Source: Anaerolineales bacterium (GTDB lineage: Bacteria; Chloroflexota; Anaerolineae; Anaerolineales; DRMV01). Taken from it: a stretch of DNA of 61,823 nucleotides. Positions 1 through 61,823 of the stretch are shown piece after piece. The notes below the pieces were generated by a model. The model was not told the origin of the DNA. It saw only the letters and a list, made by a program, of their open reading frames with translations, and made no database searches. The stretch's first letter is position 1; each line of letters starts with the position of its first letter. The DNA lies in assembly GCA_026996855.1 (NCBI GenBank), contig JALWJZ010000023.1, positions 1-61,823 of the forward strand. Direction: 5' to 3'. The translations under genes were made by a program, and so were the position numbers.

Positions 1-1104
1 GCTCCCGCCACGCTGGAAGAGCTCTTCGAACCCTTCTGGTTCACCTGGGAACTCATCCACAAGAAATACGTAGAACAACCGGTCAACGACGTGGAACTGG
101 TTCGGGGGGCCATCCGGGGTATGATCGAGGCCCTGGGCGATCCCCATTCGGGTTACATGGACCCGCAGGAATTCAAGGATGCCCAGGCCCCTCTGGAAGG
201 CGAGTACGAAGGCATCGGCGCGTGGGTGGACGTCACCGGTGAGTATTTGACCATCATCGCGCCCATTCCCGGTTCCCCCGCGGCCAGGGCCGGGCTGAAA
301 CCGGGCGACCAAATCGTCGGCGTGGACGGTGAAGACGTGACCGGCGTGCCGCCGGAACTGGTGCGGCGCCGCGTTCTGGGCCCGGCCGGGTCCAAGGTAC
401 GGCTCACCATCCGCCGGGTGGAAGACGGCCAGGTCAAGGAATTCGAGGTGGTCATCCAACGGGCGCGCATCCAGATACCCAGCGTGGAATACCACCTGGT
501 GGAAGAGGACGTGGGCTACATCCGTCTCATGATGTTCGGCGAAAAGACCAGTGAAGACCTGGCAAAGGCCATCAAAGACCTGAAATCCCAGGGGGCAACC
601 CGCTTCATCCTGGACCTGCGCAACAACGGCGGCGGCTACCTGGTCACCGCGGTGGAAGTGGCTTCCCAATTCCTGCCCGAAGGCGAGGTGGTGCTGTACG
701 AAAAGTTCGGGGACGGCAGCGTCGAGACGTGGAAGACAGAAGGTGGCGGCCTGCTTCTGGAAGAACCCCTGGTGGTGCTGGTGAACGAGGGTTCGGCTTC
801 GGCCTCGGAGGTGGTGGCCGGTGCTTTGCAGGACCACCAACGCGCGCCTCTGGTGGGCGAGGTCACCTATGGGAAAGGCTCGGTTCAGCAGTGGATTCCC
901 CTGCCCAGGGACGGCGGCGCGGTGCGCATTACCGTGGCCTACTGGTTGACGCCCAAAAAACGCCTCATCCACAAGCAGGGTTTGGAGCCGGACTATCTGG
1001 TTCCCCTGGACGAAGACACCATTGACTGGGTGCAGTACGAACCCGACCCGACCAAGGACCCTCAACTGGCCAAAGCCCTGGAAATCCTGAACGGGACGAA
1101 ATGA
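1..1104 (+). CDS. C-terminal processing peptidase (S41) with PDZ domain, truncated at 5' window edge
   Basis: Frame is open from base 1; PDZ-like 'GIGAWVDVTGEYLTIIAPIPGSPAARAGLKPGDQIVGVDGEDV' and S41 'FILDLRNNGGGYL...LVNEGSASASEVVAGALQDH...GKGSVQ' motifs. Confidence 0.93.
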   Translation, partial: APATLEELFEPFWFTWELIHKKYVEQPVNDVELVRGAIRGMIEALGDPHSGYMDPQEFKDAQAPLEGEYEGIGAWVDVTGEYLTIIAPIPGSPAARAGLKPGDQIVGVDGEDVTGVPPELVRRRVLGPAGSKVRLTIRRVEDGQVKEFEVVIQRARIQIPSVEYHLVEEDVGYIRLMMFGEKTSEDLAKAIKDLKSQGATRFILDLRNNGGGYLVTAVEVASQFLPEGEVVLYEKFGDGSVETWKTEGGGLLLEEPLVVLVNEGSASASEVVAGALQDHQRAPLVGEVTYGKGSVQQWIPLPRDGGAVRITVAYWLTPKKRLIHKQGLEPDYLVPLDEDTIDWVQYEPDPTKDPQLAKALEILNGTK

Positions 1105-1107
1105 CGC

Positions 1108-1139
1108 GGTGTCGGAGGGTCGCGCGACCCTCCGACACC
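1108..1139. repeat. 32-bp perfect palindrome GGTGTCGGAGGGTCGC/GCGACCCTCCGACACC
   Basis: Two 16-nt arms are exact reverse complements, 3 nt after the S41 stop codon. Confidence 0.9.
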
Positions 1140-1271
1140 ACCAGGACCGGCTCTTCCAACGGGGTGCCTCTCTGGTACAATGCCCCCGTGGATGACCCTG
1201 TCCACACGCACGCATGGACGCATCCGGACCCGTCGAAACAACCCGGATTTCGAACTTCGGAAACGCCCGTC

Positions 1272-1952
1272 ATGAAAGGCAAAGACTTCGAGGAATTGAT
1301 GCAATGGATTCGCTGGCTTCAACGTTTAGGGGGCCTGACCTTTGCCGAAGACGAGGATGAGGCCATGCCCTTGCGCGGCAAAAAACTCATCGTGGGACTG
1401 GGCAACCCCGGCCCCGAATACGCCAATACCCGGCACAACATCGGTTTCCGTGTGGTGGACATGCTGGCCCGCCGCTGGGGTGGACGCTTTCGCCCCCTGG
1501 AAAACGCGCTGGTCAGCAGCGTTTCCATCCACGGTGTGCCCGTGGTGCTGGCCAAACCCCAAACCTTCATGAACCTTTCGGGCAAGGCCGTGGCGCCTCT
1601 GGTGCGACGCCTGGGCCTTCCCCTGGAAGACGTGCTGGTGGTTTACGACGACATGGACCTGCCCTTCGGCACCCTGCGTCTGCGGGCCAAAGGCGGCCAC
1701 GCCGGGCACAAGGGCATGCGCTCCATCCTGGAGGCCCTGGGCACCCAGGCGGTGCCGCGGCTGCGCTTCGGCATCGGGCGCCCGCCGGGCAACATGGACC
1801 CCGCGGATTTCGTCCTGGACCCCTTCTCCCCGGAAGAGGGCCAGATGCTGCCCCAACTCCTGCAACGGGCCGTTCAGGCCGTGGAACTCTGGGTACAAGA
1901 GGGTTTTCCCAAAGCCGCCCAGTGGTTGCACACCACGGTTCAGGAGACATAA
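1272..1952 (+). CDS. pth: Peptidyl-tRNA hydrolase
   Basis: 'LIVGLGNPGPEYANTRHNIGF', 'LAKPQTFMNLSGKAV', 'VYDDMDLPFGTLRLRAKGGHAGHKGMRSI' motifs; start at MKGKDF is tentative (MPLRGKK at 1362 is an alternative). Confidence 0.93.
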   Translation: MKGKDFEELMQWIRWLQRLGGLTFAEDEDEAMPLRGKKLIVGLGNPGPEYANTRHNIGFRVVDMLARRWGGRFRPLENALVSSVSIHGVPVVLAKPQTFMNLSGKAVAPLVRRLGLPLEDVLVVYDDMDLPFGTLRLRAKGGHAGHKGMRSILEALGTQAVPRLRFGIGRPPGNMDPADFVLDPFSPEEGQMLPQLLQRAVQAVELWVQEGFPKAAQWLHTTVQET

Positions 1953-1988
1953 CGGGGCTTTCACCGCCCGTTTGCTGGAAAATCGCCC

Positions 1989-3860
1989 ATGCCCTCACCC
2001 TCACGCGCTTCGTCTTCCACCACCCTTGCACCGGGCGCTCTGGTGCTGTACCGCGGGCGCCCGGCCCGGGTGGAACAGGCCCGGGGCAAAATCCTTCTTC
2101 GCCTCCCCGGTGGCGAAGAGCGCCGCGTGCGGGCCAAGGACGTCCAGGTGTTGCATCCCGGCCCGGTGGAACACCTGGACCGGCTGGCCCAAATCGCCCC
2201 CGCCGACCTGCAAGAAGCCTGGGAAATCCTGCAAGGCGAACCGCCCCTGAGCCTGGCCGATTTGTCCGAGTTCGTTCTAGGAACCTACACCCCGGAAACG
2301 GCCTGGGCCGTGTGGCAGGGTGCCCTGCAGAGCGGATACTTCGAGGGTACACCGGAAGCCCTCCAGGCCCGTTCCCCAGAAGCATGGCAAAAATGGAAAG
2401 CCCGCGAGGAAGAAAAGGCCCGGCGAGAACGCCAATGGGCCGACTTCCTCCGCCGTGCCCGGGAAGACCGGGTGGACCCCGAACGGGACCGGGCCTTTTT
2501 GCAAGACGTCATCGCGCTGGCCCTGGAGCGCAGTCCGCGAAGCCGGGTGCTCCAGGCCCTGGGCATGAAGCAAACGCCCGAGCAGGCCCACGAGGTGCTG
2601 CTGCGGTGGCGCGTGTGGACGCCTCGTTACAACCCCTACCCACGGCGCCTGGGCCTGCCCTTGAAAGCCCCGGACCTTCCCTTCCCGCCCCTGCCCCAGG
2701 AAGACCGGGAGGACCTCACCCATCTCCCCGCCTTTGCCATCGACGACGAAGGCAGCCAGGACCCGGACGACGCGCTGAGTTGGGACGGGGAACGCCTTTG
2801 GGTGCACGTGGCCGACGTGGCCGCATGCGTCCCGCCGGATTCGCCCCTGGACCTGGAGGCCCGTCAGCGGGGTAGCAGCATCTACCTGCCCGAAGGCGTG
2901 GTGCCCATGCTGCCCGAAGCCGCGCGCGAACGCCTGGCCCTGGGCCTGCAAGACCCTTCCCCCGCTCTTTCCATCGGCATCCGCTTGAGGGAAGACGGCT
3001 CCATCGAGGAGGTGCGCATCGTACCCTCCTGGGTGCGGGTAACCCGCTGGAGTTACGAAGAAGCGGAAACCCGCATGGAGGCCGAAGCGACCTTGCGGGT
3101 GCTGGAACGGCTCTTGCAGGCGTTCGCCCGCCGACGCCGGGAAGCCGGTGCCGTGGACCTGGCCCTACCCGAGGTCAAAGTGGTAGTGGAGGAAGACGGG
3201 CGCATCGCCCTGAAGCCCCTGGCCCGCCTGCGCAGCCGCAACCTGGTGCAGGAAGCCATGCTCCTGGCCGGGGCCGCGGTGGCCCAATGGGCCGAAGCGC
3301 GCGGGATCCCCCTGCCTTACACGGTGCAGGCACCTCCGCGGGAGCCTCCTGAACCCCTGCCACCGGGCCTGGCGGGCATGTACGCCTTGCGTCGCACCCT
3401 CTCGCCCAGCGAATACAAAGCCCACCCCGAACCGCATCACGGCATGGGACTGCGGGCCTACGTGCAGGCCACCAGTCCGCTGCGGCGCTATCTGGACCTG
3501 GTGGTCCATCAGCAAATTCGGGCTCATTTGCAAGGAAAACCCTTGCTGGACGAAGAGGCCCTGTTGGAACGGGTGGGCATGGCCGAAGCCGCGCGGCGCA
3601 CCGTCCGCCTGGCGGAACGCCTCTCTCGCCGGCACTGGATTGGCGTTTACCTGCTAGAACAGGAGCCCCACTGGCAGGGGGAAGGCGTGGTGGTGAAAAC
3701 CGAAAAAGGACGGGTTACCGTATTGGTTCCCGCCCTGGCCGTAGAAGAACAGGTGACCCCACCCCACCCGGTGGAATGGAACCAGGTGCTGCGCCTGGAA
3801 GTGCGCGGAGTAGACCTGCCCCGTCGGCGCATCCACTTTGGCGTCCTCGGGACCTCATAA
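1989..3860 (+). CDS. Ribonuclease II/R family exoribonuclease (RNB domain)
   Basis: RNB core 'LPAFAIDDEGSQDPDDALSWDGERLWVHVADVAACVPPDSPLDLEARQRGSSIYLPEGVVPMLP' and 'YVQATSPLRRYLDLVVHQQI'. Confidence 0.9.
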   Translation: MPSPSRASSSTTLAPGALVLYRGRPARVEQARGKILLRLPGGEERRVRAKDVQVLHPGPVEHLDRLAQIAPADLQEAWEILQGEPPLSLADLSEFVLGTYTPETAWAVWQGALQSGYFEGTPEALQARSPEAWQKWKAREEEKARRERQWADFLRRAREDRVDPERDRAFLQDVIALALERSPRSRVLQALGMKQTPEQAHEVLLRWRVWTPRYNPYPRRLGLPLKAPDLPFPPLPQEDREDLTHLPAFAIDDEGSQDPDDALSWDGERLWVHVADVAACVPPDSPLDLEARQRGSSIYLPEGVVPMLPEAARERLALGLQDPSPALSIGIRLREDGSIEEVRIVPSWVRVTRWSYEEAETRMEAEATLRVLERLLQAFARRRREAGAVDLALPEVKVVVEEDGRIALKPLARLRSRNLVQEAMLLAGAAVAQWAEARGIPLPYTVQAPPREPPEPLPPGLAGMYALRRTLSPSEYKAHPEPHHGMGLRAYVQATSPLRRYLDLVVHQQIRAHLQGKPLLDEEALLERVGMAEAARRTVRLAERLSRRHWIGVYLLEQEPHWQGEGVVVKTEKGRVTVLVPALAVEEQVTPPHPVEWNQVLRLEVRGVDLPRRRIHFGVLGTS

Positions 3861-3903
3861 GCCAACGGGTAAACCTTTTGCTAAAACCACGCGTGGTGCC
3901 GTC

Positions 3904-5160
3904 ATGAAACGCCTTGCTCGCCTCTCGAAACGCTTCCCCCGGCTGGTCTTGCATCGCCGCATCTGGGCCCCCTGGGCCGCGTTGCTCGTGCTCGTAGCCG
4001 GCCTGGCCCTGCTGGTGGCCTTCAACCACTGGCTGGCCCTGAGCCACACCCGACCCTGGACCTTCGGCCTGGCCTGGGGCGGTCTGCGGGCCTGGCTGTT
4101 CCACGGGGCCAGCCCATACGACCTGACCGCCATTCGCCGCGAGCTCACCCCCTGGCTGACAGGAACCCCACCGCCCTGGGCGTTGCCCACACCCTTGATT
4201 TCCGCCTGGTGGTACTTTCCCCTGGCCCTCATCCCCAGCGGCCCCCTGGCCTATGCCTTGTGGCTCACCGGGCAGCAAATCCTCCTCCTGCTCTGGGCCG
4301 GGGCCATGGTGCGCATGCTGGCCCATCGTTCCTGGGCCTGGGCACTGCTGCTGGGGTTGAGTTTCCTATGGCCGGCCACCTGGGAAGCCTGGCGCACTGG
4401 AAGCCCCCTCTTCCTGGCTACAGTGCTTCTGGGCCTGGCCTGGACCGCGTTCATGCAAGAGCGGGACGCCGCGGCCGGCTTCCTCTTCCTTGGCGTGACC
4501 CTGGACTGGCCCACCCTGGCCCTGCCTTTGGTGGCCTGGGGCATGTGGGCCCTGGGCCGTGGACGGCGGGACGGCCCCCTGACCTGGGGCATGGTCTTCG
4601 TGGCCGTGGGCGTGGTGGCCCAGTGGCTGCAACCCCGGTGGTGGGTGGAATACCTGCTGGCCCTGCGGCAATGGGGCGGCGCCAGCCTCACGGGCCTCCC
4701 CGCGCTGGCCCTGGCCATCCCCCGCATCTTCCCTGGCCTGGGCCTGCGGGTAGGTCTGACCCTCAGCCTGGTGCTCTTCTTATGGATGCTGGTGCACTGG
4801 GGCCGCGCCTGGGTAGGCTCCCCCTGGACGGCCTACTGGACCTGGTTTTGGACCCTGACCGCGAGCGCGGGGCTGGCCCTGCGCACCGGTCCCGACCTGG
4901 CCGTGCTCCTCCTGCCGGGTCTTTTCCTCGCCCTGACCGCCTGGTGGCACCGATGGCGTTACGGACGCTACGCGGGCCTGGGTCTGGTACTGCTAATGTG
5001 GAGCGGCGGTTGGGGACTGTACCAAAGCACAACCCCTGAAACCTTCACCGCCCTCGCCATGTTGGCGGGACTGCCCCTCACCCTCTTGCTGTTGGCCTCG
5101 GTCCGATGGTGGTTCGTACGGCCGGAACCCTGGTGGACGGTGGAAGTGGAATGGTCCTGA
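3904..5160 (+). CDS. Multi-TM protein, GT87/DUF2029-like (putative glycosyltransferase)
   Basis: Many hydrophobic helices and an overall GT87-like layout; family call tentative. Confidence 0.5.
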   Translation: MKRLARLSKRFPRLVLHRRIWAPWAALLVLVAGLALLVAFNHWLALSHTRPWTFGLAWGGLRAWLFHGASPYDLTAIRRELTPWLTGTPPPWALPTPLISAWWYFPLALIPSGPLAYALWLTGQQILLLLWAGAMVRMLAHRSWAWALLLGLSFLWPATWEAWRTGSPLFLATVLLGLAWTAFMQERDAAAGFLFLGVTLDWPTLALPLVAWGMWALGRGRRDGPLTWGMVFVAVGVVAQWLQPRWWVEYLLALRQWGGASLTGLPALALAIPRIFPGLGLRVGLTLSLVLFLWMLVHWGRAWVGSPWTAYWTWFWTLTASAGLALRTGPDLAVLLLPGLFLALTAWWHRWRYGRYAGLGLVLLMWSGGWGLYQSTTPETFTALAMLAGLPLTLLLLASVRWWFVRPEPWWTVEVEWS

Positions 5161-5753
5161 CCTACTTGCTTCAAGCCGCGGCCCTGGGGGTTTCCGCGGC
5201 TTTGCTCCCCGGCGCGCTTCAGGCCTTCTTCCTGGCGCAAACCCTGCGCCTGGGTTGGAAACGCAGCCTTCCCCTGGCTCTGACCCCCTTGCTGAGCGAT
5301 GGGCCGTTGGTGGCCGCCACCCTCTTGCTCCTGCCCCGCCTTCCCCCGACTTGGTGGCGGGGGCTGGAAATCCTCGGGGGGTGCTATCTCCTCTACCTGG
5401 CCCTTTCGCTCTTCCGCCAGCCCGTATCCGAGCAGACCACCACCTCCCAGGGCCGGATACGCACCCTGTTCCAGGCCGTCACCATCAACTGGCTCAATCC
5501 CAACCCCTACATCTTCTGGGCCACGGTGCTGGGGCCCCTGGTGCTCCAGGGCTGGCAAAAGCAACCCGGGCTGGGCCTGGCCTTCATTGGGGTTTTCTAC
5601 GCGGTCATGGTGGGGGGAAACGTATCCCTCATCTGGCTGTTCGGACGCCTGGGAGGCCTTCCAGCGGCCTGGCGGCGGCGCACCCTACGGTTGGTGGCCC
5701 TGCTCATGGCCCTCTTTGGCGTGCGCTTCCTTTTGGCCCCCTTCCTGCCCTGA
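5151..5753 (+). CDS. LysE/RhtB-family amino-acid exporter-like membrane protein
   Basis: 'GVSAALLPGALQAFFLAQTLRLGWKRSLPLALTPLLSDGPLVA' N-terminus; start overlaps upstream stop. Confidence 0.75.
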   Translation: MVLTYLLQAAALGVSAALLPGALQAFFLAQTLRLGWKRSLPLALTPLLSDGPLVAATLLLLPRLPPTWWRGLEILGGCYLLYLALSLFRQPVSEQTTTSQGRIRTLFQAVTINWLNPNPYIFWATVLGPLVLQGWQKQPGLGLAFIGVFYAVMVGGNVSLIWLFGRLGGLPAAWRRRTLRLVALLMALFGVRFLLAPFLP

Positions 5754-5844
5754 GCAGAACGGGCATGACGCCCCCGAAAATCCAACGGGCTTCGCCTCCA
5801 GACGCCCTACCCAATGGCTGGCGTTTTGCATGTTCTCATAAATG

Positions 5845-5924
5845 CTCACACAGAGCCACGGAGAACGCGGAGTATTTGCTGGAGAAGGCCAAAAATTTTC
5901 TCCGTGTTCTCCGTGCCTCCGTGA
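5845..5924. repeat. Imperfect inverted repeat CACGGAGAACGCGGAG / CTCCGTGTTCTCCGTG
   Basis: Left arm 5845-5872 and right arm 5900-5924 are near reverse complements. Confidence 0.8.
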
Positions 5925-6039
5925 GAAAATGCCATGGCTTTTGCCGCTTTTGTCGGATTTTGAAAAACGCGTGACCCAACGGGCCACGTGTTGCAAGGGT
6001 CCAAACCAATCACCTTCTTGTCCGTTGGGTAAAGGGGCA

Positions 6040-7650
6040 TTAGCGCTTTTCCTGATAGCGCAAATAGGGCAACTCCGTGTATTCTCGCACCCGACCCGGC
6101 CCCAGGCTCAACACCTTGGTGCTATACGAAACCCCCGGTTCCTCTCGCAAGCCCACCAGGTACAGCATGATGAGATCCAGCGTCTCCGCATTCACCAGGC
6201 GACCTTCGAAAGCCCGGGCCAGAGGGGCCAAATCCTCCTCGTAGGTGGACCAAAACACCAGGGGAATACGATACTCGTCCTGGAACACATTGGAAAGGGC
6301 GTGAAAGGCCCGATTCTCTTCCACGTATTCGCCATGGTCGGAGAGGTACACAAAAAGCATCGGCTCTCCTTCCGAACGGAAGCGGTGGAAAATCATCTCC
6401 AACACCTGGTCGGTATAGTGGATACTGTTGATGTAGTGCTCCATCAGGTTCTTGGGCTGGGGAATCAGCGCTTTTTCCGGTGGGTAACGGTCCTGAACCA
6501 CGAAATGAGAACCCAACAAGTGGAACACGAACACCTGTTTCCGGCCCGGCACCACGTCCTCCGGGCGAAGGAGTTCCTTCACCAAAATCTCGTCGGGCGG
6601 ACCAAACCCCTCCACATCCAATTCCTCTACCACAAAGCGCACCACGTCGGCCTCCGAAGCGATGGAAGAGACCGAAGACGTGTACGGGCTGTAGCGCAAC
6701 TGATTGGAAAGCCAGAACACTTGGTAACCGCACTTGCGCAAGTAAGAAAGGAAACTGGGCTCGGTGTAGAACGGCTCGTAGTTCAACACCGTGGCCGGAG
6801 TCATGATCACAGGCACCGAGGTCATGGTCTGGTTGACCGGCGAAATGGCCCGGGCCACCACCTTCCCTTCCAGAGCATCCAAGAAAGGCGTGGTGGGCAT
6901 GGGGAAGCCATACAGGCTCATAAATTCCCGATTGGCCGTTTCCCCCAACACGAAGACGATTTTCTCGTAACGGTCGTTGCAGGTCTGCGGGGGCATGGCC
7001 GCGACCTTTTCCTTGACGACGCGCTTGCGTTCCAGGATGCGATGCACCCGCCGATACACTTCATACGTGGTGGTGGCAAGGTGCACCGCGGGGTAGCGGT
7101 AGAACCCCTCGTGCCGGTACAGGGCCGCGACCATGCCCACCAGGACCAAAAGGGTCACCGCGCTCCGTGCCCAAAAGGGCCAGCGGGGCCAGGGCCGACG
7201 ATGCCGCCAGGCCCAGGCATACAGACCGGCCAGGGCCAAACCCAAAGCCAGGTAGCCCATGAGGAACCAGGCGAACTTGGACCGCAACACGAAGGTGCGG
7301 AAAAAGGCCGCGGTTTCCCCAGGCGAGGAATCCAACGCGGTTTCCACCCGGATGGAGAGGTCGCCGATGCGCCAAAAATGGGCCGTGTGCGCGTACGCGG
7401 CGTCGAGCAACCCCACCAGCAACAAAAGGGGGAGGAAGAAAAGGGGATGCCACCAACCCAGCACGACCAACATCAGGGTGAAGGCCGCGGCCCCCCACAA
7501 CATCACCCCTTCGTAGGTGTGACCTTCCCACAGAAGGCCGAAGACGATGGGGAAAAAGGGCACCCACAAGGAAGCCAAAACCAGCCAGACCCAGGGCCAA
7601 CGCCGCAAAACGTCCACCCGAAACCGATCGCCGAACTTCTCGCCTCGCAT
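6040..7650 (-). CDS. Phosphoethanolamine transferase-like (EptA/sulfatase superfamily) membrane enzyme
   Basis: N-terminal TM helices then 'IVFVLGETANREFMSLYGFPMPTTPFLDAL', 'NQTMTSVPVIMTPAT', 'YLSDHGEYVEE'; ATG with upstream GGAGGTG. Confidence 0.82.
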   Translation of the reverse strand: MRGEKFGDRFRVDVLRRWPWVWLVLASLWVPFFPIVFGLLWEGHTYEGVMLWGAAAFTLMLVVLGWWHPLFFLPLLLLVGLLDAAYAHTAHFWRIGDLSIRVETALDSSPGETAAFFRTFVLRSKFAWFLMGYLALGLALAGLYAWAWRHRRPWPRWPFWARSAVTLLVLVGMVAALYRHEGFYRYPAVHLATTTYEVYRRVHRILERKRVVKEKVAAMPPQTCNDRYEKIVFVLGETANREFMSLYGFPMPTTPFLDALEGKVVARAISPVNQTMTSVPVIMTPATVLNYEPFYTEPSFLSYLRKCGYQVFWLSNQLRYSPYTSSVSSIASEADVVRFVVEELDVEGFGPPDEILVKELLRPEDVVPGRKQVFVFHLLGSHFVVQDRYPPEKALIPQPKNLMEHYINSIHYTDQVLEMIFHRFRSEGEPMLFVYLSDHGEYVEENRAFHALSNVFQDEYRIPLVFWSTYEEDLAPLARAFEGRLVNAETLDLIMLYLVGLREEPGVSYSTKVLSLGPGRVREYTELPYLRYQEKR

Positions 7651-7773
7651 AAACACCTCCACCACCAAACGAGCAGGCCGCTTTGGGGTATTATACGGAG
7701 GCCTCCAGGCTTTGAAAGGGGCAACTCAACCATTGCCCGGCCTTCGACGGCCCAAATCTACCTGAACGCAAAA

Positions 7774-7813
7774 ACCCAAGCGGGCGGCAATCCTTTGCTA
7801 CCGCCCGCTTGTT
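7774..7813 (-). terminator. Rho-independent terminator-like hairpin (AAGCGGGCGG...CCGCCCGCTT) downstream of the SH3-like protein
   Basis: GC-rich stem; minus-strand read is followed by GGGTTTTTG. Confidence 0.65.
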
Positions 7814-7850
7814 CCCACTCCAGGACCCGGCCGTCATTCAGCACCCGGTC

Positions 7851-8783
7851 TCAAGGCGCCACCACGATGAAGGGCGTGCGCTCGACGCAGGCATCGGTGA
7901 AGTCGTTCCCGGTGCAGGCCTTGGCCGTTACTTCCAGCGTCTTGCCCGAAAGGTCGCTGGCACCGGTGATGACCCACACCTCCGTGGTTTTGCCTGGGTC
8001 CAGTTTTTCCAATGCACCGCCACACCGAACGAATTGGTTCCGCTGAAAGGGGGGATTTTCATAGACGTCGCCCGAACCCCGCACTCGAACTTTGATGTAA
8101 ATGGATTCCAGGGCCTTCGGGCCACGATTGGTAACCGCAAACACCACCGCATGCTGGCCACCACACGTGGCCGTCTTCTTCACGCCGATGGAGAAGGCGC
8201 CCGGTGGCGGTGGCGGAGCCGTGGGTACGGGCAGGCCGGCCACGTCTCCCTGAACCTCCAACCAGCGTCCCCACACCCAGCACAGGGTGCCGTCTTCCAG
8301 GCGCAGCAACCAGTAGTCGGGGTCTGCGGTCTGGTTCCGGCCCACCACGGTCACCGAGGAACCTCGGGGAACCAGGCCCAGGGAGGGATAGTAAGGCGCC
8401 GGGCCGGATCGGCAGAACAAATTGCCCCGAGCATAGCCCGGCACACCCGGCATCTCCCCTGCTGGGACCACGGTGGGGGTGGGCGATACCGGCGTCGCCG
8501 TGGGCAACGACGCGGTGGGCGGAAGCGGCGTAGGCGCCGGCATGGTCGGCGCGGGCACGGCAGGGGCTCCTGGTGTGGGCTGAATCGGCACCGCCTGGGT
8601 CATGGCCTGCACAGTCTGCTCCAGGGCCACCTGGGTTTGAAGCAGACTCTGCGCGGCCGCGGTCAGGGCCGCCGCATCCGGCGATTCGCCGCCTTGAAAC
8701 GCAACGGTCAACGGACAGACACCGGCCAGCAAGAACAACCCGGCCAGCAACATCCCCATCACAGAAAACGAACGAAGTCGCAT
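7851..8783 (-). CDS. Secreted protein with Pro/Thr-rich linker and SH3-like domain
   Basis: Signal peptide 'MRLRSFSVMGMLLAGLFLLAGVCPLTVAF', PTPxP linker, 'NLFCRSGPAPYYPSLGLVPRGSSVTVVGRN' SH3b-like segment. Confidence 0.75.
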   Translation of the reverse strand: MRLRSFSVMGMLLAGLFLLAGVCPLTVAFQGGESPDAAALTAAAQSLLQTQVALEQTVQAMTQAVPIQPTPGAPAVPAPTMPAPTPLPPTASLPTATPVSPTPTVVPAGEMPGVPGYARGNLFCRSGPAPYYPSLGLVPRGSSVTVVGRNQTADPDYWLLRLEDGTLCWVWGRWLEVQGDVAGLPVPTAPPPPPGAFSIGVKKTATCGGQHAVVFAVTNRGPKALESIYIKVRVRGSGDVYENPPFQRNQFVRCGGALEKLDPGKTTEVWVITGASDLSGKTLEVTAKACTGNDFTDACVERTPFIVVAP

Positions 8784-9009
8784 ACGTTCCCCTCCTCAGG
8801 GGTGGGTAAATGCGGTTTTCCTCTCTTTTCATTTTACTCTCAAACGACTTGATGCGACGGACCAATACCCGGTGGGTTTCCCCAACCGAACCGGTTCCAA
8901 GGAGCCTCGCCCCTCCAGGAAAGACAAACGCCGGGGCCTTATGCCGCCCCGACGTCGGGCAAGGATGCCGGTTGTTGTCGCGCGGGTCTCTGGAAGACCC
9001 CTTGGGAGT

Positions 9010-10062
9010 TCAAAGACCCGCTAAACCCGAGGTCAACAGGCGCAACGTATGGAGCCAATCTTCCAGGCGCATCAGGGCCACGGGACCGTGCAAGTAACGC
9101 GCCGGAACCGAGATGGAAAGCACGGGAATGCCGCCCACCTGGCGGTGAATGGCGCCGGCATCGGTGGCTCCGCGGCCGGCCTGGCGCAACTGGTAGGGAA
9201 TTTTCTCCCGCTCCGCGGTACGCCGAAAATGTTGCAACAGGCCCGGGTCCGAAACCGTCATCCGGTCGGCCACGTACAGGGCCGGGCCGTGGCCGATGCG
9301 CACATTGTAGTCTTCGGGAACCCGCCCATCCGGGCCGGGCACGTCGTTGGCCGGGGTGCAATCCAGGGCCAGGGCCACGTGCGGACGCACCTTGCGCGCG
9401 GCCACCGTGGCCCCTCGCAAACCCACTTCTTCCTGCACGGTGAACACGGCCCACACTTCCAGGTGGGGTGGAAGGAAGTCCCACAGAGCCAACAGAGTCG
9501 CCACGCCCACCCGGTCGTCCAACGCCTTGGCCTGCACTGCGGGGCCGGAGCGACGGAACGGCGTGGCAAAGGTGGCCCGCATCCCCGACTTCACCGGTAC
9601 CTCGGGGGAAACCTGGATGCGCAGGTCATCCAAGGAGGGCCAGGTCTTACGGACCGAACGGCCCTCCAGATGCACCGGCGTCCAACCGATGACCCCGGGA
9701 ATGCGCTCCGGCCCCACCCAAACGGGCTTCCCCAAAAGGTTGTGGGGGCGCAAGCCGCCCACCGCCGCGAAGCGGAAGAAACCCTCGCCCTCGTCCCGGG
9801 TGAGCATGAAGCCCACCTCGTCCATATGGGCCGCCAGCATGACCCGAAGGGGCTCGCGACCGCGGGGAACCCGACGCGCGCGACGCAGCGCGTACAGGTT
9901 CCCCATCACGTCCACCTCCAGATGGTCTGCCCGGGGAGCCAGCACCCGGCGGACGTACGCCCGGACCGGGCCTTCTTCCCCGGAGACGGCCACCATCTCC
10001 GTAAGGTCCCGTAGCCATTCCTCGTATTGGTAGGACCAGACGAACTTGCCCAAAGCCATCAC
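9010..10062 (-). CDS. M42-family metallo-aminopeptidase
   Basis: 'VMLAAHMDEVGFM', 'KALDDRVGVATLLAL', 'VFTVQEEVGLRGATVAA', 'GRGATDAGAIH' motifs. Confidence 0.9.
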   Translation of the reverse strand: MMALGKFVWSYQYEEWLRDLTEMVAVSGEEGPVRAYVRRVLAPRADHLEVDVMGNLYALRRARRVPRGREPLRVMLAAHMDEVGFMLTRDEGEGFFRFAAVGGLRPHNLLGKPVWVGPERIPGVIGWTPVHLEGRSVRKTWPSLDDLRIQVSPEVPVKSGMRATFATPFRRSGPAVQAKALDDRVGVATLLALWDFLPPHLEVWAVFTVQEEVGLRGATVAARKVRPHVALALDCTPANDVPGPDGRVPEDYNVRIGHGPALYVADRMTVSDPGLLQHFRRTAEREKIPYQLRQAGRGATDAGAIHRQVGGIPVLSISVPARYLHGPVALMRLEDWLHTLRLLTSGLAGL

Positions 10063-10077
10063 CCGGACCTTCCGATT

Positions 10078-10968
10078 TCAGGAAAAACTCCGGGGAACGC
10101 CTTTGGGGTTCTCCCGATAATCGTAGAAGCCCAGGCCGGTTTTGCGGCCCCATTGCCCGGCATGTACCAACTGGCGCAACAAGGAGGCGGGACGGTACTT
10201 GTCCTCACCCAGGTCTCGGTGCAGCACCTCCAGAATGAAGAGCACCACGTCCAGGCCGATGAGGTCGGCCAGGGCCAGGGGACCCATGGGGTGATTGAAC
10301 CCCAGTTTCGCCACCGTGTCGATGGCCTCCACCGTGGCCAGGCCCTCCTGCAGGGCGAAGATGGCCTCGTTGATGAAAGGCATGAGGATGCGGTTGGCAA
10401 TGAAACCCGGCGCGTCCTTGACCTCGACCGGGGTTTTGCCCAGCACCCGGGCCAGTTCCACGACCAGCGCGGCGGTTTCGTCGGAAGTTTGCAAACCGCG
10501 AATCACCTCCACCAGCGCCATCAAAGGCACGGGGTTGAAGAAGTGCATCCCCACCACCTTGTCCGGTCGCGAGGTGACCGCGGCCAGGCGGGTGATGGGA
10601 ATGGAAGAAGTGTTGGTAGCCAGCACGACCTCGGGTCGGGTGCGGGCGTCCAGTTCCCGGAAGATGTTCTCCTTGATGTCCGGCCGCTCCGTGGCCGCCT
10701 CGATGCAAAAATCGGCCTCGGAAGCCGGTTCCAGCGTGGTCACGTACTCGATTTTCAACGCCTGTTCCCGCTGTTCCGGAGTCAGTTTCCCCTTTTCCAC
10801 CAGTTTGGCCGTGGAACGGTCAATGACCTTCCGTGCCCGCTCCAGTTGTTCCGGGTCCACGTCCATGACGGTCACCCGGAAACCGGCGACCGCGGCCACC
10901 TGGGCAATGCCGCTGCCCATGGTACCGGCACCCACCACGAAGATGTGACGAAGGTCCTCGACTCGCAT
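10078..10968 (-). CDS. 3-hydroxybutyryl-CoA dehydrogenase
   Basis: Rossmann 'VVGAGTMGSGIAQVAAVAGFRVTVMDVD', 'ATNTSSIPITRLA', 'GMHFFNPVPLMALVEVI', 'KDAPGFIANRILMPFINEA'. Confidence 0.93.
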   Translation of the reverse strand: MRVEDLRHIFVVGAGTMGSGIAQVAAVAGFRVTVMDVDPEQLERARKVIDRSTAKLVEKGKLTPEQREQALKIEYVTTLEPASEADFCIEAATERPDIKENIFRELDARTRPEVVLATNTSSIPITRLAAVTSRPDKVVGMHFFNPVPLMALVEVIRGLQTSDETAALVVELARVLGKTPVEVKDAPGFIANRILMPFINEAIFALQEGLATVEAIDTVAKLGFNHPMGPLALADLIGLDVVLFILEVLHRDLGEDKYRPASLLRQLVHAGQWGRKTGLGFYDYRENPKGVPRSFS

Positions 10969-11046
10969 GGTTGGCCTCCTGCACGGGTGTTGAACGGCCT
11001 GGCGCGGCCCATCATACCATGAGGAGCCGAAAGGCCCCGGCTGCGG

Positions 11047-13719
11047 CTACGCGTCGTCCAGCGCTTCGAACCGAGCGGTGAAGAAACGCAGCGTGGGCGG
11101 CTCGTACACCATGCGCAAACCCTTGACTCGTTCCCTGCGTTTCCATACGCCTACCACACCTTCTACCACCACGTCCATGTGGCTGCGGGTGTACACCCGG
11201 CGGGGGATGGTGATGCGCACCAGTTCCAACTTGGGATAACGATGGTCGCCGGTTTTGGGGTCCCGCCCTGCGGAAACCGTGCCTCGTTCCATGGTGCGCA
11301 CCCCGCTTTCCACGTAAATTTCCGCGGCCAGGCGCTGAGCCGGGAATTGGTTCTGAGGAATATGGGGGAAGAAGGCCCGGGCATCCAGGTACACCGCGTG
11401 CCCACCCACCGGCACCACGATGGGAATGCCCTCCTCGTGCAAACGTCGGCCCAGGTAGCGGGTTTGCTCCACCCGCGCCCGAATGTGGTCGTCGTTGACC
11501 ATCTCGTACAGCCCTTGGGCCATGGCCCACACGTCGCGCGGCGCGAGGCCGCCGTTGGCCGCTTCCCCTTCGAAGTGGCGCATAAAGCCCACCATACGCT
11601 CGTACCAGTCCCGGTGACGCACCGCGATGAAACCACCGATGTTCAACAAGGGGTCCTTCTTGGCGGAAAAGGTCAGCCCGTCCGCGTAGGACATGAGTTC
11701 CAGGAGAATGTCGGCCACCGGGCGGCCCTGCTGGCCCGGTTCTCGCTGCTGGATGAGGTAGGCGTTCTCCGCACATCGGGTAGCGTCGAAAATCAAAGGC
11801 ACCCCATACCGCCGGGCCACTTCGGCCAGGCGCCGGGTTGCCCGCAGAGACACGGGCTGACCGCCTGCCATGTTCACGTTCATCTCCAGGCAAATGTAGG
11901 CAACGTTCCCCGGCCCGTGCTCCTGGATGAAGCGTTCCACCGCCTCCACGTCCAGGTCTCCCTTGAAGGGGTAAGGGTCCCGGGGGTTGTGGGCCTGGGG
12001 CACGATGAGGTCCACGAAAATCCCCCCGGCCCGCTCCTGGTGCTCCCGGGTGGTGGTGAAGTACATGTTGTTGATGACGTACTGCCCGGGCCGGATGAGG
12101 GTTTGGGAAAGCACGTGCTCCGCGGCCCGCCCCTGGTGGGTGGGGATGACGTACGGGAAGCCCAGCACCCGGGCCACTGCCTCCTGGAGGGCTTCATAGG
12201 CCCGGTTGGGCGTCATCCCCTCGGGCGCGGCCATGAGGCGCGCCCACTGTTCGCTGCTCATGGCCGCGGTGCCGGAATCGGTCAGCAGGTCCAGGTACAC
12301 GTCTTCCGAGCGGAGCAGGAAGGTGTTGTAGCCCGCCTCGCGAATGGCCCGCTCCCGCTCCTCACGACTGCGACGGATGAGCACCTCCACCATACGCGCG
12401 GTGTAGGGCGGCGTCGTCGCCAGGGCCAGGGGTTCCCCATCCAGTTCGGGGAAATAAGGCGCTTCCGGCTCGAACTGCCACCCTTCGGGGAAGGACCGGT
12501 TCGCGCCCTCCACCGGGTTGAGGGCCGGCACGGTGCGGCCGTATTCCGCCAGCATGCGCAGGGCTTGCAAGGCAAAATCCAGGTGCTCGTTCAAGTGGCG
12601 GCGCAGAGGCAGGGCCAAGAACAGGTCTCGCCCCAGGACCCCTGCCCGCACACCGGTCAACACGTACAACCCCGCGGCCAGTTCGTATCCGGCCCAGGGC
12701 ATCTCACGGCCGGAAAGGGCTGCGGCGTCCAGGCGCAGTCCCCACAGGCTTTCCCCGGCCACGGGCAGCCCGGCCTTCTGGGCTTCTTCGCGCCAGGCCT
12801 GCAAACGGCGCAAATGATGGGTGAACCATTCCCCATGCGCCACCTCGTCCAAACCCCGGGCCAGGGCTTCCATGTCCCGACCCGCCAGACCACCGTAGGT
12901 GTGCAGTCCCTCGAACACCACCACGTAGGTGCGGAACTTGAGGTAATCCTCTTCTTCCCACCCCATGATGAGCGCGCCCGTGTGGGTGAAACCGTCTTCT
13001 CGGGCATTCCACACCACCACCCGGGCCTGCTCGGCCAAGGCCCGCACCTGGTCCAGAGCCTGCTGCGCCGGCCAGACCCGATGCGCCCACAGGAACAAAC
13101 CCGAGGCGTTCAGCAAAACAAAGGCCCCGGCTTCTTGGGCCAGGGCCAGCAATGCCTGCAAATTGTCCGGGTTCCACGTGCGGTAACCCAAGGCTTCGCT
13201 CACGGGGCGAAGGTAAACCAATGGGTCGCGATGCGTCTCCAGCAGATGCTCCCACGCATCCAGGTCGGCTTCCAACCCCTGCGGCCCCTCCCAGACCGCC
13301 ACGGTGTGCAGAGGCGAGCCGAATCGGCCTAAGTGGAAGCGTTCCAGGTCGGTCAAGGCCGGAGCCACCACGGGACGGCCCTCTTGCAAATAAGCGTGGG
13401 CCACCAGGTTCAAAGCGCCCCGACCTCGATGGGCCGGTACCACCCAAGAAACACCAAAACGTTCCCGGGCACGCTCCAGGATGGCATAGAAATTGCGACT
13501 GCCCGCGTAGGCCTCGTCGCCCAGGAGCATCCCGCTCCACTGCCCATCGCTCATGGCATGGTGGCCGCGGAAATGGATGAAATCCAGAAACACGGCCTCT
13601 TCCGGCACGCGGTACACGTTGCAGGCGGAACGGAGCAAAACGGCCCGCCGCTCGGCCAGCGGGGGCCTCGGACGCACTTCCACGGTTTTCAAACGAAAAC
13701 TTTCGGGAGGATAGGACAT
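11047..13719 (-). CDS. Double-domain tryptophanase/tyrosine phenol-lyase-family protein (degenerate N-terminal copy plus canonical C-terminal copy)
   Basis: C-terminal half has 'FDATRCAENAYLI' and 'TFSAKKDPLLNIGGF'; N-terminal half aligns along its length with 'LNASGLFLWAH' and 'VWNAREDGFTHTGALIMG'; ATG with GGAGGCCCACG upstream. Confidence 0.88.
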   Translation of the reverse strand: MSYPPESFRLKTVEVRPRPPLAERRAVLLRSACNVYRVPEEAVFLDFIHFRGHHAMSDGQWSGMLLGDEAYAGSRNFYAILERARERFGVSWVVPAHRGRGALNLVAHAYLQEGRPVVAPALTDLERFHLGRFGSPLHTVAVWEGPQGLEADLDAWEHLLETHRDPLVYLRPVSEALGYRTWNPDNLQALLALAQEAGAFVLLNASGLFLWAHRVWPAQQALDQVRALAEQARVVVWNAREDGFTHTGALIMGWEEEDYLKFRTYVVVFEGLHTYGGLAGRDMEALARGLDEVAHGEWFTHHLRRLQAWREEAQKAGLPVAGESLWGLRLDAAALSGREMPWAGYELAAGLYVLTGVRAGVLGRDLFLALPLRRHLNEHLDFALQALRMLAEYGRTVPALNPVEGANRSFPEGWQFEPEAPYFPELDGEPLALATTPPYTARMVEVLIRRSREERERAIREAGYNTFLLRSEDVYLDLLTDSGTAAMSSEQWARLMAAPEGMTPNRAYEALQEAVARVLGFPYVIPTHQGRAAEHVLSQTLIRPGQYVINNMYFTTTREHQERAGGIFVDLIVPQAHNPRDPYPFKGDLDVEAVERFIQEHGPGNVAYICLEMNVNMAGGQPVSLRATRRLAEVARRYGVPLIFDATRCAENAYLIQQREPGQQGRPVADILLELMSYADGLTFSAKKDPLLNIGGFIAVRHRDWYERMVGFMRHFEGEAANGGLAPRDVWAMAQGLYEMVNDDHIRARVEQTRYLGRRLHEEGIPIVVPVGGHAVYLDARAFFPHIPQNQFPAQRLAAEIYVESGVRTMERGTVSAGRDPKTGDHRYPKLELVRITIPRRVYTRSHMDVVVEGVVGVWKRRERVKGLRMVYEPPTLRFFTARFEALDDA

Positions 13720-13873
13720 CGTGGGCCTCCTGGAAACGAAATCGAACGATGCGGGCCGAAAAGGCATGCTTGTGCCCACAAACCACGACCCGACACCGGT
13801 TTCCTTTGGGATTATACCCAAGGAAACCTCTGGGCCGAGACCCGTAGGTGGACACCCCGTCTTTTTCAAACCC

Positions 13874-13902
13874 TTGACAGAACGCTTCCCCTCGCGTATA
13901 AG
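13874..13902 (+). promoter_or_regulatory. Sigma-70-type promoter for argG: TTGACA-17 nt-TATAAG
   Basis: Exact -35 hexamer, 17-nt spacer, near-consensus -10. Confidence 0.75.
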
Positions 13903-13912
13903 TGAGGGCGCT

Positions 13913-13990
13913 ATGGTGAAGCAAGGCTTTTCCCCGCGCACGTTCTCCAGGCCCGCCCCTACCCGCACCACGCAGGTTTGGGGCCGGTAG
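13913..13990 (+). CDS. Possible 25-aa leader peptide [25 protein letters not shown]
   Basis: Short ORF starting just after the predicted transcription start in the argG leader, 4 Arg codons in 25. Confidence 0.3.
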
Positions 13991-14046
13991 GGCGTGGGAA
14001 AAAGCCGTTTGTTCCAACCCCGACGCATTGTGTACCAAATTCGCAG

Positions 14047-14075
14047 CGCCCTCCCCCCGGAGGGCGGTTTTTATT
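14047..14075 (+). terminator. Terminator/attenuator-like hairpin in argG leader (CGCCCTCC CCCC GGAGGGCG gTTTTTaTTT)
   Basis: 8-bp perfect GC stem followed by a U tract, about 60 nt upstream of argG ATG. Confidence 0.75.
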
Positions 14076-14133
14076 TGTCCAAACTGTGCGAAACCAACAT
14101 AACCCCATCTTGCTCCTGGAACGGAGGTCCAAC

Positions 14134-15405
14134 ATGTCCAAAGGAAAACCTCGCAAAGACGTCAAAAAGGTGGTCCTGGCCTACTCCGGCGGCCTGGACA
14201 CTTCCATCATCGTGCCCTGGTTGAAAGAGAACTACAACTGCGAAGTGATTTGCTTCACCGCGGACCTGGGCCAGGGCGAGGAACTGGAGGGCCTGGAAGA
14301 GAAGGCGCTCAAGAGTGGCGCCAGCAAACTCATCATCAAAGACCTCAAGGACGAATTCGCGGAGGAGTACCTCTTCCGCCTGCTGCGCTCCGGCGCGGTG
14401 TACGAGCGCAAGTACATGCTGGGCACGGCCATTGCCCGGCCCCTCATTGCCAAGCACCAGGTGGAAATCGCCTGGCAGGAAGGCGCGGACGCGGTGGCCC
14501 ACGGCGCCACAGGCAAAGGCAACGACCAGGTCCGTTTCGAACTCACCTACATGGCCCTGGACCCCCGGCTGAAAATCATCGCGCCCTGGCGGGAGTGGGA
14601 AATCCGTTCCCGGGAAGATGCCATCCGCTACGCCCGGGAGCGGGGCATCCCCGTGACCGCCACCGAACGCACCATCTACAGCCGCGACAGCAACCTGTGG
14701 CACCTCTCCCATGAGGGCGGCCCCCTGGAGGACCCCTGGCTGGAGCCGGACGAGTTCGTGTGGTTGCGCACCGTTTCTCCCCTCAACGCGCCCGACGAGC
14801 CGGAATACGTGGAAATCGAATTCGAAAGCGGCACCCCCGTGGCCGTCAACGGTCAGCGCATGAAGCCCGCGCAACTCATCGAATACCTGAACACCCTGGG
14901 CAGCAAGCACGGCATCGGCCGGGTGGACATGGTGGAAAACCGGCTGGTGGGCATGAAGTCCCGGGGGCTTTACGAAACCCCCGGCGGCACCATCCTTATG
15001 GCCGCCCACAAAGAACTGGAATCCCTGGTACTGGACCACGCCACCATGCAATTCAAGGACCTGGTGGCCCTGAAATACGCAGAACTGGTGTACCAGGGCT
15101 TGTGGTTCACCCCCTTGCGAGAGGCCCTGGATGCGTTCATCGACAACACCCAGGGACCGGTCACGGGCACGGTGCGGCTCAAACTCTACAAGGGCAACGT
15201 CATTCCGGCCGGCCGCCAGAGTCCCTTCAGCCTCTATCGGGAAGACTTCGCCACCTTTGGCTACGAAGACGTGTACGACCAGTCCGACGCGGAGGGCTTC
15301 ATCCGCCTCTTCGGCCTGCCCTTGAAAGTACGGGCGCTGAACAACCTCCCCGTCGCGGGGCTGGACATGCCCAAACCCGACTACTCCCGGTTCAAGCGAG
15401 ATTGA
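14134..15405 (+). CDS. argG: Argininosuccinate synthase
   Basis: '[19 protein letters not shown]', '[14 protein letters not shown]', '[14 protein letters not shown]'; RBS CGGAGG. Confidence 0.97.
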
Positions 15406-15410
15406 GGGGA

Positions 15411-15498
15411 GAATGAGCGAATTTGCGAATGAGCGGATATGCGAATGAGCGAATGAGCGAATGTGCGAATGTGCGAATGTGCGGATGTGCGGATTTGC
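15411..15498 (+). repeat. Octamer tandem array, 11 uninterrupted units of consensus GRATRTGC
   Basis: gaatgagc gaatttgc gaatgagc ggatatgc gaatgagc gaatgagc gaatgtgc x3 ggatgtgc ggatttgc. Confidence 0.92.
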
Positions 15499-15550
15499 GG
15501 GAAAGTGGGAAGGCGGATATACGAATCAACGAACGACCAACAACGAACGG

Positions 15551-15741
15551 CCAACGGCCAACGGCTAACGACTGACGGCCAACGGCTAACGACTGACGGC
15601 CAACGGCCAACGGCTGACGGCCAACGGCCAACGGCTGACGGCTAACGACTGACGACCATCGACCACCCAGGGCAACGACCCATGACCAACAACCAACGAC
15701 CATCGACCATCGACCACCGACCACCGACCACCGACCATCAC
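15551..15741 (+). repeat. Heptamer tandem arrays (CYRACGR then CCAYCGA/CCACCGA units)
   Basis: About 15 units ccaacgg/ctaacga/ctgacgg, then interrupted ccatcga/ccaccga units running into argH. Confidence 0.92.
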
Positions 15742-17154
15742 ACCCTCTGGGGCGGCCGGTTCGGAAAGGGGCCGGACCCTCGCTTCTGGGCGCTGAACGC
15801 CTCCCTGGAAGTGGACCGCCGACTGGCCCTGCACGACGTGGCGGGCACCCGGGCCTGGGTGCGGGCGCTGGGCCGCGCCGGGGTGCTCACCCGGGAGGAA
15901 GTCGCCGCCCTGCTCCAGGGCCTGGACCGGGTGGAAGCGGAATTCCGCGAGGGCACCTTCGCCTTCCAGCCCACCGACGAAGACATCCACACGGCCCTCG
16001 AGCGTCGGCTCAAGGAACTGGTGGGCGAGCCCGCGCTCAAGGTACACACCGGCCGCAGCCGCAACGACCAGGTGGTCACCGCGTTTCGGCTATGGATGCG
16101 AGAGGCCCTGGCCCACCTGGAGGAAGCCATACGCGACTTGCAGGAAGCCCTGCTCCACCGGGCAGAACAGGACCTGGACGTCATCGTGCCCGGATACACC
16201 CACCTGCAACAGGCCCAACCCATCCTCCTCAGCCATTGGTGGCTGGCCCACTTCTGGGCGCTGCAACGGGACCGGGAGCGCCTGGGCGACCTCTTTCCCC
16301 GGGTGAACCGCCTGCCCCTGGGTGCGGCCGCGCTGGCCGGTACCACCGTGGCTGTAGACCGCCGCGCCCTGGCCCGGGACCTGGGTTTCGACGCGCCCCT
16401 TCCCAACGCCTGGGACGCGGTTTCGGACCGGGATTTCGTCGCCGAGTTCCTCTTCGTCGCGGCCCTGCTGGGGGTGCACCTCAGCCGCCTGGCGGAAGGC
16501 ATCGTCCTCTTCACCAGCCGGGAATTCGGCTTTCTGGAACTGGACGACGCGTTCGCCTCCGGCTCCAGCCTGATGCCGCAAAAGAAAAACCCCGACGCCT
16601 TCGAACTGGCCCGGGGCCAGAGCGGCGTCCTCATCGGGCTGCTTACCGGCCTGCTGGCCACCCTCAAGGCCCTGCCCTCCGCCTACGACAAGGACCTGCA
16701 AGAAGACAAGGCCCCCACCTTCCGGGCCTACGACCTGCTCACCGCGCTGCTCCCCGTGCTGGCCGATGCCCTGCGCACCTTGAAAGTGCGCCCCCAACGG
16801 GCCCTGGACCTGCTGGACCCGGGCCTGCTGGCCACGGACCTGGCCGACTACCTGGTGGCCCAGGGGGTGCCCTTCCGGGAGGCCCATGAAATCGTGGGAA
16901 AGGCCCTGCGCCTCGCGGAGGAAAAAGGCCTGGCCCTGCCCGACCTGCCCCTGGAAGACTTCCAGCGCCTGCACCCGGCCTTCGGAGAGGACGTCTATCG
17001 CGTTTTCGACCCCAAAGCCGCGGTGGCCCGTCGCCGGGTGGAAGGCGGCACCGCGCCCCAGGCCCTGCGCGTGCAAATGGAACAGGCCCGCCAGGCCCTG
17101 CAAACCGCCCGGATTTCCCCAAGCCCAACCCAAGCCCAAGGAGGTGCGTCATGA
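15682..17154 (+). CDS. argH: Argininosuccinate lyase
   Basis: '[12 protein letters not shown]', '[15 protein letters not shown]', '[12 protein letters not shown]'; the only ATG/GTG/TTG close upstream lies in the heptamer array. Confidence 0.95.
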
Positions 17155-17321
17155 TTCAAGTCGTCTGCCCCGAGTGCGGTGCCGAATTCGAACTGGAACC
17201 CGGCACCGAAGTGAACGAAATCGTCGTGTGCCCCGAATGCGGCGTGGATTTGGAAGTCGTTTCCCTGGAGCCGCCGCAACTGGACCTGGCCCCCATGGAA
17301 GAAGAGGATTGGGGCGAATAA
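17151..17321 (+). CDS. lysW: LysW-type amino-group carrier protein, 56 aa (missed by supplied ORF track)
   Basis: '[56 protein letters not shown]': two CPECG zinc-finger motifs and the EDWGE C-terminus; RBS AAGGAGG. Confidence 0.93.
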
Positions 17322-17330
17322 CCGGGGGGT

Positions 17331-17352
17331 GGGGAAGGCGCACGCCTTCCCC
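17331..17352 (+). promoter_or_regulatory. Intercistronic hairpin GGGGAAGGCG-CA-CGCCTTCCCC without U tract
   Basis: Perfect 10-bp inverted repeat between lysW and lysX. Confidence 0.7.
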
Positions 17353-17379
17353 GCACCCCATCGTCATAGGAGGTTCCCC

Positions 17380-18273
17380 ATGAGCCAACGGCCCCGCATC
17401 GGTGTCATGTATTCCCGGGTACGGGTCGAAGAAAAATGGATTTTCGCGGCCCTGGAACGTCGCGGCGTGGATTACGAACGCCTGGACGACCGCACCCTTT
17501 ACTTCGACCTGCAAGACCCGGCCCCCTGGCGCCGGTTCGACGCCATCCTTTCCCGCAACATCAGTTACACCCGCGGGCTTTATGCACTTCGGGTCCTCAA
17601 CGCCTGGGGCATCCCCACGGTGAACACCGCGCGCGTCGCGGAAATTTGCGGGGATAAACTGGCCACCAGCGCGGTGCTGGCGGCCGCGGCGGTCCCCCAA
17701 CCCCGCACCCGCATCGCGTTCACCGTGGAATCGGCGCTGGAAGCCATCGAGGAAATGGGCTACCCCGTGGTGCTCAAGCCCGTGGTAGGCTCGTGGGGGC
17801 GGCTCCTGGCCAAAATCAACGACCGGGACGCGGCCGAGGCCATCTTGGAGCACCGGGCTACCCTGGGGTCGGTGCAGCACTCGGTGTTTTATTTGCAAGA
17901 ATACATTGAAAAGCCCGGACGGGACATTCGCGTGCTGGTCATCGGTGAGGAGCCCATCGCGGCCATCTATCGCCATTCGGAGCACTGGATTACCAACACC
18001 GCGCGCGGGGGCCAGGGCCAGGTATGCCCCCTGACCGACGAGTTACTGGACGTGGTGCACCGCACCGTCCAGGCCATCGGCCCGGGCCTGCTGGCCATCG
18101 ACATCCTGGAACACCCCGAGCGAGGCTACCTGGTCAACGAGGTCAACCACACCATGGAATTCCACACCGCGCAGCCGGTCACCGGGGTGGACATCGCCGG
18201 CGCCATTGTGGATTACGTATTGCAGGTGGCGCGCGGCGAGCAACAGCCGGGGCCCCGGGCCATCGCTTATTGA
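17380..18273 (+). CDS. lysX: LysX/ArgX-type LysW ligase (RimK/ATP-grasp family)
   Basis: '[20 protein letters not shown]', '[42 protein letters not shown]', '[12 protein letters not shown]'; adjacent to lysW. Confidence 0.9.
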
Positions 18274-18285
18274 ATGGACTTTGAC

Positions 18286-18316
18286 TTTTTGAGACGGGCG
18301 TAGTCCGTCTCAAAAA
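18286..18316. terminator. Bidirectional terminator-like hairpin TTTTTGAGACGG...CCGTCTCAAAAA
   Basis: 12-bp perfect inverted repeat ending in an A/T run. Confidence 0.75.
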
Positions 18317-18523
18317 ACTGATTAACAATCCTGCAAAGAAAATCTTGCTTTAGGCGGCAAGGCATCCGCCCTATGGCCCAAAAGATAGGGGTATTAGATC
18401 TGGGCTTTATGTTGAAGAGACCAAACTTGAGTTATTGAGTCCGAAAGCCGGAAAACCGCACCTTGCCTGTGCAAGCCGGGCGTCCCCGTGGACACCCGGT
18501 TTTTGTATTTCGGAAAACCCCCA

Positions 18524-18569
18524 CTCACTGACCACTGACCACTGTCCACTGACCACTGACCACTGTCCC
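18524..18569 (+). repeat. Heptamer array (CTGACCA/CTGTCCA) upstream of panC
   Basis: ctcactgaccactgaccactgtccactgaccactgaccactgtcc. Confidence 0.9.
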
Positions 18570-18659
18570 CGGCCTACCTGGGGGTACAATACAAAAGCCA
18601 ACCTACCCACAAAACTGGCCCAAGAGTATCTGATGTCCTTCCCCAACAGGAGGAACCAT

Positions 18660-19556
18660 ATGCGCGTCGTCACCACCCTTCCCGAATTACGACGTGTCCG
18701 ACGCGGCCTGCCCGAACCCGTGGGCTTCGTGCCCACCATGGGTTACCTGCACCAGGGCCACCTCTCCCTGGTGCGCATGGCCCGTCGGGAATGCGCGTCG
18801 GTGGTGGTGAGCATTTTCGTCAACCCCACCCAGTTCGGCCCCAACGAAGACTACACGCAGTACCCCCGGGACCTCCCCCGGGACCTGGCCCTGCTGGAAA
18901 AAGAGGGCGTGGACCTGGTCTGGACGCCCACACCCGAAGTCATGTACCCCCAGGGCTTCCAGACCTGGGTCACGGTGGAGAAACTGACCCAGGTGCTGGA
19001 GGGCGCCCATCGTCCCGGCCACTTTCGCGGGGTGACCACGGTGGTGACCAAACTCTTCAACGCGGTGCAGCCCCAACGGGCCTACTTCGGCCAAAAAGAC
19101 GCACAGCAGGCCCGGGTCATCCAGCAGATGACCCGCGACCTGAACCTGCCCATTGCCATCATCGTGGGCCCTACGGTGCGGGAGCCGGACGGCCTGGCCC
19201 TCTCCAGCCGGAACACGTACCTGAACCCCCAGGAGCGCCGGGCCGCTACCGTGTTGTACCGGGCCCTCTCCGCGGCGCGACGGGCCTTCGAACAAGGGGA
19301 GCGGGACGCCGAAACCCTGCGCCGCATCATGCTGGAGGTGCTGGCCCAGGAATCCCTGGCCCGGGTGCAGTACGTTTCCTGCGCGGACCCGGAGACCCTG
19401 GAAGAGTTGCACGGACCGGTGGAGAAGGCCTTGCTCTCCATGGCGGTGTTCATCGGAAAGACCCGGCTCATCGACAACATGCTGGTGGGCATGGGCCGGG
19501 AGACCTTCCCGCCGTACATCCCTGAAGAGCAGTGGACAGTGGACAGTGAACAGTGA
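18660..19556 (+). CDS. panC: Pantoate--beta-alanine ligase
   Basis: 'GFVPTMGYLHQGHLSLVRMA', 'VFVNPTQFGPNEDYTQYPRDL', 'KLFNAVQPQRAYFGQKDAQQ'; RBS AGGAGG. Confidence 0.96.
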   Translation: MRVVTTLPELRRVRRGLPEPVGFVPTMGYLHQGHLSLVRMARRECASVVVSIFVNPTQFGPNEDYTQYPRDLPRDLALLEKEGVDLVWTPTPEVMYPQGFQTWVTVEKLTQVLEGAHRPGHFRGVTTVVTKLFNAVQPQRAYFGQKDAQQARVIQQMTRDLNLPIAIIVGPTVREPDGLALSSRNTYLNPQERRAATVLYRALSAARRAFEQGERDAETLRRIMLEVLAQESLARVQYVSCADPETLEELHGPVEKALLSMAVFIGKTRLIDNMLVGMGRETFPPYIPEEQWTVDSEQ

Positions 19557-19643
19557 ACAGTGGACAGTGGACAGTGCGTCGTGCGGAAAACGGTCAGAAG
19601 CCAACGGCCACCGGCGGACGGCGAACGGCCAACGGCCAACCAC
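19530..19643 (+). repeat. Heptamer arrays (ACAGTGG then CCAACGG) overlapping panC 3' end and preceding coaX
   Basis: cagtggacagtggacagtgaacagtgaacagtggacagtggacagtg...ccaacggccaccggcggacggcgaacggccaacggccaac. Confidence 0.9.
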
Positions 19644-19659
19644 CCCACAGGAGGCAACC

Positions 19660-20502
19660 ATGTTCCTCGCCCTGGATATCGGCAATTCCCACATCACCCT
19701 GGGGCTGCGGCCGATGCAACCCGCCGCGCCCTCGGCCCGGCCCTGGAGCGTCACCTGGCGGTGGCAAACCCAAAACCGCACCGAAGACGAGTTCGGCCTG
19801 GCCCTGCTGGAAACCCTTCGTTACCTGGGCGTGGAGCCTGCCCAACTGCACGGCGTGGGACTGGTCTCCGTGGTGCCGGACCTGACCCCCGTGCTGGAAG
19901 AGGCTTGCAAGCAGTACCTGGACCGCTCCGTGTTCGTGGTCCGGCACGAAGAGGCCCCCCTGTGGCAGCGGGTGACCCTGCTTTACGACGACCCCCGCCG
20001 GCTGGGCCTGGACCGGGTGGCCAACGCGGAAGCCGCGCTGGCCCTGTTCGGCGGGCCGGTGTGCATCGTGGATATGGGCACGGCCATCACGGTGGACGCG
20101 GTCTCCCACGACGGCGCCTTCCTGGGCGGTGCCATTGCCCCCGGCCTGGACATGGCCCTGGACATGCTCCACCAGCGCACCGCCCAACTGCCCAGGCTGC
20201 GCTTCCACCACCTGCCACCCACCCTCTCCCCCGAAGACATCCCCGTCCTGGGCACCAGCACCGAGGCCGGCATCCGGGCCGGGCTGCTCCACGGCTACGC
20301 CGGCCTGCTCCGGGGCCTGATCGACGAGGTGAAACGGGCGCTGCAAGCGCGCTCCCCCGAAACGCCCCAGGTGGTGGCCACCGGCGGATGGGCTTCCAAA
20401 TTCGAGGTGTGGCTGGGCTTCGACCACGTGGTGCCCCACCTCACCTTAGAGGGGGTGTACCTGCTGTGGAAACGCTGGCGCGAGGCCCAGGCCCTGGCTT
20501 GA
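19660..20502 (+). CDS. coaX: Type III pantothenate kinase
   Basis: 'LALDIGNSHITLGL', 'CIVDMGTAITVDAVSHDGAFLGGAIAPGLDMALDML', 'VVATGGWA'. Confidence 0.94.
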   Translation: MFLALDIGNSHITLGLRPMQPAAPSARPWSVTWRWQTQNRTEDEFGLALLETLRYLGVEPAQLHGVGLVSVVPDLTPVLEEACKQYLDRSVFVVRHEEAPLWQRVTLLYDDPRRLGLDRVANAEAALALFGGPVCIVDMGTAITVDAVSHDGAFLGGAIAPGLDMALDMLHQRTAQLPRLRFHHLPPTLSPEDIPVLGTSTEAGIRAGLLHGYAGLLRGLIDEVKRALQARSPETPQVVATGGWASKFEVWLGFDHVVPHLTLEGVYLLWKRWREAQALA

Positions 20503-20638
20503 AGGACCCGGACGCGCTTTCGGATGCACCTGGATTGCAAAAAACCGAATTTTGTGTGCGCATAGGCACAAAATCCGGGTATATTAAACGGAGCCGGAAT
20601 GGAAGGATTGAACAATGCTCAATAGGAATGGGACGACG

Positions 20639-22057
<1,419 letters not shown>

Positions 22058-22090
22058 AAGGTGCGGCTTCATGCCGCACCCTTCTTTTTA
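22058..22090 (+). terminator. Rho-independent terminator after miaB
   Basis: AAGGTGCGGC-ttcat-GCCGCACCcTTCTTTTTATTT. Confidence 0.9.
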
Positions 22091-22124
22091 TTTCTGAAAA
22101 GGCAAGTTATCGCTTGTTTCCTTC

Positions 22125-22154
22125 TTGACACACCGAGCATCTCGCGAGTACACT
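22125..22154 (+). promoter_or_regulatory. Promoter TTGACA-18 nt-TACACT
   Basis: Upstream of the substrate-binding protein gene. Confidence 0.6.
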
Positions 22155-22200
22155 CGAAGGTGTACGAACCATCCCATATTCCCCCGGAAGGAGGAGTCCT

Positions 22201-23382
22201 ATGCGGAAACTTGGCGTTGTGTTGGTGGTGCTGGCCTTGGTGCTGGCGCTGGGCGCCTGTCAACGTGGGCCGAAACAGGCTTACGGTGGCGTCATCAAGA
22301 TCGGGCATGTGGCTCCCTTGACCGGTGAAATTCCCAAAGTCGGTGAGTCGGGCAAGAACGCGCTGACCATGTGGATGGAGGAAATTGGCGGCAAGATTAC
22401 CGTGGGCGGCGTGGAGTACAAAGTGGACATCGTCCACGAAGACAACGAATCCAAGGCCGAATCCGCGGCCGCCGCGGTGACCAAGTTAATCACCCAAGAC
22501 AAGGTACTGGCCATCATCGGCCCCTACGCCTCCAAGCAGGCCATCCCCGCGGGTGAAGTGGCCGACAAGATGAAGACCCCGCTCATCAGCCCCTGGTCCA
22601 CCAACCCGCGCACGACCAAGGGCCGTCCCTTCGTTTTCCGGGCCGCGTTCCTGGATGACTTCCAGGGCCAGGTGCTGGCCCAGTTCGCCCAGGACGAATT
22701 TGGTGCCCAAAAGGTTGCGGTGCTTTATGACGTGGCCAGCGACTACCCCAAGGGCCTGGCCGAATTCTTCAAGGCCGCGGCCGAAGACCTGGGCATGGAA
22801 GTGGTGGCCTTCGAATCCTTCACCACGGGCGACAAGGACTTCAGCGCCCAATTGACCAAGATCATCGACTCGGGCGCAGACGTGCTCTTCGTGCCCCAGT
22901 ACTACAACGAGGTTCCGCTGATTGTGCGCCAGGCCAAGGAACTGGGCTGGGACAAACCCATCCTGGGTAGCGACTCCTGGGGTTCCGCGGAACTCATGAA
23001 ACTGTGCAAGGACGACTGCGTAGGCTACTACTTCAGCACCCACTGGGCCGTTGCCGGTGCCAAGGGCAAGGCCAAGGAATTCATTGACAAGTACAAGGCC
23101 AAGTACGGTGAGGAACCCGACGACGTGGCCGCGCTGGCCTGGGATTCCGCCATGCTGCTCAAGGCCGCCATCGAGCAATGCGGCACCCTGACCGGCGACC
23201 TGGCCAAGGACCGCCAGTGCATCCGGGACGCCCTGGCCAACATCCCCGAGTTTGAAGGCGTCACCGGTAAGATGAAGTTCAACGAAGAGGGCGACCCCAT
23301 CAAGTGCGCCATCATCGTGAAGATTACGCCCGATTACAAATTCTCCTTCTACAAATCCGTGTGCCCGAAGGAAATGAAGTAA
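22201..23382 (+). CDS. Branched-chain amino acid-type ABC transporter substrate-binding lipoprotein
   Basis: Lipobox 'LALGAC', 'IKIGHVAPLTGEIPKVGESGKNALTMWMEEI', 'LAIIGPYASKQAIPAGEVADK'. Confidence 0.9.
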   Translation: MRKLGVVLVVLALVLALGACQRGPKQAYGGVIKIGHVAPLTGEIPKVGESGKNALTMWMEEIGGKITVGGVEYKVDIVHEDNESKAESAAAAVTKLITQDKVLAIIGPYASKQAIPAGEVADKMKTPLISPWSTNPRTTKGRPFVFRAAFLDDFQGQVLAQFAQDEFGAQKVAVLYDVASDYPKGLAEFFKAAAEDLGMEVVAFESFTTGDKDFSAQLTKIIDSGADVLFVPQYYNEVPLIVRQAKELGWDKPILGSDSWGSAELMKLCKDDCVGYYFSTHWAVAGAKGKAKEFIDKYKAKYGEEPDDVAALAWDSAMLLKAAIEQCGTLTGDLAKDRQCIRDALANIPEFEGVTGKMKFNEEGDPIKCAIIVKITPDYKFSFYKSVCPKEMK

Positions 23383-23402
23383 TCTGGGCTGCCATCGCAC
23401 GA

Positions 23403-23440
23403 AAAACCGGGCAGGGAAGCAACCTGCCCGGTTTTTCTTT
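23403..23440 (+). terminator. Rho-independent terminator (CCGGGCAGG...CCTGCCCGG TTTTTC)
   Basis: Perfect GC stem followed by a U tract. Confidence 0.92.
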
Positions 23441-23528
23441 GGAAGCGAGAACAGCCGTGGTACAATGACATTGAAAAGGCCGGTCTCCTCTCCCCAACCA
23501 AAACGAAGCGCTGGTCGAGGTGAACCCC

Positions 23529-23936
23529 ATGCCTCACAAGATCCTGCTTCTGGAAGACGAACCCGCGTTGCACACCCTGTATCGCCGGGTGCTCGAGATG
23601 AACGGTTACGAAGTGCATTCCGCCCGCACCCTGGCCGAGGCACACGAGGCGTTGGACAGGGACCGTTTCGACGTGTTCCTGGCCGATTTACGCCTCCCCG
23701 ATGGGGATGCCTCCCATCTCCTCCTGGAACGTCGAGAGCAACTGCGCCAAGCCGGCACCCAGGTCGTCGTGCTAACAGCCGAAGCCCGCTACCGGGACAT
23801 GCTGGAAGCCGCGGGCTATGAGTTTTATTTCGAGAAGCCCATTTCCCTCAACATGCTGACCGCTTTCCTGGAGCGTTTACTCACTTCCCAAGAACACGAT
23901 GCTTCCGAGAACCCAAAAGGCCCAAGTCAGAAGTGA
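23529..23936 (+). CDS. Single-domain response regulator (receiver)
   Basis: 'KILLLEDEPALHTLYRRVLEMNGYEV', 'DVFLADLRLPDGD', 'VVVLTAEAR', 'YFEKPISLNML'. Confidence 0.9.
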   Translation: MPHKILLLEDEPALHTLYRRVLEMNGYEVHSARTLAEAHEALDRDRFDVFLADLRLPDGDASHLLLERREQLRQAGTQVVVLTAEARYRDMLEAAGYEFYFEKPISLNMLTAFLERLLTSQEHDASENPKGPSQK

Positions 23937-24017
23937 CTTGACGGGACATCCAACAACCCGTGGGGGATACCATCCTTTCCAAGGCCCACGGAATTCGGTT
24001 TGCAGGGTAGATTTACC

Positions 24018-27000
24018 ATGCTTATTGTCGCCATTTACCTGGGCCTGAGTTTCGTCTCCATTTTTGTCATCCTTACGCTGGCTTACCAGGTCTGGCTTCG
24101 GCGTCACCTGTTGCCACCGGTCGCCCGGTATTTTCTCTTGGCTTGTCTTGGAGGGCTTTTGTGGGCCGGGGGCGAAATTGGATATATTTTGAGCACCAGC
24201 GCGACGGCTTCCCGCGCCTGGAACGAACTCAGCGTGATTGGCTCCGGCCTGGTACCCTTTTCCTTCCTGGCCTCCTTGGCCGTCTTGAACCGGCGTTTTC
24301 GGCCCTGGTTACGCTGGGCCACTGCGGTGCACATTGCCGTCCTCGTGGGCATCCAAATCTACAAATGGAACCTGCCACCAAACGTGCTTCATCCAAAAAT
24401 TCCGGCCTTCCTGGCAAAACAAACCTACGAACTGACCTATGTCTCGTTACCTTCCCCTGCATGGCTTACCCTGCTCTGGGTGCTCCTTACCTTCGGTTTC
24501 GGCCTGGCCGCCATCGCGTGGTACAGCTATCTGTACGCGCCCGTTTGGAGCCATTCTTCCAAAATCACCCGGGGAATCGAGCTGCTGCTACTGGGACTCA
24601 CCTTGCTGGGTGCTTTCCTGAACATCGTCGATTTCCCGGCATGGTTCCAATACCTGGAAGCCTTCCCCCCTATGTTGTGGTTCTTCTTCCACACCTTCGC
24701 CGGAGGCATTCTTCGCCTCCACTTCGACGTCAGTTCGGCTCTCTCTGGTGAAGCCGTGCTGCACCGCCTGGACGAGGGCACCCTGATTTTCGACCCCCGG
24801 GACCGGCTGATCTGGTGGAACAAAAAAGCCGAGCGACTTTTGAAACTGGAACGAGAAAAACATCGCGGACGCTGTGCCCACGAAGTGTTGGGCCAATGGC
24901 CTTGGCTGCTCCATGTTTATCGTTCTCGAGAAACTTGGCCGCGTCAGGTGCAGTGGCTCGAAAACGGCCATGAACGCACCTGGGAGGTTTACAGCGCCCT
25001 TCTCAAAAGCCCCACCGGCCACGCCCTGGGCTGGACCCTGGTCTTTCGGGACCTGACAGAACAGCGCCGACTGGAACAGGCCCTGCGCTTTCGCGCCCAA
25101 AGCGAAATGCTCTATCGCAGTCTCATGGGCCTGGCCATTGAACCCCTGTCCCCCGACGAAGTCATGAAACAGGGCTTGAAACAAATGTTTCAGACCCTGG
25201 CTCCTTATGGTTTGCAAAGTCTGGCTCTGTATCGGGCTTCCGATGGCATGTTGACCCTCTGGCTGCGAGAAGGTCAATTCACACAGGCCCTTCCGCAAGA
25301 TTTGCCCCTGGAGGACTGGAAGGAACAGCGCTTGTGGGAAAACACCCTTTTTATACCCCTACGAGCCAACGGGGACATCTTGGGGGCATTATGGGCCCAA
25401 TGGAGCGATACCATACTGGACTTGCACAACACCTTACAACAGGCCGGCGAACTGCTGGCCCACCTGGTGCAGGTCAAACACGAAGACGAACACCTCCGCC
25501 TGTTGCGAGAAGTCTATCGAAACATCCAGGATGCGGTGATTTTGTTCGACGGGAACTTCCACATTCTGGCCGTGAACCCCGCTACCGAACGCCTGACGGG
25601 TTATAACGAGGAAGAACTGCTGCACATCGACCTGCCGCAAATTTTTGGTTTTGCCAAGGATTACGCATTACGCGCTTTCCGAGAAATCCGGACCAAGGGC
25701 CAATGGGTCGATCATCTGGACATGCGTACCAAGAACGGCGAACGACGCGTGGTCGAAGCCCGGGTAACCCAGGTACCCTTGTCGGCCAAACGGCATCTGT
25801 TCGTCGCCGTCCTGCGAGACTTGACGGAAACCCAATCCCTTCAAGCCGAACTGGCCCGGCAGCGCGTCATGCTGGAACACCTTTTGAAAGTGGCACGCGG
25901 CATTCTGAGAGCACCCATCCGAGTCGAAAGCGTGTTCGAGCAGGTGGTGGAGGTAGGACGGGACACCACCGGTGCCCCATACTTTGCTTTGGGGCTGCTC
26001 TCTGAAACCGGTCTTTTGCAAGACTTGCTCATGGCCCAGTACGGCACCCAACTGGACAAAGATTTCCTGAAACGACAAATTCAAACGAGCCTGGAACAAG
26101 GGGTCCTTCGCGAAATCATCCAGCGCCGCGAGGTGGTCTACGTGGGCGATGCCTCCACCCAAGCCCCCTGGTCCCATCAGGCACACCTGTATCCATGGCG
26201 GGCCATTTTCATCGTGCCTTTGTTCTACGGCAAACAGCCTTTGGGATTCTTCTTTGCGGGGCATACTCGGCCCCACGGTTTCACCGAGGAACATCAACGC
26301 ATCCTTCAGGGATTGGCCGAAATCCTGGCCCTGGGGCTGCATCAAACGCGGCTTTACGAAGAGCAAATTCGCCTGGCCGACGAACGCTTGCGGGCCAAAG
26401 AGCGGGAAGAGTGGCTACGTCGGCGAGAAGAGCGCTTCTTTGCCAACATCAGCCATGAAATGCGCACACCTTTGCAAATTTTGTTGGGCTACTTGGAAAT
26501 GTGGACCACCCAATACCCTGACGATACCCCCCTGGCCGCAATACGAAAGGAAATGAACGAGGTGCAAGCCTCGGCCCAAATGTTGCATTCCCTCATCGAT
26601 CAACTCTTGGACTTTCAAAAGACCAAAGCCGAGCCGCAAATTGTGGCGAAGGATTTCACCTGGAAAACGGTCATGGAGGAAGTTCTCCCGCTTGTGGAAC
26701 CTCTCATGGCCCGCAACCAGAACGAGTTTCACGTGGACGTGGACACGGACCTGGAAATGCACACCGATAGCGGAAAACTACGGCATATCTTGCTCAATCT
26801 TCTCAGCAACGCTGCCAAGTTCACCTTGCAAGGCGAAGTCCGCCTTTCGGTCTGTGCGCGAGAGCGCAACGGCGTGGAAGGGGTGGAAATTCGGGTCTCG
26901 GATACGGGCATCGGCATTCCCGAGGATGCCAAAGAGGCCATTTTCGCGCCCTTCGTCCAGGCCCGCACCGAAATTGCCCACCGCTTTGGAGGTACGGGCC

Positions 27001-27173
27001 TGGGGCTGGCCCTGGTGAAAGAGTACGTGCATTTGCTGGGAGGGGAAATCGTGGATGTGGAAAGCCAGGTGGGCCAGGGGACCACTTTCATCGTTTGGCT
27101 TCCCCGCCGGGTGCACCTTCAACAAGAGGAGCCATCCGAAAAAACCGACGAGTCCACCCCAGAGACGGGGTAG
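24018..27173 (+). CDS. Sensor histidine kinase: N-terminal multi-TM region, PAS, GAF, HisKA-HATPase
   Basis: H-box 'FFANISHEMRTPLQILLGYLEMW', N-box 'LLNLLSNAAKF', G1 'DTGIGIPEDA', G2 'GGTGLGLALVKEYV'; PAS segments with 'RLIWWNKKAERLL' and 'HILAVNPATERLTGYNEEELL'. Confidence 0.93.
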   Translation: MLIVAIYLGLSFVSIFVILTLAYQVWLRRHLLPPVARYFLLACLGGLLWAGGEIGYILSTSATASRAWNELSVIGSGLVPFSFLASLAVLNRRFRPWLRWATAVHIAVLVGIQIYKWNLPPNVLHPKIPAFLAKQTYELTYVSLPSPAWLTLLWVLLTFGFGLAAIAWYSYLYAPVWSHSSKITRGIELLLLGLTLLGAFLNIVDFPAWFQYLEAFPPMLWFFFHTFAGGILRLHFDVSSALSGEAVLHRLDEGTLIFDPRDRLIWWNKKAERLLKLEREKHRGRCAHEVLGQWPWLLHVYRSRETWPRQVQWLENGHERTWEVYSALLKSPTGHALGWTLVFRDLTEQRRLEQALRFRAQSEMLYRSLMGLAIEPLSPDEVMKQGLKQMFQTLAPYGLQSLALYRASDGMLTLWLREGQFTQALPQDLPLEDWKEQRLWENTLFIPLRANGDILGALWAQWSDTILDLHNTLQQAGELLAHLVQVKHEDEHLRLLREVYRNIQDAVILFDGNFHILAVNPATERLTGYNEEELLHIDLPQIFGFAKDYALRAFREIRTKGQWVDHLDMRTKNGERRVVEARVTQVPLSAKRHLFVAVLRDLTETQSLQAELARQRVMLEHLLKVARGILRAPIRVESVFEQVVEVGRDTTGAPYFALGLLSETGLLQDLLMAQYGTQLDKDFLKRQIQTSLEQGVLREIIQRREVVYVGDASTQAPWSHQAHLYPWRAIFIVPLFYGKQPLGFFFAGHTRPHGFTEEHQRILQGLAEILALGLHQTRLYEEQIRLADERLRAKEREEWLRRREERFFANISHEMRTPLQILLGYLEMWTTQYPDDTPLAAIRKEMNEVQASAQMLHSLIDQLLDFQKTKAEPQIVAKDFTWKTVMEEVLPLVEPLMARNQNEFHVDVDTDLEMHTDSGKLRHILLNLLSNAAKFTLQGEVRLSVCARERNGVEGVEIRVSDTGIGIPEDAKEAIFAPFVQARTEIAHRFGGTGLGLALVKEYVHLLGGEIVDVESQVGQGTTFIVWLPRRVHLQQEEPSEKTDESTPETG

Positions 27174-27236
27174 TACAACCGCACTTCCACAAATCCCCTT
27201 CAAAACCAACGTCGCTTGCAAGAAGACGCCATACCC

Positions 27237-28436
27237 ATGCCAGACACCCCATCTTCCACCCGTCCCCCGTTTCCTTATCTGCCCGTTTTACTGGTGGCGC
27301 TGGGCCACTTTGCCCACGACGTGTTCACCGCGTTCTACGGGGTCTTGTTGCCCATCCTGGCCCCGGCCCTGGGCCTGAACCGCACCACCGCCGGGCTCGT
27401 CACCTTTGCCCGGCACCTGCCAGCCTTGCTCAACCCCGTACTGGGCTACGCGGCCGACCGCATCTCCGTGCGCTGGTTCGTCATTCTGGCACCGGGCCTC
27501 ACGGCCACTGGCATGACCTGGCTGGGCTGGGTGCCCAACGCCAGCACCCTGGCCCTGTTGTTGTTCCTGGTGGGGGTGAGCACGGCCATGTTCCACGCGC
27601 CCGCGCCGGCCCTGGTGGCCCAAATCAGCCACCCTTATACCGGTCGGGGGATGAGTTTCTTCATGGCCGCGGGGGAACTGGGCCGGGCCATCGGTCCGGT
27701 TCTGGCCGTTTGGGCGGTGACCGTGCTGACCCTGGAGAGGCTGCCGACCCTGGCCCTCCTGGGTTGGCTGGCCACCGGCATCCTGGCCTGGCGACTGGCC
27801 GGCGTCGAGGCTCGCGCCCAGCGCAACCACAACCAGGTGGTAGCATCAGGAGGTTTCGTCCTGCGGTGGCTGCTTCGCCTGGGCCTGCCTCTGGCCTTGC
27901 TCATCCTGGGCCGGGCCTTCATCGTAGGTGGCCTGGGCACCTATCTGGCCTGGTACCTCACCGACCAAGGCTACACCCTGGTTCAGGCCGGGCGCTGGGT
28001 TGCGGTGTACGAATTCACGGGCATGGTCGGGGCTCTGCTTTCCGGCACCATGAGCGACTTTTTAGGGCGACGCCGCACTGTGGCCCTGACCACGGCCCTG
28101 GCCGCCCTGTTCACCGCCGCGTTCGTGCTCAGCCCCACCCCGTGGAAGCCGGTCTGGCTTCCCCTCCTGGGCTTGAGCGCGCTTTCCATCCAACCCGTGA
28201 TGCTGGCCCTCATCCAGGACCTGGCCCCCAATCACCGGGCCGCGGCCAACGGCATCTACCTGGCCATGAGTTTCCTGCTGCGCCCCGTGGGAGTAACCAG
28301 CCTGGGCTACATGGCCGACTTCTGGGGTCAATGGGAGCTCGCGTTTCTCACAGGCGCAACCCTGGCCCTCCTGAGTCTCCCTTTGCTCCATTTCCTGCAC
28401 CTCACCCCCACCAAACAAGCCACGCCTGCAACATAA
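27237..28436 (+). CDS. MFS transporter
   Basis: 12-TM pattern, 'GHFAHDVFTAFYGVLLPILAPALGLNRTTAGLV', 'DFLGRRRTVAL'. Confidence 0.85.
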   Translation: MPDTPSSTRPPFPYLPVLLVALGHFAHDVFTAFYGVLLPILAPALGLNRTTAGLVTFARHLPALLNPVLGYAADRISVRWFVILAPGLTATGMTWLGWVPNASTLALLLFLVGVSTAMFHAPAPALVAQISHPYTGRGMSFFMAAGELGRAIGPVLAVWAVTVLTLERLPTLALLGWLATGILAWRLAGVEARAQRNHNQVVASGGFVLRWLLRLGLPLALLILGRAFIVGGLGTYLAWYLTDQGYTLVQAGRWVAVYEFTGMVGALLSGTMSDFLGRRRTVALTTALAALFTAAFVLSPTPWKPVWLPLLGLSALSIQPVMLALIQDLAPNHRAAANGIYLAMSFLLRPVGVTSLGYMADFWGQWELAFLTGATLALLSLPLLHFLHLTPTKQATPAT

Positions 28437-28544
28437 CGCTCGAAAACAACCCCAAAACAGCGCCTTCCAGAATTCAAATCACGCGCAAACTCTAACAACC
28501 TTTTAATCCCCTCCCGATTATACTGAAAGTGTCTCCCCTCCTCC

Positions 28545-28627
28545 CGGCAACACCTGGGGGCCATACCCCCAGGTGTTGCTTTTTGATACCAAACCCCCTG
28601 CCCACCTCCCGCGGGCAGGGGGTTTCG
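28545..28627. terminator. Two adjacent terminator hairpins between convergent genes
   Basis: GCAACACCTGGGGG...CCCCCAGGTGTTGCTTTTT and AACCCCCTGCCC...GGGCAGGGGGTTT. Confidence 0.88.
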
Positions 28628-28654
28628 AAAGGTCTCGAAGAACCCCGGTAGCGT

Positions 28655-29908
28655 TTACGTCCAACCACGAAGGCGCATGGCTTCGGCCACCCGCTGCACC
28701 GCAACCAGATACGCGGCCATACGCGGATGGACGCCGTATTCCTTGGCCGTGTTGTGCACCGCGTGGAAGGCTTCGGTCATCTTCCGGTCCAGGCGACGGT
28801 AAACGGTGTCGGCATCCCAGTAGTAGTTGTACGCGTTCTGGACCATTTCGAAGTAGGAAACGGTGACGCCGCCGGCGTTGCAAAGGAAGTCGGGGATGAC
28901 GTACACCCCTCGTTCATGCAAAATCCGGTCGGCTTCGGGGGTGGTGGGGCCGTTGGCCAGTTCCACGATGACCTTGGCCTTGATGTCGCCGGCGTTGGCT
29001 TCGGTGATGACCCCTTCCAGGGCCGCGGGAACCAACACGTCCACGTCCAGCGTCAGCAATTCTTCGTTGGTGATGTTCTTGGCCCCGGGGAAGTTGATGA
29101 CCGATCCCGTCTCTTGTTTGTGACGGAAGACTTCCTCGGGATCCAGGCCGTCCGGGTTGTAGATGCCACCTTTGGAATCGGACACAGCCACCACTTTCAG
29201 GCCCAACAGTTCCTGACCCAGACGATGAGCAAAGGAACCTGCATTGCCATAACCCTGAATGGCCGTGGTCGCGCCTTTCAGTTCCAATCCCAGCACCCCG
29301 GCCGCTTCCCGCAAGGTGTACAGGCCGCCGCGAGCCGTGGCATCGATGCGCCCCACCGAACCGCCCAAAGGCAGAGGTTTGCCGGTAATCATGCCGAAGT
29401 CGATGTACCCGGCCAGGGTCACGTACTCGTCGAACATCCAGGCCATGACCTGAGGGTTGGTGTACACGTCGGGTGCGGGCACATCCCGATGGATGCCGAA
29501 CATGGCCTCCCCCACGGCCCGGATGTACGCCCGGGAAAGGCGTTCCAACTCGGTGGTGGAAAGTTCCCGGGGGTCCACCACCACACCACCCTTACCGCCG
29601 CCCAGGGGCAGGTCCATGACCGCGGTCTTCCACGTCATCCATGCGGCCAGGGCACGCACCGTGTCAATGGTCTCCTCGGGATGGAAGCGAATACCGCCCT
29701 TGGCCGGACCGCGCGCGTCGTTGTACTGCACCCGGAAACCGTGGAACACCCGCACCGAGCCATCGTCCATGCGCACCGGGAAGGTCACGTGAATCTCCCG
29801 TTTCGGCCAGCGGAGCAATTCGTGGGTTGCCGGGTCCAAACCCAAAAAGGCCGCAGCCTCGTCCAATTGCGCTTGCGCCATGGCAAAAGGATTGAGTTTC
29901 TCGGCCAT
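28655..29908 (-). CDS. Glutamate dehydrogenase (copy 1)
   Basis: '[48 protein letters not shown]', '[21 protein letters not shown]', '[21 protein letters not shown]'. Confidence 0.94.
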
Positions 29909-29944
29909 CGCTCGACCTCCTTGGTAAAAATTTGAACGTTCGGA

Positions 29945-29974
29945 TGAAAAAGGACCGCCCCTACGGACGGTCCT
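29945..29974 (-). terminator. Terminator between the two GDH genes (minus strand AGGACCG...CGGTCCTTTTTC)
   Basis: 7-bp stem and U tract on minus strand. Confidence 0.75.
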
Positions 29975-29980
29975 CGTGGG

Positions 29981-31303
29981 CTAAATCCAGCCTCGCATTT
30001 GCATGGCTTTGACCACCCTGTCGATGGCCAATACGTAGGCCGCGTCGCGTGGATAAAAACCACCTTCCTCGGCCACCTGAAAGACCTCGTGGAAAGAGCG
30101 GGTCAAAATGCGGTCCAGGCGCTCCAGCACCTCCTTCCGGTCCCAGTAGTAGTTCATCTCGTTCTGAACGCCCTCGAAATAAGAAACCACCACCCCGCCC
30201 GCGTTGCACAGGAAATCGGGAATGACCAGGATGCCTCGGGCTTCCAGTTCCCGATCTGCCTCGGGGGTGGTGGGGCCGTTGGCACCTTCCGCCAGAATTT
30301 TCACCTTGGGAGAAATGAGTTTCACCGTGTGTTTGGTAATTTGGGCCTCCAGGGCGGCGGGTACCAGCACGTCCACCTCTTTCCTCAACCAGGCCATACC
30401 ATCCTCGATGAGGTAACCACGGCGTTGTGCTTCCCGTTTGTCAATGGAGCCGAACTCATCGGTGATACCAATGAGTTCGCGGGGGTCGATGCCCTCGGGC
30501 CGGGTGACGGTATACGCCGTCCTGTCTTCCCGGTCCCAATACGAAACGCTGACCACTCGACCGCCCAGGATATCGGGGTCGGTAAAAGCCAGCGCCACGT
30601 GTTGACCCACGTTGCCGAAACCCTGGATGGAAGCGGTGGACTGCTTCGGGTCGAGGCCCAAACGTTTCATGGCTTCCCGAATTTGATACACCACGCCAAA
30701 GCCCGTGGCTTCGGCCCGACCCGGAGAACCGCCGCCCTCCACCGGCTTCCCCGTGATGACGCCGGGGGTGTACTCCCCGGCCAGTTTGGAGTACTCGTCC
30801 ATCATCCAGCCCATCATTTGGGGCGTGGTTCCCACGTCGGGTGCGGGCACGTCGATACGAGGCCCGATGTTGCGCCAAATTTGGTCGATCCAGCCCCGGC
30901 ACAGGGCTTCCAACTCCCGCCGGGACAGGGAGGCCGGGTCCACAGCCACACCACCCTTGCCCCCACCCAGCGGGATATCGACCACCGCGGTTTTCCAGGT
31001 CATCCACATGGCCAGGGCACGGATGGTGTCCAAGGTCTCCGCTTTGTGAAAGCGGATACCACCCTTGGCCGGGCCGCGTGCATCGTTGTGCTGCACCCGG
31101 TAACCGATGAACACTTGAAGACGGCCATCGTCCATGCGCACGGGGATTTGAAATCGGAACTCACGAAGGGGTTGGCGAAGAATCTGGCGGGCATCTTCGT
31201 TCAGGCCGATAAGGTCGGCCACCCGGTCGAACTGCCTTTGGGCCATTTCGAAGGGATTGACTTCCTGCAGAACTTGCTTGCGTGCTCGAGGTTGCGTCGT
31301 CAT
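29981..31303 (-). CDS. Glutamate dehydrogenase (copy 2)
   Basis: '[25 protein letters not shown]', 'DVPAPDVGTTPQMMGWMMDEYSKLAG', '[21 protein letters not shown]'. Confidence 0.94.
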   Translation of the reverse strand: MTTQPRARKQVLQEVNPFEMAQRQFDRVADLIGLNEDARQILRQPLREFRFQIPVRMDDGRLQVFIGYRVQHNDARGPAKGGIRFHKAETLDTIRALAMWMTWKTAVVDIPLGGGKGGVAVDPASLSRRELEALCRGWIDQIWRNIGPRIDVPAPDVGTTPQMMGWMMDEYSKLAGEYTPGVITGKPVEGGGSPGRAEATGFGVVYQIREAMKRLGLDPKQSTASIQGFGNVGQHVALAFTDPDILGGRVVSVSYWDREDRTAYTVTRPEGIDPRELIGITDEFGSIDKREAQRRGYLIEDGMAWLRKEVDVLVPAALEAQITKHTVKLISPKVKILAEGANGPTTPEADRELEARGILVIPDFLCNAGGVVVSYFEGVQNEMNYYWDRKEVLERLDRILTRSFHEVFQVAEEGGFYPRDAAYVLAIDRVVKAMQMRGWI

Positions 31304-31441
31304 AACCAAAACTCCTGACCAACGGCATTATTGAGAATGCCATAAATTCGGCGTGACGAACATCAAGTATACTCCTCCTCGGCTTCTTTGGGAAAAAGAG
31401 CGGCGAAATATCTTGCCAAGGCAACCACAGATGGATTCCTT

Positions 31442-31470
31442 TTGACGGAACAGGCATCCTATGGTATTCT
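31442..31470 (+). promoter_or_regulatory. Promoter for infC operon: TTGACG-17 nt-TATTCT
   Basis: Near-consensus hexamers with 17-nt spacing. Confidence 0.7.
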
Positions 31471-31577
31471 TCGGGGCGCTTCGAGAGTGTGGGAAGAGAT
31501 GGTGCTCCGCCTTTCAGGCTCGTATGCATCGTCTTCCAAGGCCCACACTCGCTTATTTTCACCCAGGAGGTGCTCTC

Positions 31578-32150
31578 ATTTCACAAGAAATCCGTGCAGA
31601 GAACTTTCGAGTAAACGAGGCCATTCGCGCACCAAAGGTACGCCTCATCGGACCGGATGGTTCGAATTTGGGCGTCGTATCCCTTCAAGAAGCCTTGCAA
31701 CGAGCGCGAGAGGCCAACCTGGACCTGGTGGAAGTGGCTCCTTCGGCCAATCCCCCGGTGTGCCGCATCATGGATTTCGGCAAATTCCTGTACGAGCGAA
31801 AGAAGAAGGAACGGGAGAGCCGCAAGAAACGCAGCCGGGTCGAACTCAAGGAAATGCGCCTGCGTCCCCGCACCGCCCTTCACGACCGGGAAAACAAACT
31901 GCGCAAGGCCCGGGAATGGCTGGCCGAAGGCAAAAAGGTCCGGGTGGTCATTCTCTTTCGGGGACGGGAGATTACCTATCCCGAACTGGCCCTGGAGGAC
32001 CTGAAGGAAATCGCGGAAGCCCTCACCGACCTGGCGCACATTGAAAAACCGCCCGCGGTGGAAGGGCGCAGCATGAGCATGATTCTGGCCCCCGGCCCGG
32101 CCAAAAAAGCCAAGAAGACCGCGAAAAAAGCCTCTTCCCCTTCGGCCTAA
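31578..32150 (+). CDS. infC: Translation initiation factor IF-3, probable AUU start codon
   Basis: 'EIRAENFRVNEAIRAPKVRLIGPDGSNLGVVSLQEAL', 'RIMDFGKFLYERKKKER'; AGGAGGTG 5 nt upstream of in-frame ATT. Confidence 0.92.
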   Translation: MSQEIRAENFRVNEAIRAPKVRLIGPDGSNLGVVSLQEALQRAREANLDLVEVAPSANPPVCRIMDFGKFLYERKKKERESRKKRSRVELKEMRLRPRTALHDRENKLRKAREWLAEGKKVRVVILFRGREITYPELALEDLKEIAEALTDLAHIEKPPAVEGRSMSMILAPGPAKKAKKTAKKASSPSA

Positions 32151-32225
32151 TTTGGGTAAAATCAAGGGGCATCCCGAAACCCTGTCCGGGTTTCGGGAGC
32201 GGGATACGAACCCTCGTGGATGTTT

Positions 32226-32259
32226 CGTGCAAAGGTGGCTGAACACCTTTGCGCGTTTT
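32226..32259 (+). terminator. Attenuator-like hairpin CGTGCAAAGGTG-gctgaa-CACCTTTGCGCG-TTTT between infC and rpmI
   Basis: 12-bp stem with one G-U pair, followed by four U. Confidence 0.6.
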
Positions 32260-32333
32260 CGTGCGGAATCCGAACGGTCGGAACGCTGGCTTCACGAGAC
32301 GAAGTGAGGAATCGTCATCAACAGGAGGAACCC

Positions 32334-32567
32334 ATGCCACGCAAAAAGCGTGAAGGCAAGTACAAGATGAAGACCCACAAGGCCACGGCCAAACGGTTCA
32401 AGGTCACGGCCACGGGCAAGGTCATGCGCATGAAGGGCAACCGAAGCCACCTGCGCCGCAATCGCCCCAAGCGCAGCAAGCGCATTTACGACCGCATGGT
32501 GCCCCAGGAGGGCAAGGGCTACATCAAGCGCATTCGTCGCCTGGCCCCCGGCCTGTGGCGGGAATGA
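32334..32567 (+). CDS. rpmI: 50S ribosomal protein L35
   Basis: 'MPRKKREGKYKMKTHKATAKRFKVTATGKVMRMKGNRSHLRRNRPKRSKR'; RBS AGGAGG. Confidence 0.95.
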   Translation: MPRKKREGKYKMKTHKATAKRFKVTATGKVMRMKGNRSHLRRNRPKRSKRIYDRMVPQEGKGYIKRIRRLAPGLWRE

Positions 32568-32663
32568 GCCGACAGGTCGCTCGAGACCGGGCCGTCGCCT
32601 TTCGGCCCCCGGACAGGCCCCAGGCACCTTTGATTCACCTTCGTCACCAAGGAGGACCCACCT

Positions 32664-33017
32664 ATGCGTGTGAAGACCGGAACGGTGCGCCGTCGCCGAC
32701 ACAAGAAGATTTTGAAAATGGTGAAAGGCCAGCGTGGCCCGCGCTCGCGCGTGTTCCGCCGGGCCATGGAAGCCTGGCTGAAGAGCATGTGGTACGCCTA
32801 CCGCGACCGCCGCGCCCGCAAGCGGGACCTGCGACGACTTTGGATTTTGCGCATCAACGCCGCGGCCCGACAACATGGCGTCCCCTACAGCCGCTTCATG
32901 TACGCATTGCGCCGGGCCGACATCCAACTCAACCGCAAGATGCTGGCCGACCTGGCCGTGCGGGACCCCAAAGCCTTCCAGGCCGTGCTGGAAACGGCCA
33001 TGGCCGCGGTGGACTGA
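32664..33017 (+). CDS. rplT: 50S ribosomal protein L20
   Basis: 'MRVKTGTVRRRRHKKILKMVKGQRGPRSRVFRRAMEAWLKSMWYAYRDRRARKRDLRRLWILRINAAARQHG'. Confidence 0.97.
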   Translation: MRVKTGTVRRRRHKKILKMVKGQRGPRSRVFRRAMEAWLKSMWYAYRDRRARKRDLRRLWILRINAAARQHGVPYSRFMYALRRADIQLNRKMLADLAVRDPKAFQAVLETAMAAVD

Positions 33018-33086
33018 ACGGGCCGCACGGGTTCGCAAAAAACGCATCCAGCCGGTTTGGCCAGGGAGAACCCGATACCCCAAACC

Positions 33087-33116
33087 AAGCAACGGTCCCG
33101 CGACCGTTGCTTTTGT
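33087..33116 (+). terminator. Terminator after rplT (AAGCAACGGTCCCGCGACCGTTGCTTTTGT)
   Basis: Stem-loop plus T run. Confidence 0.85.
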
Positions 33117-33175
33117 GTACTTGAGGCAGGTGAATCGCACCGGCCCAGTGGTATCCTTTTCACATCCACCCCGCA

Positions 33176-35194
33176 ATGTCAGAAGGGCTTTCATTTTCCA
33201 TGCGGCGCATTTCCTCGCTATCCCTCGCATTCCTATCCCACCTGTGGGGGGTACTGACGTTATTGCTCTTTGCAGAACTGGCCGCTCCGCGCCCTGCGTA
33301 TGCCCTCACCCCTACACCCACCCCCCAGGCCAAAGAACAGGCGCAACCCACCGCGCAACACACCCTGGAGGCCGTCCGGTTCGGCCTGCCGGAGGTTGTG
33401 CGCCTGAGCGGCGCGCTGGACGAATTCACCTTCTCCCTGCCCGTGCCCGAAGGCTGGCACCCCCAAGCCCTGCACATGGAAGTGAGCCTGCCCCCCACCG
33501 TGGAAGACGGCTTTCTGGTGGTGGAACAGGACGGCCAGGTGCTGGGCACCTATCCCCTGCCGGAAGGCCAGGGACCCCTCAGCATCTCCCTGGAACGCGC
33601 TCGGGTGAAAGAAGGGCGTCTGACCCTGCGCCTCCGCTCCCTGCTGGACCCCCTGGAACCCTTCTGCGCGCCGGCGCTGGAGCGCTGGGTGGAAGTGCGA
33701 CGTTTACGCGCCATGTACACGGGCGCGCTCCAGCCGCCAACAACCGTGGCAGCGTTCTGGCCCCCTGACCTGCACACCCTGCGCATATCCATCCCTCCCC
33801 AGCCCGATGCTCCCACGGCCACGGCCGCACTGACCCTGGCCGCCTGGGCCGCGCGGCTGGGCAGCGGGCACGGCGTGCAGGTGGAAATCACCGCCGTGGA
33901 CCCGAGCCAACCCCTGGTCGTGGCCCCGGCCGAACCCTTTGGCCGCACCGTGGTGCTGCGCCCGGCCGGGCATACCGAAGTCGCCCTGGTGCCTCCGCCC
34001 CAACCCGATGCCTGGCCCGTTCTGATGCTTTCCGCACCGCCGGAAACCCTGCCCGACCTGGTGGCCCGCCTGGCCCACGATGCCCAGGCCCTCATCCAGG
34101 CTCCCCGGGCGCGGGTGGAAAGATTCGAACCGCCCAAAACCCCCCATTTACTCCGCCGCACCTTCGCAGACATGGGACTGCATCGCCTGAGCATGCAAGG
34201 CTCGGGCGTGCTGGAATCTCGTCTCACCTTCTCCCAGGGCGATTTCGGAGGCCCCATCGCCGACCTCACCCTCCACCTGAAGGGCACCTATACGCCCGTT
34301 CCTCCCGGTGGCACGGCTACGCTCACCGTGTTGCTCAACGACGGTTTGGTCTATGCCGCGCCGCTGGGCGACGCGGGACACTTCCAACACACCATTCCCC
34401 TGCCTTCCCCCCGCCTGCGGCGGGACAACACCCTGACCGTACGGGTCATGTACACCCCACCGGGTGGTGATTGTCGAGTGGGGGTGCACGACCTCATGGT
34501 GCATCTGGACCCCGCGTCCACCCTGGAAGCCAGGTTCGGCCAGACCCTTCCTCCAGGGTTTCAGCGTTTTCCCCAGGTTCTTCTCCCCACCTTCGTGGTG
34601 ACCTTCGATCCGCTGGACATAGACACCTTGCAAACCGCCGCCACCCTGATCTCGGCTTTGCAACGGCTGACCACCACCCCTCTTCGCCCCCGGGTGCTCC
34701 CCTGGGAGGAAGCCCTGAACCAGGATGCGGCTCTACTGGTGGTAACACAGCATTCCCGGAAAATTGCCGCATTGCGCCCACCCCTGGAACCCCTGCCTTT
34801 CCGCATTTTGGACGCCAACGGTCGGGAAATCTTGCAATTGCGAACGGACATGCCCTTCGCCACCCTCCAGGCCTTCGAACACCAGGGCCGGGACGTGCTT
34901 CTGTGGACCCATCGGAACTTTCCCGAAAGCGGCCGCCAACTGGAGCGTTACCTCCACGACCGGGACGGCTGGTACGACCTGCGCGGCGACGTGTGGCTCT
35001 GGCCCAAGGGCGAGAAACCCGTCTCCTTTCGCCTGAGGGAGAGCGGCTTGCAGATACGCACCCTTTCCGAGCCACCTTCTTTTTGGACCCTGCGCAACCG
35101 GCTCCTGCTGTTCGTCGTACTGCTGGTGGTGGCCCTCATGCTTCTGTTGTGGCTGTATCCCCGGTTGGTGCAACGCCAGAACCGCCATGAATGA
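33176..35194 (+). CDS. BcsB-like (cellulose synthase regulatory subunit family) secreted/membrane-anchored protein
   Basis: Signal peptide, 'LTLRLRSLLDPLEPFCAPALERWVEV', tandem beta-rich domains, single C-terminal TM; start may be ATG at 33200. Confidence 0.82.
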   Translation: MSEGLSFSMRRISSLSLAFLSHLWGVLTLLLFAELAAPRPAYALTPTPTPQAKEQAQPTAQHTLEAVRFGLPEVVRLSGALDEFTFSLPVPEGWHPQALHMEVSLPPTVEDGFLVVEQDGQVLGTYPLPEGQGPLSISLERARVKEGRLTLRLRSLLDPLEPFCAPALERWVEVRRLRAMYTGALQPPTTVAAFWPPDLHTLRISIPPQPDAPTATAALTLAAWAARLGSGHGVQVEITAVDPSQPLVVAPAEPFGRTVVLRPAGHTEVALVPPPQPDAWPVLMLSAPPETLPDLVARLAHDAQALIQAPRARVERFEPPKTPHLLRRTFADMGLHRLSMQGSGVLESRLTFSQGDFGGPIADLTLHLKGTYTPVPPGGTATLTVLLNDGLVYAAPLGDAGHFQHTIPLPSPRLRRDNTLTVRVMYTPPGGDCRVGVHDLMVHLDPASTLEARFGQTLPPGFQRFPQVLLPTFVVTFDPLDIDTLQTAATLISALQRLTTTPLRPRVLPWEEALNQDAALLVVTQHSRKIAALRPPLEPLPFRILDANGREILQLRTDMPFATLQAFEHQGRDVLLWTHRNFPESGRQLERYLHDRDGWYDLRGDVWLWPKGEKPVSFRLRESGLQIRTLSEPPSFWTLRNRLLLFVVLLVVALMLLLWLYPRLVQRQNRHE

Positions 35195-37088
35195 ACCAAC
35201 CCCTCCTCGGGAGCATCCCTCCCCCGTCCGTCCCCGGTTGGGGGAAATGCTGGTCCAGGCCGGGTTGCTCGCACCCCAGGACCTGGAACGGGCGCTGAAA
35301 TTGCAGCGCCGCACCGGGTCGCCACTGGGGCAAATCCTCATCGCCCTGGGCCTGGTCCGGCGTTACGACCTGTACCGCTTCCTGGCACGCCAATGGGGTT
35401 TGCCCTTTGTGGACCTTCTGCGGATACGCCCGGACCGCACCCTGGCCCGCCGAGGGAACCCGGAAACGTACTTGCGCCTGGGCTTTTTTCCCGTCGAACG
35501 TCAGGGGGATGTGTACACCATCGCGGTTGCGCGCCAGCCCGACCCCAGCCTGGTCGAGGACATTCGCCAGGCCCTGGCCCTTCCCCCCTATGCCCACCTG
35601 CGCTTCTACGTCACCACGGACTGGGACATCGAGCAAGTCGTCCGGGAAATTTTCCATCGCGACGTACTCAACGCCGCGGTTTTCGGGCTGTATTATCGCC
35701 ACCCCCATGAGTCGGCCTACACTGTGCTCACCCGGGGCCAGTTCCTGCTTCTGAGCCTGGCCCTGTTGTTTCTCCTCACCGCCGGCATCTGGTTCCCCTA
35801 CCCCACCCTACTGGCCCTCAACGCGCTGGTCAACCTGGCCTTCCTGGTGGGCATCGTGTTCAAATTCGTGGTTTCCCTGGCCGGGGCCAAATACGAAACC
35901 ATGGAACCCATCACCCGGGAGGAAGTGGCAAGCCTGCGGGAAGAAGACCTCCCCCGTTATACCATCCTGGTGCCCGTGTATCGGGAGGCCAACGTCATCC
36001 GTCCCCTGCTGGAAAGCCTGGCCCGGCTGGACTACCCCAAGGACAAACTGGAAATCCTCGTCCTGCTGGAAGAAGACGACAAGGAAACCTACGAAGCGGC
36101 CAAGGCCGCGCGGCCGCCTTACAACGTGCGCTTCGTTATCATCCCCGATGCGCCACCCAAAACCAAACCCAAGGCCTGCAACGTGGGTCTGTTCTTCGCC
36201 CGCGGCGAGTATCTGGTCATTTACGACGCGGAAGACCGCCCCGAGCCCGACCAGTTGAAAAAGGCCGTGGTGGCCTTTCGCAAAGGCCCGGCCAACTTGG
36301 CCGTGGTCCAGGCCGCGCTCAATTACTACAACAGCCGGGAGAACTTCCTCACCCGCATGTTCACCCTGGAATACTCCTTCTGGTTCGACTACATGCTCCC
36401 CGGCCTGGACCGCCTGGGTTTTCCCATCCCCCTGGGTGGCACCAGCAATCACTTTCGCACCCAGGTGTTGCGGGAACTGGGGGGCTGGGACCCCTTCAAC
36501 GTCACAGAGGATGCAGACCTGGGCATTCGGGCCGCGGCCCACGGTTACCGGGTGGCGGTGCTCAATTCCACCACCTACGAAGAAGCCAACTCGCGGGTTG
36601 GGAACTGGATTCGCCAGCGCTCCCGCTGGATAAAGGGCTACATGCAGACCACCCTGGTGCACCTGCGCGCACCCATGCAACTGGTGCGCCGTATCGGCTG
36701 GAAGGCCACCCTTGGTTTCCTGCTCCTCATCGCGGGCACACCCCTGACCTTTCTGGCCGCGCCGCCTTTGTGGGCCATGTACGTGCTCTGGTTGCTCACC
36801 GAGACCCGCATCTTCGACCCCTTCTTTCCCCCGCTCCTTTTGTACATCAGCCTGGTCAACCTGCTTCTCGGCAACGGCATCGCCATTTACCTCAACATGC
36901 TGGCGGTGTTCAAGCGTCGGTATTACGACCTCATCCCCTGGGCGTTGTTGAACCCCGTGTACTGGGTGTTGCACTCCATCGCCGCGTACAAGGCCCTGTG
37001 GCAACTGCTCACCAAACCCCACTACTGGGAAAAAACGGTGCACGGCATCAGCCGGTATGGATTCTCGGAAAACGGGAACACCGGGTGA
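35187..37088 (+). CDS. Membrane GT2 glycosyltransferase (cellulose synthase-like) with N-terminal MshEN-like domain
   Basis: 'RLGEMLVQAGLLAPQDLERALKLQ...PLGQILIALGLVRRYDLYRFLARQ' double motif; GT2 'DAED', 'TEDADLG', 'RQRSRW'; TM helices on both sides. Confidence 0.9.
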   Translation: MNEPTPPREHPSPVRPRLGEMLVQAGLLAPQDLERALKLQRRTGSPLGQILIALGLVRRYDLYRFLARQWGLPFVDLLRIRPDRTLARRGNPETYLRLGFFPVERQGDVYTIAVARQPDPSLVEDIRQALALPPYAHLRFYVTTDWDIEQVVREIFHRDVLNAAVFGLYYRHPHESAYTVLTRGQFLLLSLALLFLLTAGIWFPYPTLLALNALVNLAFLVGIVFKFVVSLAGAKYETMEPITREEVASLREEDLPRYTILVPVYREANVIRPLLESLARLDYPKDKLEILVLLEEDDKETYEAAKAARPPYNVRFVIIPDAPPKTKPKACNVGLFFARGEYLVIYDAEDRPEPDQLKKAVVAFRKGPANLAVVQAALNYYNSRENFLTRMFTLEYSFWFDYMLPGLDRLGFPIPLGGTSNHFRTQVLRELGGWDPFNVTEDADLGIRAAAHGYRVAVLNSTTYEEANSRVGNWIRQRSRWIKGYMQTTLVHLRAPMQLVRRIGWKATLGFLLLIAGTPLTFLAAPPLWAMYVLWLLTETRIFDPFFPPLLLYISLVNLLLGNGIAIYLNMLAVFKRRYYDLIPWALLNPVYWVLHSIAAYKALWQLLTKPHYWEKTVHGISRYGFSENGNTG

Positions 37089-37162
37089 GGCCTGTTGACG
37101 GAGGGCCAAAAGCCCGTCCAGATACCCGAAGGGTTCGCGAAATCTCGGAAAGAGGTTGTCCT

Positions 37163-38674
37163 ATGCCCGCACCGGAACCCGCAGAAACGATGATGACCCC
37201 CCTGAAGCCTTGGTCAAACACGACGGGGCAATCCCCCCGCGGGAACCGTGCCCTTTTGCCCTGGGCATGGCGCCTGGCCGGTCTGCTGACCCTCTTCCTG
37301 CCCCTGGCCCTGCTGGCTTTGGAAGCCCACCGGCTCCTTTTCCTCAGCAACCAGCACGCCCACCTGGTGGCCAAAGCCCTGCTGGTGCTGGACCGGGGCC
37401 GGGTGGAACTCATCGGATTCGTCTACCCACCCCTTCCCTTTCTGTTGTTGCTGCCCTGGCCCCACCCCCTTTGGGCCTCGCTATTGGCCGCGCTCATGGG
37501 CAGCGCGGTGGCCTGGGTGGCGCTGGGGCGCATGGTTCGGGCTGGTTTCGCCCCCTGGCAAAGCCTGCTGACCCTGGGCAGCGCCATGCTCACGCCAGCA
37601 GCCCTCTACCTGAGCACCCAGGCGTTGAGCCACGTCCTCATGCTTCTGCTGCTGGTATTCACCTGGTTCTTCTTCCTTCGTTTCGTTTGTGATGGCTACA
37701 CGCAGGCAGGCTTCGTCAGCGGCATGTTGCTGGGCCTGGCCTTCTTCGTCAACCACCATGCCCTGGGCTTCGCTCTGGGTTACGGCCTGGCCGCCCCCTT
37801 CTTCCTGCGGGAACGCACGCCCGGCCGCATCCTGGCCGCCACGTTCGTGCTCCTCTTCCCCGTGGTCTGGGCCGCGGGCATCTGGATGTACGTGAACTGG
37901 GTGTTCACCGACAACCCCCTCCAGTTCCTCCACCATCCCGAGTCCAGCCTGTTCGTTTACGGTCGGGTCTTGCTGGAAGAGCCCATCGTGGGCTGGCCCC
38001 TGGCCCTGCGGTCCGTTGCACAAGACCTCCTGGCCACGCCGCTCTACCCTTTGGTGTTCCTCCTCGTCCTCCGCTACCGTCCGAAACGTATCGGCGTCTA
38101 TCTCTTCCCCCTCTTGCTCGTCACCACGGTGCGGGCCTGGGGCATGGTGTACGAACCGGCCTTTGCCCGGGGTACCCTGCTCCTCATCGCGCTGGCCGGG
38201 GTGCCCGGTTCCATGCCTCGCGCGGCGCGGCTTTGGGTGGTGCTGGGCGGTTTGCTCACCCTGGCCTCGAGCCACATGATGGGGCTTTCGGGGGAAGCCC
38301 GCGCCTGGCAGGCGGTGCTCCTGCAAGCGCGACCACGCGCCCAGGCCCTGGAAGAGATGGACATCGCCCGCTATTTGCGCGGCTTCCCGCCCCAGCGCGT
38401 CCTGCTGGACGACCGGGGCGCGTATCGGCTGGTGGCCCGCACCGGCTCGGCCCGGCCTTTCCTCCTCCCTGCGGATGCCGCCTATCCCTTCGCCCTGAGC
38501 AACCCGGCCCGTTTCGTAGATGCTCTGGTGGTCCCCACCCGGCCCATGCCCCACGTGGGCGGCCCCATGCTCAACGAATTCGTCCGCCATCCCCCGGAAG
38601 GCTTCACCCGCGCCCGCGCCTGGCCCCACTGGCAACTTTACCTGCGCCAGGGCCTGTCCCTGCCTACTCCGTGA
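37163..38674 (+). CDS. Multi-TM protein of GT-C-like appearance, part of exopolysaccharide cluster
   Basis: Hydrophobic multi-helix protein with soluble C-terminal part, immediately downstream of GT2. Confidence 0.5.
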   Translation: MPAPEPAETMMTPLKPWSNTTGQSPRGNRALLPWAWRLAGLLTLFLPLALLALEAHRLLFLSNQHAHLVAKALLVLDRGRVELIGFVYPPLPFLLLLPWPHPLWASLLAALMGSAVAWVALGRMVRAGFAPWQSLLTLGSAMLTPAALYLSTQALSHVLMLLLLVFTWFFFLRFVCDGYTQAGFVSGMLLGLAFFVNHHALGFALGYGLAAPFFLRERTPGRILAATFVLLFPVVWAAGIWMYVNWVFTDNPLQFLHHPESSLFVYGRVLLEEPIVGWPLALRSVAQDLLATPLYPLVFLLVLRYRPKRIGVYLFPLLLVTTVRAWGMVYEPAFARGTLLLIALAGVPGSMPRAARLWVVLGGLLTLASSHMMGLSGEARAWQAVLLQARPRAQALEEMDIARYLRGFPPQRVLLDDRGAYRLVARTGSARPFLLPADAAYPFALSNPARFVDALVVPTRPMPHVGGPMLNEFVRHPPEGFTRARAWPHWQLYLRQGLSLPTP

Positions 38675-38762
38675 TACAATCATGCCCGATTGGACAGCCT
38701 CTCTTCCATGTGGAAACCCCCAAAAGCCCATGCCCTACACCGTGCAGGGAGAAGAAGGGGTG

Positions 38763-40244
38763 ATGTTTCGCAAAATGCTCATCGCCAATCGGGGTGAAAT
38801 CGCGGTGCGGGTCATCCGGGCCTGTCGCGAGATGGGCATTCGCACCGTGGCCGTGTATTCCGAGGCCGACGCCCACGCGCCCCATGTACACCTGGCCGAC
38901 GAAGCCTATCTCCTGGGTCCGCCACCGGCCGGTGAATCCTACCTGAACATCCCCCGCCTGCTGGAAATCGCAAAAAAGAGCGGCGCAGAAGCCGTACATC
39001 CCGGTTACGGCTTTCTCTCGGAAAACCCCCGCTTTGCCCGCGCGGTGCAGGAAGCCGGCCTGGTATTCATCGGCCCGCCGGCCGAACCCATGGCCCTCAT
39101 GGGCGACAAAGCCCAGGCCCGGGAACGGATGCAACGCGCCGGGGTGCCTGTGGTTCCCGGCTTCTCCCACCTTCGCAGCGACGAAGACCTGGCCCGGGCC
39201 GCGGACCGGCTGGGCTACCCGGTGCTCCTCAAGGCGGCCGCGGGCGGCGGTGGTAAAGGCATGCGGGTGGTGTGGAACCCCCGGGAACTGGCCGAAGCCG
39301 CGGACGCAGCCCGCCGGGAGGCGCTCTCCGCTTTTGGCGATGACCGCCTGCTGGTGGAGAAATACGTTCCCCATGCCCATCACGTGGAAGTACAAATCCT
39401 GGCCGACCCTTACGGCACCACCCTGGCCCTGTACGAACGGGAATGTTCGGTGCAACGCCGGTACCAGAAAATCATCGAAGAAACCCCTTCCCCCGTGCTG
39501 GCCCCGGAAACCCGTCAGGCACTGATGGAAGCGGGGCGCAAGGCCGCCCAGGCTGTGGGCTACGTGAACGCGGGCACGGTGGAATTCATCCTCGACCCGG
39601 AAACCCAGGCGTTCTACTTCCTGGAAATGAACACCCGGCTCCAGGTGGAGCACCCCATCACCGAAATGGTGCTGGGCATCGACCTGGTTCAGTGGCAGAT
39701 TCGGGTGGCCGCGGGCGAACGCCTGCCGGACTGGCTGGCGCGGCGCACCCCACGCGGGCACGCCATGGAAGCCCGAGTGTACGCCGAAGACCCGGCCCGA
39801 GCGTTCATCCCCACCTCGGGGAAAGTGCTGGCCCTGCAGGAACCCCAGGGCCCGGGCGTGCGGGTGGACTCGGGCATGGCCCCCGGCCTGGACGTTTCCC
39901 CCTACTACGACCCCCTGCTGGCCAAAATCATCGTGCATGGGGAAAACCGGGAACAGGCCCGCCGTCGGCTCCTCGAGGCCCTGCGAAACACCCTGTACCT
40001 GGGCCTCTCCACCAACCTGCCCTTTTTGATGGACGTGCTGGAGCACCCGGATTTCGTGGCCGGGCGGGTGGATACCCGCTGGGTGGAACGGGAAATGCTC
40101 CCCTGGCAGCCCCCAGAGCCGCCGCCCTGGGCCTGGGCGGCCGCAGCCTGGGCCTGGCGACACCGGGCTTCCACCCTTTCTACCGATGCCCCTCGCGCGC
40201 GCATTCCCTCGGCCTGGGAACGCCTGCACCAATGGTTTCCTTGA
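38763..40244 (+). CDS. Biotin carboxylase (AccC-type), copy 1
   Basis: '[36 protein letters not shown]', '[16 protein letters not shown]', '[27 protein letters not shown]'. Confidence 0.93.
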   Translation: MFRKMLIANRGEIAVRVIRACREMGIRTVAVYSEADAHAPHVHLADEAYLLGPPPAGESYLNIPRLLEIAKKSGAEAVHPGYGFLSENPRFARAVQEAGLVFIGPPAEPMALMGDKAQARERMQRAGVPVVPGFSHLRSDEDLARAADRLGYPVLLKAAAGGGGKGMRVVWNPRELAEAADAARREALSAFGDDRLLVEKYVPHAHHVEVQILADPYGTTLALYERECSVQRRYQKIIEETPSPVLAPETRQALMEAGRKAAQAVGYVNAGTVEFILDPETQAFYFLEMNTRLQVEHPITEMVLGIDLVQWQIRVAAGERLPDWLARRTPRGHAMEARVYAEDPARAFIPTSGKVLALQEPQGPGVRVDSGMAPGLDVSPYYDPLLAKIIVHGENREQARRRLLEALRNTLYLGLSTNLPFLMDVLEHPDFVAGRVDTRWVEREMLPWQPPEPPPWAWAAAAWAWRHRASTLSTDAPRARIPSAWERLHQWFP

Positions 40245-40257
40245 TGGGAGGTCCTCC

Positions 40258-40938
40258 ATGACCCATTCCTCCTCGTCTTCGACCCCACCATCGCGTCCCC
40301 GCTCCCGGGTGACACGCGCACCCTTCGTCCTGGCCGACTGGGCCCGGGAGCACTTTCGGGGCCTGCTCAACTTCGGCGCCCGCATCTTCCTTTCCCTGGG
40401 CCTGCACCCCAACACCATGACCTTCATCGGCGTGGCGGGGAACTTCGTGGCCGCGCTGTTCCTGGCCCGAGGTGAGTTTCTCACGGGTGGTCTGGTCATG
40501 ATGGCCATGGGCGCGTTCGACGCGCTGGACGGCGCCATGGCCCGGCTCAAAGGCGAAAGCACCACCTGGGGCGCGTTCGTGGATTCCGTCTCGGACCGCT
40601 ACTCAGAACTGGCCATCATCGGCGGCGTGCTGTGGTACTTCACCACCCAGGGAAATCACCTGGGGGTTTTGCTGGCCTACCTGGCTGCCTCCGGTGCCGT
40701 GCTGGTGTCCTACATCCGGGCCCGGGGAGCCTCCCTGGGCATCGACATCAAAGTGGGGGTACTGACCCGCTTCGAGCGCTATTTGGTGCTGGCCCCTACG
40801 TTGATTTTGGGGTATCCCCTGGTGGGCATGGCCCTGGTGGCGCTGGGCGCGCACATCACCGCGTTGCAGCGCATCGCTTACATGCGCGCGTACGTTCATC
40901 GTTCCGGCCTGCTGAGGCCAAAGGAGGAAGCCCCATGA
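40258..40938 (+). CDS. CDP-alcohol phosphatidyltransferase
   Basis: 'DALDGAMARLKGESTTWGAFVDSVSDRYSE' matches DGxxARxxxxxxxxGxxxDxxxD. Confidence 0.9.
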   Translation: MTHSSSSSTPPSRPRSRVTRAPFVLADWAREHFRGLLNFGARIFLSLGLHPNTMTFIGVAGNFVAALFLARGEFLTGGLVMMAMGAFDALDGAMARLKGESTTWGAFVDSVSDRYSELAIIGGVLWYFTTQGNHLGVLLAYLAASGAVLVSYIRARGASLGIDIKVGVLTRFERYLVLAPTLILGYPLVGMALVALGAHITALQRIAYMRAYVHRSGLLRPKEEAP

Positions 40939-41813
40939 CGTTCCAAATCGGGCCCTTCACCCTGCACGCCTACGGCCTCATCATCATGCTCGGGGTGTTG
41001 GCCGGTAGCTGGCTCACAGCGCGACGGGCCCGCCTGCACGGCCTGCGCCCGGAGTGGATTTGGGACCTGGTGCCCTGGCTGGTCATCGGTGGGGTCATCG
41101 GTGCGCGCCTGTGGCACGTGCTCTTTCCCCCGGCTTCGATGATCGAAGCCGGATACACCACCCGCTACTACCTCACCCACCCCCTGGAAGCCATTGCCAT
41201 CTGGAAGGGCGGCCTGGGCATGCCCGGCGTGCTCCTGGGCGGCGTGGCAAGCCTTTACCTGTATTTGCGCTTTACCAAGCGCACACACCTCTTTGCCCAC
41301 TTTGCCGATGCCGCGGCACCGGGCATTGCCCTGGGCCAGGCCATCGGGCGCTGGGGCAATTACGTGAACCAGGAACTGTACGGCCGTCCCACGGACCTGC
41401 CCTGGGCCATTTACATCGAACCCGCTTACCGGATGCCCGGGTACGAAAACGTGAGCCACTACCATCCCCTCTTCCTGTACGAATCCCTGTGGAACCTGTT
41501 CAACATGGCCGCACTCATATACATTCATCGCCGCTGGCGTCGTCATCTGCTCCCCGGCGACCTGTTTTTGCTTTACCTGGTCATCTACGGAACGGGCCGC
41601 TTTTTCCTGGAATTCCTTCGCCTCGACCCCGCGCCTTTGGGTACCATTAACGTCAACCAAACCTTGATGGCCGTGGTTGTGGTGTTGGCGGGGGGGATGC
41701 TGTGGTGGCGTCATCGGAAACCCTCCAAGGCGGAAGTACCCGTAGTCAGGACCGCATCCGCCGGGTCCGATAAACGGAAAACCCGACGCAAGAGGAAGAA
41801 GCGCAAACGATGA
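40935..41813 (+). CDS. lgt: Prolipoprotein diacylglyceryl transferase
   Basis: 'GPFTLHAYGLIIMLGVLAG', 'GGVIGARLWHVLF', 'GQAIGRWGNYVNQELYGRPTDLPWAI'. Confidence 0.95.
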   Translation: MTFQIGPFTLHAYGLIIMLGVLAGSWLTARRARLHGLRPEWIWDLVPWLVIGGVIGARLWHVLFPPASMIEAGYTTRYYLTHPLEAIAIWKGGLGMPGVLLGGVASLYLYLRFTKRTHLFAHFADAAAPGIALGQAIGRWGNYVNQELYGRPTDLPWAIYIEPAYRMPGYENVSHYHPLFLYESLWNLFNMAALIYIHRRWRRHLLPGDLFLLYLVIYGTGRFFLEFLRLDPAPLGTINVNQTLMAVVVVLAGGMLWWRHRKPSKAEVPVVRTASAGSDKRKTRRKRKKRKR

Positions 41814-42754
41814 TTCGTACGGAAGGGCTGAGCAAATCCTTCGAGGGATTTTGGGCCGTTCGCGACCTGACCCTGGAAGTGCATCCCGGCGAAATCCTGG
41901 CCCTCCTGGGGCCCAATGGCGCGGGCAAGACCACCACCGTGCGCATGCTGTCCGCGGTGTTGCGCCCTTCGCGGGGCCGGGCCTGGATCGGCGGCTATGA
42001 GGTGACCCAATCCCCCGACGAGGTGCGAAGCCTGGTGGGTGTTCTGACGGAACAACACGGCCTGTACACCCGTATGACCGCGCTGGAATACCTGACCTTC
42101 TTCGCCCGGCTGTACGACCTCCCCCCTGAAGCCAGCGCCCGACGCATCCGGCATTGGCTCACCTTCTTCGGCCTCTGGGAATTTCGCCATCAGCGTATCG
42201 GGAACTACTCCAAGGGCATGCGCCAGAAACTCGCGTTGAGCCGAGCCCTGCTCCACCACCCCCAGGCTTTGCTTTTGGACGAACCCACCTCGGCCATGGA
42301 CCCGGAAAGCGCCCGTCGGGTACGGCAGGCCATTGCCTCCCTGCGCTCCGAGGAACGGGCCATCATCCTGTGCACCCACAACCTGGTGGAAGCCGAGACC
42401 CTGGCCGACCGCATCGCCATCCTGGATCAGGGTCGCCTGGTGGCCCTGGGCACCCCGGAGGAACTGAAGGACCAGGCCTTGGGGCCACCTCGGTTTCGGG
42501 TGGTGCTGGCCGAACCCCGAACCGATCCACCACCCCTGCCACCGGGTTTTCAGGTGGAAGAGCAGCAGCCCACTTCTTTGGTGGTGCGTCCACCGCGCGG
42601 TGAAGCCGACAACCCCCGGCTGTTGCGCGCTTTGCTGCACGCCGGCTGGCCCGTTACCCGGCTGGAAGAAGTCCCCCGAACCCTGGAAGACGCCTACCTG
42701 GCTTTGATGGAGCGTTTGCATGGAAAAACCGAAAGCCTACCTCAAGCCGCATAG
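41810..42754 (+). CDS. ABC transporter ATP-binding protein
   Basis: Walker A 'GPNGAGKTTTVRML', signature 'YSKGMRQKLALSRALLHHPQALLLDEPT'. Confidence 0.93.
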   Translation: MIRTEGLSKSFEGFWAVRDLTLEVHPGEILALLGPNGAGKTTTVRMLSAVLRPSRGRAWIGGYEVTQSPDEVRSLVGVLTEQHGLYTRMTALEYLTFFARLYDLPPEASARRIRHWLTFFGLWEFRHQRIGNYSKGMRQKLALSRALLHHPQALLLDEPTSAMDPESARRVRQAIASLRSEERAIILCTHNLVEAETLADRIAILDQGRLVALGTPEELKDQALGPPRFRVVLAEPRTDPPPLPPGFQVEEQQPTSLVVRPPRGEADNPRLLRALLHAGWPVTRLEEVPRTLEDAYLALMERLHGKTESLPQAA

Positions 42755-44243
42755 CCCTGGAGCCACCTTATCACCAGCCCGTTGGCTCTCTCGGACGCGC
42801 GCCTGGTGGCGGCCGGTGCTGGTCATCCTGCACCGGGAATTGCTGGACCAGAGCCGGGACTGGCGCATCGTCACGCCCATCGTGGGTTTCACCCTGTTCT
42901 TCCCCTTCCTGATGAACTTCGTGGCCAGGCGCATGGTAGGCTTCGTGGAACGCTTCGGTGCGGAAATCGTGGCCGAACGCTTCTTCCCCTTTCTGCTCCT
43001 GGTGGTAGGCTTCTTCCCCCTGTCCATCTCCCTGGTCATCGCGCTGGAGAGTTTCGCGGGGGAACGGGAGCGCAACACCATCGAACCGCTGCTCATCGCG
43101 CCCATTCAGGACGCCCAACTCTATCTGGGGAAACTCCTGTCCGTGCTGGTCCTCCCTCTGTTGGCCAGTTTCCTGGGTATCCTCAGTTACATTGGCGTGC
43201 TGATGTGGCGGCTGGACTGGAAACCCGAACCCATGACCCTGGCCGCGGTGGTGGTGCTCACCGTCACTCAGGGTGTACTCATGGTGAGCGCGGCCGTGCT
43301 CATGTCCACCCAGGCCACCTCGGTACGGGCCGCGAACCTGCTGGCCACCCTCATCATCGTGCCCATCGCGCTGCTTCTCCAGGCCGAGAGCATGTTCCTC
43401 TTCTGGCGGCAGTACCACGTGTTGTGGTACATCGTGCTGGCCCTGCTGTTGACCACCGCGCTCATCGTGCGGGTGGGCCTGGCCTACTTCAACCGGGAGG
43501 CCCTTCTCAACCGGGAGATGGACGTCATCAACCTGGGCACCCTGTGGCGGCTGTACCGGCGCGCGGTGGTGGGCGAAGCCCGCAACCTGCGGGAATGGTA
43601 CGCCCGCGCGGTATGGCCGGAAGTGCGGCGCCTCGCCCTTCCGAGCCTGAGCGTCTTGGCCCTGCTCCTGGCGGCCATGGGGATTGGCTACGCCACCGTG
43701 GCCCGGGAACTGGCTTCCATCGACCCCCATCTCTTGCCCCAGTCCATACGCGACCCAGACACCTATCTCCAAAACCTGCAACGCTGGCTGCACGCCTCGG
43801 TGTTGGGCGGGGCCGGTCGCCTTCCCCTGGCCCTATTCCTTCACAACATGCGGGCCCTGTTCCTGGCCTGGCTGCTGGGGGTGATGAGTTTTGGCGTAGT
43901 CGGGCTTTTGGTCATCATGCTGCCCTTCGGCATCCTGGGCGGCGCGATGGCTTACATGCAATTCCTGAATCTGACGACCCCGACCGAGTTCTTCTTGGGT
44001 TTCGTGCTCCCCCACGGCGTGGCCGAGGTTCCGGCGCTGGTGCTTTTTGGCGCTTCCCTGTTGCGCTTAGGGGCCCGGTGGATCACCCCTTCCCGTCAGC
44101 GCAGCCTGGGGGAAGTGTGGATCACCAGCCTGGGCATCTGGACGCGGATTTTCCTGGGCGCGGTGCTCCCCCTCATGTTGCTGGCCGCTTTCCTGGAAGC
44201 CTACCTCGCCCCGCGCGTGGCCCTTTGGTTCCTGACCCGCTGA
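42720..44243 (+). CDS. ABC-2-type permease fused to SpoIIM-like membrane domain
   Basis: N-half 'SFAGERERNTIEPLLIAPIQDAQLYLGKLLSVLVLP'; C-half 'ALFLHNMRALFLAWLLGVMSFGVVGLLVIMLPFGILGGA...FVLPHGVAEVPALVLFGASLLRLG'. Confidence 0.8.
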   Translation: MEKPKAYLKPHSPGATLSPARWLSRTRAWWRPVLVILHRELLDQSRDWRIVTPIVGFTLFFPFLMNFVARRMVGFVERFGAEIVAERFFPFLLLVVGFFPLSISLVIALESFAGERERNTIEPLLIAPIQDAQLYLGKLLSVLVLPLLASFLGILSYIGVLMWRLDWKPEPMTLAAVVVLTVTQGVLMVSAAVLMSTQATSVRAANLLATLIIVPIALLLQAESMFLFWRQYHVLWYIVLALLLTTALIVRVGLAYFNREALLNREMDVINLGTLWRLYRRAVVGEARNLREWYARAVWPEVRRLALPSLSVLALLLAAMGIGYATVARELASIDPHLLPQSIRDPDTYLQNLQRWLHASVLGGAGRLPLALFLHNMRALFLAWLLGVMSFGVVGLLVIMLPFGILGGAMAYMQFLNLTTPTEFFLGFVLPHGVAEVPALVLFGASLLRLGARWITPSRQRSLGEVWITSLGIWTRIFLGAVLPLMLLAAFLEAYLAPRVALWFLTR

Positions 44244-44254
44244 ACTCCCACCGT

Positions 44255-44290
44255 ACATCCGCTTATTCGCATATCCGCAAATTCGCATCT
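44255..44290. repeat. Short octamer repeat tract (ATCCGCTT/ATTCGCAT/ATCCGCAA/ATTCGCAT)
   Basis: catccgcttattcgcatatccgcaaattcgcatctt, 8-nt period. Confidence 0.75.
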
Positions 44291-45367
44291 TCATCCACCC
44301 TTTTGCCCTGCCATGTATTGCTGCAACAAGGCCCGCCGGGACACCGTCTTCCGTTTCTGACGAAAGGCATCAATGTACGCCTGGAAATCCCAGGTTTCCA
44401 GAAACTTCTTGGCCGCCTGATAACCCGCTTGATACAGGGCTTCTCGCTCTTCATCCGACAGGTGAAATTTGAGGGTGGGGATACCCAGGGACGGAATGGG
44501 GATGGTGCGGGCGAAGTCCGCGTTTTCGATGTACAGCCGGTCGTGGGCCTCCACCATGGTCTGCACCAAACGGAACAGGAACTCGAGAAAGTTCTCGATA
44601 GGCCGGTACTCCCCCGGAGGCCCATCCACCAGGGCAGGACGACGCACGTCTTCTTCCACCAAACGCAACCCAAAGGTGGGCCAGGGGGGAATTTCGCCCT
44701 CCTCGGTGTCGAACAGCCACACCGGGAAGTTGGAGAGCAACCCGCCATCCACCAGGATGTGGGTCTGTCCGGTTCTCGGGTTCTTGAAAAACACCGGCTC
44801 GAATACCAGGGGGATGCTCGTGCTCATGCGCACCGCCTGGGCCACTTCCAGGTCGTCGGGGTCCACGCCCAGGGCCTCCGCATCGGCTGGCAGCACCAAC
44901 ATGCGGCGCAGGGTCAAATCCGACACCACCGCGTACATGCGATATCGGTAGAAGGGGTTGTCGTGGCCGTAAAACCAGGGATGGCGCAGATCGGCAAAGG
45001 TACGCACGTCTTTGGCGGCCAGCAAGGTTTTGATGCGCCGATAGAGGCGCTCCCCTTCATACAGTCCAAAGGCTTGCGCCACGCTTACCAGCGGCCCTAT
45101 CAAGGGAAGGCAATCCTCGGGGCCTTTATCCAAGAACTCGGGAAAAGCCTCCTGGGTCAAAATCTCGTACAGGTCGGAAGCCGAATACCCGGCCGCGTAC
45201 AAAGCCGCCACAATGGCCCCGGCCGACGTACCCGCCATGTTTTGCGGTTGGTAATCCGCCTCTTCCAATGCAGCCAGCGCGCCCACCAGGCCGATGGCCT
45301 TGATGCCCCCGCCTTCGAAGACCAAATCCACATAATTGGTCGGGATTTCACGCACATGCTTCCCCAT
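44291..45367 (-). CDS. Patatin-like phospholipase
   Basis: 'LVFEGGGIKAIGLVGALAALEEADYQPQNMAGTSAGAIVAAL' (GGGxKG, GTSAG) and 'LVDGGLLSNFPVWLFD'. Confidence 0.92.
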   Translation of the reverse strand: MGKHVREIPTNYVDLVFEGGGIKAIGLVGALAALEEADYQPQNMAGTSAGAIVAALYAAGYSASDLYEILTQEAFPEFLDKGPEDCLPLIGPLVSVAQAFGLYEGERLYRRIKTLLAAKDVRTFADLRHPWFYGHDNPFYRYRMYAVVSDLTLRRMLVLPADAEALGVDPDDLEVAQAVRMSTSIPLVFEPVFFKNPRTGQTHILVDGGLLSNFPVWLFDTEEGEIPPWPTFGLRLVEEDVRRPALVDGPPGEYRPIENFLEFLFRLVQTMVEAHDRLYIENADFARTIPIPSLGIPTLKFHLSDEEREALYQAGYQAAKKFLETWDFQAYIDAFRQKRKTVSRRALLQQYMAGQKGG

Positions 45368-45567
45368 ACCCGCCGCTCCTGGGATCAGTATACCGTCAAA
45401 AACCCACGCGCACCGATTCGGTTGCATGAGAAAATTGAGAAGTTTCCCCACTGGCCTGGGCGGCTCTCCAAACTTCGATCCAAATTCCCCTTTTTTCACC
45501 CTGTGCAAGACCGGGCTTCCTGCTATAATGGGGAGACCAAATCGTTTTTTGAAGGAGAACGTCCGCC

Positions 45568-46923
45568 ATGTCCGAAGAACAATTCGTATCTCAACCACAG
45601 CAAGCCGAAGAAAACATGACCATGGACGATTGGATGCAGCAAGAAGATGCTGCGCCCTCCTCCGTTCGCAAGGGTCAAACCGTCCGTGGGGTGATTTCTA
45701 CCATCGGCGACCAGGGCATTTGGGTCAACCTGGGGTCCAAAGTCGATGGCTGGATTCCCCCGGATGACTACGCAGACCTGAGCGAGGAGGACAAAGCCGC
45801 CCTGCAAGAAGGCGCGGAAATCCCGGTTTACGTGGTCAACTTTGACAAGAACGGCACCCCCATTCTGTCCTACCGCCAGGCGCTGGAATGGGAAGACTGG
45901 GAACGGGCCCGTCAGGCCATGGAATCCGAAGAAATCATCTTCCTGCCCATTGAATCCGTCAACCGGGGCGGGGTGGTGGTACGCTTTGGCCGATTGCGGG
46001 GCTTCGTTCCGGCCTCCCAGATCCTTCGGGTCCACAAGGAAGCCTGGGGGGGCCGCAATCCCCAGGAATGGACCGCAGCCATTGGCGAAACCCTGCCTTT
46101 GCGAATCATCGAGGTCAACCCGGAACGGCGGCGCCTCATTCTTTCCGAACGCGCGGCCGGTCGGGAAGCCCGGGAAGAACTCAAGCGCCAACTCATCGAA
46201 AAATTGCAGGTGGGCGATGTGCTCACGGGCCGGGTGACCAAACTCACCAACTTCGGCGCCTTCGTGAACCTGGGTGCAGCCGACGGCCTGGTGCCCATTG
46301 CCGAGATTTCCTGGGACCACATCGGTCATCCTTCCGAGGTTCTGGAGGAAGGCCAGGAAGTAGAGGTCAAGGTCATCGGTCTGGACCCCGAGCGCCGACG
46401 CATCAGCCTTTCCATCCGCCAGTTGCAAGAGGACCCGTGGCAGGAAAAGGCCAGCCAGTTGCGGGTGGGCCAGTTGGTGCGGGGCACCATCACCCGCCTG
46501 GAACGCTACGGTGCGTTCGCCCGCCTGGAAAACGGCCTGGAAGGGTTGATTCACATTTCCGAAATCAGCCACCAGCGCATTGAGCATCCCAAGGAAGTGC
46601 TTCAGGTGGGCGAAGAACTCACCTTGCGCATCATCCGCATCGAACCGGAGCGCCGACGCATTGGCTTGAGCATCAAGAAGGTGGACTCGCTGGCTTACGC
46701 GGACCTGGACCTGCAACTGGCCTTGCAGGAAGCCCAGGCGGAACTGGAGGCCGCGGCAGCGGCGGAGGCCACCGAAACCCCCGCCGCCGAGGAAGGGACC
46801 CCGGCTGAGGCCGAAACCCAGACCGCCTCGGAGGCCATGAGCGACGAAGGCGCGCCCGCGGCCCAGGTGAGCATCACGGAAGCAGCCGAAGAACCAAGGG
46901 AAACGCCTTCGGAAGGTGCGTGA
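45568..46923 (+). CDS. rpsA: 30S ribosomal protein S1-like (four S1 domains)
   Basis: Repeated S1 motifs, e.g. 'VGDVLTGRVTKLTNFGAFVNLGAADGLVPIAEISWDHIGHPSEVLEEGQEVEVKVIGLDPERRRISLSIRQ'. Confidence 0.9.
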   Translation: MSEEQFVSQPQQAEENMTMDDWMQQEDAAPSSVRKGQTVRGVISTIGDQGIWVNLGSKVDGWIPPDDYADLSEEDKAALQEGAEIPVYVVNFDKNGTPILSYRQALEWEDWERARQAMESEEIIFLPIESVNRGGVVVRFGRLRGFVPASQILRVHKEAWGGRNPQEWTAAIGETLPLRIIEVNPERRRLILSERAAGREAREELKRQLIEKLQVGDVLTGRVTKLTNFGAFVNLGAADGLVPIAEISWDHIGHPSEVLEEGQEVEVKVIGLDPERRRISLSIRQLQEDPWQEKASQLRVGQLVRGTITRLERYGAFARLENGLEGLIHISEISHQRIEHPKEVLQVGEELTLRIIRIEPERRRIGLSIKKVDSLAYADLDLQLALQEAQAELEAAAAAEATETPAAEEGTPAEAETQTASEAMSDEGAPAAQVSITEAAEEPRETPSEGA

Positions 46924-47009
46924 AGGGGTTTCCTTTCCGACGGGTCTTGGGACACGGGCGCGGGACAGCTTTCGTTCCAGCCCCATGGAGGCCCTTCCAA
47001 ACCAAAAGT

Positions 47010-47042
47010 CAACAGGGGCGCGCCGTGGTGCGCCCCTGTTCG
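47010..47042 (+). terminator. Terminator-like hairpin AACAGGGGCGC...GCGCCCCTGTT
   Basis: 11-bp inverted repeat, weak T run. Confidence 0.65.
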
Positions 47043-47083
47043 TTTGGAACGTACAAGCACCATCCCCCACTCAGGAGGTCGCC

Positions 47084-48265
47084 ATGAAAACATGGATGGA
47101 ACAGGCCCGGGAACTTTTCCCCTGGACGCGCGAACTGCGCCGGGACTTTCACATGCACCCGGAATTGGGCTTTCAGGAAGAACGCACCGCGGCCCGGGTG
47201 GCGCAGGTGTTGCATGACCTGGGCCTGGAAGTGCACACCGGCATTGCTAAAACCGGGGTGGTGGCCGTGTTGCAGGGCGGCAGGCCCGGCAAACGGGTGC
47301 TCCTTCGGGCCGACATGGACGCCCTGCCCATCCAGGAAGCCAACGACGTGCCCTATGCCTCGCGGCATCCCGGCGTGATGCACGCCTGCGGCCACGACGG
47401 GCACATGGCCGTGGCCCTCACCGTGGCCCGCATGGTCACCGAATCCCGTGAGCACCTCCCCGGCACCTACATCTTCCTCTTCCAACCCGCGGAAGAAGGG
47501 TTGGGCGGCGCGGCCCGCATGATCGAAGAAGGCGTGCTGGAGCGCTTCCCTGCGGACGTGGCCCTGGCCCTGCACTTGTGGAACGGCGCGCCCGTGGGCT
47601 GGATTGGCTTGGGCGAAGGTCCGGTCATGGCCGCGGCCGACGAAGTGACCCTCCGTCTCCAGGGCCACGGCGGCCACGGCGCCATGCCCCACCTGGCCCG
47701 GGACCCCATCACCGCGGCGGGACACCTCATCGTGGCCCTGCAAAGCCTCATAGCCCGGGAAGTGGACCCCCTGGACACCGCGGTCTTGAGCATCGGCCAG
47801 GTGCAGGGCGGAAGCGCGTTCAACGTCATTCCCGAGGAAGTGCTGCTCAAGGGCACCTTGCGCACCTTCAAGACCCAAACCCGAACCTACGTGAAACAGC
47901 GGGTGGAAGCCCTGGCCCGCCATCTGGCCTCGGCCTTTCAGGTGCAGGCCGAAACCCGCTGGGTGGAGGCCACACCCGCGGTGGTCAACGACCCCCACGT
48001 CACGAAACAGGTGCGCCAGGCCCTGCAGGAAGTCTGGCCCGAGGCCCATATCGACACCGATGCCCGCACCATGGGTTCGGAAGACATGGCCTTCTTCCTG
48101 GAGCGGGTGCCGGGGTGCTATTTCTTCGTGGGCTCGGCCAACCCGCAGAAAGGCCTGGACGCGCCGCACCACCATCCCCGGTTCGACTTTGACGAAGAGG
48201 TGCTGCCGCGCGCGGCCGCGCTCATGGCCGCGGCGGCCACGCGCGTGGCAGGCCACGTCGAATAA
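47084..48265 (+). CDS. M20-family amidohydrolase/peptidase
   Basis: 'RRDFHMHPELGFQEERTAARVAQVL', 'LLRADMDALPIQE', 'GVMHACGHDGHMAVAL', 'FLFQPAEEGLGGA'. Confidence 0.92.
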   Translation: MKTWMEQARELFPWTRELRRDFHMHPELGFQEERTAARVAQVLHDLGLEVHTGIAKTGVVAVLQGGRPGKRVLLRADMDALPIQEANDVPYASRHPGVMHACGHDGHMAVALTVARMVTESREHLPGTYIFLFQPAEEGLGGAARMIEEGVLERFPADVALALHLWNGAPVGWIGLGEGPVMAAADEVTLRLQGHGGHGAMPHLARDPITAAGHLIVALQSLIAREVDPLDTAVLSIGQVQGGSAFNVIPEEVLLKGTLRTFKTQTRTYVKQRVEALARHLASAFQVQAETRWVEATPAVVNDPHVTKQVRQALQEVWPEAHIDTDARTMGSEDMAFFLERVPGCYFFVGSANPQKGLDAPHHHPRFDFDEEVLPRAAALMAAAATRVAGHVE

Positions 48266-48301
48266 AGGACACCCCCGCCTCCATGCATCGGAGAGGCGCG
48301 T

Positions 48302-49000
48302 ATGGACGTCCTCTGGCGTGGATTCGTGGAAGCCCTGCGCCTTCTGTTCGAGGGAGACCCGGAAGTATGGGCCATCGTGGCCCGGTCGTTGCGCATTTCC
48401 GGCCTGGCCACCCTGTTGAGCGTGCTCCTGGGCCTGCCCCTGGGCACCTGGCTGGCGTTGCGCCACCCCCGGGGGCGCCGGGTATGGTTGAGCGCGGTGT
48501 ACACCGGCATGGCCCTGCCCCCGGTGGTGGTGGGCCTGTTCCTGGCCCTGCTTTTCTGGCGCTCCGGCCCCCTGGGTTTCTTGGGCTGGATGTACACCCC
48601 CCGCATCATGGTGCTGGCCCAGACCCTGCTGGCCCTGCCCATGGTGGTAGGCCTGACCGTTTCGGCCCTGCAAAGCCAGGACCCCCGTTTGCAGTGGCAA
48701 CTCCTGGGCCTGGGAGCCTCCCACTGGCAGATGGTCCTCCTCCTCTGGCGGGAGGCCCGCCTGCTCCTGCTGGCTGCGGTCATGGCCGGTTTCGGCTCGG
48801 CCATTTCCGAAGTGGGTGCGTCCCTCATGGTAGGCGGCAACCTGCGCGACCACACCCGGGTGCTCACCACCGCGGTGGTGCTGGAAACCCGACGCGGGCA
48901 CTTCGCCCAGGCCATCGCCCTGGGATTGATTCTGCTGGGGTTGGCCTTCCTGGTCAACGCGACCCTCACCTTCGTGCAACAGCAGGACGTGGAGTCATGA
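48302..49000 (+). CDS. ABC transporter permease, tungstate (TupB-like) type
   Basis: TupB-like TM layout, 'RSLRISGLATLLSVLLGLPLGTWLALR', 'EVGASLMVGGNLRDHTRVLTTAVVLET'. Confidence 0.78.
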   Translation: MDVLWRGFVEALRLLFEGDPEVWAIVARSLRISGLATLLSVLLGLPLGTWLALRHPRGRRVWLSAVYTGMALPPVVVGLFLALLFWRSGPLGFLGWMYTPRIMVLAQTLLALPMVVGLTVSALQSQDPRLQWQLLGLGASHWQMVLLLWREARLLLLAAVMAGFGSAISEVGASLMVGGNLRDHTRVLTTAVVLETRRGHFAQAIALGLILLGLAFLVNATLTFVQQQDVES

Positions 49001-50100
49001 CGGAACCCCTGCTGGAAGCCCGCGACCTCTGGGTTCCCCGGCGCAAGCATTGGGCGCTGGACGTGCCCCAACTGGCCGTCTTCCCCGGCGAGACCCTGAC
49101 GGTCATCGGCCCCAACGGCGCGGGCAAAAGCACCCTGCTGGCGGTGCTGGCCGCCCTGCTTCCCCCTAAACGGGGCCAGGTACGCTTCCGGGGGAAGCCC
49201 GTGGACTTCCGGCGCAGTTTGTCCTACCGTCGGCATATTGCCGTGGTGCTCCAACAGCCCTATCTACTCCGAGGCACCGTGGCCGACAACGTGGCCCTGG
49301 GCCTGCGCCTGCACGGCTTTCCCCCAAAAGAACGAGAAGCGCGCGCCCGCCGATGGATGGCCCGGTTGGGCATTCTGGACCTGGCCCGGCAGTCGGCCCG
49401 TCAACTTTCCGGCGGTCAGGCTCAGCGGGTGGCCCTGGCCCGTGCCCTGGCCCTGGAACCCCAAATCCTCTTCCTGGACGAACCCTTCCAGGCCCTGGAC
49501 GCCCCCACCCGAACCCGGCTCCTGGACGAACTGCACAGCCTCCTGCGGGAGACGGGCATCACCGCGGTGTACGTCACCCACGACCTGAACGAAGGCCTGG
49601 CCCTGGCCCATCGCGTCGCGGTGATGATGAACGGCCGCATCCAGCAGGTGGGCACGCCCGATCAAATCCTCACCATGCCGGTGAACCCCGCGGTGGCCCG
49701 ACTGGCCGGCGTGGAAACCCTGCTTCCGGCTCGGGTGCTCGAAGCGGAGAACGGCCTGCTTTACCTGGAAAGCCACGGTCTGCGCCTCATGGCCCTGGGC
49801 CGGGCGCGTCCGGGCGCCCGGGTACTGGTGGCCTTACGGCCTGAAATTCTGGCTCTGTGGCCGCCCCAGGCGCAGCCCCGTTCCAGCGCCCGCAACCGCA
49901 TCCCCGCCCGGGTGGTGGAGGTGTGGCCCCAGGGCGCTTTGGTCAAAGTGGTGCTGCAAGGCCCCCAGGGCATGCGTCTGGTGGCCCGGGTGACCCGCAT
50001 CGCGGCCGAGGACCTGAGCCTGGAACCCGGCCGAGAGGTGCTGGTTACCTTCAAAGCCAGCGCGGCCTGGGCCGTACCCGATGCGCCCGAGGAGTCTTGA
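48997..50100 (+). CDS. ABC transporter ATP-binding protein with C-terminal TOBE-like region (tungstate/molybdate type)
   Basis: Walker A 'GPNGAGKSTLLAVL', 'LSGGQAQRVALARALALEPQILFLDEPF', TOBE-like tail; start overlaps permease stop. Confidence 0.85.
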   Translation: MTEPLLEARDLWVPRRKHWALDVPQLAVFPGETLTVIGPNGAGKSTLLAVLAALLPPKRGQVRFRGKPVDFRRSLSYRRHIAVVLQQPYLLRGTVADNVALGLRLHGFPPKEREARARRWMARLGILDLARQSARQLSGGQAQRVALARALALEPQILFLDEPFQALDAPTRTRLLDELHSLLRETGITAVYVTHDLNEGLALAHRVAVMMNGRIQQVGTPDQILTMPVNPAVARLAGVETLLPARVLEAENGLLYLESHGLRLMALGRARPGARVLVALRPEILALWPPQAQPRSSARNRIPARVVEVWPQGALVKVVLQGPQGMRLVARVTRIAAEDLSLEPGREVLVTFKASAAWAVPDAPEES

Positions 50101-50139
50101 AGGTTCTGGCGCCACACAACCAAAGGGAGCAAAGAACAC

Positions 50140-51129
50140 ATGCGACGCTGGACGGGATTGCTGGGCTTGTTGCTCAGCCTGGTCTTTCTCTACTGGGCCT
50201 TGAAAGGCCTGCACCTGGAGCAGGTCTGGAACCTGGTGCGCCAGGCCCGCTACGGCTGGATTCTGCCCGGGGTGGCCGTGTACATGGTGGGCCTGGTGAT
50301 TCGCGCCTGGCGCTGGCATTATCTCTTACGGCCCGTAGCCCGGGTGTCCACCCGGGAACTCTTCCCCCTGGTCACCATTGGCTATATGGGGAACAACATC
50401 TTCCCTGCCCGGGCCGGCGAGGCCCTGCGCGCGGTGTTGCTCAAGCGCAAGCACGGGGTACCCATCTCCGCGTCCGCGGCCACCATCTTGGTGGAACGGG
50501 TGTACGACGGGGTGGTCATGCTGGCCTTCATCTTCGTGAACCTCCCGGAACTCACTCGGTTGACCGCGGATTCTGGATTCGTGGGCGACATCCGTACCCT
50601 GGCCCTGGGTGGCACCGGGCTTTTCATGGGCGCGCTGATCGCGTTTCTCCTGGCCGCGGCCTTTCCCCGGCAAACCGAAAACTGGGCCGAACGGGTGCTG
50701 GCCCGCCTCCCGACCCGCTGGGAAGAGCGCATGTTGCCTTTGGTGCACCGCTTTCTCCAGGGCCTGGCCGCGCTGGGTTCCCCCTGGGAAGCCTGGATGG
50801 TGTTCGCCACTTCGGTGGTCATCTGGTTGCTGGAAACGGCCAAATACTGGTTCGTCATGCACGCCTTCGACTTCCAGGTGAGTTTCTTCGCCCTGATGTT
50901 GATGAACGGGGTGGTCAACCTGGCCACCACGCTACCCTCCGCGCCGGGTTATGTGGGCACTTTCGACGCGCCGGGCATTGCGGTGCTCATGGCCTACGGC
51001 GTGCCCAAACCCGTGGCCGCGGGTTACACCCTCACCCTGCACGCGGCGCTATGGCTCCCCGTGACCCTCCTTGGGTGGTACTACTTGCTGAAAGAGGGCC
51101 TCTCCTGGCGGGAAATTCGGGGGCGGTGA
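50140..51129 (+). CDS. Flippase-like membrane protein (lysylphosphatidylglycerol synthase TM region/UPF0104 family)
   Basis: 'GYMGNNIFPARAGEALRAVLLKRKHGVPISASAATILVERVYDG', 'LPSAPGYVGTFDA'. Confidence 0.88.
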   Translation: MRRWTGLLGLLLSLVFLYWALKGLHLEQVWNLVRQARYGWILPGVAVYMVGLVIRAWRWHYLLRPVARVSTRELFPLVTIGYMGNNIFPARAGEALRAVLLKRKHGVPISASAATILVERVYDGVVMLAFIFVNLPELTRLTADSGFVGDIRTLALGGTGLFMGALIAFLLAAAFPRQTENWAERVLARLPTRWEERMLPLVHRFLQGLAALGSPWEAWMVFATSVVIWLLETAKYWFVMHAFDFQVSFFALMLMNGVVNLATTLPSAPGYVGTFDAPGIAVLMAYGVPKPVAAGYTLTLHAALWLPVTLLGWYYLLKEGLSWREIRGR

Positions 51130-51336
51130 GGATGAACAGGGGCGTTTGCCTTTTCCGAGGCTTTTCGGCCCTGCGGCTCCCCATAACCCCGAGGGGGGTA
51201 CGATTTCGCTGAAGGAGGAGGGTTTCGCTTGGCGGGTAAGTTGGAGGAAGGGAACCTCAGAACACCCCGCAGGAACGCGTTTTTCAAGGCCTAATGAAGG
51301 CACCAAAAACCCTCGCTGGAGGGCTGCGGCTTGACC

Positions 51337-52176
51337 ATGAACACCATCTTTTTCGGCGACAACCTCCCTTTTTTGCAATCCCTGCCCGACGCGTCCGTGG
51401 ATTTCATTTACGTGGACCCGCCTTTCAACACCCGCAAGCCCCGCCGTCTCCGCCGCATCCAGGCGCGCCAGGACCCCGCGGGTACCCGCATCGGCTTCCA
51501 CGACCGGCGTTACCGCGTTTCCGTGGTGGACGAAACCGAATACCCGGACCTGTTCGAGGATTACCTAGGCTTTTTGGAACCCCGCCTGCTGGAAGCCCGG
51601 CGCCTCTTGCGCGGCCACGGCAGCCTCATCCTGCACCTGGACCAGCGGGAAGTGCACTACGTGAAAGTGCTCATGGACGCACTTTGGGGCGCGGCCCATT
51701 TCATGGGGGAAATCGTCTGGGCCTACGACTACGGCGGTCGCCCCCGCCGACGCTGGCCCCGCAAACACGACACCCTGCTCTGGTACGCCAAGGACCCCCA
51801 GGCTTACCAGTTCGACGAAGCGGAGGCCCGACGACCCTTTCCCGAGCGCGGCCGCGCGCCTTACGGCGCTTCCCCGCCGGGCGACGTATGGTGGCACACC
51901 ATCGTACCCACTTCGGGCCGGGAGCGCACCGGCTACCCCACCCAAAAGCCCCTGGGCCTGCTCCTGCGCCTGGTGCGGGTCTACACCCGGCCCGGCCAGG
52001 TGGTGCTGGACTTCTTCGCGGGAAGCGGCACCACAGGCGAAGCCGCGGCCCGGCTGGGGCGCACCTTCTGGCTCATGGACCACAACCCAAGCGCGCTGCG
52101 GGTCATGTGGCGGCGCCTGCTCCCCCATCGCCCCCGATTGGTCACCCCTTACTGGGCCGCAATTTTCCAGCCATGA
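51337..52176 (+). CDS. Site-specific DNA methyltransferase, beta-class (DPPF)
   Basis: Motif IV 'VDPPFNTR' precedes motif I 'VVLDFFAGSGTTGEAAARLGR'; TTG at 51331 is an alternative start. Confidence 0.9.
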   Translation: MNTIFFGDNLPFLQSLPDASVDFIYVDPPFNTRKPRRLRRIQARQDPAGTRIGFHDRRYRVSVVDETEYPDLFEDYLGFLEPRLLEARRLLRGHGSLILHLDQREVHYVKVLMDALWGAAHFMGEIVWAYDYGGRPRRRWPRKHDTLLWYAKDPQAYQFDEAEARRPFPERGRAPYGASPPGDVWWHTIVPTSGRERTGYPTQKPLGLLLRLVRVYTRPGQVVLDFFAGSGTTGEAAARLGRTFWLMDHNPSALRVMWRRLLPHRPRLVTPYWAAIFQP

Positions 52177-52280
52177 AACAAGGGCCAGGGGCAGCAGGGT
52201 CAACGAGGTGCCTTTGGGCGGCGTATAATGGGAAGCGCTGTTCCGAAATATATCCGGCCCTTGCCCAGGGGAGGTGACCC

Positions 52281-53297
52281 ATGATGTCCTCCAGAGACCG
52301 GGAACGCCTCATCGAAGAGGCCCGCCGCGCCCAGGCGGAGGAGCGCTGGCGCGATTTGTTGCGCATCGTGAAAGCGCTGCAACGGGAGGACCCGGAAGCC
52401 GCCCGGCCTTACGTGGAAGCCCTCTGGCAACACATCAAGGAGGACCGTCACCAGCGACAATCGCGAGTCGAACAGGCCCAAAGCCTGCATCGCATGGCCG
52501 CCAACGGCCACTGGCAACCCGCGTGGGAAGAGGTCCAGGCCCTGAGCCGGGAAGACGCGGCCGCGGCCCGGCACGTGGCCCGTTTGCTCTTCGTGGACCC
52601 CAGTTACTTCACCGAAGAGAAGGTGGTGGACCGGGTCTACCGTCCCCGGTTCTGGGCCTCGCTACTGCGGCCCTTCCAGGTGAGGCTGTATCGCTACGGT
52701 TACGGCCCCGACACGCTGGAGGAACCCTGGTCCCTGCAGGTTTTGGTAGCCGCCACCCTGGTCCTGGTGCTGGCAGGGCTTTTCCTGCTGGGACGAACGC
52801 CCGCGTGGGCTTTTCTCCTCGCCTGGTTGGGGTGGCCCCTCGCGGGGTGGAGCATATGGCACTACCTGAAGGGCCGCGCGGCCGGTTCCGAAACGGGACC
52901 GTTGCAGCGCTGGGGCGTTTTGCTGGCCTCGGCCCTGCTGGTGGCCCTGGGCATGCCGTGGGAGCACGCCCCCCGCCCGGCAATGCTGATGCTCTATCTC
53001 CTGGCCGGGTGGTCCCAGGCCTGGCTGAAGGCCGTCTCGGGGTGGTGGATATGGGGTGCGGCCCTGGGCATGGTGGTGCGCCGCACTCTGCCCGGCCACG
53101 TACCCCTGCTCCAGGGCTTGTGGGAACTCTTCGCCTTCCTGCTGGTAACCCTGGTGGCCCACGGCCTGGTGGAAATCGCCCAACGGGGTTTCTGGAACCA
53201 ACATCGGGCCACCCGATGGTACGGGGGCTTGCTGGTGTTGGGGTATCTGACCCTGGTAGCCCTGCTGGCGAACCACCTGCTCCAACGGCTGGGATGA
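52281..53297 (+). CDS. Conserved-looking multi-TM protein of unknown function
   Basis: Helical N-terminus followed by about 8 TM segments. Confidence 0.55.
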   Translation: MMSSRDRERLIEEARRAQAEERWRDLLRIVKALQREDPEAARPYVEALWQHIKEDRHQRQSRVEQAQSLHRMAANGHWQPAWEEVQALSREDAAAARHVARLLFVDPSYFTEEKVVDRVYRPRFWASLLRPFQVRLYRYGYGPDTLEEPWSLQVLVAATLVLVLAGLFLLGRTPAWAFLLAWLGWPLAGWSIWHYLKGRAAGSETGPLQRWGVLLASALLVALGMPWEHAPRPAMLMLYLLAGWSQAWLKAVSGWWIWGAALGMVVRRTLPGHVPLLQGLWELFAFLLVTLVAHGLVEIAQRGFWNQHRATRWYGGLLVLGYLTLVALLANHLLQRLG

Positions 53298-53560
53298 GAC
53301 GGCCCCGGAAAACCGAAAGGGGCGTCCCAAAAGGCGTCCCCTTCCTGAACCTTGTTTTTTGAGACGGGTGGGGGGTCCGGTCTCAAAGGACCGGGCCATG
53401 TCCCCGCAGAGAAGACCCTCCCCTCGGAGCGGCTGAGCGCTCACCCTATGACCTGCAAGGCGGGGTGTCGCGAAAATCGGACCTTATCTGGGGAGGAGGG
53501 GCCTGCGGGGTGCCCCCTGTTGGCACCTCGACAAAAGCAAATCGACGCCTTCCCTCCCCA

Positions 53561-54616
53561 TTACCCGCCTTTCTTCAGTTCCTCCAGCCGCTTTTGCCAC
53601 TTTTCCACCAACCGCTGGTACGTGGCCTCGCTAATCTGGCCGGTGGCCAGTTGCATGTCCAGCGCGTCCAGCAGGGCCTGGATTTCCTCCACCGTCCGAG
53701 GTGGTCGGGCCGGCCCCGGGGCGGACCCGGATGAAGAAGCGGGTTCCGGCCTGGCCGTGGCCCCCTGCATGGCCTGCATGAGCATCTGGGCCATGCCAAA
53801 GCCCATACCCATGCCCGCGCCCATGCCCATGCCGGTGCCCGTAGCGCCCTCGCCACCCTGCTCCGCGGCCTTCTCCAGGGCGCGCGCGGCCTTCCATTGC
53901 ATGTACTTGTTCATGTCGCCGATGGCGCCCATGGCCGCGCGCTCGCTGATGGCTCGCTCCGTTTCCTCGTCCGGCGTGATGGCCACCAACCGAACTTCCT
54001 TCAGGCGCAAGCCCCGCCGGCGGAAATCCTCCTCGGCCCGGGCCCGCACCCCCGCGCTCAACTCGTCATACAGGGCCGGCAGGTCGAACAGGCTGACCCG
54101 GGCTTCTCCCAACAAATCCATCAACCGACTGACCAGGGTCTCCCGCAAATAGGCTTCGATACGGTCCGTGGTGTACAGGCCCTGCTGGCCCACGATGTTC
54201 TCCACGAAGAGCCGCGGGTCTTCCACCTGAAAGGCGTACACCCCGCGCGCCCGCAAGCGCACCATGCCCAGGTCCGGGTCTCGGAAGGGGATGGGCTGAG
54301 GCGTGCCGAATTTACGGTCGGGGAATTCCCGCAGGTTGACGAAATACACCTCGGCGGTGAAGGGCGACCGGTCGTCGAAGAGTTTCCCCAAGAACTCGAT
54401 GAGGAAGGGGATGTTGGCCGTGGTCAGGGTATGCCGTCCGGGGCCGAACACATCCAGAGCTTTGCCGTCTCGGAAGAAGACCGCGGCCTGGCTTTCCCGC
54501 ACGATGAGTTGCGACCCCAAGCGAAAGTCCCCCGGCCCTGTGGGCGGCACCCGCACCACCAAATCTTCCGGCCCCATGATGGGGGCTTCGATAACGTCAA
54601 AAATACGTCGTGCCAT
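53561..54616 (-). CDS. SPFH/band-7 domain protein with Gly/Met-rich linker and SHOCT-like C-terminus
   Basis: 'QLIVRESQAAVFFRDGKALDVFGPGRHTLTTANIP', 'GATGTGMGMGAGMGMGFGMAQML', 'IQALLDALDMQLATGQISEATYQRLVEKWQKRL'. Confidence 0.87.
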   Translation of the reverse strand: MARRIFDVIEAPIMGPEDLVVRVPPTGPGDFRLGSQLIVRESQAAVFFRDGKALDVFGPGRHTLTTANIPFLIEFLGKLFDDRSPFTAEVYFVNLREFPDRKFGTPQPIPFRDPDLGMVRLRARGVYAFQVEDPRLFVENIVGQQGLYTTDRIEAYLRETLVSRLMDLLGEARVSLFDLPALYDELSAGVRARAEEDFRRRGLRLKEVRLVAITPDEETERAISERAAMGAIGDMNKYMQWKAARALEKAAEQGGEGATGTGMGMGAGMGMGFGMAQMLMQAMQGATARPEPASSSGSAPGPARPPRTVEEIQALLDALDMQLATGQISEATYQRLVEKWQKRLEELKKGG

Positions 54617-54713
54617 TGTTTCCTCCTGATGTGCCGAGTTCCCATGTGCAAATCATTATACCCGCAAGCGCGGCCTCCCGGCCCGGAATCGGCCTCACCG
54701 CATCCCCCGCGGC

Positions 54714-55433
54714 TCACGAAGACCCTTCCAGCACCTGCCGAAACAAAACCTGCAACCGGGCCACGTGGCTGCCCGGCCAGTACACCCGGCCACACGCGGG
54801 ACACCGGCGGAAACGAGTATGGGTGCGCCAGATGTAAGGGGGAACCTGGTCGGCCACTGCCTCCCGAGGCACGTCCACCAAAGGCTCGTTGCACCGGGCG
54901 CAACGATGAAAAGGCCGTGCCCATCGGGCCAGGGCGAAATAGCGGGCCACCTCTTCCAATTGTTTGGCAGGTTGCAAGGAGCGCAACCAATACCCCATCT
55001 TCACCTGGTTGCGCTTGAGCAAACCCTGGTCCCGAGTGAGCAGGATGCGCTCCTCCGCCGCGGCCAGTTGGGCCAGGTGCGGGTCGTCCCAGTCCGGGTC
55101 GTAGAGGGTATCGAAACCCAGGAGGCGCAAGTACGCGACCAGGCGGCCCAGGTGGCCGTCGGCCACGAAGCGGGGCGCGTGGGCGTAGGGCCACGCCTCC
55201 CCCGGAAGGAAGGGGTACACGTGGAATTCCTCCCCCTCCTGCACCTGGTGGCTCCAGGGCACGGGCTGCCCATCCTTTTCAATACGGGCCACTTCGGGAT
55301 GGGGCACCCCCAGGGCTTCCACCAGATGTTTGACCGTCTGGGGGGCACGAAATTCCACCGTCACCGGCCGGTGACGCCGGGCCTTGGGGAGGAAATCCCA
55401 CAGGGAACCGTAGAAGACGAAACGGGCTTGCAT
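54714..55433 (-). CDS. Mut7-C RNase-domain protein with N-terminal ubiquitin-like domain and zinc ribbon
   Basis: 'RFVADGHLGRLVAYLRLLGFDTLYDPDWDDPHLAQLAAAEERILLTRDQGLLKR', CxxC pairs 'CARCNEPL...CPACGRVYWPGSH'. Confidence 0.88.
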   Translation of the reverse strand: MQARFVFYGSLWDFLPKARRHRPVTVEFRAPQTVKHLVEALGVPHPEVARIEKDGQPVPWSHQVQEGEEFHVYPFLPGEAWPYAHAPRFVADGHLGRLVAYLRLLGFDTLYDPDWDDPHLAQLAAAEERILLTRDQGLLKRNQVKMGYWLRSLQPAKQLEEVARYFALARWARPFHRCARCNEPLVDVPREAVADQVPPYIWRTHTRFRRCPACGRVYWPGSHVARLQVLFRQVLEGSS

Positions 55434-55479
55434 GATGGGTGAAAGTGCGAATGGGTCTCGGGAGGCCCCAGGGACACAT

Positions 55480-56316
55480 TCAGTCGTTCGGCCCGCGGCC
55501 CGTTTCGGGAAGGCGAAAGCGTCGGCGGGCGTGGGCCGTGGTGGCGCGAGCCACCTGGTCGAAGGGCACCCCTTTCACTTCGGCAATCTTTTCGGCCACG
55601 AAGCGCACATACGCGGGTTCGTTGCGTTTGCCCCGGTAAGGATGGGGCGTGAGGAAAGGCGCGTCGGTTTCCACCAGGAGGCTCTCCAGAGGCGTCTGGG
55701 CCACCACCGCGCGCAGGGTGTCGGCCTTCTTGAAGGTGACCGGCCCGGTGATGCCAATGGCGAAGCCCAGGTCCAGGGCCTGCTCCGCTTCCTCCGGTCC
55801 CGCGGAAAAGGAATGCAACACCCCTCGAGGATGGTCCGAAGGAAGGGTGACCGCCCAGGCCCGCAACATGGCCAGCAGGTCCTGGGCCGACTCCCGCTGA
55901 TGAAGGATGACGGGCAACCCCAGTTCGCGAGCCAGGTCCAGTTGCGCTTCCAGCGCCTGCTTCTGCAACGGGGGCGGGGTAAAGTCCCAGTGATAGTCCA
56001 GGCCAATTTCGCCAATGGCCACCACTCGGGGGTGGCGGGCCAGTTCTCGCAGGCGGGCCAGGGTGTCGGCGCCGTGCCAGGCCTGGGCCACGCTGTTGGG
56101 GTGGACCCCCACCGCAACGTACAGTTGCAGGTCCGGCGTGGAAGCGGCGTCGGCCAGGGCCAGCGCCTCACCAGCCGTGGTGGCATCCAGGGCCGGCAGG
56201 ATGACGGCCACCACACCGGCTTCCCGGGCCCGCCGCAACACCTGGTCCCGGTCCGGGTCGAAGGCTTCGAAATCCAGATGGGCGTGGGTGTCGATGAGGG
56301 GCGCCGTCATGGTCAT
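55480..56316 (-). CDS. tatD: TatD-family DNase
   Basis: 'LIDTHAHLDFEAFD', 'IGEIGLDYHWDFTP', 'VILHQRESAQDLL', 'LLVETDAPFLTPHPYRGKRNEPAYV'. Confidence 0.94.
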   Translation of the reverse strand: MTMTAPLIDTHAHLDFEAFDPDRDQVLRRAREAGVVAVILPALDATTAGEALALADAASTPDLQLYVAVGVHPNSVAQAWHGADTLARLRELARHPRVVAIGEIGLDYHWDFTPPPLQKQALEAQLDLARELGLPVILHQRESAQDLLAMLRAWAVTLPSDHPRGVLHSFSAGPEEAEQALDLGFAIGITGPVTFKKADTLRAVVAQTPLESLLVETDAPFLTPHPYRGKRNEPAYVRFVAEKIAEVKGVPFDQVARATTAHARRRFRLPETGRGPND

Positions 56317-56451
56317 CTCCGTGGCCAGCGAGACACCTCACGGTTCAAAAACGCAAAGCGGCATGGCCTCCCAACCCGCGAGAGGACCACACCGCTCCTC
56401 GATTCCTTGCGCACCAGGGCGTGGAAGGTCCAACCCCGGTCTCCCAGAACC

Positions 56452-57114
56452 TCACGGAATTTGCAGCACCTTTCCCAGAGGCAGGGGCTTGTCCATATCC
56501 GCCAGAGGGATGCCGTTGGCCTGGGCAATTTGCTCCGGCCACACATCGCCGAACTTGCAAGCGATTCGGTACACGGTATCCCCTGCCTGTACCGTGTAAG
56601 TGGTGGGATGGGCACGCAACGCGCGCGGCACGCCTTCCGGCCAGGGCCGGGCGTTCTCGGGAATGATCAGCACCGTGCCCGCGGGCGGACGCGCCCCTTT
56701 GCCCAGGCCGTTGGCCCGGAGCAAATCATCCGGGTGGATGTTGAAGCGCCGGGCGATGCAGTAAGGGAATTCTCCGTATTTGAGGATGTACTTGTCCGGC
56801 ACCCGCAGGTTCAGGGGCGTGGGGGAAGGCTGGGCCGGTGGTTGAGTCGGCACCGGAGTGGGCGTGGGTGGCACCGGTGTTGGGGTAGGCGGCTGCGTCG
56901 GCATCGGGGTGGGTGTGGCCTCCACGACCGGGGTCTGCTCTGCCTGGGGCGCCAGGGGGGTTTCCCCCATAACGGCTATCTCGCCCTCAGGGGTCGCCAG
57001 TTGAATTTCAATGGTGGGCGTGGGCGGCATGCCCTGGCTGGCGGAACGGGTACACGCCAACGCCAAGGCCAGGAAGAGGACCAGGCCCAGCACGACAGGT
57101 TTCCAAATACGCAT
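56452..57114 (-). CDS. Lipoprotein with LysM domains and Pro/Thr-rich linker
   Basis: Lipobox 'LALAC', 'YILKYGEFPYCIARRFNIHPDDLLRANGL' and 'YTVQAGDTVYRIACKFGDVWPEQIAQANGI'. Confidence 0.87.
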   Translation of the reverse strand: MRIWKPVVLGLVLFLALALACTRSASQGMPPTPTIEIQLATPEGEIAVMGETPLAPQAEQTPVVEATPTPMPTQPPTPTPVPPTPTPVPTQPPAQPSPTPLNLRVPDKYILKYGEFPYCIARRFNIHPDDLLRANGLGKGARPPAGTVLIIPENARPWPEGVPRALRAHPTTYTVQAGDTVYRIACKFGDVWPEQIAQANGIPLADMDKPLPLGKVLQIP

Positions 57115-57213
57115 CTCCAGACTCCTCCAAAAGGATTAGTGTATTTTTACCGCAAGACCGAAAAAACGTCAAACGCCTGCACCCTGCATCCCGCTTTCGG
57201 CCTCCAGATACGA

Positions 57214-57245
57214 TTTGGGAAAGGCCCCAAGGGACCTTTCCCAAA
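57214..57245. repeat. Inverted repeat TTTGGGAAAGG-10 nt-CCTTTCCCAAA
   Basis: 11-bp perfect arms. Confidence 0.8.
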
Positions 57246-57311
57246 CCCCAGTCGCCACATTTCCCACGAGTGGGCTTTTTCAAAGCCGGCCGTTCCCCTC
57301 CAAAAAGGGGA

Positions 57312-57671
57312 CTACCCTTCGGCCGCCTCTTCCCCGCCGCTTTCCTTGCGCAGGGGCTTGGTGGTCTTTTCCAGCAGGATGCTCCCCTGCTCTTTGACCT
57401 CACCCAGGCGCTCCTGTACCACCTGGCTCAGTTCTTCCACCTTGGCCCGCAATTCCCGCAGGGCCTCTTCGGCCTTGCGGCGGGCTTCTTCGGTGCTCAT
57501 CGCGGCCTTTTCCTTGACTTCCGTGGTTTTCTCCCGAAGGAGCGCCCGGGTCTCCTCACCGGATTGCGGGGCATACAACAGGGCCAAAATGGCACCAATG
57601 GCACCACCCACCAACAACCCGGCCATGAAGGCTCCAAAATCGTTTCGCTCGGCCATGGCTTCACCTCCCAC
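57312..57671 (-). CDS. YtxH-domain-like protein
   Basis: 'FGAFMAGLLVGGAIGAILALLYAPQSGEETRALL' then long coiled region. Confidence 0.82.
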   Translation of the reverse strand: MGGEAMAERNDFGAFMAGLLVGGAIGAILALLYAPQSGEETRALLREKTTEVKEKAAMSTEEARRKAEEALRELRAKVEELSQVVQERLGEVKEQGSILLEKTTKPLRKESGGEEAAEG

Positions 57672-57694
57672 GTGAGATTGGGTAGAACGTCTGT

Positions 57695-58093
57695 TCAGGC
57701 TTTGGACTTACGGCGAGACCGCCACCGCAGCACATCCCGCAGGGCCTTGACCATGGCCACGTACCCCTTGGCCCGGATGACCGGCCTCGCCACGTGTTCG
57801 CTCACGAACTCCGAGGTCCCTTTCAGGGTATGGGCTGCTTCCTGAAAATCCCGGAGAATGGGTCGAATTTCCTCATGCAGGACGTACAGCAGCAAGCCCA
57901 TCTGCACCACCAGAACCAGCAAGGCCACTCCGATGAGCAACCCTTCCACGGCCAGCAGGATGATCATCACGTCCCGAATGCGGGCCGTGGGCGTGCTGGG
58001 CTGCAACAGATAGTACACCCCCCCAACCAGCAACAGCGCCAGAAGCACGGCACCCAGGCCCAGGCCAAGCCAGACTTTCTTTTGCGAACTCAT
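57695..58093 (-). CDS. Small two-TM membrane protein of unknown function
   Basis: Two hydrophobic helices, adjacent to the YtxH-like gene. Confidence 0.6.
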   Translation of the reverse strand: MSSQKKVWLGLGLGAVLLALLLVGGVYYLLQPSTPTARIRDVMIILLAVEGLLIGVALLVLVVQMGLLLYVLHEEIRPILRDFQEAAHTLKGTSEFVSEHVARPVIRAKGYVAMVKALRDVLRWRSRRKSKA

Positions 58094-58728
58094 AAGCCGC
58101 TCCTGCTTGCATGCTCATTATAACCGGCTTCCTCCGCTCCCAAAGCAATTTCTGGCAGGTCCGACTCTCGAAATTCGTCCACCTGATAAACCCACACCCG
58201 CAAGGGCCGATGCAACCAGGCATCGGGCGGCAAACCGGCCTTGAGGCACAGATGGGCCAGGAAGACCCGCGGGTCGGGCAACTTTTCCCACACCTGGGGC
58301 AGGAAGGTAGCACGCCGACCCGTGGCCGGGTCCTCGATGACCACCCCGTCCACGCCGGGCCGCAATCGACGCAACAAGTCCTCGGGGTCCCGATATCCCA
58401 GAGGCTGCAAAGGCGTGAGCACCGAGACCTCCACCTCGATTTCCGGCAACTCGTCCGGGGTCACCGGGGGGAAGCGGGGGTCCTGCAACGCGGCCGCCAC
58501 CGCGTGCACCCGCACGTCCTCGGCCAGGGGCAGACGCGGCTCCAAAGCGCCGATGCACCCCCGCAATTCACCGTTACGGTACAGGGTGACGAAGGACGCG
58601 CCCGGCTCCCGCAAACGCGGGGGAAGCCGATCCCACGGCACGGGGGGCAGTTCCAGGCCCCGTACCCCGTACTCCAGAGCCTCACGCGCCAGTTTCAACA
58701 ACCAGCGTACCTCTTCCTTGGTCCACAT
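58090..58728 (-). CDS. AMMECR1-domain protein
   Basis: 'ASFVTLYRNGELRGCIGALEPRLPLAEDVRVHAVAAALQDPRFPPVTPDELPEIEVEVSVLTP'. Confidence 0.92.
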   Translation of the reverse strand: MWTKEEVRWLLKLAREALEYGVRGLELPPVPWDRLPPRLREPGASFVTLYRNGELRGCIGALEPRLPLAEDVRVHAVAAALQDPRFPPVTPDELPEIEVEVSVLTPLQPLGYRDPEDLLRRLRPGVDGVVIEDPATGRRATFLPQVWEKLPDPRVFLAHLCLKAGLPPDAWLHRPLRVWVYQVDEFRESDLPEIALGAEEAGYNEHASRSGL

Positions 58729-58845
58729 GGCATCTACCTCGTCCCAGGCTCGGATGGCAAAAACCCTCCTCTCGTCCACGCGACGAACCGACGTTCGCCG
58801 TGCACCTTTAGCATAGCACCAAAAAATCAAAACAACCTAAGAATT

Positions 58846-59829
58846 TCAGGGATGGGGAGGGTATTGCCCGGCCACCCGAAACAGGCGACCCTCGGCCTGG
58901 GCCAGGGTGGTGCGAAAGTCCACGGCTTCTTGGGGAAGGGCGCGGGCCAGGGCATGCAAGGCTTCGGGCTTCTCCCGAGAAAACAGGGCCAGGAAGGCCC
59001 AGGGCGTGGTTTCCCGATGGCCGGGGGACCAGGTGCTCACCAGGGGGCGGTAGGCCAGACGCAGAGCAGGATGCAACCTCTGGAGGCGCACTTCCACCGT
59101 GGGCTGCTGACGGGCCTCGGCGGCCAGGGCCACGGCCACCCCTCGACCGTGTTGGGCATCCCACAGCAGGGCCAGGCCGGGCAAAAAGGCGTGGTCCCGA
59201 GCCGTGGGCCGCGGGGGTTTGCTTCCCTGCGGGGTGCGGGCCCGGGGCGAGGGCAGATAGGGCGCGTCTTCCGAATACAGGGGCGGCGCCTCTTCCCAGG
59301 GCCAGGGCGGCCCCAGCACCACCAGCCGCGCGGGGGAAGGGTGCAGACGCAAGGCCCCCACCTGGGCCAGGGACCGGGGTTTCTTGCGCATCCGCAAGAA
59401 GCCAAAGGGAAACCAGCCCAACCCCCAGCGGTGTCGCGACGAGGTCACGGGCCGCAGGGGTCCCACCTCCAGGAGGGTGATTTCATCCACCTCCAGGGGC
59501 AGGCGCCCCTGGTGCGCCAAATGCAGTCGCCATTGCACCAGGGGAAAGGTGGCGTGCAAACGGAACTCCAGGGCCACCTGCAGACCCTGGTCGTCGGCCT
59601 GCCAGGTTGCCCGCCCTTCTTTACGAAGGGCTTGCAGACGCTGCAGGTAGGGACGATGCAGGTAGCGGGAGCGCTTGTGACGATAGGCCACGCCAAAGGT
59701 GGCCTGCTCCAGGTAAGGGTCCTCGAACCGGCGACCGTACAGGCCCCAACTCCACATGGCCTCGTCCAATTCGTCCCGCCGGGGCATCACGTAGACCTGC
59801 CAGTCGGGGTTTTCCATCCACAGTTGCAT
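58846..59829 (-). CDS. Protein of unknown function, beta-rich
   Basis: Long ORF; longer ORF start (59889) would read through a palindromic repeat, so MQLWMENPDW is preferred. Confidence 0.55.
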   Translation of the reverse strand: MQLWMENPDWQVYVMPRRDELDEAMWSWGLYGRRFEDPYLEQATFGVAYRHKRSRYLHRPYLQRLQALRKEGRATWQADDQGLQVALEFRLHATFPLVQWRLHLAHQGRLPLEVDEITLLEVGPLRPVTSSRHRWGLGWFPFGFLRMRKKPRSLAQVGALRLHPSPARLVVLGPPWPWEEAPPLYSEDAPYLPSPRARTPQGSKPPRPTARDHAFLPGLALLWDAQHGRGVAVALAAEARQQPTVEVRLQRLHPALRLAYRPLVSTWSPGHRETTPWAFLALFSREKPEALHALARALPQEAVDFRTTLAQAEGRLFRVAGQYPPHP

Positions 59830-59858
59830 GGATTGCCTCGCTTTCGGGGAAGGGCCAT

Positions 59859-59890
59859 ACCAAAGCGGTGCCGAGGCGCCGCATTCCAAA
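59859..59890. repeat. Palindromic repeat copy 1: CCAAAGCGGTGCCgaGGCGCCGCATTCCAAA
   Basis: Shares flanks and hairpin with 59912-59945 and 61724-61755. Confidence 0.88.
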
Positions 59891-59911
59891 AGGCTTGGGA
59901 AAATTCACGTA

Positions 59912-59945
59912 ACTCCAAAGCGGTGCCCAGGCACCGCACAAAAAA
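59912..59945. repeat. Palindromic repeat copy 2: CTCCAAAGCGGTGCCcaGGCACCGCACAAAAAA
   Basis: Same family as copy 1. Confidence 0.88.
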
Positions 59946-59952
59946 CGACCCC

Positions 59953-61470
59953 TCAGAAAGGCGGACGCAGCCGGCCGTACCACTTCCACAAGGAGGTTCG
60001 GCCGGCGTTGCCCGTGCGAATGATTTGCGCGGCCTTGCGCGCGGCCTCGTGGGCCACCAGGGTGGCCAGAAGCGCGGCGATTTCCGGGTGGGTTTCCTGC
60101 ACCCCCGCATGGTGGTCCGTCATGGAGAAGCGCTCTTCCACGAAGCGGGTGTCGAAGTGCCCGGCCAGGAAGCGGTACTGGGCCAGCATGCGCTGGTGGA
60201 AGGGGATGTTGGTCTTCACACCCAGGATTTTGTACTCCTCCAGCGCTCGGCGCATGCGCAAAATGGCCTGGGCCCGGGTTTCCCCCCACACGATGAGTTT
60301 GGCGATGAGGGGGTCGTAGTAGGGGGTGATTTCCATACCCGTGAACACGCCGGTATCCACCCGCACCCCCGGGCCCGTGGGCGGGCTGTGGTAGAGCAGG
60401 GTGCCGATGGAGGGCATGAAATCGTTGTAAGGGTCCTCCGCGTTGATGCGGGCCTCGATGGCCCAGCCCTGCATGCGGATGTCCTGCTGGCTGTAGCGCA
60501 ACGCGCGGCCCCGGGCGATGCGAATCTGCTCCTTCACGATGTCCACGCCGGTGACCAGTTCGGTCACGGGGTGCTCCACCTGGATGCGGGTGTTCATTTC
60601 CAGGAAGTAGAAGTTGCGGTCCTGGTCCATGAGGAATTCCACCGTGCCCGCGTTGACGTAATCCACCGCGCGGGCCGCGCGCACGGCCACCTGGCCCAGG
60701 CGCTGCCGCAGTTCTTCGTCGTCGCCCACGAAGGGGGAAGGTGCCTCCTCGATGAGTTTCTGGTGCCGACGCTGGATGGAGCACTCCCGCTCGCCCAGGT
60801 GGATGGTCTGGCCGAAGGAATCGGCCAGCACCTGCACCTCGATGTGCCGCGCGTGCTCGATGAGTTTCTCCAGGTACACCCGTTCGTCGCCGAAGGCCGA
60901 TTTGGCCTCCTGGCGGGCCAGTTGCAGCGCGGAGGGCATTTCCTCCGGGGTGCGCACGATGCGCATGCCCTTGCCGCCGCCCCCGGCCGCGGCCTTGACC
61001 ATGACGGGGAAACCAATGCGATGGGCCGCTTCGATGAGTTCCTGGTCGCTCAGGTCCTCGGTGGCCTCGGTGCCGGGCACCACGGGCACCCCCGCGGCCT
61101 TCATGCGGGCCCGGGCCTGCATCTTGTCGCCCATGGCCGCGATGGCCTCGGGTGAAGGACCGATGAAGGTGATGCCTTCGTCCTTGCAGGCCTGGGCGAA
61201 ATCGGGGTTCTCCGCCAGGAAGCCGTACCCGGGATGGATGGCCTCCGCGCCGCTCTTCTTGGCCACGGCCAGGATTTTCTCCATGTTCAGGTACGACTCG
61301 GTGGCCGGCGCGGGGCCCAGGGGGTAGGCCTCGTCCGCGTAGCGCACGTGCAGCGCGGTGCGGTCCACCTCGGAGTACACCGCGACGGTGCGCAGGCCCA
61401 GTTCCCGACAGGCCCGCAAAATGCGCACCGCAATCTCGCCCCGGTTGGCAATGAGCACCTTGGTAAACAT
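59953..61470 (-). CDS. accC: Acetyl-CoA carboxylase biotin carboxylase subunit (copy 2)
   Basis: '[36 protein letters not shown]', '[17 protein letters not shown]', '[33 protein letters not shown]'. Confidence 0.94.
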
Positions 61471-61544
61471 GGGGAGCCACCTCGCATCGTGGAAAGTCGA
61501 GCCGTGTCAGGGGGGATTATACTGCAAGGCAGGGAGGGGGCAGG

Positions 61545-61718
61545 GGGCAGTGGACAGTGGACAGTGGACAGTGGGCAGTGGACAGTGAACAGTGGACAGT
61601 GGGCAGGGGACAGTGGGCAGTGGGCAGTGGGCAGGGGACAGTCGTTGGTCGTTCGTCGGTGGTCGTTCGTTGATTCGCACATTCGCATATCCGCAAATCC
61701 GCAAATCCGCATATTCAC
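61545..61718. repeat. Mosaic tandem array: heptamers CAGTGGA, then heptamers TGGTCGT, then octamers TCCGCAAA/TTCGCATA
   Basis: Direct reading of 7-nt then 8-nt periodic units upstream of accC. Confidence 0.92.
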
Positions 61719-61723
61719 CCGAT

Positions 61724-61797
61724 TCCAAAGCGGCACCAAGGTGCCGCACTCCAAATCCGCTCATCCGCCTCCTGGGCGCAGCACGCTGCGCCCCTAC
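61724..61797. repeat. Palindromic repeat copy 3 (TCCAAAGCGGCACCaaGGTGCCGCACTCCAAA), flanked by octamer units, plus a second palindrome GGGCGCAGCacGCTGCGCCC
   Basis: Perfect 8-bp and 9-bp inverted repeats. Confidence 0.88.
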
Positions 61798-61823
61798 CCA
61801 CTACTACCCGCAAACCCGCCCAC

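Follow-up and report, generated by a model that had tools for sequence, protein, structure and literature searches.

An 890-aa protein of an Anaerolineales bacterium consists of two tandem halves of the tyrosine phenol-lyase (TPL) type. Judged from its sequence, it is, at a probability of roughly 80%, a single-chain pseudo-heterodimer with one composite active site formed between the N-terminal (N) and C-terminal (C) halves, and most likely a TPL; the pairing of the halves, the site, the activity and the substrate are all predictions. With slightly less assurance, the protein is probably a natural obligate single-chain pseudo-heterodimer within the TPL/tryptophanase family, in which reciprocal loss has split the active site and left one working site per chain. 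The gene lies in a stretch of 61,823 nucleotides, referred to here as the window.

In ordinary TPL and tryptophanase, both identical subunits of the catalytic dimer contribute to each site: one holds PLP and substrate, and Tyr71, residue 288 and Tyr291 of the other reach into it. The fused protein probably arose when a TPL gene was duplicated in tandem and fused, with the two copies then degenerating complementarily, such that the C half would hold PLP and substrate while the N half would supply the residues of the neighbour. A C:C pair would be incomplete because both lent tyrosines are missing from the C half, and an N:N pair would be incomplete because the N half lacks the PLP chemistry; a complete site would therefore form only by N:C pairing, exactly one per chain. 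The folds could pair in this way within one chain or swapped between chains, and the mirror-image site would lack what each half should bring to it. With two chains the usual four-fold assembly would be restored, carrying two active sites rather than four. The predicted reaction is the beta-elimination of L-tyrosine to phenol, pyruvate and ammonia.

The two halves of the fused protein

A preliminary description, made from the letters of the window, had reported a single 890-aa frame with two tandem folds of the tryptophanase family. The frame is exact at 11047-13719(-), with no internal stop across 890 aa, and PF01212 (Pfam) matches the chain twice (Table 1). Residues 437-885 align without gaps to the solved TPL 1c7g (E=1e-157), and the C half shares 51-52% identity with solved TPLs in fold comparison; the N half alone (residues 1-363) matches TPL with E=1e-42. 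The two folds were also borne out by monomer structure prediction. Given the N half by itself and 38 further aligned rows, AF2 produced a complete TPL fold (pLDDT 89.8, pTM 0.89), for which TPL structures were the best Foldseek matches (TM 0.86-0.87), and the C half reached a target-normalised TM of up to 0.96 to TPL structures. In the AF2 model of the full chain, where the N half had one other aligned row, each half was folded and the relative placement of the two was of low certainty (pTM 0.59).

Table 1. Positions in the window of the fused gene, its parts and its diagnostic residues (TPL numbering for equivalents)
Feature	Positions	Strand	Basis
Shine-Dalgarno-like AGGAGG, 6 bases 5' of the ATG at 13719	13726..13731	(-)	sequence reading
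Gene for the fused double TPL-type protein, 890 aa + stop	11047..13719	(-)	ORF; homologue with the same architecture
N half, residues 1-385: TPL fold without PLP chemistry, putative donor	12565..13719	(-)	alignment, AF2, Foldseek, dN/dS
Y71 of N half = TPL Tyr71 = E. coli TnaA Tyr74; kept	13507..13509	(-)	alignment, PMC2770544
N204 of N half, at catalytic Asp214 position; lost	13108..13110	(-)	alignment
R240-E241 of N half, at Lys256-Lys257 (PLP Schiff-base Lys); lost	12997..13002	(-)	alignment
L272-Y275 of N half = TPL M288-Y291 = E. coli Phe304-Tyr307; kept	12895..12906	(-)	alignment, PMC2770544, PMC5805759
Linker, residues about 386-430	12430..12564	(-)	lowest conservation of all parts, 44% identity across the two species
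C half, residues 431-890: PLP- and substrate-binding TPL half	11050..12429	(-)	alignment, Foldseek
M502 of C half, at Tyr71 position (Ser in the other species); lost	12214..12216	(-)	alignment
D645 of C half = Asp214; kept	11785..11787	(-)	alignment
K687-K688 of C half = Lys256-Lys257 (PLP Lys); kept	11656..11661	(-)	alignment
E719-N722 of C half, at Met288-Tyr291 positions; both lost	11554..11565	(-)	alignment
R812 of C half = Arg381, TPL-specific; kept	11284..11286	(-)	alignment

The tryptophanase label should give way to TPL-type: the diagnostic residues make the C half TPL-like and not tryptophanase-like. The TPL-type set T124, M379, R381, F448 and F449 is kept in full in the C half of both species that carry the fusion, and the TnaA-type residues D124, I381 and H448 are absent, their places being taken by T, R and F. 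These residues point to TPL and not to tryptophanase chemistry. There is less certainty about the substrate because the C half alone falls under the NCBI cut-off for TPL, scoring 629 bits against the 720.7 bits of the TIGR02618 equivalog, and the whole chain exceeds that cut-off, at 771 bits, only through summing of the scores of both halves. Automatic annotation of the full chain would probably return an "ordinary TPL" and overlook the fusion. A search of the genome for the aromatic amino acid permease PF03222 found none. An ordinary single-domain tryptophanase with D124, I381 and H448 is encoded on another contig of the same genome (C112; L001:1393-2769(-)), and it clusters with the tryptophanases of its genus and family.

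Reciprocal loss of own and lent residues

Evidence for a divided active site came from an alignment of 59 rows: the four halves of the two fused proteins, 54 single-domain relatives within the order, and a TPL whose structure has been solved and whose numbering is used here. The division into own and lent residues was drawn partly from the literature; residues 69 and 288 were taken to lie across the interface, and most own-subunit residues were assigned, in keeping with known TPL structures. The N half keeps 3 of 21 own-subunit residues (G52, G99 and R100). It has lost T49, S51, Q98, F123, T124, N185, D214 (now N), T216, R217 (G), S254, K256 (R), K257 (E), N262, M379, R381, R404, F448 and F449. 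The replacement of its Lys and Asp, as claimed in the preliminary description, was confirmed: positions 256, 257 and 214 read R, E and N in the N half of both fusion genomes, as opposed to K, K and D in 54/54 single-domain relatives. The possibility that the N half retains an equivalent PLP lysine nearby was looked into as well, and no substitute was found close to the position, the nearest conserved N-half lysine being K261, about 20 residues downstream.

The four lent residues of the N half (E69, Y71, L288 and Y291) are all kept in both species, L288 being the residue found in the order's own TPLs. The C half presents the mirror image, with 21/21 own-subunit residues kept, including the TPL-specific T124, M379, R381 and F448, and one of the four lent residues kept (E69), position 71 being M or S, position 288 E and position 291 N. 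Y71 and Y291, like K257 and D214, are each present in 54/54 single-domain relatives. The importance of the lent tyrosines is known from mutants. In E. coli TnaA, Tyr74 and Tyr307 (TPL residues 71 and 291) form hydrogen bonds to the phosphate of the PLP in the adjacent subunit, and the Y74F mutant is almost inactive (PMC2770544); in TPL, the activity of the Y71F mutant on L-Tyr was below detection (PMC5054688). Phe304 of tryptophanase has been equated with TPL Met288 (PMC5805759).

The split between own and lent retention is the same in both species, with a Fisher p of about 0.002-0.003 for each half. Within the lending segments 54-80 and 280-310, whose limits were drawn around the known lent residues after the sliding profile had been seen, so that the p-values are descriptive, the N half has retained 36/38 of the positions that never vary among the order's TPLs, and the C half 19/38; outside these segments, the N half keeps 43-47 and the C half 146-147 of 175. 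With no segments chosen, 14 of 186 invariant positions are lost in both halves, where about 23 would be expected under independence (one-sided p=0.0006). These data show that the losses in the two halves avoid each other.

From this pattern of residues, the likeliest role of the N half is that of donor to a composite active site. The preliminary description had called the N-terminal copy dead, which is right for its own PLP chemistry and probably wrong if taken to mean discarded or purely regulatory, since the lent residues are kept. It had also noted that the C-terminal copy keeps the Lys and Asp contexts, which is the case (K688, D645); that copy is not intact either, the essential Y71, residue 288 and Y291 having been lost. 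Of the three roles that it had offered (a pseudo-heterodimer, a regulatory domain or a changed lid), the reciprocal loss favours the first.

A different arrangement, in which the C halves of two chains pair up and catalyse a changed reaction without Tyr71 and Tyr291, the N half being merely a scaffold or stability domain, is unlikely. It accords with the presence in the C half of all PLP- and substrate-holding residues that were checked, and relatives embedded in PKSs have Tyr71 replaced, Tyr71 having been argued to be dispensable for some substrates (PMC3870968). However, the PKS domains also lack Arg381 (PMC3870968), which the C half keeps, and C:C pairing offers no reason for the retention by the N half of 36/38 invariant residues specifically within the two lending segments.

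Selection, origin and distribution

A second species of the same genus (an Anaerolineales MAG; L008/L063) carries an in-frame 888-aa homologue with the same fusion and the same residue pattern. The two fused proteins are 71% identical in the N half and 91% identical in the C half. Comparison of the two genes gave dN/dS values of 0.14 (N half), 0.33 (linker) and 0.07 (C half), which shows that purifying selection acts on each half, though less tightly on the N half than on the C half. The fusion is conserved by itself, because the neighbouring genes differ between the two species.

In the tree, the C half is nested among the TPLs (SH-aLRT 96), and the N half sits on a branch of about 10 substitutions per site, at which length its placement is uninformative. 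The diagnostic residues of the N half, 15 TPL-like and 7-8 TnaA-like, suggest that it too is of TPL origin, which would fit duplication and fusion of a TPL gene. The strong divergence of an N half that is nonetheless folded and under selection could also be read as the mark of an allosteric or ligand-binding regulatory domain derived from the old active site. This reading is more doubtful still than C:C pairing, since conservation within the N half is highest in the segments that face the neighbour, not in the pocket. The N half may nevertheless have a regulatory role in addition to its proposed role as donor.

Searches with the N half through 400 genomes of the order, 396 of the class and 400 of the phylum returned, beyond the two fusion genomes, only ordinary single-domain relatives, and in same-family genomes with matches these were tryptophanase-type genes only. 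A peptide-pattern scan of 84,980 species genomes, with narrow patterns that may miss distant fusions, found the second species only. The carriers found are two genomes of one genus. Although restriction to just two MAGs of one genus could point to a decaying tandem duplication or to an assembly or frameshift artefact, which the preliminary description had listed as a possible objection, this is very improbable: an artefact is ruled out by the same uninterrupted in-frame ORF in a second species with different neighbours, decay is ruled out by dN/dS values of 0.14 and 0.07, and the gene has a Shine-Dalgarno-like start.

Comparison with known systems

The closest known system is TPL itself (EC 4.1.99.2; for example that of Citrobacter freundii, PDB 2ez1 and 2ycp), whose fold is common to both halves. 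The C half shares about 52% identity with solved TPLs and has every TPL-specific residue that was tested, and the lending segments of the N half are at best 80-95% identical to the TPL consensus of the order. TPL is a single-domain protein of about 456 aa, whereas the fused chain has 890 aa and two folds; each half lacks residues that the single enzyme has, and two folds would form one composite site where TPL has two. Tryptophanase (TnaA, EC 4.1.99.1) belongs to the same family and makes the same use of neighbour residues (Tyr74 and Tyr307 in E. coli), but has D, V, I and H where the C half has T124, M379, R381 and F448.

There are parallels in other PLP enzymes. In glycine decarboxylase, the N-terminal PLP fold lacks the lysine and the C-terminal half is active (PMC7259800). 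The single-chain GcvP/GLDC P-protein follows the same principle as the fused TPL-type protein, with two PLP fold-type-I halves in one chain and one half without the PLP lysine, and some of its N-terminal residues are counted as active site; it differs in family and reaction, and the fusion is independent. In the fused TPL-type protein, too, one half lacks the PLP lysine, and selection retains both halves. For the LCB1/LCB2 serine palmitoyltransferase, a heterodimer with a single active site has been proposed (PMC3794620). Similar to the N half, one of its subunits lacks the PLP residues and offers other catalytic residues, but the two are encoded by separate genes and belong to a different fold-type-I family. 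No report of a fused or pseudo-heterodimeric member of the TPL/tryptophanase family was found in the open-access literature. The principle of a dead half aiding a single active half is thus known from glycine decarboxylase and LCB1/LCB2, and is apparently new for TPL/tryptophanase.

The fused protein would be a clear natural example of how a shared active site can degenerate in complementary ways once a gene has been duplicated and fused, and its enzyme family is well studied, with many structures and mutants. The residues of the TPL site that serve their own subunit appear to have come apart, in nature, from those that are lent, such that cross-interface residues, and likewise the kinetic effect of a single site per dimer, could be probed with simple mutants. 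TPL is used for making L-DOPA and tyrosine analogues, and a one-site scaffold would allow one half to be changed with the other left untouched.

Genomic setting

The genome around the window is a draft of 2.56 Mb, with an Anaerolineales MAG (WFUL01000050) as its nearest named relative. The fused gene lies between argininosuccinate synthase/lyase and 3-hydroxyacyl-CoA dehydrogenase (Pfam), and its homologue in the second species is flanked by his genes; comparison of the neighbours in the window and in the second species found no conserved operon. Elsewhere in the window, ORFs of 747 and 1014 aa at 55432-57675(+) and 58111-61155(+) have no Pfam match at E <= 1e-8. A periplasmic amino-acid-type binding protein (Peripla_BP_6) is encoded at 22201-23382(+), and a 1057-aa ORF at 24000-27173(+), within a stretch of lower GC (0.565), encodes a sensor histidine kinase that has multiple PAS and GAF domains.
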